This document shows, piece after piece, positions 1-64,000 of a stretch of 64,000 nucleotides of DNA. Numbering within the stretch: the stretch's first letter is position 1; the number at the start of each line of letters is the position of its first letter. The stretch comes from Luteimonas sp. MC1750 (GTDB lineage: Bacteria > Pseudomonadota > Gammaproteobacteria > Xanthomonadales > Xanthomonadaceae). The notes beneath the pieces are model-generated. The model made no database searches, was not told the origin of the DNA, and saw nothing but the letters and a program-made list of their open reading frames with translations. Made by a program: the position numbers and the translations under genes. The DNA lies in the NCBI RefSeq assembly GCF_016615955.1, contig NZ_CP067113.1:2926803-2990802 (forward strand), read 5' to 3'.

Positions 1-1875
1 GTGCAGGCACGGGGGGCGGTGGAAGACCTCCGGCTGGACGCGCGCGCGGCCGGCGGGATCGGCACGGCGTCGCTCTCGGGCAGCGCGCGTCGCGCCAACG
101 GCCTGTGGCGCGGCACCCTCGACAGCCTGCAGGCCGCACCGGCGCTCGGCGCCAGCTGGCAGCTGGGCTCGGCGGCGAACGTCGCGCAGACCGCTGGCGG
201 CGGCTTCACCCTTGCTCCGGCCTGCCTCGCCTCCGACGTCGGTGGCCGGCTCTGTGCGAGCGCCGACTGGCCGCGGCAGGGGCTGGCGATCGACGGCCAG
301 GCGCTGCCGCTGGCCCTCGTCGGGCCCTACCTGCCGACGCAGGACAGCGGCCGGCCCTGGTTCCTCGACGGCAGCCTCGACATCGACGCCCGCCTGCGTC
401 CCGCCGGCAACGCCTGGCAGGGCCACGTCAACGTCGCGTCCGGCAACGGCGCCCTGCGCACCAGCGCGCGCTCACGCCGCGACGTGCTGTCCTACAGCGG
501 CCTGGCGCTGGAGGCGGTGTTCGACGCCAACCGCATCGACGCCAGCCTGGGCCTGGGCTTCAACGGCAATGGCCGCATCACCGCGCGCCTGCGCACCGGC
601 TGGGACGCGTACGCGCCGCTCGAGGGCCAGCTCACCGCCGCGACCAGCGAGCTGACCTGGCTGGAGCTGTTCTCCCCCGATATCGTCTCGCCCACCGGAC
701 GGCTGGACGCGGACGTCGCCCTGTCGGGCACCCGCGCGGCACCGGCGCTGGGCGGCTACGCGACGCTGTCGGACTTCGCCGCCGAACTGCCCGCGCTCGC
801 GATCGCGATCGTCGACGGCCAGGCGCGGCTCGACGCCCTGCCCGACGGCAACGCGCGCATCAGCGGCAGCCTCGGCACCGGCGGCGACGGCCGCCTGGCG
901 ATCGACGGCAGCCTGGGCTGGCGCAGCGAAGGCGCGCCGCTGCAGCTGCGCGTGAGCGGTCGCGACGTGCTGGTATCCGACACCCGCGACCTGCGCGCCG
1001 TGGCCAGCCCCGACATCGAGGTGCGCTACGCCGCCGGTCTCCCCTTGCAGGTGACCGGTCGGGTGCTGGTGCCCAGCGCGCGCATGGACCTGGAGCGCCT
1101 GAGCGACGGCGTGTCCGCGTCGCCCGACGTGGTCGTGCTCGATCCGGTGGATCCCGAGGAAGGCCCGTCGCTGCCGATGGAGCTCGACCTGACGCTGGCG
1201 ATGGGCGACGACGTCAGCATGAATGGTTTTGGCCTCGAGGGTGCGCTCACCGGCGAGCTGCGCGTGGTCTCGCGTGCGGGCCGCGAAATGACCGGCCATG
1301 GCCTGCTCGAGGTCGGCGGCCGCTACGAGGCCTATGGCCAGGAGCTGGCGATCACCCGCGGGCGCCTGTCGTGGTCGAACACGCCGGTGTCGGATCCGCT
1401 GCTGGACATCCGCGCCGAACGCCGCGTCGGCGACGTGACCGCGGGCATCGATGTCAGCGGGCGCGCCTCGGCGCCGCGCGCGCAGGTGTGGACCGATCCC
1501 TCCAGCGACGAGTCCGAAGCGCTCGCGCTGCTCGCCCTTGGCCGCCCGCTTTCCAGCCTGAGCGGTCGCCAGGCCAGCGACCTCGACGCCGCCTCGGCCG
1601 CGCTCAACGCCGGTGGCAGCCTGCTGGCCGGGCAGATCGGCAAGCGCATCGGCCTGGACGACGCCGGGGTGATGGAGTCGCGCACCCTGGGCGGCAGCGT
1701 GTTCGGCATCGGCAAGCAGCTGTCGCCGCGGCTGTACGTCGGCTTCGGCGTGTCGCTGCTCGGCAGCGGCCAGGTGCTGACCCTGAAGTACCTGCTGCGC
1801 AAGGGCTTCGACGTCGAGATCGAGTCGAGCTCGCTGGAAAGCCGCGGCTCGATCAACTACCGCCACGAGCGCTGA
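1..1875 (+). CDS. tamB: Translocation and assembly module protein TamB, C-terminal part (5' end cut by window)
   Basis: This is the last ~624 codons of a TamB-type protein. The reading frame is open to the window edge, so the N-terminal half is missing. TamB spans the periplasm from the inner membrane and works with the Omp85 protein TamA in outer-membrane protein assembly and lipid transport. The visible part has the long, low-complexity beta-rich pattern of the family (repeated short G/A/D-rich strands). It ends in the conserved DUF490 region, with motifs such as SSDESEALALLALGRP and a terminal beta-barrel-like tail (GKQLSPRLYVGFGVSL, then YLLRKGFDVEIESSS). Full TamB proteins are about 1200-1300 residues, so roughly half is here. 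tamA would be expected just upstream, outside the window. Confidence 0.88.
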   Translation: MQARGAVEDLRLDARAAGGIGTASLSGSARRANGLWRGTLDSLQAAPALGASWQLGSAANVAQTAGGGFTLAPACLASDVGGRLCASADWPRQGLAIDGQALPLALVGPYLPTQDSGRPWFLDGSLDIDARLRPAGNAWQGHVNVASGNGALRTSARSRRDVLSYSGLALEAVFDANRIDASLGLGFNGNGRITARLRTGWDAYAPLEGQLTAATSELTWLELFSPDIVSPTGRLDADVALSGTRAAPALGGYATLSDFAAELPALAIAIVDGQARLDALPDGNARISGSLGTGGDGRLAIDGSLGWRSEGAPLQLRVSGRDVLVSDTRDLRAVASPDIEVRYAAGLPLQVTGRVLVPSARMDLERLSDGVSASPDVVVLDPVDPEEGPSLPMELDLTLAMGDDVSMNGFGLEGALTGELRVVSRAGREMTGHGLLEVGGRYEAYGQELAITRGRLSWSNTPVSDPLLDIRAERRVGDVTAGIDVSGRASAPRAQVWTDPSSDESEALALLALGRPLSSLSGRQASDLDAASAALNAGGSLLAGQIGKRIGLDDAGVMESRTLGGSVFGIGKQLSPRLYVGFGVSLLGSGQVLTLKYLLRKGFDVEIESSSLESRGSINYRHER

Positions 1876-1920
1876 TCGCGCGGCGGCGGCCTGGCGGTCG
1901 CCGCGCCGCGCCCACCGGCG

Positions 1921-3207
1921 TCAGCGCGGAACGATGCGCGCGCCGTGCAGGCTGGCGACGCCGTCCACGGCGTCGGTCCAGACCACGTGCGCCACGCCGC
2001 CGGCCACCGCCAGCTGCGGGAAACCGGTGCCGCGGCCACGGCCCGCCAGCCGTGCGACCTCGAGGCGCTGGTATTCGGTGGCCAGGTCGGGCGAGCGCCG
2101 CGACAGCCACAGCGACTGGCCTTCGCCGTCCTCGCGCAGCCACAGGATCCAGGCCTGCGCCGGGTCCAGCGCGACGGCGACTCGACCATGCACCGCATCG
2201 CCGGCGTCGAGCACCACGGGAGCGGCGAAGCTGTCCCCGGCATCCGCGCTGTGCGCCACGCGCACCTCGGGCTCGCCGGAGGCGGCGGTGTACCAGCCGA
2301 CCACGGCGGCCTCGCCGTGCGCGGCGACGGCCGGGCCGTTCACCGGGCACGCCGCCATTTCCCAGCCATCGGCATGCACCGGCTTCGGCGGCGTCCACGC
2401 GTCGCCGTCGAGGCGGGTGGCGAGGATGTCGCGCACTTCGCCCGCCGTGCGCCCGCGGTAGACCAGCAGCGGCCCGCGCGCGGTCACCGCGGCGCTGGTC
2501 TGGCAGCAGTCGCAGACGCTGGCGTCGATCTCGACCTCGGCGCCGCCGCGCAATCCGGCGTCGAAGCTCGTGGCGCGCAGGGTCATCGCGCCGTCCGCCC
2601 CGACGCCGCCAGCCGCGTGCGCACCGGCGGTGTTGCGACCGTCGAGCCAGGCGATGCCCAGGCCGTCCTGCGGCTGCGGCCACATCGAGACGAAACCATG
2701 TTCGGTCCGGGTGCCGTCGGCGTGCGGGCGCACCGGCTCGCTCCAGCGGCGGCCGCCGTCGCGCGAGACCGCCAGCACCACGTCGTAGGCGGCGGGCGCA
2801 TCGCCGTTCTTCTGCAGCCAGTGCGCCCACAGCGCGCCGTCGGCGGTGGCCATGATGTGCGGGGTGTCGGCCCAGTTCACGAACATGCTGTTGCCGACCG
2901 CGATCGTGGCCGGCGCGGTCTCCCAGCGCGCGCCGGCGAGGTCGTAGCTGGAGAACTGGAAGATGTGCCGGCGTCCGGGCTGCGAGTTGATCCACGACAG
3001 CAGCAGCCGGTCGCCGTCGACCGCCACCAGGTCGGGCAGGGCGGAGCCGGGCAGCATGGCCGGCAGCGGCCACCCGGCGACCACGCGCTCGAGCGCGGGA
3101 TCGGCGATGGCGGTGCTGGACGGGACATCGGCGGCGGGCGCCGGTGCGTCGTCGCCGCAGCCGGCGACGAGGCCCAGCACGGCAAGGGCGAGGATGGCGG
3201 TGCGCAT
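1921..3207 (-). CDS. Sialidase/BNR-fold lipoprotein with CxCC motif
   Basis: Predicted lipoprotein of 428 residues. The N-terminus [17 protein letters not shown] is a lipobox signal. The body has BNR/Asp-box style repeats (for example [12 protein letters not shown] and [11 protein letters not shown]), typical of six-bladed sialidase-fold propellers. I see no clear catalytic arginine triad, so sialidase activity should not be assumed. A CDCC motif ([12 protein letters not shown]) in the middle and a second cysteine in [11 protein letters not shown] suggest a metal or heme site. I chose this start over an upstream in-frame ATG at 3285 because it directly precedes the signal peptide and has a -10-like TACGCT six bases before it. 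The gene converges on tamB. Confidence 0.72.
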
Positions 3208-3213
3208 GGCCCG

Positions 3214-3219
3214 AGCGTA
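3214..3219 (-). promoter_or_regulatory. -10-like box abutting the sialidase-fold lipoprotein start
   Basis: TACGCT ends six bases before the ATG at 3207. At that spacing transcription would begin at or next to the start codon (leaderless). No convincing -35 is visible. Confidence 0.4.
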
Positions 3220-3359
3220 CCGTGGCAGCGACCCTGTCCACCACCTCTGCCGCCTGCGCGTGGCCCGCGCGGTCCGCGCTGTCAACGGGTACCGCGCGCC
3301 GGCATGCGGGGGGACAATCGGCGGTTCCGCGCCCAGCGCCGCATGACGACCGCCTCCCG

Positions 3360-5753
3360 ATGTCCGAAGTGTCCACCGCGCTCGCGCGCAAGATCGCCCA
3401 GACCATCGCCGCCGAGATCGGCGCCCAGCGCAGCCAGGTCGAATCGGCCGTCGGCCTGCTCGACGAGGGCGCGACCGTTCCCTTCATCGCCCGCTACCGC
3501 AAGGAGGTCACCGGCGGCCTGGACGACACCCAGCTGCGCGACCTCGAAGCGCGCCTGTCCTACCTGCGGGAGCTCGAGGACCGCCGCGCCGCGATCCTCG
3601 CCAGCGTCGACGAGCAGGGCAAGCTGAGCGACGACCTGCGCGCCGACATCGAGGCCGCCGACAGCAAGTCGCGGCTGGAAGACCTGTACCTGCCCTACAA
3701 GCAGAAGCGCCGCACCCGCGCCCAGATCGCGCGCGAGGCGGGGCTTGAGCCGCTGGCCGACGGGCTGCTGGCCGACCCGACGCAGGTGCCCGAGGAGCTC
3801 GCCCTGCGCTACGTCGACGCGGACCGGGGCGTGGCCGATGCCAAGGCCGCGCTGGACGGCGCGCGCGCGATCCTGCTCGAGCGCTGGGGCGAGGACGCCG
3901 CGCTGATCGGCGAACTGCGCGAATGGCTCGCCGAGCGCGGCGTGATCCGCTCGAAGGTGGTCGAGGGCAAGGAGGCCGCGGGCGAGAAGTTCCAGGACTA
4001 CTTCGACCACGCCGAGCCGCTGGCGAAGATTCCCTCGCACCGCCTGCTGGCGCTGTTCCGCGGCCGCCGCGAGGAGTTCCTGGCGCTCGAACTGGAGCCG
4101 GGCGCCGACGTCGAGGCCGGCAATGCCTATGCGGAGGGCCGGATCGCGCTGCGCGCGGGCATCCGCGCCTCCGGCCGGCCCGCCGACGCCTGGCTGCTCA
4201 ATGCCTGCCGCCTGGCCTGGCGGGCCAAGCTGCAGCTGCACCTGATGCTCGACCTGTTCTCGCAGGCGCGCGAAAAGGCCGAGGCCGAGGCGATCGCGGT
4301 GTTCGGCGACAACCTGCAGGACCTGCTGCTGGCCGCGCCGGCGGGCCCGAAAGCCGTGCTCGGCCTCGACCCGGGCCTGCGCACCGGGGTCAAGGTCGCG
4401 GTGGTCGACGCCACCGGCAAGCTGGTGGCCACCGACACGATCTACCCGCACGAGCCGCGCCGGCAATGGGACCAGTCGCTGGCCAGCCTGGAGAAGCTGT
4501 GCACCGCGCATGGCGTGCAGCTGGTCGCGATCGGCAACGGCACCGCCTCGCGCGAGACCGACCGGTTGGCCGGCGACCTGCTGAAGCGCGTCCCTGCGCT
4601 GGCGATGCAGAAGATCGTGGTCAGCGAGGCGGGTGCTTCGGTGTACTCGGCCTCGGAAACCGCGGCGAGGGAATTCCCGGACCTCGACGTCTCGATCCGC
4701 GGCGCGGTGTCGATCGCGCGGCGGCTGCAGGACCCGCTGGCCGAGCTGGTGAAGATCGAGCCCAAGGCGATCGGCGTGGGCCAGTACCAGCACGACGTCG
4801 ACCAGTTCAGGCTCGCCCGCGCGCTGGATGCGCGGGTCGAGGACTGCGTCAACGCGGTCGGCGTGCACGTCAACACCGCCTCGGGCGCGCTGCTCTCGCG
4901 CGTGTCCGGCCTGTCGTCCACGGTGGCGGCGAACATCGTCGCGCACCGCGACGCCAATGGGCCGTTCAAGCGCCGGAAGGACCTGCTGAAGGTGCCGCGC
5001 CTGGGCGAGAAGACCTTCGAGCAGTGCGCCGGCTTCCTGCGCATCGCCGATGGCGACGAGCCGCTGGACGCATCGGCCGTGCACCCGGAAGCCTATCCGG
5101 TGGTCGAGCGCATCGTCGCCGCCACCGGCAAGCCGATCCAGGCGCTGGTCGGCGACGGCGGTTTCGTGCGCACGTTGAAGCCGCGCGACTACGTCGACGC
5201 GCGCTTCGGCGAGCCGACCGTGCGCGACATCCTCGCCGAGCTGGAGAAGCCCGGCCGCGATCCGCGCCCCGAGTTCAAGGCGGCGAAGTTCGCCGACGGG
5301 GTCGAGGACATCAAGGACCTGCGCGAAGGGATGATCCTGGAGGGCGTGGTGAGCAACGTCGCGGCCTTCGGCGCCTTCGTCGACATCGGCGTGCACCAGG
5401 ACGGCCTGGTCCACATCTCGGCGCTGTCGGATCGCTACGTCAAGGATCCGCGCGAGGTGGTCAAGGCCGGCGACATCGTCCGGGTGAAAGTGCTGGAGGT
5501 CGACGTGGCCCGCAAGCGCATCGCGCTGACGCGGCGCCTGGACGATGCCCCGGCGCCGCGCGAGCAGCGCCAGGACGCGCGCCGCGACGCCGGTCCGAGG
5601 GGCGAGCGGGCTGGCCAGGGGCACCGCGGCGGCGGTTCGCGTCCGGCCGGCGGCGCCGCGCCGCGCGGTGGTGGCGGCGGCTCCGTGCGCCCGGCGGCCG
5701 CGCCGGCCAACAGCGCGTTGGCCGACGCCTTCGCCCGCGCCAAGGGCGGCTGA
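3360..5753 (+). CDS. tex: Tex family RNA-binding transcription accessory protein
   Basis: 797-residue Tex protein, full length for the family (about 770-790) plus a tail. Domains in order: N-terminal helical Tex region; YqgF/RNase H-like fold around residues 330-450 ([17 protein letters not shown]); helix-hairpin-helix region about 490-560 ([33 protein letters not shown]); S1 RNA-binding domain about 655-727 ([17 protein letters not shown]). The last ~65 residues are an arginine/glycine-rich, RGG-like disordered tail that probably adds nucleic-acid binding. Tex affects transcription and RNA metabolism. The start [11 protein letters not shown] matches the family N-terminus. A longer in-frame ORF upstream is rejected because it is low-complexity. 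A GACAAT box lies at 3313-3318. Confidence 0.93.
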
Positions 5754-5796
5754 TCCGGCGGTCCCGTCCCCGCCACACGCGGGACGGAACCGGACC

Positions 5797-8769
5797 TCAG
5801 ACCGCGACGACGCGGTCGCGCCCGCGCTGCTTGGCGTCGTACAGCGCGCGGTCGGCGCGCCGCAGCAGGGCGTCGGCGCCTTCGCCGCGTGCGCGCTCGG
5901 CCACGCCGATGCTGATCGTGCAGGCCAGCACCTCGCCATCGGGCGCGATGCGCAGCGCGGCCACGTCGCGCCGCGCGCGCTCCAGCCGCAGCACCGCGTC
6001 CTGCAGCCGGGTGCCGCGGATCACCACGGTGAACTCCTCGCCGCCGGTGCGGCCGATGAAGGCCGCCGGATACTGCAGCGATGCGTGCAGCTGCCCTGCC
6101 ACGCGCGCCAGCACGCGATCGCCGGCGAGGTGGCCATGGCGGTCGTTGATGTCCTTGAAGCGGTCGATGTCGATGATCGCCACGCACATCGGCGCACCGC
6201 CGGCTTCCGACTGGCCGATCGCCGCGGCCAGGTCCTGGTCGCTGGCGCGGCGGTTGGGCAGGCCGGTCAGCGGGTCGTGGCTGGCCTGGTGCGCGAGCTG
6301 CTCCATCAGCAGCTCGCGCTGGCGCGAGGCGTCCTCGAGCTGGCGGTTCTTCTCGCGCAGCTCCTCGGTGCGCTGGGCCACGCGCGTCTCCAACCGCCGC
6401 TGGCGCGCACGCTGGTGGCGCCCGAGCCACTGGTGGATCCCGGCGAACAGCAGCAGCAGGCCCGCCACCATCGCCGCACGCGCGTCCGGCCGCGACCACC
6501 AGGGCGCCGCGACCTCGAGCTCCAGCCGGGCGGTGCCGGCCGGGCGCGACCAGTCCACCGGCGCGCGCGCCACCTGCAGCTCGAAGCCCAACGGGCCGGG
6601 CGGCAGGTTGGTGTAGGTGACCTCGCCGGCGTGCGCGGCCTCGATCCATCCGGCGTCGAGGCCGTGCATGCGGTAGCGGTAGCGCAGGCCTCCCGGGTTG
6701 CGCAGGCTGATGCCGGTGAAGCCGATGCCCAGGCGCGCGCCCGCGGGCAGCGCCTGCAGCTGGCCGGGCGCGAGCGGCGCACCGTCGACCACCAGGTCGT
6801 CGACCACCAGCGAGACGACGCCGTCCAGCGCATCCATGACCCGCCGTGGATCGAAGACCGCGATCCCGCGCGCGGTCGGCAGCCACAGTTCGCCGTCGTG
6901 CATGCGCCATCCCGCGGGCGCGCTGCCGCCGTTGGCCTGGCGGCTGGGCATGCCGTCGTCGCGGGTGAAGCCCTGCAGGTCCAGGCGCGCGCTGCGGCCC
7001 TGGTCGACGGCGTCGAAGGCGGCGAGCGGGATCCGGGTGACGCCGTCGTTGCCGCTGATCCAGAGGTTGTCGAAGTCGTCGCCGAGGATCCGGAACACCG
7101 TGCTGCCCGACAGCCCCTGCTCGCGGCCGTACAGGCGGAAACCCGCGGCATCGTGGCGCAGCAGCCCACGGTCGCTGGCGATCCACAGGCCACCGCCGGA
7201 CGCGGGCAGGAAGTCGAGCGCCGACAGCGCGGGGTAGTCGCGTTCGGCCTGCAGCACCTCGACGCGGCCGTCGGGTTCGACCCGTGCCAGCCCTCCGAGG
7301 AACCCGACCCACATCCGCCCGTTGCCGGTCCAGTGCAGCGCGCGCACCGGCAGCGCCGGCAGCCCTGGCAGCGGTTCGACCTCGAGCACGCCACGGCGCC
7401 AGGCCATCAGCCCGCGCTCGGTGCCGATCCACAGCGTGCCCTGCGCGTCCTCGGCCAGCACGCGGACCTGCTCGGTGGCCAGGCGGCCGTCGACCCCGCC
7501 CAGCGCGCGCACCGGGGCCGCCGGGCCCGCGCCCACGTGGAGCACGCCGCGGTTGTAGGTGCCGGCCCAGACGCCGCCGTCGGCGGCGCGCGCCAGCGAC
7601 AGCACCGAGCCGCGCGGCTGGCCCTGCTTCGGATAGACCTCTTCGATGTCGGCGCCGCGCATCCGGCTCAGGCCGCCGGAGTGACCGATCCACACCTGCC
7701 CGTCGCGCGTCTGCAGCAGGCTGCGGATGTAGTCGGTGGGCAGGCCGTGCTGGCGTCCGACGCCCCAGACCGGGCCATCCGAGACCCGGAACAGCCCGTG
7801 GGTGGTCCCGAACCAGACCAGCCCCTCTCGACCTTCGTACAGCGCCCCGGTGGCGTAGCCCTCCACGCCGTGGCGGGCGTCCAGCGCCTGCCAGCGCCCC
7901 TTCCAGAACCGCAGCATCCTGGACTCGGTGGCGGCCACCCAGACCGCGCCCTGGCGGTCCTCGAGCAGGCCCTCGACGCGTTCGCTGCGATGGCGCTCCA
8001 GCCGGCCCTGGCGGTAGCGCCAGGCCCCGGCGTCGCCGCCGACCCAGATGTCGCCTTCGCGGGTCGTCTCGAGCACCCGGACCTCGCCACGCGGCAGGCC
8101 GAGGCGTTCGCCCAGCGGCTCGAGTTCGCCGCCGTTCCAGCGGTGCAGGCCGCGGCGGTTGCCCACCCACAGGCTGCCGTCCGGATGCGCGACCAGGGCC
8201 AGCACCGGCTGCGCCACCAGGCTGGCACCGCCCTCCACCCGGATGCAGTCGCCCTCGCCTCCGACGCGGTACAGGCCGTCGCGGGCCGCCACCCAGGCCC
8301 GGCCATCGCGGCCCGCGGCCACGCGCATCGCGTCCAGCCGCGGGAACCCGGTGCAGGCCGGCCGCACCGCGCCATCCGCGAGGACCCGCCTCAGGCCGAG
8401 ATGGTCGACGGCGGCCAGGAAGCTGCCATCGGCGTCGCGCCAGAACAGCCGCGAGGGCAGGCGGCGGCCTTCGGCGTGGTTGAGCGCTTCGACCTCGCGG
8501 AACTGGCGGCCGTCGAAGCGCACCGTTCCTTCCCAGGTGGCGATCCAGAGGAAGCCGTCGTCGGTCTGGACGATGTCGTGGACCTGGCTGTGCGGCAGGC
8601 CGTCGTCCGCGCTCCAGCGGGTGACCGTGTAGCGCTCGGGCGGCAGCCCCGGATCCAGCGCGAGGGCCGCGCCGGCCGGGCTCAACAGCGCGCAGGCGAG
8701 CAGCACCGCCCACGCACGGCGCAGCCGCGGCGCGACGCCGGCGCACATTCGGGAAGACACGCCTGGCAT
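5797..8769 (-). CDS. Membrane sensor with two-component propeller, Y_Y_Y domain and GGDEF diguanylate cyclase
   Basis: About 990 residues. A signal sequence or N-terminal membrane anchor is followed by many short propeller repeats of the Reg_prop type (patterns like GDIWVGGDAGAWRY, GLVWFGTTHGLF, GTLWIGTERGLMAW). A Y_Y_Y-like beta-sandwich (RYRYRMHGLDAGWIEA), a single transmembrane helix and a short coiled coil come next, then a C-terminal GGDEF domain. The active site is GGEEF, so c-di-GMP synthesis is expected. The RxxD inhibitory site that should lie just upstream is absent (YPAA there), so product inhibition is probably lost. The ligand sensed by the periplasmic propellers is unknown. The start is uncertain: 8769 or an ATG at 8748. 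The longest frame starts at 8841. Confidence 0.85.
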   Translation of the reverse strand: MPGVSSRMCAGVAPRLRRAWAVLLACALLSPAGAALALDPGLPPERYTVTRWSADDGLPHSQVHDIVQTDDGFLWIATWEGTVRFDGRQFREVEALNHAEGRRLPSRLFWRDADGSFLAAVDHLGLRRVLADGAVRPACTGFPRLDAMRVAAGRDGRAWVAARDGLYRVGGEGDCIRVEGGASLVAQPVLALVAHPDGSLWVGNRRGLHRWNGGELEPLGERLGLPRGEVRVLETTREGDIWVGGDAGAWRYRQGRLERHRSERVEGLLEDRQGAVWVAATESRMLRFWKGRWQALDARHGVEGYATGALYEGREGLVWFGTTHGLFRVSDGPVWGVGRQHGLPTDYIRSLLQTRDGQVWIGHSGGLSRMRGADIEEVYPKQGQPRGSVLSLARAADGGVWAGTYNRGVLHVGAGPAAPVRALGGVDGRLATEQVRVLAEDAQGTLWIGTERGLMAWRRGVLEVEPLPGLPALPVRALHWTGNGRMWVGFLGGLARVEPDGRVEVLQAERDYPALSALDFLPASGGGLWIASDRGLLRHDAAGFRLYGREQGLSGSTVFRILGDDFDNLWISGNDGVTRIPLAAFDAVDQGRSARLDLQGFTRDDGMPSRQANGGSAPAGWRMHDGELWLPTARGIAVFDPRRVMDALDGVVSLVVDDLVVDGAPLAPGQLQALPAGARLGIGFTGISLRNPGGLRYRYRMHGLDAGWIEAAHAGEVTYTNLPPGPLGFELQVARAPVDWSRPAGTARLELEVAAPWWSRPDARAAMVAGLLLLFAGIHQWLGRHQRARQRRLETRVAQRTEELREKNRQLEDASRQRELLMEQLAHQASHDPLTGLPNRRASDQDLAAAIGQSEAGGAPMCVAIIDIDRFKDINDRHGHLAGDRVLARVAGQLHASLQYPAAFIGRTGGEEFTVVIRGTRLQDAVLRLERARRDVAALRIAPDGEVLACTISIGVAERARGEGADALLRRADRALYDAKQRGRDRVVAV

Positions 8770-8892
8770 TCGGGTCGCAACGTGCCCCTGTTCACGTCTC
8801 CGCGGCAGTGTAGCAAGCGCCCGCACGGGCCCGGGCCGCACCTCGCGGCTGCAGTCCCGGCCCCGGCGGCTGCAGGCGCAGCGCCGGGATGG

Positions 8893-8898
8893 GACAAT
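8893..8898 (+). promoter_or_regulatory. -10-like box before the oxidoreductase-like small gene
   Basis: GACAAT lies eight bases before the ATG at 8907, giving a predicted leader of at most a few bases. Confidence 0.4.
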
Positions 8899-8906
8899 GG
8901 CGGGCC

Positions 8907-9131
8907 ATGTCCCAGCGCCTGCCCCTGACCTTCCTGGACGCCGACCCGCGCCCGGTCCCGCCCGAAGCGCCCCTGCCCAGCGACTGCTGCGACAGCGGCT
9001 GCGACCCCTGCGTGAACGACAGCTACGCCGACGAGCTGCAGTATTACCGCGAGCAGCTGGCGAAATGGCTGGAGCGCCATCCCGGCGCCGCCGGCGACTG
9101 CGGCCTCAGGCCCACTCGCGGTCGGCGGTGA
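8907..9131 (+). CDS. Oxidoreductase-like domain small protein
   Basis: 74-residue protein with the signature of the oxidoreductase-like N-terminal family: a cysteine cluster CCDSGCDPCVNDSY followed by an amphipathic helix (ADELQYYREQLAKWLER). The four cysteines suggest a bound metal or redox site. The biochemical role is not established for small stand-alone members. I start it at MSQRLP rather than the in-frame ATG six codons earlier, because a GACAAT box sits just upstream of this ATG. Its 3' end overlaps the convergent cation-efflux gene by 26 bases. Confidence 0.75.
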   Translation: MSQRLPLTFLDADPRPVPPEAPLPSDCCDSGCDPCVNDSYADELQYYREQLAKWLERHPGAAGDCGLRPTRGRR

Positions 9132-10068
9132 AGGCGATGGTGAGCCAGCGGTCGGGGCTGTCTTCTCCGATCGCCTCGCCGATCTCGTCGCGCAGCTCGT
9201 CCCAGGCTTCCAGGGTGCGCGCCGGCCACCCGCGCGGCACGATGAAGAACACCTCGATATGCCGGCCACGGCCCTTGCGCACCACGTAGGCCCGGTGCGA
9301 CAGGAAGCCTTCGCGTTCGACGAAGGCGCGCGCGACCGCGTCGACGTGCTGCTTCAGCAGCGGCGGCGTCACCATCAGCACGTCGGCCAGCGCCGCGCGC
9401 ACGGTGCGCAGCGGCAGCGGCAGGATCACCAGGCACACCAGGGCCAGCACCGCCGGATCGACGTAGGGCACCATCCAGTCGTAGCGCGTGCCCTGGATCG
9501 CCACGCCGACGACGAAGGCCACCAGCAGCGCCGCGGTGATCGCCGCCGACATCAGCCAGGCCTGCACGTCGATCAGCACCAGCGGCGAGCGCAGGCGCCG
9601 GTTGGCGCGATGGCCGTACGCGGCCATCGCCAGGCTGACCGCCAGGGTGACCACGGCATAGGCGATCGCCTGGCCGAACTGCAGTTCGCGGCCGCCGGAC
9701 AGGAAGCTGCCGATGGCATTGATCAGCGCGTAGCTGGTGGAACCGATCAGCAGCAGGCCGGTCGCCCCCAGCACCATCGGCTCGAGGTGCCAGACGCCCA
9801 TGGTGAAGCGCTCCTCGAGCTCACCGCCGCGCTCGCCGCTGGCGCCATAGGCCGCGATCATGTTGGCCACCAGCAGGGCGAGCATGCTGGCCAGCGCGTC
9901 GAACAGCGAGTACACGCCGTCGAAGACGATCGCGAACGAGCCCGACGCGAGGCCCGCGACGATGCCCAGCGCCGCCACCAGCACGGTCGCGAAGATCGAC
10001 GCACGCAGCACGGCCTGCTCGCTGCCGGCGGCCGGCGCGTCGGTGGAGGGAAGATGGAGACGGTCCAT
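9106..10068 (-). CDS. Cation diffusion facilitator family transporter
   Basis: 320-residue inner-membrane protein with about five to six hydrophobic segments in the N-terminal two thirds and a soluble C-terminal domain. The first segments (GIVAGLASGSFAIVFDGVYSLFDALASMLALL) follow the cation-efflux pattern of small residues plus an aspartate before and after a serine-rich turn. The C-terminal part (HVDAVARAFVEREGFLSH) resembles the dimerising cytoplasmic domain. The likely role is proton-coupled efflux of a divalent metal; the metal cannot be read from the sequence. The gene follows mnmG on the same strand with a 98-bp gap. Confidence 0.8.
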   Translation of the reverse strand: MDRLHLPSTDAPAAGSEQAVLRASIFATVLVAALGIVAGLASGSFAIVFDGVYSLFDALASMLALLVANMIAAYGASGERGGELEERFTMGVWHLEPMVLGATGLLLIGSTSYALINAIGSFLSGGRELQFGQAIAYAVVTLAVSLAMAAYGHRANRRLRSPLVLIDVQAWLMSAAITAALLVAFVVGVAIQGTRYDWMVPYVDPAVLALVCLVILPLPLRTVRAALADVLMVTPPLLKQHVDAVARAFVEREGFLSHRAYVVRKGRGRHIEVFFIVPRGWPARTLEAWDELRDEIGEAIGEDSPDRWLTIAFTADREWA

Positions 10069-10166
10069 GGCGACAGCTTGCCGCCCGGACCGCGGCGGCG
10101 CCATCGGCCAGGCCGCCCGGGAGCGGATGCTCGCCAGCGGCGCGCGGCCGCATCCCACGTCGAGCC

Positions 10167-12056
10167 TCAGGCCGCGGCGATGCGCCGCGCGCGCTCCAGG
10201 TGCACCAGCAGCAGCGAGATCGCCGCCGGGGTCATGCCGGGGATTCGCTGCGCCTGGCCGACGGTCTGCGGCCGGACCTGCTCCAGCTTCTGCCGCAGCT
10301 CGGCGGACAGGCCGCGCACGGTGGCATAGTCGAAGCCCCCCCCGATCAGCGCGTCCTCGCTGCGTCGCTGGCGCGCGATCTCCTCGCGCTGGCGTTCGAG
10401 GTAGCCGGCGTACTTGGCCTCGATCTCGACCTGTTCGGCCACCGCCGCATCCGCCACCGCCGGGCCGAACGACGCCACGGACGCCAGTTTCGCGTAGTCG
10501 AGCTCCGGGCGGCGCAGCAGGTCGAGTCCGCTGCACTCGCGGCTGATGTCGATGCCGAGGGTGGCGGCGGCGTCGCGCCCGGTGGCGTTGTTCGGCGAGG
10601 CCCACAGCGCGCCCAGGCGCTGCGTTTCGACGGCGACCGCGTCGCGCTTGCGCGCGAACGCGCTCCAGCGCGCGTCTTCGACGAGGCCGAGCCCGCGGCC
10701 CACGGGGGTCAGCCGCAGGTCGGCGTTGTCCTCGCGCAGCTGCAGCCGGTACTCGGCGCGGCTGGTGAACATGCGGTAGGGCTCGACGGTGCCGTGGGTG
10801 ATGAGGTCGTCGACCAGCACGCCCAGGTAGGCCTGGTCGCGGCGCGGCGCCCAGCCCTCGCGGCCCTGCACGGCGCGCGCGGCGTTCGCCCCGGCGAGCA
10901 GTCCCTGCGCGGCGGCCTCTTCGTAGCCGGTGGTGCCGTTGATCTGGCCGGCGAAGTACAGCCCGGCGACGGCCTTGGTCTCCAGCGTCGCCTTGAGTCC
11001 GCGCGGATCGAAGTAGTCGTATTCGATGGCGTAGCCCGGGCGGGTGATGTGCGCGCGCTCGAAGCCCTGCACCGAGCGCACCAGCGCCAGCTGCACGTCG
11101 AATGGCAGCGAGGTCGAGATGCCGTTGGGATAGATCTCGGCCACGCCGAGGCCTTCGGGTTCGACGAACACCTGGTGGCTGTCCTTCTCCGCGAAGCGCA
11201 CCACCTTGTCCTCGATCGAGGGGCAGTAGCGCGGCCCGGTGCCTTCGATCTGCCCGGAATACAGCGGCGAGCGATGCAGCGCGGCGCGGATGATGTCGTG
11301 CGTGCGCGCCGTGGTCTGGGTGATCCAGCACGACACCTGCGCCGGGTGGTCGTCGCGCGTGCCCATGAACGAGAACACCGGACGCGGGTCGTCGCCGGGC
11401 TGCTCGACCATCACCGAATAGTCCAGCGTGCGGCCGTCGATGCGCGGCGGCGTTCCGGTCTTCAGGCGGTCGACGACGAAGGGGCCTTCGCGCAGGCGTT
11501 CGGCCAGCCGCGTCGAGGGCGGATCCCCCATGCGCCCGCCCGCGTGCTGCGCTTCGCCCACGTGGATGCGGCCGGCCAGGAAGGTGCCCGCAGTGAGTAC
11601 CACCGCCGGCGCATCGAAGCGCAGTCCGGTGTGGGTGATCGCACCGCGCACCGTGCCGCCCTCGATCACCAGGTCGTCGACCGCGGCCTGGAACACCGTG
11701 AGGCCCGGCTGCGCTTCCACGGCGTGGCGGACGAAGGCGCGGTACAGCGCGCGGTCGGCCTGGCAGCGCGTCGCGCGCACGGCCGGACCCTTGGACGCGT
11801 TGAGCCGGCGCCACTGGATGCCGGCCGCGTCGGCGGCGCGCGCCATCAGTCCACCCAGCGCATCGATCTCGCGCACCAGGTGGCCCTTGCCGATGCCGCC
11901 GATCGCCGGATTGCAGCTCATCGCACCGATGGTCTCGATGCTGTGCGTGAGCAGCAGCGTGCGCGCGCCGGCACGCGCCGCGGCGAGCGCGGCTTCGGTG
12001 CCGGCGTGGCCGCCGCCGATCACGATGACGTCGTGGCGATGGAAGTCGTGATGCAT
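10167..12056 (-). CDS. mnmG: tRNA uridine-5-carboxymethylaminomethyl(34) synthesis protein MnmG
   Basis: 629 residues, the usual MnmG/GidA length. FAD-binding motif at the N-terminus ([15 protein letters not shown]), the conserved [23 protein letters not shown] block, and the C-terminal helical MnmE-interacting domain. With MnmE it installs the carboxymethylaminomethyl group on U34 of tRNAs decoding two-codon boxes. The partner mnmE lies at the other end of this window (60.1-61.5 kb), not adjacent as in many bacteria. The start [15 protein letters not shown] is chosen because the FAD motif follows within ten residues. A GATAAT box six bases upstream suggests a nearly leaderless message. Confidence 0.96.
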
Positions 12057-12062
12057 TTCGCA

Positions 12063-12068
12063 ATTATC
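12063..12068 (-). promoter_or_regulatory. -10 box abutting mnmG start
   Basis: GATAAT lies six bases before the mnmG ATG. This is a close match to the sigma70 -10 consensus with no room for a 5' untranslated region. Confidence 0.5.
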
Positions 12069-12104
12069 GCGCTTGGCCGCGTCGATGCGGCGGGCGGAGG
12101 GAAG

Positions 12105-12120
12105 TTGGCACGCATCCTGC
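12105..12120 (+). promoter_or_regulatory. Sigma54 (RpoN) -24/-12 promoter
   Basis: The bases TTGGCACGCATCCTGC carry GG at 12107-12108 and GC at 12119-12120 with exactly ten bases between. They match the sigma54 consensus TGGCAC-N5-TTGC at all but one position (C for the first T of the -12 element). The predicted start site is near 12131. The promoter faces away from mnmG, toward a structured region ending in a terminator. Confidence 0.6.
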
Positions 12121-12130
12121 ATTCGATACA

Positions 12131-12252
12131 GGCGCACCCGGGATGGCAATCGCCTAGGGGGGCGTGGCCGGAGATTGGAACAGGGCTGGCCAAGCGCATC
12201 CCGGGGAAGCGAAGGGGCCGAACGTCGGGGGACGTTCGGCCCCGTTTTTTTT
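12131..12252 (+). ncRNA. Candidate RpoN-dependent small RNA, about 122 nt
   Basis: A non-coding stretch begins about 11 bases after the -12 GC of a sigma54-type promoter and ends in a near-ideal intrinsic terminator. A perfect 9-bp closing helix pairs CCCGGGATG (12137-12145) with CATCCCGGG (12197-12205). Inside it lie a small GGC-AATC-GCC hairpin and GGCC/GGCC pairing. It is followed by a single-stranded GAAGCGAA and the terminator hairpin with a GGGG tetraloop. No ORF of credible codon use is present. I do not recognise an Rfam family. It is antisense to the region just upstream of mnmG and could also overlap that gene's promoter. Confidence 0.5.
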
Positions 12253-12253
12253 C
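12214..12253 (+). terminator. Strong rho-independent terminator
   Basis: A perfect 13-bp stem (GGGGCCGAACGTC with GACGTTCGGCCCC), loop GGGG, then GTTTTTTTTC. The U-run exists only on the plus-strand transcript. It therefore terminates a rightward RNA, although no plus-strand protein gene lies upstream. Confidence 0.9.
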
Positions 12254-12462
12254 GGCGGGCCCTGGAGGCCCGCGATGCCGGGTAAGGCGCCGACACCCGG
12301 CAGGAGCGGAACAGGGGGGATCCGGGCTCCCCCGCCGGGTGTCGACATTGGTCACCCCGGTTTACGTCAGGAAGCGACGCAACCGGTCAGTCGGCCTAGC
12401 TTGCGACGACTGCGATGCCGGCGCAAGCGTTCCCGAGGCCGATTTGCGCGACGGCGGTCGCG
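12254..12462. other. Structured non-coding spacer downstream of the candidate sRNA
   Basis: No gene is seen. The spacer holds a 7-bp hairpin (12255-12273) and a larger imperfect hairpin whose outer 11-bp arms (CGACACCCGGC at 12291-12301, GCCGGGTGTCG at 12334-12344) are perfect. An inner GGGGGA/TCCCCC helix lies within them. Read leftward it is the 3' region of the Gly/Tyr-rich lipoprotein gene. The rest (12345-12462) shows nothing recognisable. Confidence 0.45.
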
Positions 12463-13272
12463 TTACCGCTCTTCCTCGGTCGCCGGCCGGCGCAGCCGCT
12501 GCGGAGACACGCGGGTGGGAGCCGAGGCCCGCGATGGGGCCGATTGCCTCGGTGCCTGCCGCATCGGCGGCGCGGTCTGGGCCCGCGGGGCCGGCATCGT
12601 GCGCATCCGCGGCGACGGCGCGGAGCGCAGCGGCGCGTCCGATCCCGCAGGCGCGCGCAGGGCACCGCCATCGCGCACCCGACTGCGCGGCGGCGGGGTC
12701 GGCTGCTGCCGGACCGGCGCGCTGCGCTGAAGCGGCGGCATCGGACGACGCAGCTCCTGGGGCGAGCGCAGGCGGCTGCGCGGCGGAGCCGCTTCACCGA
12801 CGCCGCGCGTCAGCGGGGACGCGGCACCCGGCCGCGGGGACGCGCGCCGCGCGTCCCGTATCCGCTCGAACTCCTCCAGCGAAGACGGAATCCGCGGGTT
12901 GGAGGATCCGGGCCCCCTGCTCACCGGCGGGCGGACATCGGGGCGGTCCCGGCCGCCGGGCTGGGGACGATAGGGCGGACGGTGCTGGTATCCGGGACGG
13001 CTGTACCAGCCGGGGTAGCCGCCGTACCACGGGGAGCCCCACGCGCCGTAGAGGCCGCCGTAGTAGCCCGAGCCGCGGTAGTAACCGGAACTGCCGTAGC
13101 CATAGCCGCCGTAGTACGGATCGTAGTAGCCGGAATGGCCGTAGGGCGCAGCGCTGCCATGGTAGTAGTCGCCGTAGCCGCGGCCATAGCTGCCGCCGTA
13201 CTCGCTGTAGCCATAGCCCGTCGCGCAACCGGCCAGGAGGGCTGCGGCGAGGCCGATGAGGATCTTGCGCAT
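12463..13272 (-). CDS. Gly/Tyr-rich lipoprotein of unknown function
   Basis: 269 residues. The lipobox signal MRKILIGLAAALLAGC is followed by a ~75-residue region rich in Gly, Tyr and Ser (GYGYSEYGGSYGRGYG, GGYGYGSSGYYRGSGYY). Then comes a ~170-residue Pro/Arg/Ser-rich tail with no recognisable domain. Such YG-rich regions occur in surface-exposed or structural proteins and may be disordered or adhesive. No enzymatic motif is seen. The gene is divergent from the PLP enzyme at 13395. Translation is supported by the signal peptide and continuous codon bias, but the function is unknown. Confidence 0.7.
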   Translation of the reverse strand: MRKILIGLAAALLAGCATGYGYSEYGGSYGRGYGDYYHGSAAPYGHSGYYDPYYGGYGYGSSGYYRGSGYYGGLYGAWGSPWYGGYPGWYSRPGYQHRPPYRPQPGGRDRPDVRPPVSRGPGSSNPRIPSSLEEFERIRDARRASPRPGAASPLTRGVGEAAPPRSRLRSPQELRRPMPPLQRSAPVRQQPTPPPRSRVRDGGALRAPAGSDAPLRSAPSPRMRTMPAPRAQTAPPMRQAPRQSAPSRASAPTRVSPQRLRRPATEEER

Positions 13273-13382
13273 GTCGCCTTCCCCCGTGTGGTTGCCATCA
13301 CAGGGTCGGCCCAGGCCATTGAATTGCGGCTTAACCCCGGACCCGCAGGGTGGACGCAGCTGAACCGCGTCCGCAAGTCCGC

Positions 13383-13388
13383 TAGTCT
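13383..13388 (+). promoter_or_regulatory. -10-like box abutting the PLP enzyme start
   Basis: TAGTCT ends six bases before the ATG at 13395 (spacer GGCGGC), the recurrent leaderless arrangement of this window. Confidence 0.45.
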
Positions 13389-13394
13389 GGCGGC

Positions 13395-14354
13395 ATGCCC
13401 GCTGCCGTCACTTTCGACGACGTCCTGGCCGCCGCCGCCCGGATCGCACCCCACACGCAGCCCACGCCGGTGCTGCGTTCCACGGCCATCGACGCGCTGG
13501 CCGGTTGCCACCTCGCGTTCAAGGCCGAGCACCTGCAGCGCGCCGGCGCGTTCAAGTTCCGCGGCGCCTGCAACGCGGTCTGGGCCCTGTCCGAGGCGCA
13601 GGCGCGGCGGGGGGTGGCCACCCACTCCTCCGGAAACCACGGCGCCGCGCTGGCGCTGGCCGCGACCACGCGGCGCATCGGCTGCCAGGTGGTGGCGCCG
13701 CGGGGCGCAGTCACCAGCAAGCTCGCGGCGATCGCCGGCTACGGCGCGGTCCTGCACCACTGCGATGCCGGGATCGCCGCGCGTGAAGCCGCCTGCGCCG
13801 GCGTCATCGACGCGACCGGCGCCGTGTTCGTGCATCCGTACGCGGATCCCGCGGTCATCGCCGGCCAGGGCACGGCGGCGCTGGAACTGCTGGCCAGCTC
13901 GGGCCCGTTCGATGCCCTGGTGGTGCCGGTGGGCGGCGGCGGACTGGCCGCGGGCACGGCCCTGGCGCTGGCGGCCCGCGCGCCCGGATGCCGACTGGTG
14001 CTGGCCGAGCCGGCCGGCGCGGCCGAGACCCGCGACTCGCTGGCCCGCGGCGAACGGGTCACCGGGTTCGTCCCCGACACGATCTGCGACGGTTTGCGCG
14101 GCACCCTCGGGGCGCCGGGCTTCGAGATCCTGCACGCGCACGGCGCCGAGGTGCTGGTGGTCGACGACGCCAGCACCGTCTCGGCCATGCGCCTCATCTG
14201 GCAGCGCATGAAGCAGGTGGTCGAGCCGTCCTCGGCGATCGCGCTGGCGGCGGTACTCGGGTATCGGGAGCGCTTCGCCGGGCTGCGCGTGGGCGTGGTA
14301 CTGAGCGGCGGCAACGTCGACCTCGACGCCCTGCCCTGGGCCGCGGCGGCGTGA
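13395..14354 (+). CDS. PLP-dependent threonine/serine dehydratase or serine racemase-like enzyme
   Basis: 319-residue fold-type II PLP enzyme. The Schiff-base lysine lies in AGAFKFRGA (near residue 54), the substrate/phosphate-loop motif is SSGNHG, and the glycine-rich PLP phosphate cradle is VGGGGLAAG. It has no C-terminal ACT regulatory domain. It is therefore the short catabolic or racemase-like class rather than biosynthetic IlvA. Reactions possible for this class are threonine or serine deamination, or serine racemisation; the sequence alone does not choose. It overlaps the next gene by 4 bases (GTGA), indicating translational coupling. Confidence 0.85.
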   Translation: MPAAVTFDDVLAAAARIAPHTQPTPVLRSTAIDALAGCHLAFKAEHLQRAGAFKFRGACNAVWALSEAQARRGVATHSSGNHGAALALAATTRRIGCQVVAPRGAVTSKLAAIAGYGAVLHHCDAGIAAREAACAGVIDATGAVFVHPYADPAVIAGQGTAALELLASSGPFDALVVPVGGGGLAAGTALALAARAPGCRLVLAEPAGAAETRDSLARGERVTGFVPDTICDGLRGTLGAPGFEILHAHGAEVLVVDDASTVSAMRLIWQRMKQVVEPSSAIALAAVLGYRERFAGLRVGVVLSGGNVDLDALPWAAAA

Positions 14355-14971
14355 CGCGCCGGCGTCGCCACCGCGGCGCCCGGCCGCGGCGCCTGTGGCG
14401 CTGGCCGCTGCGCCTCCTGCTGGTGCTGGCGCTGTGGCTGGCCGGCGTCGCGGCATGGATCGTCTATGTCGGCGGACGCGACCAGGCCCGCCCGGCGGAC
14501 GCCATCGTGGTGCTGGGGGCGGCGGCCTACGACACCCGTCCCTCGCCGGTGTTCACCGAGCGCATCCGCCATGGCATCGAACTCTACGACCGCGGCTACG
14601 CCGGCGCCCTGGTGTTCACCGGCGGCTACGGCGACGGCGCGCGCTTCTCGGAGTCGCAGGTCGCGCGCAGCTTCGCGCTGCGCGCCGGCGTGCCGGAGGA
14701 CGCGATCCTGATCGAGACGCTGTCGCGTACCACCTACCAGAACCTCGCGCGCAGCCGCGACCTGCTGTCCGACCACGGCCTGCAGCGCGTGATCGTGGTC
14801 AGCGACCCGCTGCACATGGCGCGCGCGCTGCGGCTGTGCCGCCATCTCGGCATCGACGCGGTGGGCTCGCCGACCCCCAGCACGCGCTTCCGCAGCTTCC
14901 GCACCCGCTGGCGCTTCCTCGCGCGCGAGGTGTACTTCTTCCACCGCGACCTGGTGGTTTCGCCGGACTGA
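14351..14971 (+). CDS. YdcF family (DUF218) membrane-anchored protein
   Basis: 206 residues from a GTG that overlaps the preceding stop codon. A basic N-terminus and one transmembrane helix (LRLLLVLALWLAGVAAWIVYV) precede a DUF218/YdcF domain with the motifs ADAIVVLGAAAY and ALVFTGGYG, plus a final DPLHMARALRLC segment. Family members are implicated in envelope functions such as vancomycin sensitivity (SanA) or cyclic-glucan and peptidoglycan processes. The substrate is not defined. Coupling to the PLP enzyme is positional only. Confidence 0.83.
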   Translation: MTRRRRHRGARPRRLWRWPLRLLLVLALWLAGVAAWIVYVGGRDQARPADAIVVLGAAAYDTRPSPVFTERIRHGIELYDRGYAGALVFTGGYGDGARFSESQVARSFALRAGVPEDAILIETLSRTTYQNLARSRDLLSDHGLQRVIVVSDPLHMARALRLCRHLGIDAVGSPTPSTRFRSFRTRWRFLAREVYFFHRDLVVSPD

Positions 14972-14984
14972 GCCGGCCGCCCCC

Positions 14985-15674
14985 TCAGCCGGCCTGCCCC
15001 ACCAGGGTCAATCCTTCGCGCAGCAGCCAGCGCGTGGCCGCGGCGCGGTCGGCCTGTGGCAGGCCGTCGAGCACGCCCACCAGCCAGCGGAAGGAGCGGC
15101 AGCGCGCGGCGCGGCTGGCCGCGTCACTCCCCTCGGAGGCGAGCCCGAGCATGAACCCCTCGTGCAGGAAGGTCGCGCTGACCGCGGCCGACTTCAGCAC
15201 CTGGCGCGCATGCGCGGGATCGTAGGGCTGCATCTGGCCCTGCAGCCCGGTCAGCGCGATGTCGGTGAAGGCCAGCACGAAGCGCTCGCGGCTGGCATCG
15301 CCCAGGCGATCGACCGCGCGCTGGAACGCCGCCACGTCGCGCGCGGCGTCCGGCTCGAACAGCGTGCACAGGGCGGTGGATTCGCTGTCCGAGCGGGAGC
15401 TGGCGTGCACGGCCTTGAACAGGCGGTCGATCGCCGGGTCGGGCGCGCGCAGCAGCACGTCGTCGCCGAGCGACATCACCGCGGACGGATCGAGCTGGGA
15501 GAGGTCGATGTCGTAGCGCTGGGCGTCCGCCGACAGCACCGGCGCGAGTGCGAGCAGGAGCGCCGGCAGCGCGAGCATGCGACGCAGCCGGTGCTGCAGG
15601 CCAGTGGCGCGGCTGGCGTGGCCGGAGCGCGCGATGGCGGGACGGAACTGGATTCGGGGCGGCAGGTTCGGCAT
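14985..15674 (-). CDS. Unknown secreted or membrane-anchored protein
   Basis: 229 residues and not recognised. A basic N-terminal stretch precedes a hydrophobic signal-like segment (MLALPALLLALAPVLSADAQ), so export is likely. The mature part is mostly helical with scattered single cysteines and no motif I can assign. The start MPNLPPRIQ is preferred over a longer in-frame ORF because TACACT lies six bases before this ATG. An ATG at the signal peptide itself (MLALPALLLA) is an alternative. It is separated by about 100 bp from bioC and not obviously part of the biotin operon. Confidence 0.6.
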   Translation of the reverse strand: MPNLPPRIQFRPAIARSGHASRATGLQHRLRRMLALPALLLALAPVLSADAQRYDIDLSQLDPSAVMSLGDDVLLRAPDPAIDRLFKAVHASSRSDSESTALCTLFEPDAARDVAAFQRAVDRLGDASRERFVLAFTDIALTGLQGQMQPYDPAHARQVLKSAAVSATFLHEGFMLGLASEGSDAASRAARCRSFRWLVGVLDGLPQADRAAATRWLLREGLTLVGQAG

Positions 15675-15680
15675 GGCGCG

Positions 15681-15686
15681 AGTGTA
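15681..15686 (-). promoter_or_regulatory. -10-like box abutting the unknown secreted protein start
   Basis: TACACT, a good -10 match, is separated from the ATG at 15674 by CGCGCC (six bases). Confidence 0.5.
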
Positions 15687-15783
15687 TGCAGCGACCTGCG
15701 CCGCAGGATGAACGCTGGCCACGGGCGCGGGTGCGCCGCATGCGTGTCCGCGCGCCACGGCGCGGGTGCCGCTGCCGGCGGGC

Positions 15784-16677
15784 TCAGCCGCCGCGGCGGC
15801 GCACCGGGATCCCGGATGCGGGGAAGCGCGCCACGTCCTCGCCGCCCTCGCGGATCGGCTGGCCGTGCGCGGGTGCCCACGCCATCGCGGTGACGGTTTC
15901 CCAGGTGGCGGGCAGCAGGCCGTCCTCGCCGCGCCACGGTTCGTAGGCGGCCTGCGCGGCGGCGAAGCGCCCGCGTCCGGTCAGCGCACGCCGCCGCGTG
16001 GCGAGCGCATTGGTCGCGCCCAGCGCGCGCAGGCCGCGCATGAGGTCGGCCATGTCGGGGTGGCGATGCACGTCGACGTCGCGGTCGAGCACCGGATCGC
16101 GGAACCCGGCGCGCATCAGCGCGTCGCCGAACGCGGCCATGGGCGGGAAGGGCGAGACGTGCGCCGCGGCGTCGGCGCCGGCGAACGCGGTCCGCAGTTC
16201 GTGCAGGGTGTCGGGGCCGAAGGTCGAGCACAGCAGCAGGCCACCCGGACGCAGCACGCGGCGGAAACCGGCGAACAGCGCGTCGAGGTCATCGACCCAC
16301 TGCAGGCAGAGGTTGCTGAAGATCAGGTCGACGCTGTCGTCGGCCAGGGGCAGCGCGCGGGCATCGGCGCAGATGCGGTCGATGGGCCGCTGCAGCGGGT
16401 TCCAGCCGCGCCTGGGCGCGACTTGGCGCAGCATCGGCAGCGCGAGGTCGATCGCGACCACGCGGGCCTTCGGCCAGCGCCGTCGCAGCTCGAGCGCGGC
16501 GGTCCCGGGGCCGCTGCCGAGGTCGACGATGCTCGCCGGCGACTGCTCGCCGAGGTATTCCAGCGATTCGAGCAGGCGCGATTCGATCTCGCGCTGCAGG
16601 TCGGCGGCGGCGCTGTAGCTGCCGGCCGCGCGCGAGAAAGCGCGGCGGACCTGGCGGTGGTCGAAGACGTCGTTCAT
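15784..16677 (-). CDS. bioC: Malonyl-ACP O-methyltransferase BioC
   Basis: 297 residues with a class I SAM-dependent methyltransferase fold. Motif I is IVDLGSGPGTAALELRRR, and LIFSNLCLQWVDDLDALF and RVLRPGGLLLCSTFGPD are characteristic of BioC. It methylates malonyl-ACP to start the disguised pimelate route to biotin. The start codon overlaps the end of bioH by four bases. It is the last gene of the bioB-bioF-DMT-bioH-bioC operon on the minus strand. Confidence 0.93.
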   Translation of the reverse strand: MNDVFDHRQVRRAFSRAAGSYSAAADLQREIESRLLESLEYLGEQSPASIVDLGSGPGTAALELRRRWPKARVVAIDLALPMLRQVAPRRGWNPLQRPIDRICADARALPLADDSVDLIFSNLCLQWVDDLDALFAGFRRVLRPGGLLLCSTFGPDTLHELRTAFAGADAAAHVSPFPPMAAFGDALMRAGFRDPVLDRDVDVHRHPDMADLMRGLRALGATNALATRRRALTGRGRFAAAQAAYEPWRGEDGLLPATWETVTAMAWAPAHGQPIREGGEDVARFPASGIPVRRRGG

Positions 16678-17585
16678 GTCGATTCCGTGGCGCCCGGCGC
16701 CGTGCCCGCGCGGGCCTGCGCGAGGAAGCCGGCGATGGCCGCGGCCACCTCGTCGGCGTGGGTGAGGAAGGGGGCGTGTGCGCCGCGTTCGATCTGCACG
16801 ACGTGTGCGCCCGGCGCGGCCGCGGCGGCGGCGCGCATCGCCCGCGGATCCACCACGCGGTCGCGACGGCCGGCGATCCACAGGCTCGGCACCGCGAGTC
16901 CCGGCAGCAAGGAGCGCTGGTCCACGGTGCGCAGCAGGTCGAGCCCCTGCGCCAGCGCCGCGGCCGGCGGCTCGCCGCGCGCGAAGACCTCGCCGCGCAG
17001 CGCGCGCAGCTCGCCGCGGGCGTCGTCCGAGCCGAAGGCTTCGAGCGCGATGAAGCGCTCCAGGGTGCCGTGATAGTCGTCGCGCAGGCCCTTGGCGAAG
17101 CTGGCGAAGATCTCCGGCGACATGCCGTATCTGCCCCTGTCGTCGATCGCGGCTGTAGCCGCTCCTGCAGTTGCATGGCCTGGTGTGGCGGTCGCGGCTG
17201 GCCTCGGGGCTGTAGGAGCGGCTACAGCCGCGATCGGCGCAGCGTCGCGTACGAAGCGCGGCGCCGAACACAGCATCACCAGTCCCGGCACCTGCGTCGG
17301 GCGCAGCGCCGCCGCGCGCAGCGCGAACATGCCGCCGAGCGACCAGCCGAGCCAGGGCGCGGCCGGCACGCGCGCGGCCACTGCCGCGACCACCGCGTCC
17401 GGCTCGAGCGCGACGGCGCTGTCGCGGCTGCGGCCGTGGCCTGGCAGGTCGACGACATGCAGCTCGAAGCGGTCCGCCAGCCGCGCCACCAGCGGTGCGA
17501 ACACGCCGCCGTGCATCGCCCAGCCGTGCAGCAGCACCAGCGGCGCGCCGCGGCCGTGCACGTCGATGTGCAGGTCCGCGCTCAT
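16674..17585 (-). CDS. bioH: Pimeloyl-ACP methyl ester carboxylesterase BioH, with REPIN-derived insertion
   Basis: 303-residue alpha/beta hydrolase that removes the methyl ester from pimeloyl-ACP. The nucleophile serine is in GWSLGG (about residue 82), the acid in GRRDRVVDP, and the histidine in ERGAHAPF. Family members are about 255 residues. The surplus comes from an Ala/Pro/Thr-rich segment, residues about 117-147, between FVRDAA and GRYGMSPEIF at the entrance to the cap domain. That segment is encoded by an inverted pair of the window's 25-bp repeat (17145-17235) read in frame as IAAVAAPT...GAATAAI. Because frame and active site are intact, the protein is probably functional. It overlaps the upstream transporter gene by ATGA. 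Confidence 0.9.
   Translation of the reverse strand: MSADLHIDVHGRGAPLVLLHGWAMHGGVFAPLVARLADRFELHVVDLPGHGRSRDSAVALEPDAVVAAVAARVPAAPWLGWSLGGMFALRAAALRPTQVPGLVMLCSAPRFVRDAAPIAAVAAPTAPRPAATATPGHATAGAATAAIDDRGRYGMSPEIFASFAKGLRDDYHGTLERFIALEAFGSDDARGELRALRGEVFARGEPPAAALAQGLDLLRTVDQRSLLPGLAVPSLWIAGRRDRVVDPRAMRAAAAAAPGAHVVQIERGAHAPFLTHADEVAAAIAGFLAQARAGTAPGATEST
17145..17235. repeat. REPIN-like inverted repeat pair inside bioH
   Basis: Two arms in opposite orientation, 17145-17170 and 17210-17235, each carrying the hairpin core GCGGCTGTAGCCGC plus GCTCCT. They are separated by about 39 bp. The arms match those in comF almost exactly. The length of 91 bp is not a multiple of three, but the interrupted gene stays in frame across it. 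Confidence 0.85.
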
Positions 17586-18586
17586 GCGCCCTTGTCCGTG
17601 CGCAGCGCGCGCTGGCGCGCCGGATGGCCGGCCGCGTGGCGCGACACCAGCCACGCGAAGACGCCGATGCCACCGATGATCAGCGCCGCGCCCGCGAGGC
17701 CGACCGCGCCGGGCACCGGCTCGCCGAGGAACAGCACGCCGATCACGATCGCGAACAGCAGCTCGGAACCCTGCATCGCCTCGACGCCGCCAAGCGCCGT
17801 CGGGTTGTCGCGCACCATGCCGGTGGCCTGGAAGAACAGGATGCTGGCAATCACGCCGGCGCTCAGCGCGACGCCCGCCGCCAGCCACACCTGCTCCGCC
17901 GGGGGCGCGCCGCTGCGCGTCCAGGCCCAGGCCGCGACCAGCCACCACAGCGGCTGGCTGGCCAGGGTCATGCCGAACACGCGCTGGGTGGCGTTGAGGT
18001 CCTCGCCACTGCGCTCCAGGTGCAGCAGCAGCAGGCGGTTGCCCAGCGGATAGGCCACCGCGGCGCCGAGCACGCAGGCCAGCGCGATCCAGCCGGCGCG
18101 GTCGATGGCACCGCCGCCGTGGCCGGCCTGCAGCAGCAGCACGCCGGCCAGGATCAGCGCCGCGACCATCAGCGCGGCGCGCGGGATCCGCCGGCGCGCG
18201 TCGCGATACAGCAGCGGCGCGCACAGGATCCCCGCAACCACGGTGAACTGGAAGCTGCCCGCGACCAGCCACGACGGGCCGCTGGACGCGGCGAACGACA
18301 GCAGCAGGTAGAACGCGCCGAAACCGATCGCGCTGCAGCGCAGCCAGGCCAGGGGATGGCGGCGGATGGCGCGCCACACCGGCGCCGCGCCGCCCTGCCA
18401 CGGCAGCAGCGGAAGCAGCAGCGGCAGGGTGATCAGGTAGCGCAGGCAGGCGGTCCAGGTCCAGTCGCCGCCGGCGTTCGCACCGACGCGGTTGAGCACG
18501 TAGGTCATGGTGAAGAACAGCGCCGAGCACAGGCCAAGGCCGACGGCGGCCAGCGCGCGGCTGGTGGCGGGAACGGCAGCGGGCAC
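17582..18586 (-). CDS. DMT-superfamily (EmrE/EamA-type) transporter within the biotin operon
   Basis: 334-residue membrane protein with about ten hydrophobic segments and drug/metabolite-transporter features (GLGLCSALFFTMTYVLNRVG at the N-terminus, internal duplication of five helices, final PGAVGLAGAALIIGG). It starts at a GTG four bases after the bioF stop and ends overlapping the bioH start, so it is an integral operon member. Export or import of a biotin-pathway compound is suggested only by position; the family includes multidrug and metabolite exporters. An upstream ATG at 18670 would overlap bioF and is rejected. Confidence 0.82.
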   Translation of the reverse strand: MPAAVPATSRALAAVGLGLCSALFFTMTYVLNRVGANAGGDWTWTACLRYLITLPLLLPLLPWQGGAAPVWRAIRRHPLAWLRCSAIGFGAFYLLLSFAASSGPSWLVAGSFQFTVVAGILCAPLLYRDARRRIPRAALMVAALILAGVLLLQAGHGGGAIDRAGWIALACVLGAAVAYPLGNRLLLLHLERSGEDLNATQRVFGMTLASQPLWWLVAAWAWTRSGAPPAEQVWLAAGVALSAGVIASILFFQATGMVRDNPTALGGVEAMQGSELLFAIVIGVLFLGEPVPGAVGLAGAALIIGGIGVFAWLVSRHAAGHPARQRALRTDKGA

Positions 18587-18590
18587 GGGA

Positions 18591-19790
18591 TCAGGCGGCG
18601 CGCGCGGCGTCGACGTCGTCGCGGGCCCGCGCCAGCGCCGCGACCAGCGCATCGACCTGGTCGTCGCCATGGGCCGCGCACAGCGTCACGCGCAGGCGCG
18701 CGCGACCCTCGGGCACGGTCGGCGGGCGGATCGCGGCGACGCGGAAACCGGCGACCTCCAGGCGCGCCGCCATGTCGAGGGCGCGCGCGTTGTCGCCACA
18801 CGGCACCGGCTGGATCGGCGTGGCGGAGTCGGGGAGCGCGAAGCCGCGCGCGTGCATGCCATCGCGGAAGCGCTGCACCAGCGCGGCGAGCTTGTCGCGC
18901 CGCCAGTGTTCGCGACGCGCGAGCTTCACCGCCGCCAGCGCCGCCGCGGCCTGCGGCGGCGGCAGCGCGGTGGTGTAGAGGTAGGGGCGCGCGTTGCCGG
19001 CCAGGTGTTCGACCAGGTCGACGTCGCCGGCGACCACCGCGCCGTAGCCGCCCAGCGCCTTGCCCAGGGTCACCAGTTGCAGCGGCACCTCGTCCACGCC
19101 CAGGCGCGCCTCGGCCACGCTGCCGCGACCGCCGGGGCCGAGCACGCCCACGCCGTGCGCATCGTCGACGTACAGCAGCGCCGACTGCACGCGCGCCACC
19201 AGCGCCAGCTGGCGCAGCGGTGCGACGTCGCCGTCCATGCTGAAGACGCCGTCGGTGGCCAGCATCGCGGCGCCGGTGGGCACGGTGCGCAGCTGGCGCA
19301 GCGCGCCCTCGGCGTCGCCGTGCGGGTAGCGGCGCAGGCGGCAGCCGGCCAGGCGCGCGCCGTCGATCAGGCTGGCGTGGTTGAGGCGGTCCTGCACGCT
19401 GGTGTCGTCCTCGCCCAGCAGCGCCTGCTGCACGGCCAGGTTGGCCGCATAGCCGCTGCCGAAGACCAGCGCGCGCGGCACCTGCAGCCAGTCGGCGACC
19501 TCGCGCTCCAGGGCTTCATGCGCGACGTGGTGGCCGCACACCAGGTGCGAGCCGATGCCGCCGACGCCGTCGCGCGCGGCCGCGCCCTGCACCGCATCGA
19601 CCACCTGGAACTGCTGGGCGAGGCCGAGATAGTCGTTGCCGCAGAAGTTCAGCAGCCAGCGGTCGTCGATCTGCAGGCGCACGCCGTCGCGGCGGGTCAC
19701 CACGCGGCGGCTGCGCACCAGGTCGTGGGCGAGCACGTCCGCGCGCTGGGCCTGGACGCGGCGGCGGAGATCGGGGCGTGCGGCGGCCAT
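18591..19790 (-). CDS. bioF: 8-amino-7-oxononanoate synthase BioF
   Basis: 399 residues, a PLP-dependent alpha-oxoamine synthase condensing pimeloyl-ACP with L-alanine. Motifs: [10 protein letters not shown] near the N-terminus, GSHLVCGHH, the [10 protein letters not shown] metal/PLP-ring block, and the PLP lysine in [13 protein letters not shown]. It starts nine bases after the bioB stop codon. A TAGGAT sequence overlapping that stop lies six bases before the ATG and could be an internal promoter or coincidence. Confidence 0.95.
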
Positions 19791-19799
19791 GCGGCGATC

Positions 19800-20861
19800 C
19801 TAGGCGACGCAGCGACCTGGCGGGCCGACGATGTCGGCGTGCACGGTGCCGCCATGGTCATGGCCTTCGGCATCGACGGAGACCTGCATCGCGCGCAGGC
19901 CGAGGCGCTCGAACAGCGCCTGGTCGCGGGCGACGTCCGGGTTGCCGGTGGTCAGCAGCTTCTCGCCGTGGAAGATCGAGTTGGCGCCGGCCGAGAAGCA
20001 CAGCGCCTGCAGCTCGTCGGACATCTGCTCGCGCCCGGCGGAAAGCCGCACCATCGAACGCGGCATGAGGATGCGGGCCACGGCGATCGTGCGCACGAAC
20101 TCGAAGGGATCCAGTTCGGTGGTCCCGTGCAGCGGCGTGCCTTCGACCTGCACCAGGCGGTTGATCGGCACCGAGTCCGGGTGCGCCGGCATGGTCGCCA
20201 GGGTCTGCAGGAAGCCGGCGCGCTGGCGGCGGGTCTCGCCCATGCCGACGATGCCGCCGCAGCAGGTCTTGAGCCCGGCGTCGCGCACGTGGCCGAGCGT
20301 GTCGAAGCGGTCCTGCAGCTCGCGGGTGCGGATGATCGCGCCGTAGTGCTCGGGATCGGTGTCGATGTTGTGGTTGTAGTAGTCGAGGCCCGCGTCCTTC
20401 AGCGCCTGCGCCTGCGGCGCACTGAGCATGCCGAGCGTGGCGCAGGTTTCGAGGCCGAGCGACTTCACCCCGGCGATCATCGCGGCCACCTTCGGGATGT
20501 CGCGGTCCTTGGGCGAGCGCCAGGCGGCGCCCATGCAGAAGCGCGAGGCGCCGGCGGCCTTGGCCTGGCGCGCCTTGTCCATCACCGCTTCGGTCTCCAT
20601 CAGCTTCTGCGCGTCGACGCCGGTGTCGTAGCGCTGGGCCTGCGGGCAGTAGGCGCAGTCCTCGGGGCAGCCGCCGGTTTTCACCGACAGCAGGGTGCTG
20701 ACCTGGACCTCGGCGGGATCGAAGGCCTGGCGGTGCACGCTGGCGGCGCGGAACAGCAGCTCGGGGAACGGCAGCTCGAACAGGGCCTCGACCTCGCTGC
20801 GGGTCCAGTCATGGCGCGGCGTGGCGGCCTCGCGGGCGGGGAATTCGCTGACGGCGGGCAT
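19800..20861 (-). CDS. bioB: Biotin synthase BioB
   Basis: 353 residues. Radical-SAM cluster CPEDCAYC (CxxxCxxC), the second Fe-S ligand set including [10 protein letters not shown], and the NHNIDT and [13 protein letters not shown] motifs of biotin synthase. It inserts sulfur into dethiobiotin. It is the first gene of the minus-strand bio operon and is divergent from comF with 49 bp between starts. The start [10 protein letters not shown] has an AGGA Shine-Dalgarno about eight bases upstream. The frame is open farther upstream through comF's repeat but that is not coding. bioA and bioD are not in the window. Confidence 0.95.
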
Positions 20862-20897
20862 GGCGGGTTCCTGAGGGCCTGGCGCAGGCAGACCGGG

Positions 20898-20903
20898 CAG
20901 TCT
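20898..20903 (+). promoter_or_regulatory. -10-like box before comF
   Basis: CAGTCT seven bases before the comF ATG, within the short comF/bioB divergent spacer. Confidence 0.35.
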
Positions 20904-20910
20904 GGAAAGC

Positions 20911-21810
20911 ATGCCCGGACCTGTCAACCTCGCGCGGGCCGCCGCGGTTGACGGCTGGCTGTCCCGGCTGGGCCGCCGACTCTGGGCTCCGCGCTGCCTG
21001 GTCTGCGCGGAGCCCGCGCCCGGCCGCCTGGACCTCTGCGCGCACTGCGAGGCCGCCCTGCCGTGGATGCCACCGGCCTGCCTGAGCTGCGCGATGCCGC
21101 TGCCGCTATCGCTGTCGCCGCCGCTGCCGCCGCCGCCGTTTGTAGGAGCGGCTACAGCCGCGATTGGCAGGGATACCGCGACGGCGATCGCGGCTGTAGC
21201 CGCTCCTACAGAAGGCGCCCGCACGGAAGCCGCTTGCACAACACACGGGGACAAGGCCGCGAGGCCGCCCGCGTACCCATTTAGCCGACTCTGCAGCGCC
21301 TGCCAGCACGACCCGCCGCCGCTGGCGGAAGCGCACGCCGCCTTCCTCTACGGCTTTCCACTCGACCGCCTGCTGCCGCGGCTGAAGTTCCACCGCGACC
21401 TGGCGGCGGGACGCCTGCTGGCGCAGTCCATGGCCGTCGCCTTCGCGCAGCGCAGCCGACCCGACGCGCTGGTCCCGATCCCCCTGCACCGCCAGCGGCT
21501 TCGCGAACGCGGCTACAACCAGGCGCTGGAACTGGCCCGGCCGCTGGGCCGGATGCTCGGCATCCCGGTGCGCGGCGACCTGCTCCGCCGAAGGCGCGCC
21601 ACCGCCGCGCAGTCGCGGCTGGACGCCGGCGCGCGCGCGGCCAACCTGCACGACGCCTTCGAGGTGCCGGGCACCCGGCCGGTGCCCGCCCACGTGATCC
21701 TGGTCGACGACGTGATGACCACCGGCGCCACCCTGTACGCGGCGGCCGATGCCCTGCTCGATGCCGGCGCCGACCGCGTCGACGCCTGGGTCTGCGCGCG
21801 CGCGCCGTGA
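20911..21810 (+). CDS. comF: ComF family phosphoribosyltransferase-like protein with REPIN-derived insertion
   Basis: 299 residues; typical ComF proteins are about 230-250. The N-terminal zinc finger has cysteine pairs at about 29/32, 43/46, 57/60 and 128/131. The C-terminal phosphoribosyltransferase-like domain carries [17 protein letters not shown] and the PRPP loop [13 protein letters not shown]. Between the third and fourth cysteine pairs sits a low-complexity stretch that includes VGAATAAI and IAAVAAPT, residues about 77-100. It is encoded by a REPIN-like inverted repeat (21141-21210). ComF is needed for natural DNA uptake in competent bacteria. Whether the split zinc finger still folds is an open question. 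Confidence 0.9.
21141..21210. repeat. REPIN-like inverted repeat pair inside comF
   Basis: Left arm at 21141-21165 (TGTAGGAGCGGCTACAGCCG then CGATT) and its inverted copy at 21185-21210, about 20 bp apart. Same family as the element in bioH, with the arms in the opposite order. Confidence 0.88.
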
Positions 21811-21813
21811 GCG

Positions 21814-23535
21814 CTACGAGGGGCGGATGGAGTCCGCAGTCGGTTCGGTCAGCACCTGCGGGTCCGCGGCCGGCTCGGTGTGCAGGGCGCTGGTCTGGCG
21901 CTCGATCATGCGCCGCACGCGCGGTGCCTCGGGCCCGCGGTGCAGCGCGCGCAGCTGCGCCGGGATCGTGGCGTCGTCGTGGGTGAGGCGGCTGGTGTGG
22001 CGGATGTAGTCGAGCCAGGTCGGCGTCGCGTAGCGCTCGATCCAGACCTCCGGATCGGCCAGGTCACGCATCACCCGCCAGTGGCGCGCGCCGTCACGGC
22101 GGCGGATCCGGCGCCGCTCGGCCATCGCGCCGAGGAACTCCAGCACGTCCTCTTCGCCGATCCGGTATTCGATCGTGACCACCACCGGCCCGGTGCGTGC
22201 CTGCACCGGAACCGCCGTGTCCGGCTCCCGCCAGGGGCGGAGCGGATCGAGGTTGAGCTCGGCGAGCCGGGCCAGCGGGATCCACAGGCCCAGCGCGGCG
22301 CTCGCCAGCATGGTCGCGGCGGCCACGAACAGCGCGGTGCGCACGTCGCTGCGGTCGGCGATCGCGCCCCACTGCCAGCTGCCCAGGGCCATGCCGCCGA
22401 ACGCCGCCATCTGGTACAGCGACAGCGCCCGGGCCACCACCCAGCGCGGCGTGGACAGCTGCACGGTGACGTTGAAGGTCGACAGCGCCAGCACCCAGGA
22501 CGCACCGCACAGCGACAGGGCCACCATCGTCAGCAGCAGCATCCCGCTCACCGCCGCGATCGCCGCGCCGGCCGCGAACGCGACGCAGGCGCAGCGCACC
22601 AGGGACTCGCTCGACAGCGACTCGCGCAGGCGCGTGCTGCCCATCGCGCCGCCGATCGCGCCCAGCCCGAAGGCGCCCAGCAGCAGGCCGTAGGTCATCG
22701 GCCCGCCCGCGATCACGTCCCTGGCCACCAGCGGCATCAGCGCCATGATCGCGCTGGCACCGATGCCGAAGACCACCGCGCGCACCAGCACGGTGCGGAT
22801 GGCCGGCGACATCGCCACGTAGCGCAGGCCGGCGGCCATCGCGCTGCCGAGCGCCTCGCGCGGAAGCTGGCGCGGGCTCCGCTCCGGGCGCCAGCGCGCC
22901 AGCACCACGACCAGGGCGACGTAGCTCACCGCATTGACCGCGAACGCCGCGGCCGCGCCCGCCGCCGCGACGATCGCGCCGCCGATCGCCGGGCCCACGC
23001 TGCGCGCGATGTTGAAGCCCATGCTGTTGAAGGCGACCGCGCCGGGCAGCTCGGCTCGCGGCACCATGTCGCCCACCGACGCCTGCCACGCCGGCGCGTT
23101 GAACGCCGAACCGCAGCCGATCAGGAAGGTGAAGAGCAGCAGCAGCCACGGCGTGATCAGCCCCGCCCAGGCGCACACCGCCAGCACGACCGAGACCAGC
23201 AGCATGAAGACCTGGGCCGCCAGCATCATCCGGCGGCGGTCGAAGCTGTCGGCCATCGCGCCGGCCACCAGCGAGAACAGCACCACCGGCAGCGCGACCG
23301 AGGCCTGGACCAGCGCGACCATGTCGGCCGACTGCGCGATCGAGAGCATCAGCCAGGACGCGCCGACCGACTGGATCATGCCGCCGAAGTTGGACGATGC
23401 GCTGGCCAGCCAGACGCGGCGGAACACGGGATAGCGCATCGCCGACAGCGCCGACGGACGCGGCGTCGGGCCGGGCGGCTGGTCGGGCCTCGGGCCAGGC
23501 GTCACGCCGGGCGGCTGGTCGGGAGCCTGCGCCAT
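21814..23535 (-). CDS. MFS exporter (MFS_3/EntS-like) with C-terminal soluble domain
   Basis: 573 residues. After a proline-rich N-terminus, the membrane domain (RYPVFRRVWLASASSNFGGMIQSVGASWLML) and the loop AMADSFDRRRMMLAAQ match the MFS_3 exporter family, which includes siderophore exporter EntS. About 11-12 hydrophobic segments are visible. The last ~130 residues form a soluble domain (VVVTIEYRIGEEDVLEFLGAM...HWRVMRDLADPEVWIERYATPTW), a known appendage in this family that resembles an antibiotic monooxygenase-type ferredoxin-like fold. The substrate is not determinable. It converges with comF with three bases between stops. Confidence 0.85.
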   Translation of the reverse strand: MAQAPDQPPGVTPGPRPDQPPGPTPRPSALSAMRYPVFRRVWLASASSNFGGMIQSVGASWLMLSIAQSADMVALVQASVALPVVLFSLVAGAMADSFDRRRMMLAAQVFMLLVSVVLAVCAWAGLITPWLLLLFTFLIGCGSAFNAPAWQASVGDMVPRAELPGAVAFNSMGFNIARSVGPAIGGAIVAAAGAAAAFAVNAVSYVALVVVLARWRPERSPRQLPREALGSAMAAGLRYVAMSPAIRTVLVRAVVFGIGASAIMALMPLVARDVIAGGPMTYGLLLGAFGLGAIGGAMGSTRLRESLSSESLVRCACVAFAAGAAIAAVSGMLLLTMVALSLCGASWVLALSTFNVTVQLSTPRWVVARALSLYQMAAFGGMALGSWQWGAIADRSDVRTALFVAAATMLASAALGLWIPLARLAELNLDPLRPWREPDTAVPVQARTGPVVVTIEYRIGEEDVLEFLGAMAERRRIRRRDGARHWRVMRDLADPEVWIERYATPTWLDYIRHTSRLTHDDATIPAQLRALHRGPEAPRVRRMIERQTSALHTEPAADPQVLTEPTADSIRPS

Positions 23536-23543
23536 CGGCGCGG

Positions 23544-24455
23544 TCAGGCCGGCCCGCGCAGCGCGAGATCGGCCGCGATGCCGGCGAACACCACCATGCC
23601 CACCCAGTGGTTGTCGAGGAAGGCGCGGAAGCAGGGCTCGCGCTCGCGATGGCGGCAGATCCAGAACTGGCGCAGCACCAGCACGAAGGCCACCGCAAGG
23701 CCGGCCCAGTACCAGGTTCCCAGGTCCGCCTGCCGCCCGACCAGGCCCAGGCCCAGGAACACCAGCGCGTACAGCACGCCCTGGATCACCAGGTCCATGT
23801 CGCCGAACAGGATCGCGGTCGACTTCGAGCCGATGCGCAGGTCGTCATCGCGGTCGACCATGGCGTACCAGGTGTCGTACGCCGTCGACCACAGGATGTT
23901 GGTGGCGTACAGCACCCAGGCCACCGGCGGCACTTCGCCCTGCACGGCGGCGAAGGCCATCGGGATGCCCCAGCCGAAGGCCATGCCGAGGTAGACCTGC
24001 GGCAGGTGGGTATAGCGCTTGAGGTAGGGATAGGTCGCGGCCAGGAACACGCCGACGAGGCTCATCAGGATGGTCAGCCGGTTGAGCGTCAGCACCAGCG
24101 CGAAGGCCGCCAGCATCAGCACCGCGAACAGCGCCAGGGCCTCGCGGCCGCGGACCGCACCGGTCGCCAGCGGGCGCTCGCGGGTGCGCTTGACGTGCGG
24201 ATCCAGCCAGCGGTCGGCGTAATCGTTGATCACGCAGCCGGCCGCGCGCGTGAGCCACACGCCGGCGCTGAAGACGAACAGGATCCACGGCGGCGGCAGG
24301 CCCCCGGCCGCGATCCACAGGCCCCACCACGTGGGCCAGAGCAGCAGCAGCCAGCCGATCGGCCGGTCCGCGCGCATGAGTTTCCAGTACAGGCCAAGGC
24401 GTTCGCGCCAGCCGGCCACGGCAGGCGTGCGCGACTCGTAACGTTCGTAGGACAT
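23544..24455 (-). CDS. ubiA: 4-hydroxybenzoate octaprenyltransferase UbiA
   Basis: 303 residues, an integral membrane prenyltransferase of ubiquinone synthesis. Both aspartate-rich motifs are present: [15 protein letters not shown] and the second block [16 protein letters not shown]. About eight to nine transmembrane helices. I choose ATG 24455 over the in-frame ATG at 24464 because TACCAT, a -10-like box overlapping the upstream ATG, lies seven bases before 24455. The gene is followed with an 8-bp gap by the MFS gene on the same strand. Confidence 0.94.
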
Positions 24456-24462
24456 GGCGCCC

Positions 24463-24468
24463 ATGGTA
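24463..24468 (-). promoter_or_regulatory. -10-like box abutting ubiA start
   Basis: TACCAT followed by GGGCGCC and then the ATG at 24455. Confidence 0.4.
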
Positions 24469-24563
24469 CCGCCGGCCTTCGTCGCGGGCGGCGGGCAGGC
24501 GCCGGGGCCGACGCTACATGCCGCTCGCAACATCCGCCGGGATAGTGGAAAATGGCGGTCTGC

Positions 24564-24640
24564 GCGCCTGTAGCTCAGCCGGATAGAGTAGTGGCTTCCG
24601 AAGCCATTGGTCGGGGGTTCGAATCCCTCCAGGCGCGCCA
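24564..24640 (+). tRNA. tRNA-Arg (anticodon CCG)
   Basis: 77-nt tRNA with encoded CCA. The acceptor stem pairs GCGCCTG with CAGGCGC and the discriminator is G. The D arm has GCTC...GAGT, the anticodon loop is TTCCGAA giving CCG, and the T arm carries GGTTCGAATCC. It reads CGG arginine codons, which are common in this GC-rich genome. A GATAGT at 24541-24546 may be its -10. It lies between divergent ubiA and the end of the convergent GH1-RmlD gene. Confidence 0.97.
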
Positions 24641-24655
24641 TCGTCTTTCGCGGCA

Positions 24656-26857
24656 TCAGGCCGCCATGCTGCGCACGCAGCGCAGGATGGCATCGTCCAG
24701 GCCCGGCATCGCGAACACCCTGGACGTTCCCAGCGCGCTGTAGCGCGGACGCCGCGCCACCCAGCCCAGTCCGTCGGCCCTGCAGGGCCGGAGGCTGCGT
24801 GCATCGGTCCCGGCCGCGGCCGCCGCGCGGCGCGCGAAGTCGGCCCAGGTGACGGGTTGGCCATTGGTCAGGTGCCAGACGCCCGATTCGCCGTCGACCA
24901 GCAGGTCCAGGCAGGCGTGCACCAGGTCGGGCACGTAGGTCGGCGAGACGGTCACGTCCTCGGCCGCGGCGAAGGGCGCGCCCTGGCCCAGGGCGCGCAG
25001 CGCGCAGGAGACGAAGTTGTGCGGGTCCCACGGTCCGAAGAACGCGCTGGTCCGGACCACCAGGGCCGCCGGATGGTGGGCCAGGACGCGTGATTCGGCG
25101 CGCGCCTTGCTCTCGCCATAGACGCTGAGCGGGGCCACGGCCGCGTCCTCCAGGTAGGGCGCGTCGCCGGCGCCGTCGAACACCAGGTCGCTGGAGAAGG
25201 TCGCGAAGGCGACGCCGGCACGGGCGCAGCCGGCGGCCAGCGTGGCAGGCCCGTCGCTGTTCTCGCGGAAGCAGCGTGCGTGGTCGCGCTCGGCCTCGTC
25301 GACGCGCACGTAACCCGCGGCATTCACCACCGCCCATGGCTGCCAGCGCGCCAGCGCATCGTGCACCGCCGCCGGGTCGGCGATATCGAGCGCGGCGCGG
25401 TCCAGCAGGCGGTGCGCCAGCCCGCGCGCGATGCAGATGCGGGCGAACGCGCGGCCCAGCGTGCCGCTCGCGCCGGTGATCAGCAGCGGCCGCGCGGGCG
25501 CGCCCGGGCCAGCCGCGGCATTCCGCGCCTCGGCCATGTCCACCCGCGGATGCAGCAGCCGCTCCGGCCGCGCCCACCAGCCCGGCCCTGACAGCACCGG
25601 GTGTCCCGGGGCGTCGCCGGCCGCCAGGTCGCGCGCCAGCCGCGCGATTGCGGTCGGGCGGCGGCGGCCGTTGCGCACGTCGAAGGCGCCGGGCTCGTAA
25701 TAGTCGCTGTGCTGGGTCAGCAGGCCGTCCCAGTCGCGGCTGCCGAGCAGCGCCCACACGGTGACCGCGCGCACGTCGATACCCTCGCGGCGCGCGGCGC
25801 AGGCCGCCTGCCAGCTGTCCCACAGCCAGCGCAGCTGGTCCTCGCGCGGCGCGTGCAGGTGCACTTCGGTCACCGCGATCGGGCGGCCATAGCGCGCCCA
25901 GGCCTCGCCGAGCAGCGCGCCGATGCCACCGGCGTGTCCCTCGAGCACGCGCACCGCCTCGACGTCGGCATAGCGTTCGCGGCCGTTGCCCCCGTGGGTG
26001 TCGGGCGGATAGCGCTCGAGCCGCTCGTCGAGGAAGCGGTTGCTGGTGACGTAGTGGTTGATGCCGACGATGTCCGGCGGGCAGGGATGCGCGGCGAACC
26101 AGAGGATCTCGTCGGGCCGCGCGGCGCAGACGTCCAGCAGCCAGCTCCAGAGCGCGTGGCCCGGGTCGACGGTTCCGCACAGCAGGTCCCAGCCCAGCCA
26201 GCGCAGCTGGTTGTTGAACGCCGCCTGGTGGGCCAGGCGAGGCGTCGACCAGGTGCGGCCCAGGTCGTCGGTCTGCACCAGGCGCGCGTCGGGCTGGACC
26301 GCCCGGATCGCCTGCATCGCCAGCACCGTGCCGCGGCACTGCGCGTGCAGCGCACGCCAGAAGATGGCGGGATCGCGGCCGTGCGGATACCAGTGGCCGT
26401 AGAGCCCGCTGAAGCGTGCCGTCGTCAGCGGCTCGTTGACCGGCGTGTAGTGGGTGACCCATGGGTAGCGCGTCGCCACGGCCCCCGCGTATGCGGCCAG
26501 CTTGGCCGGGAAGCAGGGCGACACCAGGCTGGTGTGCGCCGGACCGCTGCCGTGGTGGACGAGGCCGACGATGGGTTCGATGTCCAGCGCGCGCAGGCGC
26601 TGCAGCCGACGCGTCGCCCACGCCCAGTCACCGTCCTGGGCCTCGTCGGGCGCGACCTGTTCCCACAGCACCGGCTGGCGCAGCGCGCGCACGCCCAGCG
26701 CGGCGAAGGCGTCGAGATCCGACTCGCGCTGCAGGTGACCGCTGCGTTCGAGCTGGCTGAACCAGCGATCGCGCACCCGATTGATCGTGCATTCCACGCC
26801 GCCCCACAGCTCGGGGGCCGCGTCACCGGAGGGCTGGCGTGCGGCCGCGCCGCGCAT
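24656..26857 (-). CDS. GH1-like glycosidase fused to RmlD-type sugar-nucleotide reductase
   Basis: 733-residue two-domain protein. Residues about 15-425 resemble glycoside hydrolase family 1: acid/base in PVNEP (E142), nucleophile candidate in IAVTEVHLH (E331), and conserved NHYVTSNRF. Residues about 455-733 are an NAD(P)-binding short-chain reductase of the dTDP-4-dehydrorhamnose reductase type: [17 protein letters not shown] and Y580xxxK584. There is no signal peptide, so it is cytoplasmic. It starts four bases after the glf stop codon, which makes it the last gene of a three-gene operon with UDP-galactopyranose mutase and a glycosyltransferase. The combined reaction is unknown. Confidence 0.85.
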
Positions 26858-26861
26858 GGCC

Positions 26862-28024
26862 CTAGGCGCCCGGCGTCGCCGGCTCCGCCACCATCGCCGC
26901 GCTGCGCTGCGGAACCGCGTCCACCGCGGGCAGGTCGAGTTTCTCGAGCACGTACTCGGCCGCCTTCAGCGCCGCGCCCACGCACTGGTCCATGTTGTAG
27001 TACCGGTACTGCGCCAGCCGGCCGACGAAGGTCACGCCGCGCTCCTGCAAGGCCAGGGCCTCGTAGCGCTTGTACAGCGCTTCGTTCTGCGGCCTGGGCA
27101 CCGGGTAGTAGGGCTCGCCTTCGTCCTGCGGGTATTCGCGCACGATCGAAGTGCCGCCGTGCGCCTGGCCGGTGAGATGGCGGAACTCGGTGATGCGCGT
27201 GTACGCGTGTTCGTTCGGATAGTTCACCGTACCCACCGCCTGGAACTGCGGCGTGTCCGGCAGGTGCTCGTGCTCGAAGCGCAGCGATCGGTAGGGCAGC
27301 GCGCCGAAGTAGTGCCCGAACCAGGCATCGACCGGCCCGGTGTAGACCGTGTGCCGCGCGTCCAGCCGGTCGCGATGCCGGAAGAAGTCGACGCCGGTCT
27401 CGACGCGGATGCCCGGATGGTCGAGCAGCCGCTCGAACATGCGCGTATAGCCTTCGTCGGGCATGCACTGGTAGCGGTCGGTGAAGTAGCGGTCGTCGCG
27501 GTCGGTGCGCACCGGCACGCGCGCGGCCACCGACGCCGCCAGCTCGGACGGATCCAGCCCCCACTGCTTGCGCGTATAGCCCTGGAAGAACTTGCGGTAG
27601 AGGTCGTGGCCGACGGCATTGACCACCACGTCCTCGCTGGTGGTGATCGGGTCGCGTGGCTCGCGGACCCGGTCGTAGAAGGCCTGGATGCTGCCCTCGT
27701 CCAGGTCCAGTCCGTACAGCCGGTTGACGGTGTCGATGTTGATCGGCACCGGGACCAGCATCCCGTCCACGCTGGCCAGCACGCGGTGCTCGTACGGCCG
27801 CCAGCCGGTGAAGCGCGAGAGGTAATCGAAGATGCGCGCCGCGTTGGTGTGGAAGATGTGCGGCCCGTAGGGATGCACCAGCACGCCGTGCGCGTCGGGG
27901 CGGTCGTGCGCGTTGCCGCCGATATGGTCGCGCCGGTCGATCACCAGCACCTGCAGGCCGGCCTCGGCCAGCTGCCGCGCGACCACGGCACCGGAGAAGC
28001 CGGCGCCGACCACCAGGACCGGCT

Positions 28025-28028
<4 letters not shown>
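26862..28028 (-). CDS. glf: UDP-galactopyranose mutase
   Basis: 388 residues. The N-terminal FAD-binding Rossmann motif (LVVGAGFSGAVVARQLAE), the GGNAHD and HPYGPHIFHT blocks, and the arginine-rich C-terminal part (YKRYEAL, GRLAQYRYYNMDQ) identify Glf. It interconverts UDP-galactopyranose and UDP-galactofuranose, supplying galactofuranose for polysaccharides or glycolipids. It overlaps the upstream glycosyltransferase by four bases (ATGA), so the two are translationally coupled. Confidence 0.95.
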
Positions 28029-29311
<1,283 letters not shown>

Positions 29312-29459
29312 TGTGGGGAACCATCGGGTGGGGGTGGCCGAGTCTCCTCCCCCCTCCCATCCCAGCAGGGTGAAGGCTGGCGCGTGGACGCCAGCGCAAT
29401 CTGCATGAACGCGTCATTTGCCTGCACGGGCCGAGGCATGGCGCGCTTCCGGCGCTGTC

Positions 29460-29591
29460 TCACACCAGGTCTTCGCCCCTGCGGCGCGCGCGGCGCACGT
29501 CACGCCAGACGCCGCGCCCCATGACGAACATCATCACCAGCACGATCACCGGCCAGGTCAGCACGTAGGCCACCATCAACAGGTCCCTCAT
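29460..29591 (-). CDS. Small membrane subunit paired with the sodium:solute symporter
   Basis: 43-residue protein with a single transmembrane helix (YVLTWPVIVLVMMFVMGRGVW) and a basic C-terminus. Its ATG overlaps the symporter stop by four bases, so it is translationally coupled. It resembles the small partners often encoded with SSS-type transporters (putative transporter small subunit type). It is real on coupling and hydrophobicity. Its function is presumably assembly or modulation of the symporter. Confidence 0.75.
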   Translation of the reverse strand: MRDLLMVAYVLTWPVIVLVMMFVMGRGVWRDVRRARRRGEDLV

Positions 29592-31297
29592 CGGGTCGCC
29601 TCCTTTGCCAGTGCCGGGATGCCATCGTTTCGCCCCGCCGCGGACGCGGGCGCCGGCGCTGGCGGAGCCGGCTCGAAGTTGCGCACGCGCTTGGCCAGCA
29701 GCGCGAAGTCGAAATCCTCGCGGCTGCGGAAGCTGAGCAGCGAGCAGACCACGGTGCTCACGCCATAGGCGTTGAGTGAACTCAGCAGCACCGGGTAGTC
29801 GCGCAGGAAGCCGAAGGTGAACGGCGCGAGCACCACCATCGCCAGCGCGCCCACGGTCAGCCCGGCGCGCTTGCCGAAGAAGCCGAAGGTCATCAGCCCC
29901 AGCACCACGCCAATGCCGACGGTCGCGAACAGCTCCAGCACCAGCGCGTACACGCCCACGATCGGCAGCAGCTGGAAACGCGCCACGGTGAACGCCACCA
30001 GCGACACCAGGACCGCGGTGGTGAAGGCGCGGTTGTTGACCTTCTTCCAGTAGAAGCTGGCGATCACCGGGAACACGATCGAGCCCCACAGTGCGCCCAC
30101 GAACACCAGCAGCGCCAGGATGTCGATCCGGAAGCTGGCGAAGATCAGCCCGGCGGTGGTGGCGACGATCATGGTGATGCGTCCAACCCACAGCATCGTG
30201 GCCGGGTTCACCTTGCCGCGCGCGAGGTTCTTGCCGTAGATGTCGGTCATCATGATCGACGACAGCGCGGCAAGGTCGGAGTCGGCGGTGGACGACAGCG
30301 AGCCGATCACCATGATGAAGAACACGCCGATCATCACCGGGCCCAGGTAGTTCGAGGCCATCTGCGGGATCAGGTTGTTGTGGTCGCCGCCGGCCGGCTC
30401 GATGCCGACCATCAGCGCCACCACGCCCAGCATGCCGAGGCCGATCACGGTCGCGCCGTAGCTGATGGTGGCCGAGATGAAGGTCGGCTTGATCAGGTCC
30501 TCGCGCACCGCGAACAGGCGCTGGGCGATGGTCTGGTTGCCGATCGCATAGGCCAGCACGGCGACGAAGTACGGCGCGCCCTGTTCGAGGAAGGCGGTCT
30601 TCGAGAACATCGACGCCTGTTCGGCGCTCAGCCGGTCCCAGCCCTGCGAGACGGCCTCGATGCCGCCGGCATTGAAGAACACCAGCGGAATGATCAGCGC
30701 GGCCGCGCCGAGCATCGCCGCCACCTGCACCACGTCGGTCAGGACCGATGCGCGGAAGCCCGACCACAACGTGTACGACAGCGTGCCGATGCCGGCGATC
30801 ATCACGCCGTGCACGAAGTCCAGCGGCGACAGCATCGCCACCAGCGCGCCCGCGGCGGTGAAGTTGGCCATCAGGCTGATCACGCTGCCGGCGATGTTGG
30901 AGCCGGCGAGGATCAGCTGGCTGGAGCGCCCGTGGCGGGCGTGCATGATCTCGGCCAGCGTATGCGCCTCGGGCGCGACCTCGCGGAAGCGGCGGCCGAA
31001 GGGATAGATGAAAAGGATCATCAGCGCACCCCACAGGCCGTAGTGGATCGGGCCGGAGATGCCGTACTTGTAGCCGGAGGTGGCGGCGGCGTAGAAGGAG
31101 GCCGCCCAGATCCAGGTGGCGGTCATGCTGGCGGCGGAGATGCCGTAGCCCACCGCGCCGTTGGAGGTCATGTAGCCGTCGACGCTCTCGTCCTTGAGCG
31201 CGATGCGCCGGGACATCAGGAACGTGCCGCCGTAGAAGGCGAGCAGCAGGAGCAGGACGGTCGGGGTCTGGAGCTGGTAGAACGATGATTCGGCCAC
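29588..31297 (-). CDS. Sodium:solute symporter family protein
   Basis: 569 residues with about 13 transmembrane helices of the SSS family (AFYGGTFLMSRRIALKDESVDGY at the start of the core; AYAIGNQTIAQRLFAVRED; SSTADSDLAALSSIMMTDIYGK, the conserved sodium-site serine region). The substrate is unknown; the family carries sugars, amino acids, carboxylates and urea. I take the GTG at 31297 because the upstream frame is low-complexity. An A/G-rich AGGGAG lies about 14 bases before it, so the exact start is uncertain. It is followed by a coupled 43-residue subunit. Confidence 0.88.
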   Translation of the reverse strand: MAESSFYQLQTPTVLLLLLAFYGGTFLMSRRIALKDESVDGYMTSNGAVGYGISAASMTATWIWAASFYAAATSGYKYGISGPIHYGLWGALMILFIYPFGRRFREVAPEAHTLAEIMHARHGRSSQLILAGSNIAGSVISLMANFTAAGALVAMLSPLDFVHGVMIAGIGTLSYTLWSGFRASVLTDVVQVAAMLGAAALIIPLVFFNAGGIEAVSQGWDRLSAEQASMFSKTAFLEQGAPYFVAVLAYAIGNQTIAQRLFAVREDLIKPTFISATISYGATVIGLGMLGVVALMVGIEPAGGDHNNLIPQMASNYLGPVMIGVFFIMVIGSLSSTADSDLAALSSIMMTDIYGKNLARGKVNPATMLWVGRITMIVATTAGLIFASFRIDILALLVFVGALWGSIVFPVIASFYWKKVNNRAFTTAVLVSLVAFTVARFQLLPIVGVYALVLELFATVGIGVVLGLMTFGFFGKRAGLTVGALAMVVLAPFTFGFLRDYPVLLSSLNAYGVSTVVCSLLSFRSREDFDFALLAKRVRNFEPAPPAPAPASAAGRNDGIPALAKEATR

Positions 31298-31517
31298 GGG
31301 CGGTCGGGCGCTCCCTTGGTGAAGCCACACGGGCTTGTCGGGACGCAGCACGCAGTCGCCCGGCGCAGGGGTGCGTCCGGAGCGGGTCTGCAGCGCGGGA
31401 AAACCGGGCCAGCTGCGCCTTGGGGCACCTCCGGAAACCGTCAATGGACGGCAGGCATCGGAGGCGCGGCGAAGGCGTCATCCTAGCAGATGGCGCCCCG
31501 CCCGCGGACCTGTGCTC

Positions 31518-31523
31518 TATAAT
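31518..31523 (+). promoter_or_regulatory. Consensus -10 box for the cytochrome c gene
   Basis: A perfect TATAAT, about 44 bases before the GTG start, in the divergent symporter/cytochrome spacer. No good -35 is seen at 17 bp. Confidence 0.5.
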
Positions 31524-31567
31524 CCTGCGCAGCTGTGGCCGCCCGGCCACGCCCATCAAGGTGTTCC

Positions 31568-32083
31568 GTGCGCAACTACGACCTCGACTTCCTCAAGCGC
31601 TTCTCGCTGGTGATCGGCTTCCTGTCCCTGGTCACCTTCGGCCTGATCGTGGGTTCCTATTTCGTGCACAAGTCGCTTCCCACCGAAGTCGACCCGGGCG
31701 TCGCGCAGCGCACCGCCAGCCGCATCGCGCCGATCGGCGCCGTGTATGCCGGCGACACCGGCGCCGCCGCGCAGGCCGCGGCCGCCGCTGCAGCCGCCGC
31801 GTCCGCCGCCGCGCAGGTCGCCTATGGCGGGACGCTCGATGGCTCGGTGATCTACAACAACCTGTGCGCGGGCTGCCACACCTCGGGCGCCGGTGGCGCG
31901 CCGAAGATGGTGCGCGCCGAGTGGGCCGCGCGCATCGCGCAGGGTGCCGAGACGCTGAACCGCCACGCCATCGAAGGCTTCACCGGCGCCGCCGGCATGA
32001 TGCCGGCCAAGGGCGGCAACCCGGCGCTGACCGATGAGCAGGTCGTGGCCACCGTCGACTGGATGGTCGACAACCTGCAGTAA
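31568..32083 (+). CDS. Membrane-anchored cytochrome c5-type protein
   Basis: 171 residues from a GTG. One N-terminal transmembrane helix (RFSLVIGFLSLVTFGLIVGSYF) is followed by a linker containing a run of about 18 alanine-rich residues. A single c-type heme domain follows: CAGCH is the heme site and MMPAKGG supplies the likely axial methionine. It is probably a periplasm-facing electron carrier of the c5/CycA type delivering electrons to a terminal oxidase. A hairpin terminator follows the gene. Confidence 0.9.
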   Translation: MRNYDLDFLKRFSLVIGFLSLVTFGLIVGSYFVHKSLPTEVDPGVAQRTASRIAPIGAVYAGDTGAAAQAAAAAAAAASAAAQVAYGGTLDGSVIYNNLCAGCHTSGAGGAPKMVRAEWAARIAQGAETLNRHAIEGFTGAAGMMPAKGGNPALTDEQVVATVDWMVDNLQ

Positions 32084-32103
32084 GCCGGCCAACCGCCGCG
32101 ACC

Positions 32104-32133
32104 GACGCCGCCTTCCGGGCGGCGTCTTCGTTT
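32104..32133 (+). terminator. Intrinsic terminator after the cytochrome gene
   Basis: 9-bp perfect stem GACGCCGCC/GGCGGCGTC with a five-base loop, then TTCGTTT. Confidence 0.65.
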
Positions 32134-32160
32134 CCGCCCTCGCCACCCGGACGCACGACC

Positions 32161-33588
32161 ATGACCCGCATGAACACCGCCCTGTCCCTGAGCCTGGTGC
32201 TGGCGCTTGCCGGCTGCGCCGGCCTGGCGTCGCGTCCGCCGGCTGCGCCCGCGCCTCCGGCCACCTCCGCCGGCGTCGTCGACATCGCGACGGCGCCGTC
32301 CGACTGGTCCGCGCTGGATGGCCGGCGCGTGCGCATCACCGCGCCTCTGGTGATCTCGGGCAACCATCGCCTGGAGCGCGACGCGAGCGTGGTCGCGGCG
32401 TTCGGCGAACGCCTGCGCACGCCCACCGAGGTCGCGCTGCCGGGCGCGGCGGCCCAGGCCGTGGCCGCGGCCAACCGCGCGCGCAGCCTGACCCTAGTGC
32501 TGGCACCCAGGGTGGCGCGACATGCGCAGGTCTGGCGCAGCGGCGGAACGCTCGAGGCGGTGGAAGGCGTGCTCACCGTCGATGACGCCGGCCCGCGGCT
32601 GGCGCTGGCCGACGTCGACACGCTGCAGCCGGCCACCCGGCCCGCGGCGCCGACGGTGGAGGGCGAACTGCGCCTGGCCAGCCTCAACCTGCAGAACCTG
32701 TTCAACGGCGACGGCCAGGGCGGCGGTTTCCCCACCGCACGCGGCGCTCGTACCCCCGGCGAATACGCGGCCCAGCTCGCGCGCCTGGTGGCCACGCTGT
32801 CCTCGCTGGACGCCGACATCGTCGCCCTGCTGGAGCTGGAGAACGACGGCCATGGCGCCGAGTCGAGCCTGGCGCAGCTGGTGGCCGCGCTGGATCCGCA
32901 GGGCCTGCGCTGGCGGCTGGTGGATGCCGGCCGCGGTCCCGGCGACAACCCCATCCGCGTCGGCATGATCTACCGTGCCGACCGCGTGGCCCCGGTCGGT
33001 CGCCCGGCGACGCTCGAGGCCGGGCCGTTCGGGCCGCTCAGCCGGGCGCCGCTGGCCCAGGCCTTCCGTGCCGGCCGCGGGCCGGCCTTCGTCGTGGTCG
33101 CCAACCACTTCAAGTCCAAGGGCTGCCGCGACGCCGCCGGGGCCGACCTCGACCAGGGCGATGGCCAGGCCTGCTTCAACGCCACGCGCCGCGCCTCGGG
33201 CCAAGCCCTGCGCGACTGGCTGGCCGGCGATCCCACCGGCAGCGGCAGCGACCTGGTCGCGGTGCTCGGCGACCTCAACGCCTATGCGCAGGAAGACCCG
33301 GTCCGCGGCTTCATCGCCGCCGGCTGGCGCGACGCGCTGGCCACCGCCGACGCGGGCCAGCCCTATACCTATGTGTACGACGCCCAGGCGGGTCGCCTCG
33401 ACCACGTGCTGCTGAGCCCCGCGCTCGGCGACCGGCTGCAGGACGCGGCGATCTGGCACAGCAATGCTGACGAGGCGCCGAACGCCGTCGATCCGGCGGC
33501 CAACGCCGGGGAACAGGCATCTTCGCCGTGGCGTGCGTCCGACCACGACCCGGCCGTCGTGGGTCTGCGGCTGCGTTCGCCGCGCTGA
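32161..33588 (+). CDS. Secreted endonuclease/exonuclease/phosphatase-family lipoprotein (ExeM/NucH-like)
   Basis: 475 residues. Lipobox signal (LSLVLALAGCAGLA), an N-terminal OB-like region (about 40-165), then an endonuclease/exonuclease/phosphatase domain: LRLASLNLQNLF, LLELENDG, VVVANHFKSKGC, GDLNAY and a C-terminal SDHDPAVVGL. These are the metal- and phosphate-binding motifs of the DNase I-like fold. It resembles extracellular DNases of the ExeM group and probably degrades extracellular DNA or other phosphodiesters at the cell surface. Confidence 0.87.
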   Translation: MTRMNTALSLSLVLALAGCAGLASRPPAAPAPPATSAGVVDIATAPSDWSALDGRRVRITAPLVISGNHRLERDASVVAAFGERLRTPTEVALPGAAAQAVAAANRARSLTLVLAPRVARHAQVWRSGGTLEAVEGVLTVDDAGPRLALADVDTLQPATRPAAPTVEGELRLASLNLQNLFNGDGQGGGFPTARGARTPGEYAAQLARLVATLSSLDADIVALLELENDGHGAESSLAQLVAALDPQGLRWRLVDAGRGPGDNPIRVGMIYRADRVAPVGRPATLEAGPFGPLSRAPLAQAFRAGRGPAFVVVANHFKSKGCRDAAGADLDQGDGQACFNATRRASGQALRDWLAGDPTGSGSDLVAVLGDLNAYAQEDPVRGFIAAGWRDALATADAGQPYTYVYDAQAGRLDHVLLSPALGDRLQDAAIWHSNADEAPNAVDPAANAGEQASSPWRASDHDPAVVGLRLRSPR

Positions 33589-33625
33589 ACGGCCGGCCGT
33601 CGCCGGGCGCCGGCGCCGCAGCGCT

Positions 33626-33631
33626 TATCAT
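33626..33631 (+). promoter_or_regulatory. -10 box abutting the alpha/beta hydrolase start
   Basis: TATCAT, six bases (GGCCGC) before the ATG at 33638. Confidence 0.5.
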
Positions 33632-33637
33632 GGCCGC

Positions 33638-34309
33638 ATGACCAGCCACCCCGCATTCCCGGACGCATCCGGCACCCTGACCTTGCCCGGTCCAACCGGC
33701 GAGCTCGAGGTGGCGGTGGACCTGCCCGGCGACGACGTCGAGCGGTTGCCGGCCACCGCCATCGTCTGCCATCCGCTGCCCACCGAGGGCGGCACCATGC
33801 ACAACAAGGTGGTCACGATGGCCGCGCGGGCGCTGCGCGAGTCGGGGCTGGCCACGGTGCGCTTCAACTTCCGCGGCACCGGCGCATCCGGGGGCCAGTA
33901 CGACGAGGGCCGTGGCGAACAGGGCGACCTGCGCGCGGTGGCCGACTGGGTCCGCGCCAGCCGCCCGGACGACCAGCTGTGGCTGGCGGGCTTCAGCTTC
34001 GGCGCCTATGTCAGCCTGGCGATGGCCGCCGAGCTGCAGCCGTCGATGCTCATCTCGATCGCACCGCCGGCCGGGCGCTGGGACTTCGCGTCGGTCACCA
34101 CCCCGACCATGCCCTGGCTGGTGGTGCAGGGCGAAGCCGACGAGGTGGTCGACCCGCAGGCCGTGTATGCCTGGCTGGAGCGCCTCAAGGCCGAACCGGA
34201 GCTGGTGCGGATGCCCGACACCAGCCACTTCTTCCACCGCAAGCTGATCGACCTGCGCGGTGCGATCAGGAGCGGCGTCCGTCGCCACCTGCCGGCGGCC
34301 CGTGGCTGA
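33638..34309 (+). CDS. Alpha/beta hydrolase (COG2945-like)
   Basis: 223-residue cytoplasmic alpha/beta hydrolase. Conserved HPLPTEGGTMHNKVV near the N-terminus, nucleophile in AGFSFGAY, acid in QGEADEVVDP and histidine in DTSHFFH. Family members are serine esterases of unassigned substrate. It overlaps the zapE start by eight bases, so it heads a two-gene unit. The start is supported by the -10-like TATCAT immediately upstream. Confidence 0.87.
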   Translation: MTSHPAFPDASGTLTLPGPTGELEVAVDLPGDDVERLPATAIVCHPLPTEGGTMHNKVVTMAARALRESGLATVRFNFRGTGASGGQYDEGRGEQGDLRAVADWVRASRPDDQLWLAGFSFGAYVSLAMAAELQPSMLISIAPPAGRWDFASVTTPTMPWLVVQGEADEVVDPQAVYAWLERLKAEPELVRMPDTSHFFHRKLIDLRGAIRSGVRRHLPAARG

Positions 34310-35441
34310 CGCAGCCGCGTCACCGGCGCCGTCGCAGGCCTACCGCGAGGGCGTTGCCCGCGGCGAGTGGACCGACGATCCCGCGCAGCACGCGCCTCTG
34401 GCCGCGCTCGACCGCGTGCACCACGCGCTGCTGGCCGCGCCCCGGCGCGGCTGGCTGGCGCGCACCCTCGGTGGCGGCAAGGGCCAGACCACTCCGCAGG
34501 GCCTCTACCTCTGGGGCGGCGTGGGCCGCGGCAAGACCTTCATGGTCGACCTGTTCTACGCCGGGCTGCCGCTGCCGGTGGCGAAGCTGGACGCGACCGG
34601 CGGCGACGGCAACGGCAAGCGCCGCACCCACTTCCACCGCTTCATGCGCGTGGTCCACGAGCGCCTGCGCGAACACGCCGGCGAGCGCGACCCGCTGGCC
34701 TCGATCGTGGCCGAATGGCGGCGCTCGCTGCGCCTGCTGGTGCTGGACGAGTTCTTCGTCAGCGACATCGGCGACGCCATGCTGCTGGCGCGCGTGCTGG
34801 AGCGCATGTTCGCCGAGGGCATCGTGCTGGTGACGACCTCCAACATCCAGCCCTCGGGCCTGTACGCCGACGGCCTGCAGCGCGCGCGCTTCCTGCCCGC
34901 GATCACGCTGCTGGAGACGCACTGCCAGGTCCTGGAGATCGTCAGCGACACCGACTACCGGCTGCGCGAGCTGACCCGCTCGCCGGTCTACCAGGCGCCG
35001 CTGGACGCCGGATCCAACGCCTGGCTGGCCTCGCGCTGGCGGGCGCTCGGCGGCGACGACGCGCACCGCGACGGCAGCATCGAGCTCGGCGGCCGCCGCA
35101 TCGCCACCCGCGCGCGCTGCCCGGGCATGGCCTGGTTCGATTTCGCCGCGCTGTGCGAAGGCCCGCGCGGCTCGTCCGACTACATCGAGATCGCCACCGA
35201 GTTCCATACCGTGCTGCTGGGTGGAATCCCGTTGATGGATGCGACGCGCGACGACGCCGCGCGCCGCTTCGTCACCTTCATCGACGAGGCCTACGACCGC
35301 AACGTCAAGCTGGTCTGCACCGCCGACGCGCCGCCGCACGCCCTGTACGCGGGCGAGCGGCTGGCCGGCGCCTTCGAACGGACGGCATCCCGCCTGAGCG
35401 AGATGCAGTCCACCGCCTACCTCGCCCGCCCCCACCTGTAG
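34302..35441 (+). CDS. zapE: Cell division protein ZapE (AFG1-family ATPase)
   Basis: 379 residues from a GTG overlapping the preceding gene. Walker A GGVGRGKTFMVDLF, the Walker B-like block LLVLDEFFVSDIGDAM, and the family motif TSNIQPSGLYADGLQRARFLP. ZapE is an inner-membrane-associated ATPase affecting FtsZ ring stability and growth under stress. Its TAG stop lies inside a 32-bp palindromic repeat, which therefore defines the C-terminus (RPHL). Confidence 0.93.
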   Translation: MADAAASPAPSQAYREGVARGEWTDDPAQHAPLAALDRVHHALLAAPRRGWLARTLGGGKGQTTPQGLYLWGGVGRGKTFMVDLFYAGLPLPVAKLDATGGDGNGKRRTHFHRFMRVVHERLREHAGERDPLASIVAEWRRSLRLLVLDEFFVSDIGDAMLLARVLERMFAEGIVLVTTSNIQPSGLYADGLQRARFLPAITLLETHCQVLEIVSDTDYRLRELTRSPVYQAPLDAGSNAWLASRWRALGGDDAHRDGSIELGGRRIATRARCPGMAWFDFAALCEGPRGSSDYIEIATEFHTVLLGGIPLMDATRDDAARRFVTFIDEAYDRNVKLVCTADAPPHALYAGERLAGAFERTASRLSEMQSTAYLARPHL

Positions 35442-35466
35442 GAGCGGCTGCAGCCGCTCCTACAGG
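35435..35466. repeat. Perfect palindromic REP arm at the zapE stop
   Basis: A 32-bp perfect palindrome made of two head-to-head half-arms of the TGTAGGAGCGG repeat. It contains the zapE stop codon and lies between convergent zapE and the lipase-like gene, where it may act as a bidirectional RNA hairpin. Confidence 0.88.
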
Positions 35467-35477
35467 GCGCGACCACG

Positions 35478-37424
35478 TCAACGCGCGGCGTTTGCGCTCA
35501 TCGTGGCGTTGCGGGCGGCGTCGCGGTACTGCGCGGGATCACGCATGCCCGCGGTGTGGCACTGGCCCGCGGTGTGGCCGCGGTTGGTCGCGCCGGGAAG
35601 CTGGGCATAGGCGCGTTCGACCGTGCCGTCCTCCGGGTCGCCCAGCACCAGGTCGCTGGCGGCGTTGCAGTAGTCGTTGGTGTACCAGTTCGTGGTGCGG
35701 AAGGCGGTGGTGTAGTAGTTCACCTTCGCGCGCGCCGAGGTCGGGATGCCCGCCAGCCAGGCGGAGGCGCCGCTGTAGGTCATGTTGCTGTTCGATCCGC
35801 AGGCCACGCCGAACCAGTTGCCCACGGTGGCCAGGATCCCCGACAGGTTGGTGCCCTGATAGGGCGTGCCCACCGACTGCATCAGCCGCGAACCGGCGGC
35901 GTTGTCCAGTCCGCTCCAGTAGTAGGCGTAGAGGTGCAGCGAAGCCGCGCCGCCCTGGCTGTGGGCGACGGTGCCGAACGAGTTCCATTGCGCGCCGAAG
36001 GTCTTGATGCGCTGGGCGAACTGGTCGTGGCTGCGGTTCTGGTTGGCATCGAGGAAGGTGGCCGAATTGGCGAACTGCGCCTGCGGCCACACGCCGCCGG
36101 AACAGTAGCCATGCACCAGCACCAGCTTGCGTCCGGTGGCGGTGGCGCGCGCATCGGGCGATGCCGGGCGCGGCCCCATGGTCATCAGCTCGTCGATGGC
36201 GGTCGACATGCCGCTACGCTGGAGGCGCAGGCGCGGCGTCGACAGCGGCAGGCGCGCGGCGGTGGCCAGCGGGATGAAGTGGTCGGGATCCTCGATCCGG
36301 AGCGCGCGCAGTTCGAACGGCGCCCCGGCCCCGGAGCGCGCGATCCAGCGCTCGTCGAGACCGAGCGACAGGCCGTCCGGACCGGCTTCGGCCATGCCGC
36401 CGATCCAGGCCACCGGCACCTCGCCGCCCCGGCCGTCGCGGCCCCAGACCTCGGCCAGCACGCGGTAGTGCGATCCGGGCTTCGCGTCAGCAAGCGGCAG
36501 CCGCACCGCCAGCCGGCCGGGTGCCGCGTACGACGCGGTGGCCGCGGCCGTCGCCAGCCGCGGGCCGGCGGCGATCACCGGCAGCGCATGCTCGGCCGTG
36601 CGCACGAAGGGCGTGCCGCTGCGGTCGTGGCCATGCACGATGACCTGCGCGATCCAGGTACCGGCCGCGCCTGGCACGAAGCCGCCGGCCAGGCGGCCGT
36701 CGCCAGCGGCGCCGTCGCCGTGGCGACCGTCGTCGAACATCGGCTGCAGGGACTCGCGGCCGTCGGGCGCCACGATCCGCAGCTGCGCGGAGCGGATATG
36801 CCCGGCGTCGCGGCCCAGCGCGACAGCGCTGCCGTCGTCGGCGGCCAGCATCGCGACGATGTCCATCCGCTCGCCCACCAGTTGGCGACGGTGCGCCTGG
36901 TGCGAGGCGAGCTCGAGCGCGTCGTCGCCCTTCAGCAGCAGGTAGCCGCGGCGTTCGCCCCCGGGCTGCGCCTGCAGGCGCAGCGTCCAGTCGCCGCGCA
37001 CCAGGCCGTCGAGGCGGAGCACGGTGCCGCCCTGGCCATCGTGTTCGCCGCCCAGGCGTGCGTCCTGCGCGTGGCGGGCAAGCGTCGCGCGCGGCAGCTC
37101 CACGCCGGCTGGCGACAGCAGCCGCGGCGACCAGTCCGCCCCGCCGGAAAGCAGCATCGCCTCCAGCCGGCCCTGGTGCACCGGAACGCGCAGCTCGGCG
37201 CGCCCGGACGCATCGAAGGCCACCGGCAGCAGTGCGCTGCGCGAGAGGATCGCGGCGTCCGCCGGATCCGGCGCCCGCATCGCGGCGAACTCCGTGGCCG
37301 GGCCCGCAAGCTGCTTCGGCAGCAGCGGGCCTGCATCGGCCGCGACGGCCGCACCCGTTCCGATCACCATGCCCAGCGACGCACACAGCAGCGTGCGCAC
37401 GACTGCTTTCGTCCGCTTGCCCAT
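35478..37424 (-). CDS. Secreted lipase/esterase-like protein with N-terminal beta domains
   Basis: 648 residues. Signal peptide (VRTLLCASLGMVIGTGAAVAADA), then about 350 residues of beta-sandwich-like modules. One of these (FDDGRHGDGAAGDGRLAGGF) is of a type often placed in choice-of-anchor X proteins. The C-terminal alpha/beta hydrolase has the oxyanion motif VHGYCSGG near 438 and nucleophile serine S489 in AHSQGG. Several cysteines in the C-terminal part (CGSNS, DYCNAAS, GQCHTAG) probably form disulfides in the periplasm or outside. The substrate is unknown. Confidence 0.8.
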   Translation of the reverse strand: MGKRTKAVVRTLLCASLGMVIGTGAAVAADAGPLLPKQLAGPATEFAAMRAPDPADAAILSRSALLPVAFDASGRAELRVPVHQGRLEAMLLSGGADWSPRLLSPAGVELPRATLARHAQDARLGGEHDGQGGTVLRLDGLVRGDWTLRLQAQPGGERRGYLLLKGDDALELASHQAHRRQLVGERMDIVAMLAADDGSAVALGRDAGHIRSAQLRIVAPDGRESLQPMFDDGRHGDGAAGDGRLAGGFVPGAAGTWIAQVIVHGHDRSGTPFVRTAEHALPVIAAGPRLATAAATASYAAPGRLAVRLPLADAKPGSHYRVLAEVWGRDGRGGEVPVAWIGGMAEAGPDGLSLGLDERWIARSGAGAPFELRALRIEDPDHFIPLATAARLPLSTPRLRLQRSGMSTAIDELMTMGPRPASPDARATATGRKLVLVHGYCSGGVWPQAQFANSATFLDANQNRSHDQFAQRIKTFGAQWNSFGTVAHSQGGAASLHLYAYYWSGLDNAAGSRLMQSVGTPYQGTNLSGILATVGNWFGVACGSNSNMTYSGASAWLAGIPTSARAKVNYYTTAFRTTNWYTNDYCNAASDLVLGDPEDGTVERAYAQLPGATNRGHTAGQCHTAGMRDPAQYRDAARNATMSANAAR

Positions 37425-37585
37425 ACCGGCTCTCTCCCGTCGGGTTGTGGGCGGATCCCCATCCGCCGCGCCCCCTTATAGACCAGCCCCGTGAAGGCCC
37501 GTGGCGGCCCGCGCGCCGTGCATTCCGCCCGGCCCCGGCCTGGTGCACGATGGCGGCCACCACCAGCCAACCCGGGGAACTCGCG

Positions 37586-38899
37586 ATGTCCAGGCTCCTG
37601 CTGCTGTCCTGCGCGCTGGCGCTGGGGCTGTCCACCCATCCCGTCCACGCCCAGGCGAGCCAGCGCGCCGAGGTGGCCGACGCCGCCCAGCGGCTGCAGG
37701 ACAAGGTGGTCGAGTGGCGCCGCGACCTCCACCAGCACCCCGAGCTCGGCAACCGCGAAACGCGCACCGCGGCGCTGGTTGCCGCACACCTGCGCGCGCT
37801 GGGCCTGGAACCGGAGACCGGCATCGCCACCACCGGCGTCACCGCGGTGCTCAAGGGTGGACGGCCCGGCCCGCGCATCGCGCTGCGCGCCGACATGGAT
37901 GCGCTGCCGGTGACCGAGGCCACCGGCCTGCCGTTCGCCTCCAGGGCCACGGCGACCTTCAACGGCGAGACCGTCGGGGTGATGCACGCCTGCGGCCACG
38001 ACGCCCACACCAGCATCCTGATGGGCGTGGCCGAAGCCCTGGTGGCGATGCGCGACGAGCTTCCCGGGGAGGTGCTGTTCGTCTTCCAGCCAGCCGAAGA
38101 GGGCCCGCCCGACGGCGAGCAGGGCGGCGCGGAGGAAATGCTGGCGCAGGGCATCTTCAAGGCCTTCCGGCCCGACGCGGTGTTCGGCCTGCATGTCTTC
38201 TCGACCCTCAACGCCGGCCAGCTCGGCGTGCGCAGCGGGCCGACGATGGCCGCGTCCGACCGCTTCAACATCGTGGTCCAGGGCCGGCAGACGCATGGCT
38301 CGCGCCCCTGGGGCGGCGTCGATCCGATCGTGGCCGCAGCCGACATCATCGGTACCGCGCAGACCGTGGTCAGCCGCCGCCAGGACATCTCCAGGCTGCC
38401 GGTGGTGCTGAGCTTCGGCGCGATCCGCGGCGGCGTGCGCTTCAACATCATCCCCGACCGGGTCGAGCTGGTCGGGACCATCCGCACGTTCGACGAAGGC
38501 ATGCGCGAAGCGGTGTTCGCCGACCTGGCCAACGTGGCGGAAAAGGTCGCCGCCGCGCACGGGGCCACGGTGGTGGCGAAGGTCCCCGACATCGAGGGCA
38601 CGCCGGTCACCGCCAACGACCCGGCGCTGACCGCGCGCATGCGCCCCAGCCTGGAAGCGGTGGCCGGCACCGGCAACCTCGTCGACATGCCGCTCAACAT
38701 GGGCGCCGAGGACTTCTCGTACTACGCCCGCGAAGTGCCGGCGGTGTTCTTCTTCGTCGGCGCGACGCCCGCCGGACAGGACCCGGCGAAGGCCCCCAGC
38801 AACCACTCGCCGCAGTTCTTCCTCGACGAATCCGCTCTCGACCTGGGCCTGCGCGCGATGCTGCAGCTCTCGCTGGACTACCTGCATGGCGGGAGCTGA
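37586..38899 (+). CDS. Secreted M20-family amidohydrolase
   Basis: 437 residues. Signal peptide MSRLLLLSCALALGLSTHPVHAQ followed by an M20D-type metallopeptidase. Motifs: VEWRRDLHQHPELGNRETRT, RADMDALPVTE, the metal ligands HACGHDAHT and QPAEEG, GLHVF, and a final MGAEDFSYYAREVP. Cytosolic relatives hydrolyse N-acyl amino acids or hippurate; export to the periplasm suggests use of external amide substrates. Divergent from the lipase-like gene. An in-frame ORF extends upstream but lacks sense, and the signal peptide fixes the start. Confidence 0.9.
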   Translation: MSRLLLLSCALALGLSTHPVHAQASQRAEVADAAQRLQDKVVEWRRDLHQHPELGNRETRTAALVAAHLRALGLEPETGIATTGVTAVLKGGRPGPRIALRADMDALPVTEATGLPFASRATATFNGETVGVMHACGHDAHTSILMGVAEALVAMRDELPGEVLFVFQPAEEGPPDGEQGGAEEMLAQGIFKAFRPDAVFGLHVFSTLNAGQLGVRSGPTMAASDRFNIVVQGRQTHGSRPWGGVDPIVAAADIIGTAQTVVSRRQDISRLPVVLSFGAIRGGVRFNIIPDRVELVGTIRTFDEGMREAVFADLANVAEKVAAAHGATVVAKVPDIEGTPVTANDPALTARMRPSLEAVAGTGNLVDMPLNMGAEDFSYYAREVPAVFFFVGATPAGQDPAKAPSNHSPQFFLDESALDLGLRAMLQLSLDYLHGGS

Positions 38900-38920
38900 G
38901 GGGGGGCTCGAGAGCTTTTT

Positions 38921-39076
38921 TTGCCACGGATGACGCGGATCACGCGGATTTACGCGGATCAAACCGGAAATCAGAGGTGGCCCGAGGCGGCCCTGGACAC
39001 CTTTGCTCAACGTCGATGCGTGGGCGCGCCGCGGACCAATCCGTGTAATCCGCGTGATCCGCGTGATCCGTGGCAA
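38921..39076. repeat. MITE-like element with ~39-bp terminal inverted repeats
   Basis: The left arm (38921-38961) and right arm (39038-39076) are near-perfect inverted copies (about 36 of 40 bases). Each begins or ends in TTGCCACGGAT and consists of tandem 9-bp units of the form ACGCGGATC. The ~75-bp middle shows no ORF. It lies between the amidohydrolase and queF. No transposase is present, and no clear target duplication is visible. Confidence 0.75.
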
Positions 39077-39118
39077 CGCTTCTTCTTCTGATTCCCGGAC
39101 CTGCCGACACCGACGCGC

Positions 39119-39124
39119 GATAAT
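39119..39124 (+). promoter_or_regulatory. -10 box abutting queF start
   Basis: GATAAT, six bases (GGCGGG) before the queF ATG. Confidence 0.55.
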
Positions 39125-39130
39125 GGCGGG

Positions 39131-39961
39131 ATGACCAGTGAACTCCCGCTTGGCCGCGAGGTCGCCTATCCGCGTGCCTATGATCCGTCGCTGCTGTTTC
39201 CGATCGCGCGTGCGCAGGGCCGTGCGGCGCTCGGGTTCGGTGGCGGGGGCCTGCCTTTTGCCGGCCATGACCGCTGGCATGCCTATGAGCTGTCGTGGCT
39301 CGACGGTCGCGGACGGCCGTTGGTGGAGACGGCCACTTTGCTGGTGCCGGCGGAGTCGCCGAACCTGGTCGAGTCGAAGTCGCTGAAGCTGTACCTGAAC
39401 TCGCTCAACGGCACCCGCTTCGACAGCCGCGCCGACGTGCAGGCGCGGATCAGCGCGGACCTGTCGGCCGCCGCTGGCGCCCCGGTGGCGGTCGAGTTCG
39501 GCCTGCCGCCCGTGGATGCCGGCGACGGCGCGGCGACGGGCGCGCCGGCCCCGGTGTCGCTCGACGGCCTCGACCTCGCCTGCGACGAGTACGACGCGCC
39601 CAACGCCGCGCTGCTCACCGCCGACGCTGGCGCGCGCGTCGACGAGGTCCTGCACTCGGCGCTGCTGAAGTCGAACTGCCCGGTGACCGGCCAGCCGGAC
39701 TGGGCCAGCATCCGCGTCGCGTATCGCGGCCCGCGCATCGACCGCGCCGGCCTGCTGCGCTACCTCGTCTCCTTCCGCGAGCACGCCGGCTTCCACGAGC
39801 AGTGCGTCGAACAGGTGTTCGTCGACGTGATGGCGCGCTGCCGGCCGGAGGCGCTGTCGGTGGAGGCGCGCTACACGCGCCGCGGGGGGCTCGACATCAA
39901 CCCCTGGCGGGCCACGCCCGGCCTTGCGCCCCCGGCCGCCGCGCGCGATCCGCGGCAGTAG
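39131..39961 (+). CDS. queF: NADPH-dependent 7-cyano-7-deazaguanine reductase QueF
   Basis: 276 residues, the length of the long (E. coli-type) QueF class. It reduces preQ0 to preQ1 in queuosine synthesis. The catalytic cysteine and aspartate are in [12 protein letters not shown] (C183, D190), and the T-fold motif [18 protein letters not shown] is present. The start is immediately preceded by GATAAT, so the message is probably leaderless. Confidence 0.94.
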
Positions 39962-40031
39962 GGCCGCTTCGATATTTCCTTAACGGGGCCGGTGTATACC
40001 TGTCGGCGCTTCGCGCGGCACAGGAGGCCCC

Positions 40032-40448
40032 ATGAGCACACCGCAGAACCCGAAGGATCCCGGCTCGCTGTCGCTGAAGCCTCGCGGCACGACCCCGGGC
40101 AACCAGGACCGGACCGGCAAGCCCGACTTCGGCAACGTCCAGTCCGGCGTCAGCAGCACCGAGCAGGCCGCGTCGTCCCGGCCCGATTTCAGCAATGTGC
40201 AGTCGTCGGTCACCTCGACCGAAGAGGCCGTCGGCGAACGCCAGTACACCGTGCAGCGGGGCGACACGCTCTCGCACATCGCCAAGGCGCACTACGGCCG
40301 GGCCAGCCAGTGGTCGCGCATCTTCGAGGCCAACCGCGACCAGCTGGAGGATCCCGACCGGATCCAGCCCGGCCAGGTGCTCAGGATTCCCGCCGCGACC
40401 CGCGAGGACGACGGCGGCACCACCAGCCCCCACGGAGACACCCTATGA
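40032..40448 (+). CDS. LysM domain protein with duplicated N-terminal motif
   Basis: 138 residues. The C-terminal LysM domain ([20 protein letters not shown]...[11 protein letters not shown], about 72-122) binds peptidoglycan glycans. The N-terminal region contains two tandem ~22-residue repeats, [18 protein letters not shown] and [18 protein letters not shown]. There is no signal peptide, so it resembles cytoplasmic or non-classically located LysM proteins such as the BON/LysM group. A GGAGG-type ribosome binding site precedes the start. It is coupled by ATGA to the following lipoprotein. Confidence 0.83.
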
Positions 40449-40933
40449 CCCGACACCCGATGCCCGTCGCGCTTGCCGCGGCCCTGCTGGCCACGCTGGC
40501 GCTCGCCGGCTGCAAGAAGGACGAGCCGGCCCCGCCGCCGCCGCCCGTGGCCGCGCCGGCCCCCGCGCCGGCACCGGCGCCCGCCGCCGCGCCCGTGGTC
40601 AGCGTCACCGCGGTCGACCTGGGCAACGCGATCGGTGCCGACAACCGCGTGACCACCCCGGCCACGACCTTCGCCCCCACCGACACCATCTACGCGTCGG
40701 TTGCGACGACCTCGTCCGATCCGGCCTCGCCGCAGCGCGGCCAGCTCACCGCGCGCTGGACCTACGAGGGCGACCAGGCCGTCGACGAGACCAGCCAGGC
40801 GTTCGACTTCACCGGCACCGGCGCCACCGCGTTCAAGATCAGCAAGCCCGACGGCTGGCCGACCGGCAACTACCGGGTCGAGATCCTGCATGACGGCGGG
40901 GTGGTGCAGACCCGCGATTTCGAGGTCCGCTGA
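40445..40933 (+). CDS. Proline-rich lipoprotein
   Basis: 162 residues. A lipobox signal ([13 protein letters not shown]), a Pro/Ala-rich linker ([17 protein letters not shown]), then an ~100-residue beta-rich domain ([18 protein letters not shown] ... [19 protein letters not shown]). The linker could span toward the peptidoglycan layer. The partner LysM protein is immediately upstream and translationally coupled, so the two may act together in the envelope. The function is unknown. A strong terminator follows. Confidence 0.8.
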
Positions 40934-40950
40934 GGGCGGCGTACTCCAGA

Positions 40951-40980
40951 AGCCCGGCTCCCCAGGGGGCCGGGCTTTTT
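40951..40980 (+). terminator. Intrinsic terminator after the LysM-lipoprotein pair
   Basis: Stem AGCCCGGC/GCCGGGCT followed by five T residues, 18 bases after the lipoprotein stop. Confidence 0.88.
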
Positions 40981-40984
40981 GCTG

Positions 40985-41062
40985 GTCGCAGCTGTAGCTG
41001 CTCCTGCAGACACGCGGGGTGGCCTCGTCCTGCTCCTGTTGGAGCAGCTACAGCTGCGATCC
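40985..41062. repeat. Diverged REPIN-like pair upstream of icd
   Basis: Inverted arms at 40985-41009 and 41036-41062. Their hairpin core reads GCAGCTGTAGCTGC instead of GCGGCTGTAGCCGC. Both sides of the stem have changed together, so pairing is kept. Confidence 0.75.
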
Positions 41063-41085
41063 GCCCTCACCCCGGTGTGGCGACT

Positions 41086-41114
41086 TTGCCGGCGCTGCCG
41101 CGAAGCGCGACAAT
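41086..41114 (+). promoter_or_regulatory. Sigma70-type promoter of icd
   Basis: TTGCCG (41086-41091), 17-bp spacer, GACAAT (41109-41114). This predicts a ~50-nt leader containing an AGGA ribosome binding site before the ATG at 41170. Confidence 0.5.
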
Positions 41115-41169
41115 GGCGGTCCACATCCGCCGCGCGCCACGGCGCCGCGGCACCCCACGGAGGAACCCG

Positions 41170-42498
<1,329 letters not shown>

Positions 42499-42525
42499 TC
42501 CCGCCAGCGGCTGCAGCACGACCGG

Positions 42526-42561
42526 CGATGCCCGCGACGCGAGTCGCGGGCATCGTCGTTT
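42526..42561 (+). terminator. Intrinsic terminator/attenuating hairpin between icd and aceK
   Basis: Perfect 13-bp stem CGATGCCCGCGAC/GTCGCGGGCATCG with loop GCGA, followed by TCGTTT. It likely ends icd transcription and reduces read-through into aceK. Confidence 0.75.
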
Positions 42562-42595
42562 CCGGCCGGAGATCCCGCGCCCGCTCCATCTGCGC

Positions 42596-42601
42596 CACAC
42601 T
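42596..42601 (+). promoter_or_regulatory. -10-like box abutting aceK start
   Basis: CACACT, six bases (CGCCGC) before the aceK ATG. Confidence 0.45.
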
Positions 42602-42607
42602 CGCCGC

Positions 42608-44341
42608 ATGGCGCCATCCCCGAGCGATCCCCTGGTGCAGCGCGCGGCCGCCCTGGTGCTGGACGCGTTCGAGGACTACGACGCCCGTTTCGGCGACCTG
42701 ACCCGGCGCGCGCGCCGGCGCTTCATGCGCCGCGAGTGGCGGGGCGCGCAGGCCGACGCCGTGGCGCGCATCGACCTGCAGGACGGCTTCCTGGCCGAGG
42801 CGCTGGGACGCTTCGAGGCCCTGGTCGGCGAGCGCATGCGGTCGCGGCCGTTCTGGGCCGCGGTGTGCGAGGCCTATGCCGCGCTGACCGCGGCCCGGCA
42901 CGACGCGGCGATGGCGCGCACGCTGTTCAACTCGATGTCGCGGCGCTTCTTCCTGACCGAGGGCGTGGCGCCCGCGCTGGAGTTCCACGAGCCCGGCAGC
43001 GACGCCGCCGGTGATCCCGACTGCCCGGGCGAACTGCATCCGCTGCCGGCGGGCGCGGATGCGCCGTCACGCTGGCGCGCGGCGCTGGGCGCACGCGGAT
43101 TCCCGCACCGCGACCTGGATGGCGACGCGCGCGCGATCGCCGACGCGATCCAGGCGCGGCTGCCGCCATCGGATCCGGCGGCCGACGCTCCCGGCGGCCC
43201 CGACGTCCAGCTGCTCGACACCGTCTTCTTCCGCGAGCGCCGCGCCTACCTGGTGGGCCGGGTATTCGCCGGCGACGGCCCGCGCCCGCTGGTGGTGGCG
43301 CTGGTGCATGGCGACGACGGCGTGCGCGCCGATGCCGTGCTCACCGAGCGCGCGCAGGTGTCGATGCTGTTCGGCTACGCGCGCAGCTGGTTCATGGCCG
43401 ACCTGCGCCGGGTCGGCGACGCGGTGGCCTTCGTGCACGCGCTGCTGCCGGGCAAGCCGGTGTCGGAGCTGTACTCGGTGCTCGGCCGCGGCAAGCAGGG
43501 CAAGACCGAGCGCTACCGCGAGATCCAGCGCCACTTCGCCGCCCACCCGGAGGAGCGGCTGGTGCGTGCCGACGGCGTGCGCGGCATGGTCATGGCGGTG
43601 TTCACCCCGCGCGGGTTGCCGGTGGTGTTCAAGGTCATCCGCGACCGCTTCGCCGAGCCCAAGGACAGCGTGCGCGCCGACATCGAGGCCAAGTACCGCC
43701 TGGTGGCGCGCCGCGACCGCGTCGGCCGGCTGGTGGAGGCGCAGGAATTCCGGCGCCTGCGCTTCCCGCGTGCGGCGTTCGAGCCCGACATGCTGGATGA
43801 GCTGCTCGAGGGCTGCGCCGACACCGTCAGCGCCGAGGGCGACATGGTGCTGGTGCGCCACTGCTACGTGGAGCGCCGGCTGCGTCCGCTCGACCTCTAC
43901 GCACGGGAATCGCCCGGGGCACAGGCACGCAGCGCCGTGCTCGACTACGGCCAGTCGATCACCGACCTCGCGCGCAGCGGCATCTTTCCAGGCGACCTGC
44001 TGCTGAAGAACTTCGGCGTGTCGCGGCACGGCCGCGCACTGTTCTACGACTTCGACGAACTCTGCCTGCTGGAGGACGTGACCTTCCGCGACCTGCCACC
44101 GGTGCACGAGGACGACGAGACCCGGCCGCTGGAGGACTGGCTGTACGCGCGCGCCGACCACGTGTTCCCGGCGCTGTTCCCGAGTTTCCTCGGCCTGCCG
44201 CCGGCGCTGCGCGCGGCGCTGCTGGAGGCACATCCGGGGATCTTCGAGGCGGCCTGGTGGCGCCAGGTGCAGGCGCGCCTGCGCGGCGGCGGCTACCTCG
44301 ACGTGGCGCCGTATCCCGCATCCGCCCGGCTGAGCGGTTAG
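42608..44341 (+). CDS. aceK: Bifunctional isocitrate dehydrogenase kinase/phosphatase
   Basis: 577 residues, standard AceK length. It phosphorylates and dephosphorylates Icd to divert isocitrate into the glyoxylate shunt. The N-terminal regulatory domain is followed by an atypical kinase domain: nucleotide-binding GVRGMVMAVFTPRGLPVVFKVI, the catalytic region SAVLDYGQSITDLA, and KNFGVSRHGRALFYDFDEL. Here it sits beside its substrate gene icd rather than with aceBA as in E. coli, and no glyoxylate shunt gene is in the window. Confidence 0.96.
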   Translation: MAPSPSDPLVQRAAALVLDAFEDYDARFGDLTRRARRRFMRREWRGAQADAVARIDLQDGFLAEALGRFEALVGERMRSRPFWAAVCEAYAALTAARHDAAMARTLFNSMSRRFFLTEGVAPALEFHEPGSDAAGDPDCPGELHPLPAGADAPSRWRAALGARGFPHRDLDGDARAIADAIQARLPPSDPAADAPGGPDVQLLDTVFFRERRAYLVGRVFAGDGPRPLVVALVHGDDGVRADAVLTERAQVSMLFGYARSWFMADLRRVGDAVAFVHALLPGKPVSELYSVLGRGKQGKTERYREIQRHFAAHPEERLVRADGVRGMVMAVFTPRGLPVVFKVIRDRFAEPKDSVRADIEAKYRLVARRDRVGRLVEAQEFRRLRFPRAAFEPDMLDELLEGCADTVSAEGDMVLVRHCYVERRLRPLDLYARESPGAQARSAVLDYGQSITDLARSGIFPGDLLLKNFGVSRHGRALFYDFDELCLLEDVTFRDLPPVHEDDETRPLEDWLYARADHVFPALFPSFLGLPPALRAALLEAHPGIFEAAWWRQVQARLRGGGYLDVAPYPASARLSG

Positions 44342-44376
44342 GCTTGCGGACTCGACCGCCCGACGGAACCCAGACC

Positions 44377-45276
44377 ATGGCCGCACGCCTTTCGCCCCTG
44401 CTGCTCCCGATCCTGCTCGCCGCCTGCACCACCAGCCCGGCTGCGGACACCCAGGATGCGCACGCCGACGCTGCACACGCCCACGCCGAGCCGGCCGCCA
44501 CGCCCGCCAAGGCCGCCGGCATGTCGATGCGCGCCCCCGATCCGCTGCTCGAACAGGCCCTGGGCGGCGCCTGGCGCTCGCCCGGGAACGTCGCGCGCGA
44601 CCAGTACCGCCATCCGCGCGAGACGCTGTCGTTCTTCGGCATCGAAACCGGCCAGACCGTGGTCGAAGTCACGCCCGGTGGCGGCTGGTACGCCGAGATC
44701 CTCGCACCGTGGCTGCGCACCGGCTACGTCGCCGCGGTGGTCGATCCGCAGGCGCGGCCGGAAGGACGCGCGCGCGACTACGCCACGCGTTCGAAGGATG
44801 GCCTGGAGGCGCTGTTCGCCGCGAAGCCGGCACAGTTTTCCGACGCCCGGGTGGCGCTGTACGACCCGAAGGCACCGGTGTTTGGCCCTGCCGCCTCGGC
44901 CGATGCGGTGCTGACCTTCCGCAACGTGCACAACTGGCGGTCGGACGGCATCGCCGAGGGCATGTTCAAGGGCTTCTTCGACGTGCTGAAGCCGGGCGGC
45001 GTGCTGGGCGTGGTCGAACACCGCGCCGCGGCCGACGTGCCCGCCGACGACAAGACCGGCTACGTCGGCCAGGACCAGGTGATCGCGCTGGCCACCGCCG
45101 CGGGCTTCCGCCTGGACGAGGCCAGCGAGATCAATGCCAACCCGCGCGACACCCGCAACCATCCCAATGGCGTGTGGACCCTGCCGCCGGGCAACAACCA
45201 CGACGCCGAGGATCGCCAGATGTACCAGGCCATCGGCGAGAGCGACCGGATGACGCTCCGCTTCATCAAGCCCTGA
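44377..45276 (+). CDS. Predicted methyltransferase-fold lipoprotein (COG4798-like)
   Basis: 299 residues. A lipobox-type signal (LSPLLLPILLAACTTS) and a His/Ala-rich linker (HADAAHAHAEPAA) precede a Rossmann methyltransferase fold. Motif I is VVEVTPGGGWYAEILAPWL, and a post-motif LKPGGVLGVVEHR is present. Proteins of this predicted-methyltransferase group often carry export signals. S-adenosylmethionine is not expected in the periplasm, so the activity is doubtful. The gene abuts the next start codon with no gap. Confidence 0.78.
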   Translation: MAARLSPLLLPILLAACTTSPAADTQDAHADAAHAHAEPAATPAKAAGMSMRAPDPLLEQALGGAWRSPGNVARDQYRHPRETLSFFGIETGQTVVEVTPGGGWYAEILAPWLRTGYVAAVVDPQARPEGRARDYATRSKDGLEALFAAKPAQFSDARVALYDPKAPVFGPAASADAVLTFRNVHNWRSDGIAEGMFKGFFDVLKPGGVLGVVEHRAAADVPADDKTGYVGQDQVIALATAAGFRLDEASEINANPRDTRNHPNGVWTLPPGNNHDAEDRQMYQAIGESDRMTLRFIKP

Positions 45277-45834
45277 GTGCTGGTCGCGTTCAACAAGCCC
45301 TACGGCGTGCTCTGCCAGTTCACCGACCGGAGCACGCCGCCGCGGCCGACCCTCGGCGGCTTCGGCCTTCCGGCCGGCGTCTACCCGGCCGGCCGACTCG
45401 ACCACGACAGCGAGGGCCTGCTGCTGCTGACCGACGACGGCGCCCTGGTGCATCGCATCACCGATCCGCGCCACAAGCTGGCCAAGACCTACCTGGTCCA
45501 GGTGGAAGGCGATCCGCAGCCCGGGCAGCTGCAGCGCCTGCGTGACGGCGTGGAACTGCGCGACGGCCCGACCCGACCGGCACTCGCCCGCCTGCTTGAG
45601 CCCGCACTGCCGCTGTGGCCGCGCGATCCACCGGTCCGGGCGCGCAAGACCGTGCCCGATGCCTGGCTGGAACTGGTGATCCGCGAGGGCCGCAACCGCC
45701 AGGTCCGCAGGATGACCGCGGCCGTCGGCCTGCCGACGCTGCGCCTGGTGCGCCGCGCCATCGGCGGCGCGGCGCTCGACGACCTCGGGCCCGGGGAATG
45801 GCGCGAATTGCCCGCGGCCCGGGTCTTCAGCTGA
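45277..45834 (+). CDS. rluE: rRNA large-subunit pseudouridine synthase RluE-like
   Basis: 185 residues from a GTG directly following the preceding TGA. RsuA-family pseudouridine synthase with the catalytic aspartate in PAGRLDHDSEGLLLLTDDG and the family motif IREGRNRQVRRMTAAVG. It lacks an S4 domain, as in RluE, which modifies U2457 of 23S rRNA in E. coli. Coupled to the lipoprotein-type methyltransferase only by position. Confidence 0.88.
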   Translation: MLVAFNKPYGVLCQFTDRSTPPRPTLGGFGLPAGVYPAGRLDHDSEGLLLLTDDGALVHRITDPRHKLAKTYLVQVEGDPQPGQLQRLRDGVELRDGPTRPALARLLEPALPLWPRDPPVRARKTVPDAWLELVIREGRNRQVRRMTAAVGLPTLRLVRRAIGGAALDDLGPGEWRELPAARVFS

Positions 45835-45960
45835 ACGGTTCAGGCCGCCTCGAGGTCCGCGACGCCACGCCCGGCCCTTGCTGTATTGGGCGCCTGCACT
45901 TTCTGCTAACGTTTTGGGTCCCCGCGTGACAGGGTGTCCCGCGGACCGCGGAATGGGGCC

Positions 45961-47061
45961 ATGAAGGCAAACCAGAACCGGGGCCGGGTCCTCGTCGTCG
46001 ACGACCAGGCCGCCAACCTGCGCGTCGTCAGTGCGCTGCTGGAACGGCAGGGCTACGAGGTCGCGGTCGCCGGCGACGGCGAGGCCGCGCTCGTGATCGC
46101 CGAAACCCAGCCGCCGGACCTGATCCTGCTCGACATGATGATGCCGGGCATGGACGGCTTCGGCGTGATGGAGGAGATCCGCCTGCGCGCCCTGCTGCCA
46201 CGGGTTCCGGTGGTGTTCCTGACCGCCGCCCAGGACCGCGGGCTGCTGCTGCGCGCCTTCGAGGCAGGTGCGGTCGACTACGTGGTCAAGCCCTTCATCC
46301 CCGAGGAACTGGTGGCGCGCGTCAACGCGCACATCGGCCTCAAGCTCGCGCGCGACCGCCTGGAGCAGGTGGCGCGCGAGCGCCAGGAGCTGGTCAACCT
46401 GGTGGCGCACGACCTGAAGAACCCGCTGACCAGCGTGGTCTTCGCCAGCGACATCCTGGTGTCCGGCACGCTCAAGCCCGAGCGCGTGCCGCGCTACCTG
46501 CAGATGATCCGCGAGAGCGCCGACGAAGGCCTGGGCTACATCAGCCGCTACCTGGAAACCCAGGCCCGTGCCCGCGGCGCGCGCAGCGCCCGCGATGCGC
46601 GCGTGGCGCTGGTGACGGTGGTGGAGTGGATCGTCGGCCGCTACGGCCTGCAGTTCGAGGACAGCGGCAGCCAGCTGCACGTCGGCGAGCGCGTCGACGG
46701 CGTGGTGGCGATGGACGAACTGGTGCTGCGCCAGGTGGCCGGCAACCTGATCGGCAACGCGATGAAGTACGCGCCCGGCAGCGACGTCGAGGTCGCCTGC
46801 GCGACCGGCGCGCCGGGCTATTGGCAGCTGCGCGTCTGCGACCGGGGGCCGGGGATCCCGCGCGACCGCCAGCGCGAGCTGTTCACGCCGTTCGCGCGCC
46901 TGACCGAGGCTGATCCGGCACGCGCCGGCACCTCGAGCGGCCTGGGTCTGTCACTGGCGCGCCAGATCGTGACCGACGCCGGCGGCCAGCTCTGGTACGA
47001 GGATCGCGAGGGCGGTGGCGCCTGCTTCGTGGTCGAGCTGCCGGAAGTGCCCGCCGCCTGA
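45961..47061 (+). CDS. Hybrid response regulator-histidine kinase
   Basis: 366 residues. The N-terminal receiver domain has phospho-acceptor aspartate in LILLDMMMPGMDGF and the lysine in VKPFIP. A short helix is followed by a HisKA/HATPase module: H-box VAHDLKNPLTS, N-box GNLIGNAMKYAP, G1 DRGPGIPR and G2 SSGLGLSLARQI. It is cytoplasmic with no sensor domain. The REC domain may itself be the input, as in REC-HK proteins that integrate signals from other kinases. The partner is unknown. An upstream in-frame ATG at 45934 is less likely. Confidence 0.9.
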   Translation: MKANQNRGRVLVVDDQAANLRVVSALLERQGYEVAVAGDGEAALVIAETQPPDLILLDMMMPGMDGFGVMEEIRLRALLPRVPVVFLTAAQDRGLLLRAFEAGAVDYVVKPFIPEELVARVNAHIGLKLARDRLEQVARERQELVNLVAHDLKNPLTSVVFASDILVSGTLKPERVPRYLQMIRESADEGLGYISRYLETQARARGARSARDARVALVTVVEWIVGRYGLQFEDSGSQLHVGERVDGVVAMDELVLRQVAGNLIGNAMKYAPGSDVEVACATGAPGYWQLRVCDRGPGIPRDRQRELFTPFARLTEADPARAGTSSGLGLSLARQIVTDAGGQLWYEDREGGGACFVVELPEVPAA

Positions 47062-47109
47062 GGCGACGCGGGACCCTGCGGCCCCGCGCCACTCACGCCT
47101 GCCGGAACG

Positions 47110-47559
47110 TCAGTCCTGCTGGCGCGATGCGGCGTGGTCGCCCACGTCGCTCGCGTGCGGATCCTGCTCGTGGCGGTCCAGCGCCTTCCGGATGCGGCTC
47201 GAGCGACCTTCGATGGCGTCGCGCTCGGCCAGCTTGCGGCGATGACGCGACACCGCATACAGCGCCGCGCCGATGCCGACCGCGGCCGCGGTCAGGGCGA
47301 CCGGATGGCGGCGGGCGACGGTACCCACGGCGCGCACGCCGGTGCGGGCCGCGCCCATGGCCATGCCGGCCTGCAGCCACTTGCCGGCCCCGGCCTGTGC
47401 GCCGTGCAGCCAGTCGCCGGCCGTGCCGGGCACGTCCTGCAGCCACTTGCCGGCGCCGTCGGCGCCATGGCGGAAGCCGTCGCCAAGACGACCGGCGAGG
47501 TCCAGCGCGCGATCGGGAATGGTGTTGCGGACGTCGCGGATGAGGGTGCGCTTGCGCAT
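47110..47559 (-). CDS. Small repeat-containing membrane-associated protein of unknown function
   Basis: 149 residues. The central region repeats a short motif: GAGKWLQ occurs twice, at ADGAGKWLQDVPGTAGDW and AGAGKWLQAGMAMG. A hydrophobic segment (PVALTAAAVGIGAALYAVS) follows, then a charged C-terminus (RHRRKLAERDAIEGR). No domain is recognised. It converges with the hybrid kinase gene and lies downstream of hrpB in the same direction but about 110 bp away. The start is preceded by AGGAGTTCCG, a plausible ribosome binding site. Confidence 0.62.
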   Translation of the reverse strand: MRKRTLIRDVRNTIPDRALDLAGRLGDGFRHGADGAGKWLQDVPGTAGDWLHGAQAGAGKWLQAGMAMGAARTGVRAVGTVARRHPVALTAAAVGIGAALYAVSRHRRKLAERDAIEGRSSRIRKALDRHEQDPHASDVGDHAASRQQD

Positions 47560-47669
47560 GCGGAACTCCTGGAAGCGGTACGGCGGCGATGGCCGCGCGG
47601 GGGATGGTGGGACAGGGCCGCAGTGTCCGGCGCGCGCCGTGGTGCCGGCGTGATCCGGCGCGCACCCGT

Positions 47670-50273
47670 TCAGCCGCCGCGCGGCCGCGCCCGGTGGGTG
47701 GGAACGGCGTTCCACGGATCCTCGGGCCACGGATGCCTGGGGTAGCGGCCGTTCATTTCACGACGCACCTCCGGCCAGGTCCGGTCCCAGAAGCTGCGCA
47801 GGTCGGTGGTCACCTGCAGCGGCCGGCCCGCGGGCGAGAGCAGGTGCAGCAGCAGCGGGACCCGGCCGTCGGCGATCCGCGGCGTATCGGCCAGGCCGAA
47901 GAGCTCCTGCAGCTTCACCGCGAGCACCGGCGGACGCGGCGCGCCGTCGTCGCCGATCGCGTACTCGATCGCGCGCTCCTGCCCGGAAGGCACGCGGACG
48001 CGCAGCGGCGCGAGCGCGTCGAGCCTCTGCTGCAGCGACCAGTCCAGCCGCGCGCGCAGCGCCGCGGCCAGCTGCTCGGTGCCGAGCGCGTCCAGCCGCG
48101 ACCTGCCCTCGAACGCCGGGCGCAGCCACGCGTCCAGGCCGGCCATCAGCGCGTCATCGCCGACATCGGGCAGGCCGAGCTCCGGCATCCAGGCGCGCAG
48201 GCTGGCCACGCGCGCGCGCCACTGGCGCAGGCCCTCGCTCCACGGCAGCACGTCCAGCCCAAGGTCGCGCACCGCGTCGGTCAACGCCTGCGCGGCCGCC
48301 GCCGGATCCGGGCGCCCGGCCGGACGGCTGTCGAGCACGATGCCGGCGAAGCGGCGCACGCGCTCGGCGACCAGGGCACGGCGGGCGGCGTCCCAGCGGG
48401 TCTCGTCGCGCTCGACGAAGCGATCGGCGAAGTCCCGGCGCAGCGCGGCCTCGTCCACCGGCGCGGCACGCAGCAGCAAGGCGTCGCCGCGCGCCTCGAA
48501 GCGCAGTTCGGTGGCGACCAGCCAGGGCTCGCCGAGCAGCTCGCTGTCGTCGAGGAGGCGTGCCATGCGGCCGTTGGCCAGCTGGTAGCGGCGCAGGTCG
48601 ACGGGATGGCGCGCGGCGACGCGGTCGGGAAAGGCATGGGCGAGCAGGTCGCCGAGCGCATGCCCCGGCAGGTCGCCGGGCGGCGGGGCCTCCAGCCGCA
48701 GGCGGCGGCGCCACTGGCGCGCGGCGGCGTCGATCGCGGCCAGCGCCGAGCGGCTCGCCTCGGCCGGCACGCGGCGCTCGCGCCAGGCGGCCAGGGCCCG
48801 CCAGCGGGCCGCCAGCGCGTCGCTGCGCGTGCGCAGCGGATCGCGCGCCTCAAGCAGGGCGGCGAGGTCGCAGGCCAGCGCCCCGGCGACCGGACCGCGG
48901 GCGGCGACCAGCATCGCGGCCAGGCGCGGGTGCGTGCCGAGCGCCAGCATCCGCCGGCCGGCGGGGGTGATCCGGAGGGAGGTCGGGGCAGCCGGGACAG
49001 CCGGGGCAGCCGGGGCAGCCGTGCCCGCGACGTCCTGCGCGCCATCGCGGCCGCCCTGCGATACCGGCGGCGCCTCCAGCGCGCCGACCTGCTGCAGCAG
49101 GTCGCGCGCCGCGGCCATCGCCCCGCGCGGCGGCGGATCCACGAAGCGCAGCGCATCACTGCCCCAGGCCGCGAGCTCCAGCGCCAGCGACGCCAGCTCC
49201 ACCTGGGCGATCTCCGGGCGCCGCTGCGGCTCCAGCCGCTGCGACTCCGGCCACAGCCGGTAGGCCCAGCCCGGGGCCACCCGCCCGGCGCGGCCGGCGC
49301 GCTGGTCGGCGGAGGCCTGGGCGATGCGCACCACGTCCAGCCGGCTGAAGCCGCTGTTGGGGTCGTGGCGTGGCTCACGCGCGAGCCCGCTGTCGATGAC
49401 CACGCGCACGCCGGGCAGGGTCACGCTGGATTCGGCGACGTTGGTCGCCAGCACCACGCGCCGGCGGCCGTCGGTGGCGGGACGCAGCAGCCGGGACTGC
49501 TCCTCGACAGGCAGGTCTCCGTGCAGCTCCAGCACGTCGGCGCCGGCGTCGCGCAGCGCGTCGCTGCCCGCCAGCACCGCCGCGGCGCGCGCGATCTCGC
49601 GCCGTCCCGGCAGGAACGCCAGCACGTCGCCCGGATGCCGCAGCAGGGCCAGCTCCACCGTGCGCCGCAGCTGGTGTTCCAGCGCCTCCTCGCGCCGCGC
49701 CGGGACGTGGGCCAGCTCCACGGGAAAGCTCCGGCCCGCGCTGGACAGGCGCGGCGCATCGAGGAACCCCGCGAGCCGCTCGCCGTCGAGCGTCGCCGAC
49801 ATCACCACGATGCGCAGGTCCTCGCGCAGCCCCGCCTGCACGTCGAGCGCCAGCGCAAGGCCGAGGTCGGCGGCCAGGTGGCGCTCATGGAACTCGTCGA
49901 ACAGCAGGGCACCCACGCCGTCGAGCGCCGGATCGTCCTGCAGCATGCGGGTGAGGATGCCTTCGGTGACCACCTCGACCCGGGTGGCCGCCGAGACCCG
50001 GCTCTCGAAGCGGATGCGATAGCCGACGGTGCGCCCGACCTCCTCGCCCAGCGACGCCGCCATGAAGCCGGCCGCGGCGCGCGCCGCGACCCTGCGCGGT
50101 TCCAGCATCACGATCCGCCGGCCGTCCAGCCACGGCGCGTCGAGCAGCGCCAGCGGCACCCGGGTGGTCTTGCCGGCGCCCGGCGGCGCCTCCAGCACCA
50201 GGCGCGGGTGCTGCTCCAGCGACGCGCGGATCGCGGGAAGAAGCTCGTCGATGGGCAAGGTCGTGTCCTGCAC
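47670..50273 (-). CDS. hrpB: ATP-dependent helicase HrpB
   Basis: 867-residue DEAH-box helicase. Motif I APPGAGKTTRVP, motif II DEFHER, motif III SATLDG, motif VI QRAGRAGR, and the HrpB-specific C-terminal signature PLQVTTDLRSFWDRTWPEVR with a terminal HPWPEDP. The cellular role in bacteria is unclear; RNA processing is suspected from relatives. I choose the GTG at 50273 because TATCCT lies six bases upstream. It is divergent from tatD, 72 bp apart. Confidence 0.92.
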   Translation of the reverse strand: MQDTTLPIDELLPAIRASLEQHPRLVLEAPPGAGKTTRVPLALLDAPWLDGRRIVMLEPRRVAARAAAGFMAASLGEEVGRTVGYRIRFESRVSAATRVEVVTEGILTRMLQDDPALDGVGALLFDEFHERHLAADLGLALALDVQAGLREDLRIVVMSATLDGERLAGFLDAPRLSSAGRSFPVELAHVPARREEALEHQLRRTVELALLRHPGDVLAFLPGRREIARAAAVLAGSDALRDAGADVLELHGDLPVEEQSRLLRPATDGRRRVVLATNVAESSVTLPGVRVVIDSGLAREPRHDPNSGFSRLDVVRIAQASADQRAGRAGRVAPGWAYRLWPESQRLEPQRRPEIAQVELASLALELAAWGSDALRFVDPPPRGAMAAARDLLQQVGALEAPPVSQGGRDGAQDVAGTAAPAAPAVPAAPTSLRITPAGRRMLALGTHPRLAAMLVAARGPVAGALACDLAALLEARDPLRTRSDALAARWRALAAWRERRVPAEASRSALAAIDAAARQWRRRLRLEAPPPGDLPGHALGDLLAHAFPDRVAARHPVDLRRYQLANGRMARLLDDSELLGEPWLVATELRFEARGDALLLRAAPVDEAALRRDFADRFVERDETRWDAARRALVAERVRRFAGIVLDSRPAGRPDPAAAAQALTDAVRDLGLDVLPWSEGLRQWRARVASLRAWMPELGLPDVGDDALMAGLDAWLRPAFEGRSRLDALGTEQLAAALRARLDWSLQQRLDALAPLRVRVPSGQERAIEYAIGDDGAPRPPVLAVKLQELFGLADTPRIADGRVPLLLHLLSPAGRPLQVTTDLRSFWDRTWPEVRREMNGRYPRHPWPEDPWNAVPTHRARPRGG

Positions 50274-50279
50274 GCGCAA

Positions 50280-50285
50280 AGGATA
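50280..50285 (-). promoter_or_regulatory. -10-like box abutting hrpB start
   Basis: TATCCT, six bases before the GTG at 50273. Confidence 0.45.
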
Positions 50286-50333
50286 CGGACTTCCGCTGCA
50301 ACGACCGCGGACGCGGGATACCGGCATGGCACC

Positions 50334-50339
50334 TACAAT
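50334..50339 (+). promoter_or_regulatory. -10 box abutting tatD start
   Basis: TACAAT, six bases (GGCCGC) before the ATG at 50346. It pairs back-to-back with the hrpB box. Confidence 0.55.
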
Positions 50340-50345
50340 GGCCGC

Positions 50346-51164
50346 ATGCAACTGATCGACATCGGCCTCAACCTCACCCACGACAGCTTCGACCGCGACC
50401 GCGACCAGGTCTGGCAGCGCGCCCGCGATGCCGGCGTGGTGCAGGCGGTGCTGACCGGCGCCAGCCGCGAGCATTCACCGCTGGCCCTGGAGCTGGCGCG
50501 CACGCGGCCCGGGGAATGGTTCGCCACCGCGGGCGTGCATCCGCACCACGCCGGCGAATACACCGCCGAGTGCGACGCCGAGATGCGTGCGCTGCATGCG
50601 CATCCCGAGGTGGTGGCGGTCGGCGAGACCGGCCTCGACTACTTCCGCGACTTCTCCCCGCGCCCGGCGCAGCGCAAGGCCTTCGAGCGCCAGCTGGAGA
50701 TCGCCGCGGAGCTGTTTTCCCAGGGTCGCGTCAAGCCGCTGTTCCTGCACCAGCGCGATGCGCACGCGGATTTCGTCGCGATCATGAAGGGCTTCGAGGG
50801 CCGCATCGGCCCGGCGGTGGTGCACTGCTTCACCGGCAGCCGCGAGGAGCTCTTCGACTGCCTCGACCACGACTGGCACATCGGCATCACCGGCTGGCTG
50901 TGCGACGAGCGCCGCGGCCAGCACCTGCGCGACATCGTCGGCAACATCCCCGCCAACCGGCTGATGGTGGAAACCGATGCGCCCTACCTGCTGCCACGCT
51001 CGCTCAAGCCGATGCCCAAGGACCGGCGCAACGAACCGATGCACCTCGGGCACATCGTCGAGGAACTCGCGCGCGACCGCGGCGAGGACGTCGCGGTGAC
51101 CGCGGCGAATGCCACGGCCACCACGCGCGCCTTCTTCGGCCTGCCGGCAGCCGCCGGCTACTAG
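50346..51164 (+). CDS. tatD: TatD-family metal-dependent DNase
   Basis: 272 residues, TIM-barrel amidohydrolase-type nuclease. Metal ligands in ATAGVHPHHAGEY, VGETGLDYFRD, FLHQRDAH, VVHCFTGSREE and the late DAPYLLPRS. It is a 3'-5' exonuclease on single-stranded DNA implicated in DNA repair and oxidative damage. The start is fixed by MQLIDIGLNLTH and the adjacent -10 box. Confidence 0.94.
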   Translation: MQLIDIGLNLTHDSFDRDRDQVWQRARDAGVVQAVLTGASREHSPLALELARTRPGEWFATAGVHPHHAGEYTAECDAEMRALHAHPEVVAVGETGLDYFRDFSPRPAQRKAFERQLEIAAELFSQGRVKPLFLHQRDAHADFVAIMKGFEGRIGPAVVHCFTGSREELFDCLDHDWHIGITGWLCDERRGQHLRDIVGNIPANRLMVETDAPYLLPRSLKPMPKDRRNEPMHLGHIVEELARDRGEDVAVTAANATATTRAFFGLPAAAGY

Positions 51165-51168
51165 GCCC

Positions 51169-51903
51169 TCACCCGGCAGGCGCCTCCGGCGCGGGGCCCT
51201 CGGCGACCAGCACGGCACCGTTGCTGTTGCGCGCTTCAAGGACGATCCACACCACGCTGTCGCCACGGCGGATCACGTAGGTCTCCATGTCCTTGTCGTA
51301 CCAGTAGGCATCCTGGACGTCGCTGAACTCCTGGCGGAAGTCGTCCAGCGCCTTTTCGTTCGCCATGTAGGTGTCGCGTTCGTAGCTGCGCTCGGCCAGG
51401 CGCACGCCGCCGAGCGATTCGATCTGCTGGCGCAGGCCCTTGGCCAGCTCGAACCGCGAGAAGGTCTTGCCGTCGACGTTCTCGATGTCGTCGCTGAAGA
51501 CCTTGCCTTCGACCCACAGCAGCTGGCCGCCGGTCCACACCGGGATGCGCGCCAGGTCCTTGGTGCGTTCGCCCAGGCGGTCGGCGTCGTCGAACACGTA
51601 GCCGGCCGGCAGCTGCACGTAGGGCCACTCCGGCAGCGTCGCGGTGCTGACAGGGATCGCCTCCATGTCGAACGCGGCGGCATCGGGCGCGGCCGGCGCC
51701 ACCGTTTCGGCGGCCGCCGGGGCCGCGGCGTCCGCCGGGTCAACCATCGCGTCGGCCGGCGTGTCCGCCGTATCGGTGGCCGGGGCCTCGCCGGCGGCAG
51801 GCGCCGGAGCGTCGGCCACGGCGGCGGTCTCGTCCTGCTTCGCGCATCCGGCCATCAGGGCCAGGCCCACGGCCAGGGCCAACAGGGTCGTCTTCGTCTG
51901 CAT
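51169..51903 (-). CDS. Lipoprotein of unknown function
   Basis: 244 residues. Lipobox (LLALAVGLALMAGC), a long Ala/Pro/Asp/Thr-rich linker of about 60 residues, then a ~150-residue domain (IPVSTATLPEWPYVQLPAGY ... YVIRRGDSVVWIVLEARN). I recognise no specific domain, but ~YVFD...VEGKVF and RSYERDTYMANEKALDDFRQ are regular secondary-structure-rich segments. Convergent with tatD, with five bases between stops. A GGAGAG-type ribosome binding site is present, and TACACT lies farther upstream as a possible -10. Confidence 0.75.
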   Translation of the reverse strand: MQTKTTLLALAVGLALMAGCAKQDETAAVADAPAPAAGEAPATDTADTPADAMVDPADAAAPAAAETVAPAAPDAAAFDMEAIPVSTATLPEWPYVQLPAGYVFDDADRLGERTKDLARIPVWTGGQLLWVEGKVFSDDIENVDGKTFSRFELAKGLRQQIESLGGVRLAERSYERDTYMANEKALDDFRQEFSDVQDAYWYDKDMETYVIRRGDSVVWIVLEARNSNGAVLVAEGPAPEAPAG

Positions 51904-51973
51904 CCAGCACTCTCCTCTCCCAGGGGAGATGGAGTGTAGCGAAGCCCGCGCGCGCGCCGCGACCCGCACGGCC

Positions 51974-52789
51974 TCAGCTGCGCAGGCCCACGCCCCGCTT
52001 GAGCAGCCACAGGCCCAGCGCGCCCAGCGCCACCACGAAGGCCAACATCAGCGCATACGCGATCCACAGCGGCACGTCGCTCTGCCCCAGCAGCCCGTAG
52101 CGGAAGGCGTTGACCATGTAGAAGATCGGGTTGGCATGCGTCGCGGCCTCGGCCCAGTCGGGAAGCAGGCGCACCGAATAGAACACGCCGCCCAGGTAGG
52201 TCAGCGGGGTGAGGATGAAGATCGGCACGATCGCCACGTCGTCGAACTTCTTCGCGAACACCGCGTTGACGAAGCCCGCCAGCGAGAAGATCGTCGCGCC
52301 CAGCAGCACCGTCGACAGCGTCACCCACGGATGCGGAATGCGCACGGTGGTGAACAGCATCGCGATGCACAGCACGATCACGCCGACCAGCAGCCCGCGC
52401 AGCACGGCGCCGGCGACGTAGCCGCCCAGGATCACCCACGGCGGCATCGGGCTGACCAGCAGTTCCTCGACGTGGCGGCCGAACTTGGCGCCGAAGAAAC
52501 TCGAGGAGATGTTGCCGTAGCTGTTCTGGATCACGCTCATCATCACCAGGCCGGGGACGATGAAGTCCATGTAGCCGATGCCGTCCATGGTCCCGATGCG
52601 GCTGCCGATCAGGCCGCCGAAGATCAGGAAGTACAGGGTCATGGTGATCGCCGGCGGCACCAGCGTCTGGCTCCAGATGCGCAGGATGCGCATCACCTCG
52701 CGCCGCGCGATGGTGCCCAGCGCCACGAGGTTGGAGCGCAGCACCGGCTGCGCGCGCCCGGCGGACGACGCCGGGGACTTCGCGCTCAT
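51974..52789 (-). CDS. ABC-2 type transporter permease
   Basis: 271 residues, six transmembrane helices of the ABC-2 permease type (IARREVMRILRIWSQTLVPPAITMTLYFLIFGGLIG; later PLTYLGGVFYSVRLLPDWA). The motif SFFGAKFGRHVEELLVSPMPP is typical of permeases paired with NodI/CcmA-type ATPases that export glycolipids or drugs. Its start overlaps the ATPase gene stop by four bases. The substrate is unknown. Confidence 0.9.
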   Translation of the reverse strand: MSAKSPASSAGRAQPVLRSNLVALGTIARREVMRILRIWSQTLVPPAITMTLYFLIFGGLIGSRIGTMDGIGYMDFIVPGLVMMSVIQNSYGNISSSFFGAKFGRHVEELLVSPMPPWVILGGYVAGAVLRGLLVGVIVLCIAMLFTTVRIPHPWVTLSTVLLGATIFSLAGFVNAVFAKKFDDVAIVPIFILTPLTYLGGVFYSVRLLPDWAEAATHANPIFYMVNAFRYGLLGQSDVPLWIAYALMLAFVVALGALGLWLLKRGVGLRS

Positions 52790-53751
52790 GCCGCGGCCTC
52801 CGTGCCGGTCGCGCCGGTGGCGCCATCTCCGGTCATGCGCACGAACAGCTCCTCCAGCCGGTTGGACTTGTTGCGCATCGAGCGCACGCGGATGCCCGCG
52901 GCATCGAGCGCGGCGAACACGCGGTTGAGGTCCATCGCGCGCGGCATGTCGACGTCGAGCGTGTGCGCATCCACCGCGCGCACCTCGGCGCCGGGAATCG
53001 CCGGCAGGGTCGCCGGCAGCGCGTCCTCGACGTCGAGCAGGAAGCCTTCGACGTCCAGCCGCGACAGCAGCGCGCGCATCGGCCCGGCTTCGACGATCCG
53101 GCCGTGGTCGATGATCGCCAGGTTGCGGCACAGGTTCTCCGCCTCCTCCAGGTAGTGCGTGGTCAGGATGATGGTGGTGCCGGCGGCGTTGATGCGGCGC
53201 AGGGTCTGCCACATGCCGCGGCGGATCTCGATGTCGACGCCGGCGGTGGGCTCGTCGAGGATCAGCAGCCTCGGCCGGGTCATCATCGCGCGCGCGATCA
53301 TCAGCCGGCGCTTCATGCCGCCCGAGAGCGTGCGGCTCATCTTCTCCGCCTTGTCCCACAGCTGGGCCGAACGCAGTTCCTCCTCGGCGCGCGCGATCGC
53401 CACCGCGCGCGGGATGCCGTAGAAGCCGGCGTAGTTGACCAGGATGTCGAGCGGCTTCTCGAACATGTTGAAGTTGATTTCCTGCGGCACCAGGCCGAGC
53501 AGGCGCATCGCGCGGTCGCGCTCGGCGTGCAGGTCGACGTCGAACACGCGCACCTCGCCCGAGGTCTTGTTGACCAGCGACGAGACGATGCCGATCAGGG
53601 TCGACTTGCCGGCGCCGTTGGGGCCCAGCAGCGCGTAGAAATCGCCCGGTGCGACCTCGAGCGACACGCCCTTGAGGGCTTCGACGCCGTTGTCGTAGGT
53701 CTTGCGCAGGTCGCGCACCGACAGCGCGGCAGGCATGGCGGCTTCGCTCAT
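52786..53751 (-). CDS. ABC transporter ATP-binding protein
   Basis: 321 residues. Walker A LLGPNGAGKSTLIG, signature LSGGMKRR, Walker B LLILDEPTAGVD and the H-loop THYLEEAE. It has a C-terminal ~85-residue extension (DVEGFLLDVEDALPATL ... FVRMTGDG) like CcmA/NodI exporters. It partners with the downstream permease to form an ABC-2 exporter. The AAGGAG ribosome binding site gives the start at 53751. Confidence 0.92.
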   Translation of the reverse strand: MSEAAMPAALSVRDLRKTYDNGVEALKGVSLEVAPGDFYALLGPNGAGKSTLIGIVSSLVNKTSGEVRVFDVDLHAERDRAMRLLGLVPQEINFNMFEKPLDILVNYAGFYGIPRAVAIARAEEELRSAQLWDKAEKMSRTLSGGMKRRLMIARAMMTRPRLLILDEPTAGVDIEIRRGMWQTLRRINAAGTTIILTTHYLEEAENLCRNLAIIDHGRIVEAGPMRALLSRLDVEGFLLDVEDALPATLPAIPGAEVRAVDAHTLDVDMPRAMDLNRVFAALDAAGIRVRSMRNKSNRLEELFVRMTGDGATGATGTEAAA

Positions 53752-53790
53752 CGGGACTCCTTGCCGCGGGGGTTCGCAGGGGAGCGGTAG

Positions 53791-53796
53791 TATAGG
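53791..53796 (+). promoter_or_regulatory. -10 box abutting fpr start
   Basis: TATAGG, six bases (AGTCCC) before the GTG at 53803. Confidence 0.45.
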
Positions 53797-53802
53797 AGTC
53801 CC

Positions 53803-54597
53803 GTGGGCCCCGGCCCGGCAATGGTCCGTTCCAACGTGCCCGCACTGTTTCCGCTCAAGCTCGCCTCGCGCCGCATGCTGGCGCCCACCGTCGCCCATCT
53901 GGCCTTCACCCGCCACGACGGGCAGCCGCTGGACTACATCCCGGGGCAGTTCCTGCAGGTGCACTTCACCTATGCAGACGGCACGGCGGCCAAGCGCAGT
54001 TATTCGCTGGCGACCATCCACGACCACGCAATGGGCCCCGGCGAGCTGGTCGAGATCGCGGTGAGCTACGTCCCCGGCGGCGCGGCCACGGCCCTGTTCG
54101 AGAACCTGGACATCGGCGACACGCTGCAGGCCAGCGGCCCCTTCGGCCGCTTCTGCCTGCAGCCGCGCGACGACAACCGCCGCTACCTGCTGATCGGCAC
54201 CGGCACCGGCGTCACCCCGTATCGCGCGATGCTGCCGCTGCTGGAGCAGGCCATGGCCGCGCGTGGCGCGGAGGTGGTGCTGCTGTTCGGCGCCCGCACG
54301 CCCGACGAGCTGCTCTACGGTGACGAATTCCGCGCCTTTGCCAACGCACACCCGGGCTTCCGCTTCGTGCCGTGCTTCTCGCGTGCGCTGCCCGGGCCCG
54401 GCTCCGCGCACGACCATCCCGACGTGCGCCACGGCTACGTGCAGCAGTTCCTCGCGGAGTTCGCGCCCTCGGCCGGCGGCGACATCGCGTATCTCTGCGG
54501 CAATCCGGACATGGTCGACGCCTGCTTCGAGGCGCTGAAGGAACAGGGCCTGCCGATCCCGCATATCCGGCGCGAGAAATACGTCAGCAGCAAGTAG
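53803..54597 (+). CDS. fpr: Ferredoxin--NADP reductase
   Basis: 264 residues from a GTG. FAD-binding motifs YIPGQFLQVHF and KRSYSLATI, a glycine-rich GTGTGVTPYRAML NADP-binding block, and the C-terminal CGNPDMVDACFEALKEQG. It catalyses electron exchange between NADPH and ferredoxin or flavodoxin and is usually part of oxidative stress or iron-sulfur metabolism. The start is supported by the -10 box exactly six bases upstream. It is divergent from the ABC exporter. Confidence 0.92.
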   Translation: MGPGPAMVRSNVPALFPLKLASRRMLAPTVAHLAFTRHDGQPLDYIPGQFLQVHFTYADGTAAKRSYSLATIHDHAMGPGELVEIAVSYVPGGAATALFENLDIGDTLQASGPFGRFCLQPRDDNRRYLLIGTGTGVTPYRAMLPLLEQAMAARGAEVVLLFGARTPDELLYGDEFRAFANAHPGFRFVPCFSRALPGPGSAHDHPDVRHGYVQQFLAEFAPSAGGDIAYLCGNPDMVDACFEALKEQGLPIPHIRREKYVSSK

Positions 54598-54606
54598 CCC
54601 GGGAAA

Positions 54607-54670
54607 GGTGTCAAGGACGCTTGACACATCGACGCGGCTGCGGCAACCTCGTGTCAAGCGTCCTTGACAC
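54607..54670. promoter_or_regulatory. Pair of mutually inverted 20-bp operators upstream of the XRE-NatAB operon
   Basis: GTGTCAAGGACGCTTGACAC at 54607-54626 and its exact reverse complement at 54651-54670, 24 bp apart. Each is itself an imperfect palindrome, GTGTCAAG-N4-CTTGACAC. The second copy ends nine bases before the first gene of an operon encoding an XRE repressor. TTGACA within each copy could double as a -35 element. Binding by the operon's own regulator is inference. Confidence 0.6.
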
Positions 54671-54679
54671 GAGCCTGCG

Positions 54680-55276
54680 ATGACCCGCGATCGACCCGCC
54701 CCGAACACGCGCCTGCGCTACGGCCTGCTGGCCGCGGTGGGTGCCGTCGTCCTCCTGGTGGTGCTGCTGCCCGCATCGCGTGTCGCGGTACCCGACGCGC
54801 TCGCGCCCTGGCTCATCGCCCTCGGCAGCGCCGGGCTGAGCACCGGGCTGCTGCTGCTGTGGTCGCCCGGGCTGCTGGACACCTATCCGCGCGCCCGCGC
54901 CCTGCGCATCGCGCTGGACTTCGCGCCGCCGGTGCTGCTGTACGCGCTGGCCATCGACCGCTGGCCGGACCTGCTCGACAGCGTGCCCGCCGGTGGGCTG
55001 CGGATCGCGGCCGCCGGCCTGCCCGCGGTGCTGGTGCTGTGGGCCTGCTGGGCCTTCGCGCGCTACATGCGCCTGCTCGACGAACTCCAGCAGCGCGTGG
55101 AGCTGGTCTCGGTCGCGCTCGCCACCGCGCTGACCTGCAGCGTCGTCGCCGCCGCCGGTGGCCTGCACCTGGCCGGCGCGGTCGAGGTCACGGGCAGGAC
55201 CGGCCTGTGGGTGTTTCCGCTCCTGCTGCTGGCGTACTCGTTGATACGCGCCGCGCTGACCCGGCGCTACCAGTGA
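54680..55276 (+). CDS. Membrane protein partnered with a YozG-type XRE regulator
   Basis: 198 residues, about five to six transmembrane helices. The motif RYMRLLDELQQRVELVSVA between helices resembles the DELQ-R motif of small membrane proteins commonly encoded beside XRE/YozG regulators. It may be a membrane sensor or anti-regulator; this is inference from the pairing. Its stop overlaps the regulator's start (GTGA). The double operator lies directly upstream. Confidence 0.72.
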   Translation: MTRDRPAPNTRLRYGLLAAVGAVVLLVVLLPASRVAVPDALAPWLIALGSAGLSTGLLLLWSPGLLDTYPRARALRIALDFAPPVLLYALAIDRWPDLLDSVPAGGLRIAAAGLPAVLVLWACWAFARYMRLLDELQQRVELVSVALATALTCSVVAAAGGLHLAGAVEVTGRTGLWVFPLLLLAYSLIRAALTRRYQ

Positions 55277-55473
55277 GGAACCGGATGCGCGATCTGCGCG
55301 AGGAGCGCGGCTGGTCACAGGCGCAGCTGGGGGAACGTCTGAACGTGTCCAGGCAGACGGTCAACGCGATCGAAACCGGAAAGTACGACCCCAGCCTGCC
55401 GGTCGCGTTCCGCATCGCCGCGCTGTTCGGCTCCAGCATCGAATCCATTTTCCAACCCGAGGATCCCGCATGA
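55273..55473 (+). CDS. XRE-family (YozG-like) transcriptional regulator
   Basis: 66 residues. A compact helix-turn-helix (REERGWSQAQLGERLNVSRQTVNAIETGKYDPSLPVAFRIAALFG) with no other domain. The start GTG gives the family N-terminus VRNRMRDLREE, matching the usual MKNRIRELRE pattern. An ATG four codons later has a good ribosome binding site and is an alternative. It likely binds the palindromic repeats upstream of the operon. It is coupled to both flanking genes by overlapping stop/start codons. Confidence 0.88.
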   Translation: MRNRMRDLREERGWSQAQLGERLNVSRQTVNAIETGKYDPSLPVAFRIAALFGSSIESIFQPEDPA

Positions 55474-56981
55474 GTACACGTGGCAACACCCTCGCCACGC
55501 TGCTGGCCGCGGCGCTCGCCGCCGGCTGCGCAGCGCCGGACAGCGGCACCGCCGGCGGCGCGACGCCCGACGGCCACCTGCGCGTGGGCGACATCGCGTT
55601 CGAACCCTGTTCGCTGAGCGCGGTCGGCGCGCGCGCGGTCGAGGCCCAGTGCGCCCACTTCGAGGTGCCCGAGGACCACGACGCACCGGACGGCCGGCGC
55701 ATCGGCCTCGCGCTCGCCCTGCTGCCCTCCGAGGGGCCGGCCGAGCCGGACCCCGTGGTGATGATCGCCGGTGGGCCGGGCCAGTCGGCGCTGGAGTCCT
55801 ATCCCCAGGTCGCGGCCGCGTTCAAGGACGTGCGCCGCAACCGCCACGTGCTGCTGGTCGATGCCCGCGGCACCGGCCAGTCGCATCCGCTGCGCTGCGA
55901 GGACGAGCAGGGCGACAACGCCTTCGGCGCGGAGGACCTGGATCCCGCGGCCATGCGCGCCTTCACCGAGCGCTGCCGTGACGCACTGGCGGTGGACACC
56001 GACCTGCGCCGCTACGCGACGATGGACCACGTGCGCGACCTCGAGCGGGTGCGCGAGGCGCTTGGCGCGCCGCAGTTCAACCTCGCCGGCGTGTCCTACG
56101 GCACGCGCGTCGCCCAGCAGTACGCCAAGGCCTTTCCCGCCTCCACCCGCACCGTGGTGCTGGACGGCGTGGCGCCCAACGCGATGGTGCTGGGCCAGGA
56201 ACACGCCCGGAACCTGGAGCAGGCGCTGGACGCGCAGTTCGCGCGCTGCCGCGACGAACCCGCCTGCGCGCGCAACCTGGGTGACCCGGCGGCGCAGCTG
56301 CGCGCGGTGCGCGCGACGCTCGAGGCCGGTGGCCTGCCGCCGGTGCAGTACCGCCACCCGGTCAGCGGCGAATGGCTGGAGGAGCAGCCGGCGTTCGCGC
56401 ACCTGGCGGTCCTGCTGCGCATGTTCTCCTATCAGCCCGCGGCCGCCGCCACCCTGCCCCTGCTGCTGCACGAGGCCTCGGCCGGACGCTACGCACCGAT
56501 GCTGGCGCAGTCGCGGATGCTGATGGACTCGGTCGGCGGCCAGATGGCGCACGGCATGCAGCTGTCGGTGATCTGCACCGAGGACGCGATGGACATGGCG
56601 CCCGATCCCGGCGACGCCGGCAGCCTGCTCGGCAACAGCATGGTCGAGCTGTTCCAGGCGCAGTGCCCGGCGTGGCCGACGGCACCGCGCGCCGAGGGCT
56701 TCCGTGATCCGCTCACCGGCGACGTGCCGGTGCTGGCGATCAGCGGCGAGTTCGATCCGGTGACCCCCCCGCGCTATGGCGAGGAGGTGATCGGGCACCT
56801 GCCCAAGGGACGCCACCTGGTCGCGCCCGGCCAGGGCCACAACGTGATCGGCGTCGGCTGCATGCCGAAGCTGTTCGCGCAGTTCATCGAGCGCGCCGAT
56901 GCCGCCGGCATCGACGCCAGCTGCCTCGACCGCCTCGCCGCGGCGCCGCCCTTCGCGGGCAATTACGGTTGGGAGCCCTGA
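55470..56981 (+). CDS. TAP-like serine hydrolase (alpha/beta fold) lipoprotein
   Basis: 503 residues. Lipobox (LLAAALAAGC), then an alpha/beta hydrolase of the tripeptidyl aminopeptidase type: VVMIAGGPGQSALES, nucleophile in AGVSYGTRVAQQ, acid in SGEFDPVTPP and histidine in GQGHNVIG. It probably cleaves peptides or small ester/amide compounds in the periplasm. Overlap with the regulator gene by ATGA places it in the operon. Its cargo may relate to the NatAB exporter downstream. Confidence 0.86.
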   Translation: MSTRGNTLATLLAAALAAGCAAPDSGTAGGATPDGHLRVGDIAFEPCSLSAVGARAVEAQCAHFEVPEDHDAPDGRRIGLALALLPSEGPAEPDPVVMIAGGPGQSALESYPQVAAAFKDVRRNRHVLLVDARGTGQSHPLRCEDEQGDNAFGAEDLDPAAMRAFTERCRDALAVDTDLRRYATMDHVRDLERVREALGAPQFNLAGVSYGTRVAQQYAKAFPASTRTVVLDGVAPNAMVLGQEHARNLEQALDAQFARCRDEPACARNLGDPAAQLRAVRATLEAGGLPPVQYRHPVSGEWLEEQPAFAHLAVLLRMFSYQPAAAATLPLLLHEASAGRYAPMLAQSRMLMDSVGGQMAHGMQLSVICTEDAMDMAPDPGDAGSLLGNSMVELFQAQCPAWPTAPRAEGFRDPLTGDVPVLAISGEFDPVTPPRYGEEVIGHLPKGRHLVAPGQGHNVIGVGCMPKLFAQFIERADAAGIDASCLDRLAAAPPFAGNYGWEP

Positions 56982-56982
56982 G

Positions 56983-57725
<743 letters not shown>

Positions 57726-57729
<4 letters not shown>

Positions 57730-58907
57730 GACTGTCGAACAACACGCTGTGGACCGTGGCCCGCAAGGAACTGGTCGACCTGTTCCGCGACCGCCGCACG
57801 GTGATGCTGGGCCTGCTGATGGGCCCCCTCCTGTTCCCGCTGCTGGTCATCGGCATGAGCACGATGATCGAGAAGCGCGCGCGGACCCAGCTGGAGTCGG
57901 TGCTGGAATTGCCGGTGATCGGTGCCGCGCACGCGCCCAGCCTGGTGGCCTTCCTCGGCACCCGCGACATCGAGGCGGTCGATCCGCCCGCGGAGCCCGA
58001 ACGCGCCCTGCGCGAGCAGGACCACGACGTGGTGCTGCGGATCCCGGAGGCGTTTCCGGAGCAGTGGCGCGGCAGCCGCATGGCGACGGTCGAGATCCTG
58101 TACGACTCGTCGCGCCAGGATTCCCGCATCCCGGTCGACCGGGTGCGCGCCGCGGTCGGCGAGTACAGCCAGCAGGTCGGCGCGCTGCGCATGATCAGCC
58201 GCGGAATCAGCCCGGAAGCCACGATGGCCGTGCTGCCCGCGCAGCGTGACGTCGCGACGCCCGAGGCAAAGCGCGGGATGTTGCTGGCGATCCTGCCCTA
58301 CTTCCTGATCCTGAGCGCCTTCCTGGGCGGCGCCTACCTGGTGATCGACGTCACCGCCGGCGAGCGCGAGCGGCAATCGCTCGAACCGCTGCTGGCCACG
58401 CCCTCGTCGCGCGCGGCGATCATGAGCGGCAAGATCCTCGCCGCCTGCCTGTTCGGCATGCTCAGCCTGGCGCTGATCCTGGTCGCCTTCCGGCTGAGCT
58501 TCGCGCTGGCGCCGGCGTCGATCCAGCTGGTGACCGTCTCCGCGTCGATGATGCTGCAGGTGCTTGCGGTGCTGCTGCCGATGGTGCTGATCGGAACGAC
58601 CCTGCTGACCCTGATCGCCGCCAGCGTGAAGTCGGTGAAGGAAGCCCAGAGCTACATGAGCATCCTGATGCTGCTGCCGATCCTGCCGACGATCGTGCTG
58701 CTGGTGAACCCGATCAAGAACGAGCTGTGGCAGTTCGCGGTGCCGTTCCTGGGCCAGAACCAGATGCTGCTGAAGATCGTGCGCAGCGAGTGGATCTCGC
58801 CGCTCGAGTGGGCGACCTACCTGGGTGCCGGCTTCGGCCTCGGCATGCTGCTGTGGCTGATGGCGGCGCGGCTGTACCACCGCGAGAAGCTGGCGATCTC
58901 GGCCTGA
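57726..58907 (+). CDS. natB: NatB-like ABC transporter permease
   Basis: 393 residues. One N-terminal helix (LLMGPLLFPLLVIGMSTMIE), a ~130-residue periplasmic loop, then five more transmembrane helices. The characteristic ABC-2 block ERERQSLEPLLATPSSRAAIMSGKILAA and the NatB-type KEAQSYMSILMLLP segment are present. It forms an exporter with NatA. It is the last gene of the operon, which ends at a bidirectional terminator. Confidence 0.87.
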
Positions 58908-58926
58908 GCCAGGATCGCGGGACATG

Positions 58927-58955
58927 AAAAAGCCCGGCCAGTGGCCGGGCTTTTT
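58927..58955. terminator. Bidirectional terminator between natB and the TonB-domain gene
   Basis: Perfect 13-bp stem AAAAAGCCCGGCC/GGCCGGGCTTTTT with a three-base loop. The A-run and T-run serve both converging transcripts. Confidence 0.93.
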
Positions 58956-58985
58956 CGTTGGCGGCAGAAGCGCCGCCGCGCGCCG

Positions 58986-60029
58986 TCAGCCGCCGGGGTT
59001 GAAGGCGATGGTGCGGCGCGTGGTGACCGCCTGCGCGACCGGCTCGAAGCGCCAGCGGCGGACCGCGGCGACGGCCTCGCGGTCGAACACCCGCGGCGGG
59101 TCGGCGCGCACCACGCGCGCGTCGCTGACGCTGCCGTCGGGCGCCACGGTGAACTCCACCTGCACCTCGCCCGACTGCGCGGCGCGCAGGGCATCGGCGG
59201 GATAGCGCGGTGCCGGCGTGCTGAGCGGACGCAGGGTGGGCGCGGCGGCCGCGGCCGGGGCGGGCGGCGGCGTGGCCGGCTGCTGGGCCTGGCGCTGCTC
59301 GGCGGCACGCTGTTCGGCCGCGCGCTGCTCCGCGGCGACGCGCTCGGCTTCGACGCGCGCCGCGGCGTCACGCTCGGCGGTGCGCTGCTGTTCGGCCAGC
59401 TGCTCGGCGGCGACGCGCTGCTGGTCGGCCTGGGCCTTTTCGCGTTCGGTTGCGAGCTGGCGCTGGCGTTCGGCTTCCTGTTCGGTGCTGAGCGCCTGCT
59501 GCTCGATGCGCTGCTTGACCGCTGCGTCGGCCGTGTCGATCGACGCCTGCAGGCGTTGCAGCGCGGGATGGGTGGCGTCGGCGCGCGCGACCAGCGCCGC
59601 CAGGCGGCGCGACTCCTCGAAGTCCTCGCGGTCGCGCGCCTGCTCGGTCGCGATCACCAGCATCGGCATCAGGTCGGTGAGCGCGCTGGCCACGGCCGCA
59701 TCGCCCGGCGACTTCTCGCGCAGGGCGAGGTAGTACTCCAGCGCGTTGTCCCCGGCCGGGGCGTAGAGCCGGCTTTCGGCATAGGCCGTGCGGCCGCGCT
59801 CGCGGAGTTCGTCAGGGCCCAGCGCGGCCAGCGCGTCGGCCTGCGCCGCGGCCTGTTCGGCGGCGGCCTCGGTCGCGTTGGCGCCGGCCGCCGCGGTGCC
59901 GGTGGCGGCGGCGTCCGGCTGTGCCGGCGCGTCGTCCTTGCCGCAGGCCGCGATCGCGATGACCAGCGCCGCGGCGAGCGCAACGCGCGGCAGTCCCCGC
60001 CACGCGGAAGCTTGGTTGTTCAGCAACAT
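58986..60029 (-). CDS. Lipoprotein with coiled coil and TonB C-terminal domain
   Basis: 347 residues. Lipobox (LAAALVIAIAAC), an Ala/Glu/Gln-rich region with a long predicted coiled coil that repeats AAEQR (AAEQRAAEQRAAEQRQAQ), and a C-terminal TonB-type domain (PRYPADALRAAQSGEVQVEFTVAPDGSVSDARVV ... AAVRRWRFEPV). Classical TonB has an N-terminal membrane anchor; a lipid anchor here suggests a periplasmic TonB-domain protein not energised by ExbBD. A strong GGGGGAG ribosome binding site precedes the ATG. Confidence 0.83.
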   Translation of the reverse strand: MLLNNQASAWRGLPRVALAAALVIAIAACGKDDAPAQPDAAATGTAAAGANATEAAAEQAAAQADALAALGPDELRERGRTAYAESRLYAPAGDNALEYYLALREKSPGDAAVASALTDLMPMLVIATEQARDREDFEESRRLAALVARADATHPALQRLQASIDTADAAVKQRIEQQALSTEQEAERQRQLATEREKAQADQQRVAAEQLAEQQRTAERDAAARVEAERVAAEQRAAEQRAAEQRQAQQPATPPPAPAAAAAPTLRPLSTPAPRYPADALRAAQSGEVQVEFTVAPDGSVSDARVVRADPPRVFDREAVAAVRRWRFEPVAQAVTTRRTIAFNPGG

Positions 60030-60123
60030 CGATGTGTACTCCCCCTGGAGTGCGGAACCGCACGTGTGCCTAGGACGCGATACGCGGCGCTGTTTGTCAA
60101 CACCCGTCACGTTGTCCAGGCGC

Positions 60124-61467
60124 TTATTTTCCGATGCAGAAGCTGGAAAAGATGTGGCCGAGCAGCGCATCGGCATCGACCCGGCCGGTGATATCGCCCA
60201 AAGCGTGATGCGCGTCACGGAGCGACTCGGCCGCCAGATCCAGCGCCTCGACCTCCAGCGCGTGCGCCGCGTCGTCCAGGGCAAGGGCGGCGCGCCGCAG
60301 CGCGTCCACGTGGCGCGCGCGCGCGGTGAACTCGCCGTCGCCCGCGGCGTCGCCCATGACCAGCGTGCGCAGGCGCGCGTGCAGCGCATCCATGCCCTGC
60401 CCGGTCGTCGCGGAGACGCGCAGCTCGCCTGGCGGCGGCGCCGGCGCGTGCGCGGCCAGCAGGTCGGCCTTGTTGTGCAGCCACAGCACCTGCGGGACGC
60501 CATCCACGTCGGCGGCCACGGCGGCGCGACCGGCGTCGGGATCACGCGCGTCGACCACGGCGATGGCGAGTCCGGCCTTCCCGAGCTCCTGGCGCGCGCG
60601 ACGCATGCCTTCGCGCTCGATGGCGTCGCCTTCCTCGCGCAGTCCGGCGGTGTCCACCAGCACCAGTTCCGCACCGTCGACGTGCACGGTCTCGCGCAGC
60701 AGGTCGCGCGTGGTGCCGGCGACGTCGGTGACGATGGCGCGCTCGCTGCCGGCCAGCGCGTTGAGCAGCGAACTCTTGCCCGCGTTGGGCGGACCGACGA
60801 TCACGGCGTGCAGGCCGTCGCGCAGCCGGCGGCCGCGTTTGGCGTCACCGAGCAGCGCCTCGAGGGCGGCGCGCGCGCGCTGCAGCCGTGCCGCGAGCTG
60901 CGCGCCGCCGAGGGTCTCGAGCGGCTCGTCGGCGAAATCGATGGCGGCCTCGGCGTGCACGCGGATCGCCAGCAGCTCGGCGGCGATGGCCTCGACGCGA
61001 CGCGAGAAGCGGCCATCGAGCGAACGCCGGGCCGCCCGCGCGGCGGTCAGGTCGCCCGCGGCGATGAGGTCGGCCACGGCCTCGGCCTGGGCCAGGTCCA
61101 GGCGACCATTGAGGAAGGCGCGCTCGGTGAATTCACCCGGCCTCGCCAGGCGCGCGCCCAGCGCGCAGCAGCGCGCGACGATCGCCTGCAGCAGCACCGG
61201 GTTGCCGTGTGCCTGCAGCTCCACGACGTCTTCGCCGGTGTAGCTGGCCGGCGCCTGGAACAACAGGGCGATGCCGTCGTCGAGGGCGTCGCCCGCAGCG
61301 TCGAGGAATCGCACATGGTGCGCATGCCGCGGCGTGAGGGCATCACGCGCGCAGAGCACGCGCGCGATCGCAAGCGCGTCGGGACCCGACAGCCGGACGA
61401 TGCCGACGCCACCGCTGCCGGGCGCGGTGGCCACGGCGGCGATGGTCTCGGTGGCGGCGCGGGTCAT
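60124..61467 (-). CDS. mnmE: tRNA modification GTPase MnmE
   Basis: 447 residues. N-terminal tetrahydrofolate-binding domain, GTPase domain with G1 [10 protein letters not shown]2 GTTRD, G3 DTAG and G4 HNKADL, and the invariant C-terminal FCIGK carrying the catalytic-associated cysteine. With MnmG it makes the cmnm5 modification at U34. It lies at the classical oriC-proximal position after yidC, with 30 bp between genes. Confidence 0.97.
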
Positions 61468-61497
61468 CGCGGCAGCCGGCGAGCGGGCCGCCCGGCT

Positions 61498-63270
61498 TCA
61501 GTCCCTGGCAATGGCCTTCGCAGGCTTGCCGCCGGCGTCCGGCTTGTCGCTGCTGCCGGTCGTGTCGGCGTACTTGCGGATCAGCCACCACTGCTGCAGC
61601 AGGCCCAGCGCGCCGTTGGTGACCCAGTACAGCACCAGGCCCGACGGGAAGAAGATCATGAAGACGCCGAAGATGAGCGGCATCAGCTGCATCATCTTCT
61701 GCTGCATCGGATCCATGCCGACCATCGGCGACAGCTTCTGGGTCGCCCACATCACGGCGATGTTGAGCACCGGCAGGATGAACCACGGATCGCGCGCGGT
61801 CAGGTCCTGGATCCAGCCGATCCAGGGCGCGTGGCGCAGCTCCACCGACTCCAGCAGCACCCAGTACAGCGCCAGCCAGATCGGCATCTGCAGCAGCACC
61901 GGCAGGCAGCCGCCGACGGGATTGATCTTCTCCTTCTTGTACAGCTCCATCATGGCGACCTGGAACTTCTGCTTGTCGTCGCCGTAACGCTCCTTGAGCT
62001 GCTGGATGCGCGGCTGGAACTTGCGCATCTTCGCCATCGACTGGTACTGCGCCTTGGACAGCGGGTACAGGATGGCCTTGACCACCAGCACCAGGCCGAT
62101 GATCGACCAGCCCCAGTTCTGGAACAGGCCGTGGAGCTTGTCGAGGATCCAGAACAGGCCTTCGCCGAGGACCGCGAACACCGAAAAGCGGCTGTAGTCG
62201 ACCGCGCGGTCGAGGCCCGGGACCTGCTGGGCCTTGATCTGGCCGACCAGCTTCGGGCCCACCCACAGGCGCGCGCTGCTGGTGGCCTGCTCGCCGGGGG
62301 CGACGGCCAGGCCGGGTCCCACTTCGCGGATCAGGTGGTGCATGCCGCCGGAGGGGCCGGGCACGGTGTGCAGCGAGATCGTGACCTCGTCGCTCGCGCC
62401 GGGGATCCAGGCGCTGAAGAAGTGGTGCTGGAGCATGGCCAGCCAGCCGCCGGACTGGCGGGCGTTGACCGCGCCCTCGTCGGCGAAGTCGGCGTAGCGC
62501 ACGCGCTCGTATCCCTGGCCGGGGCTGAACCAGGTCGCGCCGTACAGGCTGAAGGACTCGGGGTTGGTCCAGCCGGTCTTCAGCACCTGCGGCAGGCGCA
62601 CCAGCTGGCGATAGACGTGGCCCTGCCAGACGCTGTCGCTCTTGTTGTAGATGGTGTCGCGCACCTCGACGGCGTAGCTGCCGCGGGTGAAGACGTAGCT
62701 GCGGCGGATGCTGACGCCATCCGGGCCGTGCCAGACGAAGGGCACCTCGAGGGTGTCCGCATCGGCGGCCAGGGCGTACGTCGTCGCCGGCGACTCCGGC
62801 ACGAAGCCGGCCTCGTGGCTCGGCGCGGCGCTGGCCGAGCTTACCCAGCCGCTCTGCGCGGCATAGAAGCGCGCGGGGGCGTCGTCGAACATGCGCACCG
62901 GCGCGCTGCCCTCGTCGCGCGTCTCCGGGAAGCCGAGCAGGTCGGCGCGGGCGACGGCGCCGCCACGCAGGGCCAGGTCGAGGACATCGGTGCGCACCTC
63001 GACCAGGCCGGGCGCGTCCGGCGTGGCGGTCGCCTGCGCGTTGACGCCGGGCAGCGCCGCGGCGGGCGGTGCGTCGGGCACCGCGCCGGGCACGGCCGGT
63101 GTTCCGGGGACGGCCGCGGGCGCGCCGGGGATCGTCGCTCCGGGCGCCACGGTCGCGCTCGTGGCCTCCGCGGCCGGCAACGGTTCGCGCTGCTCCTTGC
63201 CCCATTCCATCCACAGCAGGGTCGCCACCATCAGCCAGGCGAAGATCAGGAAGGTGCGGGTCTGGTTCAT
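61498..63270 (-). CDS. yidC: Membrane protein insertase YidC
   Basis: 590 residues. First transmembrane helix (RTFLIFAWLMVATLLWMEW), a long Ala/Pro-rich linker, the P1 periplasmic beta-super-sandwich domain, then the conserved insertase core (GWSIIGLVLVVKAILYPLSKAQY ... MQQKMMQLMPLIFGVFMIFFPSGLVLYW). It inserts and folds inner-membrane proteins, alone or with SecYEG. The start MNQTRTF is family-typical. Only 13 bp separate it from rnpA. Confidence 0.97.
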   Translation of the reverse strand: MNQTRTFLIFAWLMVATLLWMEWGKEQREPLPAAEATSATVAPGATIPGAPAAVPGTPAVPGAVPDAPPAAALPGVNAQATATPDAPGLVEVRTDVLDLALRGGAVARADLLGFPETRDEGSAPVRMFDDAPARFYAAQSGWVSSASAAPSHEAGFVPESPATTYALAADADTLEVPFVWHGPDGVSIRRSYVFTRGSYAVEVRDTIYNKSDSVWQGHVYRQLVRLPQVLKTGWTNPESFSLYGATWFSPGQGYERVRYADFADEGAVNARQSGGWLAMLQHHFFSAWIPGASDEVTISLHTVPGPSGGMHHLIREVGPGLAVAPGEQATSSARLWVGPKLVGQIKAQQVPGLDRAVDYSRFSVFAVLGEGLFWILDKLHGLFQNWGWSIIGLVLVVKAILYPLSKAQYQSMAKMRKFQPRIQQLKERYGDDKQKFQVAMMELYKKEKINPVGGCLPVLLQMPIWLALYWVLLESVELRHAPWIGWIQDLTARDPWFILPVLNIAVMWATQKLSPMVGMDPMQQKMMQLMPLIFGVFMIFFPSGLVLYWVTNGALGLLQQWWLIRKYADTTGSSDKPDAGGKPAKAIARD

Positions 63271-63283
63271 CGGGCAGGCAGGC

Positions 63284-63700
63284 TCATTCGCCGCTGGAGC
63301 GCGGCGCAGGGACGTGGACGGGGGAAGCGGCGGGCATTGTGACGCCCGGGTCGGGCGCGGGCAACGCGCCGGCACGGCGCAGGGCGTCGTGGAAGGCCAT
63401 GCGCAGCGCGACGCGGGTGGCGCTCGCCGCGGCATGGCGCGCGACCACGACATAGGCCGCCGGCGGCAGCACGTCGCGCAGCGCGCGGAACTCCTCGCGC
63501 AGGGCGCGCTTGATGCGGTTGCGGCCGACCGCGCGGCGATCGACCTTGCGCGACACGGCAAGGCCCAGCCGCGCCGGCTGGCCGTCGCGGAGCAGGTGCA
63601 GGGCGAGCAGGGGCGTGCCGGTGCGGCGGCCCTCGCCGAAGATGCGGTCGAAATCCGCGCGCACGCGTACGCGCGCCTGGCGCGGCAAGCGGCGGTCCAT
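63284..63700 (-). CDS. rnpA: Ribonuclease P protein component
   Basis: 138 residues, protein subunit of RNase P. The signature RNR-type motif GRNRIKRALREEFR and the ARVRVRADFDRIF N-terminal strand are present. A ~25-residue Pro/Ser-rich C-terminal tail (APDPGVTMPAASPVH) extends past the usual end and probably is disordered. It lies between rpmH and yidC, with no yidD gene in the 13-bp gap to yidC. Confidence 0.95.
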   Translation of the reverse strand: MDRRLPRQARVRVRADFDRIFGEGRRTGTPLLALHLLRDGQPARLGLAVSRKVDRRAVGRNRIKRALREEFRALRDVLPPAAYVVVARHAAASATRVALRMAFHDALRRAGALPAPDPGVTMPAASPVHVPAPRSSGE

Positions 63701-63750
63701 CGGAACGTGGGACGCGGCGGGGCGGCCGGAGTGCAGGCCGCCCGCGGTCA

Positions 63751-63891
63751 TCAGGCGGTGAGGCGCTTGCGACCCTTGGCGCGGCGGCGGGCCAGGATCT
63801 TGCGGCCGTCGGCGGTCGCCATGCGGGCACGGAAGCCGTGGTCGCGCTTGCGCTTGAGGTTGCTGGGCTGGTAGGTGCGCTTGGTGGCCAT
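63751..63891 (-). CDS. rpmH: 50S ribosomal protein L34
   Basis: 46 residues ([19 protein letters not shown]..., ending [12 protein letters not shown]), the highly basic L34 sequence typical of Xanthomonadaceae, where a MAT extension precedes the KRTYQPS start. It is the first gene of the rpmH-rnpA-yidC-mnmE block adjoining oriC/dnaA. It is too short for most ORF searches. Confidence 0.97.
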
Positions 63892-63931
63892 GGCGGTTGC
63901 TCTGAGCGTGACGCGGAGGAAAGAACCGGAG

Positions 63932-63961
63932 ATTCTAGTGCGCGACGGCGGCCCGGGTCAA
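63932..63961 (-). promoter_or_regulatory. Sigma70 promoter of rpmH
   Basis: TTGACC (63956-63961), 18-bp spacer, TAGAAT (63932-63937). The predicted leader is about 35 nt. This matches the position of the strong rpmH promoter facing away from dnaA. Confidence 0.7.
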
Positions 63962-64000
63962 ACCCGGGCTCCGCGCCCTGCCCGCCCGGGCGCGTTCGCG

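Follow-up and report, generated by a model that had tools for sequence, protein, structure and literature searches.

Small RNAs (sRNAs) driven by sigma54 are few. The CrcZ/CrcY RNAs are marked by several A-rich AANAANAA sites that serve as Hfq/Crc targets, and the GlmY/GlmZ system, in which a sigma54 promoter is involved, consists of homologous, unlinked RNAs. CrcZ and CrcY are sigma54-dependent sRNAs of Pseudomonas under CbrB-sigma54 (PMC8657755), and in enterobacteria GlmY and GlmZ form an sRNA pair of which one member is a decoy (PMC7073468). Within the passages and the part of Table 1 available to us, the review that covers CrcZ/CrcY lists no sRNA among sigma54 targets in Xanthomonas (PMC8657755). 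From Xanthomonas, asX1 is an sRNA of Schmidtke et al. 2012, so named by Rfam, PMC4652430, and PMC12189769, and in one Xanthomonas strain HrpG and HrpX control 8 of 24 sRNAs (PMC3771888). The portions of the asX1 descriptions available to us name no regulator or mechanism for it, and mention neither sigma54 control nor an activator or a partner RNA. Likewise, the titles and abstract openings that we surveyed, drawn mostly from outside subscription papers and supplements, held no report of sigma54 control of asX1 or of the second hairpin described below. The RNA itself is catalogued, and the predicted sigma54-type switch and the neighboring hairpin would be the additions made here.

The window analyzed here is a 64,000-nucleotide stretch of a 2.99 Mb contig (NZ_CP067113.1) from Luteimonas sp. 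MC1750. The initial annotation had presented positions 12105–12253 as a candidate sRNA, and this segment is the promoter and gene of asX1: the plus-strand RNA at 12131–12252 matches Rfam RF02235 over its full length (12135–12249, model positions 1–115 of 115, 81.9 bits against a gathering cut-off of 70) and has the same structure as Xanthomonas asX1. We place the 5′ end at ~12131–12132 from the position of the −12 element, and the 3′ end at the T run. The closing helix pairs CCCGGGATG (12137–12145) with CATCCCGGG (12197–12205) at all nine positions, and the inner hairpin holds a conserved core, GGAACAGGG (12177–12185). A terminator scan returned the intrinsic terminator at 12214–12252 (+), with a 13-bp stem and 4-nt loop (12214–12243) followed by the T8 tail GTTTTTTTTC; terminator-like sites numbered two in 11900–12700, against a mean of 0.4 in shuffles, and the fold of 12132–12360 reached −131.5 kcal/mol (z −3.7). 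The helix and terminator reported earlier were thus both confirmed, and the accompanying claim that no plus-strand protein gene explains the terminator is a fair one, though mechanical ORFs cross the stretch. The proposed resemblance to CrcZ/CrcY did not hold. The two would be alike in sigma54 dependence, as predicted for asX1, but asX1 is only ~120 nt long, lacks A-rich Hfq/Crc target repeats (no A-rich AANAANAA site was found on reading 12131–12252), and has another probable activator. Elsewhere in the window, a tRNA-Arg (CCG) at 24564–24640 is the only tRNA.

Matches to asX1 occur in 218 of 247 genomes of the family and in 46 of its 54 genera, including 36 of 37 genomes of the same genus, and in none of 24 genomes from other families of the order. 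For comparison we analyzed 119 asX1 loci from 119 genomes (60 + 59), which span all 46 genera with a match and include weak matches scoring as low as 39 bits (21 of 28 genomes under the Rfam cut-off); one second match at a contig end (L138) was left out. The loci examined adjoin mnmG, which in the window runs on the minus strand from its start codon at 12056–12054 to 10167, divergent from asX1.

The putative asX1 promoter, TGGCACGCATCCTGC, lies at 12106–12120 (+), where direct reading bore out the element described in the initial annotation: −24 GG at 12107–12108, N10, and −12 GC at 12119–12120, with a single difference, C for T at 12117, from TGGCACG-N4-TTGC. The Rfam start of asX1 is 15 nt past the −12 C. 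Taken alone this site proves nothing, because the bare pattern TGGCAYG-N5-TGC is no commoner in this genome than chance would give (24 matches against 29 for the reversed control), and the bare motif was therefore rejected as evidence. The matches to the bare pattern include sigma54 elements before the host glnA and pilA (L313 and L332), the latter ~200 bp past pilR. Across the 119 loci, TGG-N10-GC begins 28–31 nt upstream of the Rfam start in every one, compared with a mean of 0.4 and a maximum of 6 loci when the same pattern was sought at 200 other fixed upstream offsets. A 75-sequence alignment shows no variation in TGG, A, and TGC, and poor conservation over the ten positions that follow, indicating that no −10 hexamer is kept. 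Additionally, in f12, another family of the order, a sigma54 element lies between mnmG and the second hairpin in all 27 returned loci, which were chosen by that hairpin, and is followed 10–13 nt later by GCAC in 25 of them. This constancy of position, together with its recurrence in f12, makes it very probable that asX1 is sigma54-dependent, so the RpoN control proposed for the RNA is supported by comparison, and loss of the −24/−12 bases in relatives was seen in none of the 119 loci.

The rpoN gene is present in 244 of 247 genomes of the family, the host (G000) included, and the only near-complete genome that lacks it (G093) also lacks asX1. Two genomes run contrary to this: G138 (86% complete) has asX1, and G074 (82% complete) has an asX1-like RNA (L069), each with no rpoN match.

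Two other accounts of the locus can be weighed against these comparisons. Were asX1 an ordinary sigma70 sRNA, the −24/−12 match would be a coincidence, an account in keeping with the chance-level abundance of the bare pattern and with an outgroup locus (L103) that has an asX1-like motif and no −24/−12 element. We nevertheless find it barely credible, as the element is held at a nearly fixed distance in all 119 loci and no −10 is conserved; a scan of 11900–12700 found no sigma70 consensus site either, a strict scan for which shuffles likewise gave none. Hardly more plausible is control of mnmG in cis by the RNA or its promoter, which the initial annotation had raised. Of 60 asX1 loci, 57 do have a divergent mnmG start motif no more than 300 nt away, yet the distance between asX1 and mnmG ranges from 87 to 278 nt, and mnmG is kept both where asX1 is deleted and where it is inverted. 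In the first of these cases (L062, genome G193), asX1 and its promoter are missing beside mnmG, and the second hairpin and the candidate operator described below remain, the hairpin 68 nt from the mnmG motif. In the second (L140, Lysobacter profundi, G062), the whole asX1 unit, promoter and terminator included, is turned round relative to mnmG and the second hairpin and so faces mnmG. These cases leave cis control of mnmG without support, and the same two loci indicate that the parts of the asX1 region are separable, asX1 being inverted as a unit in one and missing in the other while its neighbors persist.

Downstream of the asX1 terminator is a second conserved RNA hairpin (element 2; 12290–12345, minus strand as judged from wobble pairs), which has no Rfam match. 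Its apical loop, UCCCCCCUGU (12311–12320, −), is inside a 16-mer at 12308–12323 that reads GGAACAGGGGGGATCC on the plus strand. The exact GGAACAGGGGG..TCC motif was found in 115 of the 119 asX1 loci, 134–420 nt past the asX1 start; the inversion of asX1 in L140 puts it on the opposite strand there. Across 299 genomes of the order, GGAACAGGGGGRATCC occurs in 162, always as a single copy, and its reversed control in none; it is present in nearly all genomes of f1 and f12, the sole f5 genome, 8 of 9 from f11, and 4 of 10 from f3, and in none from f2, f4, or f6–f10. With one copy per genome and a nearly invariant 16-mer in five families, element 2 is a candidate new RNA family. In the outer stem, 8 of 9 pairs have changed on both sides and 97.4% of cells are paired, against 91.0% when shuffled and at most 57% when slid, a covariation signal that is favored by the derivation of the structure from the same sequences and counted, as the strand signal is, without regard to relatedness. 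When read on the plus strand, the mispairs of element 2 are A.C in 59 cases and G.U in 23, the opposite of the asX1 closing and inner helices (28 against 65) and terminator (5 against 40); by distinct stem types, A.C to G.U stands at 47 to 19 for element 2, and for asX1, in the reverse sense, G.U to A.C stands at 103 to 32. Pair 9–72 of the element 2 stem is U-G on the minus strand in 44 of 70. These wobble pairs favor the minus strand, to which we therefore assign element 2. There the hairpin ends in a loop closed by GGA/UCC, with UCCCCCCUGU in most copies, and a clear T run follows the hairpin in few copies. The search for a promoter of the minus-strand RNA found none, and an inverted repeat to its right (described below) yielded no convincing −10/−35. 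Element 2 had also been considered as a second domain of a long asX1 transcript when some f12 loci seemed to be without a terminator, an idea that we dropped because several f12 copies have a terminator, asX1 is inverted in L140, and the wobbles favor the opposite strand.

The asX1 core ACAGGG(G) has its complement in the nearly invariant loop of element 2, UCCCCCCUGU, and the core GAACAGGG is itself present in 117 of 119 loci. In structural models from six species the core is in or beside a loop and the loops are largely exposed, which would allow the core to pair with the loop on the minus strand. When the sRNA was compared with the plus-strand 16-mer, the longest shared stretch had a mean length of 9.5 nt in f1 (6.1 in shuffles), 6.7 nt in f12 (5.1), and 11 nt in two f11 loci (4.8), with registers that differ; in two f3 loci it is at chance. 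Co-folding of the whole asX1 and element 2 RNAs from six species gained only 1–5 kcal/mol. No compensatory change tests the pairing because both cores are nearly invariant, and the only loci with a departing asX1 core (L130 and L149) have no matching change in element 2. We infer from the complementarity that there has been selection for pairing of two convergent RNAs, with element 2 as the predicted convergent partner or antagonist of asX1. A role as a sponge of C-rich sRNAs, sX13 for example, had been envisaged at first.

Further to the right, a candidate operator, CGACGCAACCGGTCA (12375–12389), follows the asX1 promoter at a distance of ~250 bp; it reads as TGACG-N5-CGTCA with two mismatches and has a further half-site, GTCA, at 12366. 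The same palindrome is a feature of pilA enhancers. We fetched 20 regions following pilR, dropped 11 for want of a sigma54 site with a pilin gene after it, and added the host's own pilA to the nine retained; the palindrome is present with at most one mismatch in 7 of these 10 regions (0.12 in shuffles). Right of element 2 in asX1 loci it occurs in 31 of 115 at ≤1 mismatch (0.7 in shuffles) and in 107 of 115 at ≤2 (8.3), and of the 27 f12 loci, 14 have an exact copy (0.02) and 25 a copy at ≤2 mismatches (4.2). The 15-mer was first read off the f12 consensus and recognized in the pilA regions before any counting, which ties the f12 and pilA counts to its discovery. The control counts do not share this dependence: among 12 other sigma54-like host sites there were none at ≤1 mismatch and three at ≤2 (1.1 in shuffles). 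Additionally, a weight matrix built from the asX1 loci scored the pilA regions at a combined p of 8e-6 (3 of the 10 carry it) and the controls at p 0.82. An earlier count of the dyad GTCR-N5-YGAC had given only four matches, in 3 of 10 pilA regions. A GTC-N7-GAC dyad was also considered as an RNA hairpin and rejected, because position −1 does not covary and only positions −3 to −5 do. Beyond the operator, to its right, there is an inverted repeat, GCTTGCG-N16-CGCAAGC (12399–12428 in the window); of 115 loci, 40 have one of its arms and 50 the other.

The location of the palindrome upstream of pilA suggests that PilR binds it, and hence that asX1 loci and pilA have a PilR operator in common. 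The PilR–sigma54 pilA promoters (RpoN2/PilRX in X. oryzae and pilA1 in X. fastidiosa) share the −24/−12 element with asX1, and the pilA regions examined share the palindrome; they differ from the asX1 locus, where the target is an sRNA and the operator is downstream. Among eight small asX1 genomes compared, the only activator that all eight have is an orthologue that we take to be PilR from its features (GSFTGA, a conserved C-terminus) and its position before pilA, because no other rises above background in G109, where the asX1 promoter is intact. The host has five clear activator domains, PilR among them. Co-occurrence hardly discriminates beyond this because PilR is nearly universal in the family (247 genomes), and its presence there was set aside as evidence. 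Several asX1 genomes have no PilR-grade match, namely G108 (92% complete, E 2.5e-78), G142 (93%), G083, G279, and G290, and two genomes that are 99–100% complete (G139 and G158) have weaker matches near 1e-109, perhaps from split genes. On balance, PilR, the type IV pilus regulator, is the likely activator of asX1.

The identity of the activator and the partner of the complementary cores are the two points at which other readings carry more weight. The NtrC dyad consensus is TGCACC-N5-GGTGCA. If asX1 depended on sigma54 through NtrC or a lineage-specific activator, the pilA-like operator would belong to element 2 alone, a role that it may indeed have, as it persists with element 2 in G193, which has no asX1. 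A protein that we take to be an NtrC-like activator, from its C-terminal features, is present in seven of the eight small genomes, and upstream of the asX1 promoter the palindrome shows no enrichment at ≤1 mismatch (2 of 119, 1.7 in shuffles); at ≤2 mismatches that DNA is mildly enriched (29 of 119, 16.2 in shuffles with a maximum of 24), to which mnmG codons may contribute. X. fastidiosa, according to the part of PMC3224663 available to us, has only NtrC and PilR; the table of predicted sites there is limited to annotated genes, and neither sequence that precedes asX1 in genus g69 (taken for Xylella) occurs in it. Against another activator, NtrC-like dyads are at chance in asX1 loci (2 of 119 at ≤2 mismatches, 2 in shuffles) and PilR is the only clear activator in G109, and we consider such an activator improbable. 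The host glnA has two near-matches to the NtrC dyad, listed at ≤3 mismatches. Also unlikely, though it deserves some weight, is that asX1 and element 2 do not pair at all and instead both carry GGAACAGGGG on the plus strand for one common partner, for example a protein that binds RNA or a group of mRNAs. A shared ligand would be expected to leave the two with one and the same core, in one orientation and with hardly any variation, as is seen, and some forms of the core contain GGA, a CsrA-type motif. However, the wobble pairs, including the U-G at pair 9–72, put element 2 on the minus strand, and two f11 loci shift the common stretch to CAGGGGGAATC, which is still within the 16-mer.

We therefore favor, at a probability of roughly 0.6, a reading in which asX1 is driven by sigma54, activated by PilR, and paired with a convergent minus-strand RNA. 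Transcription of asX1 by RNA polymerase-sigma54 would be the strongly supported step, its −24/−12 promoter being conserved throughout Xanthomonadaceae and in one or more other families of the order. In the next step, a likely one, PilR bound ~250 bp downstream at the operator shared with pilA would activate asX1 by looping, and asX1 would then be made under conditions that induce pili. Finally, the hairpin between the terminator and the operator would belong to a minus-strand RNA whose C-rich loop UCCCCCCUGU may kiss the asX1 core ACAGGG(G), making the two a convergent pair of regulator and antagonist. Either asX1 would sequester a C-rich-loop RNA that otherwise blocks G-rich ribosome-binding sites, or the second RNA would sponge asX1. 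Such a system would resemble GlmY/GlmZ in being an sRNA pair with one decoy and in the involvement of a sigma54 promoter, but asX1 and element 2 are unlike each other, converge within ~250 bp, and have complementary motifs. It would be unusual, if true, for a sigma54 sRNA to have a convergent complementary RNA as its partner. The family-wide sigma54 promoter and the pilA-type operator give asX1 a candidate regulator and a physiological setting, surface pili. More tentatively, and with rather more doubt than confidence, the locus may be an ancient two-RNA switch beside mnmG in Xanthomonadaceae and several further families, in which PilR at one operator would act through sigma54 on asX1, loop–loop pairing with an undescribed convergent minus-strand RNA would allow either to hold the other in check, and the state of the pilus would be coupled to mRNAs with G-rich ribosome-binding sites.

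The arrangement extends beyond the reach of the Rfam model. We examined the region divergent from mnmG in 48 loci, 24 from genomes of the family without an Rfam match (29 searched) and 24 from other families. Element 2 is present in 18 of the 48, and in 16 of these 18 there is a GG-N10-GC between it and mnmG, five of the 16 by a relaxed pattern only; L062 and L103 are the exceptions. A sigma54 element followed by GCAC was found in none of the 30 loci without element 2, four of which span ≤500 bases. Rfam recognized none of the 18 asX1-like loci scanned (two from f12, two from f11), and in these four from f12 and f11 the asX1-like RNAs are outside the asX1 model.

Some genomes depart from the common arrangement altogether. 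G093 (genus g53), which is 99% complete, has neither a sigma54 DNA-binding domain nor a PilR-grade match, asX1, or an element 2 beside mnmG. At L103 (G040, family f5), the asX1-like motif GGAACAGGGGCTGTCC has no sigma54 element and has TTGACA upstream, possibly a promoter switch. Two f11 loci, L091 and L094, have in place of asX1 a much shorter RNA (TGGCCCGCTCCTTGCA) that is preceded by a sigma54 element, with CAGGGGGAAUC and one terminator hairpin.
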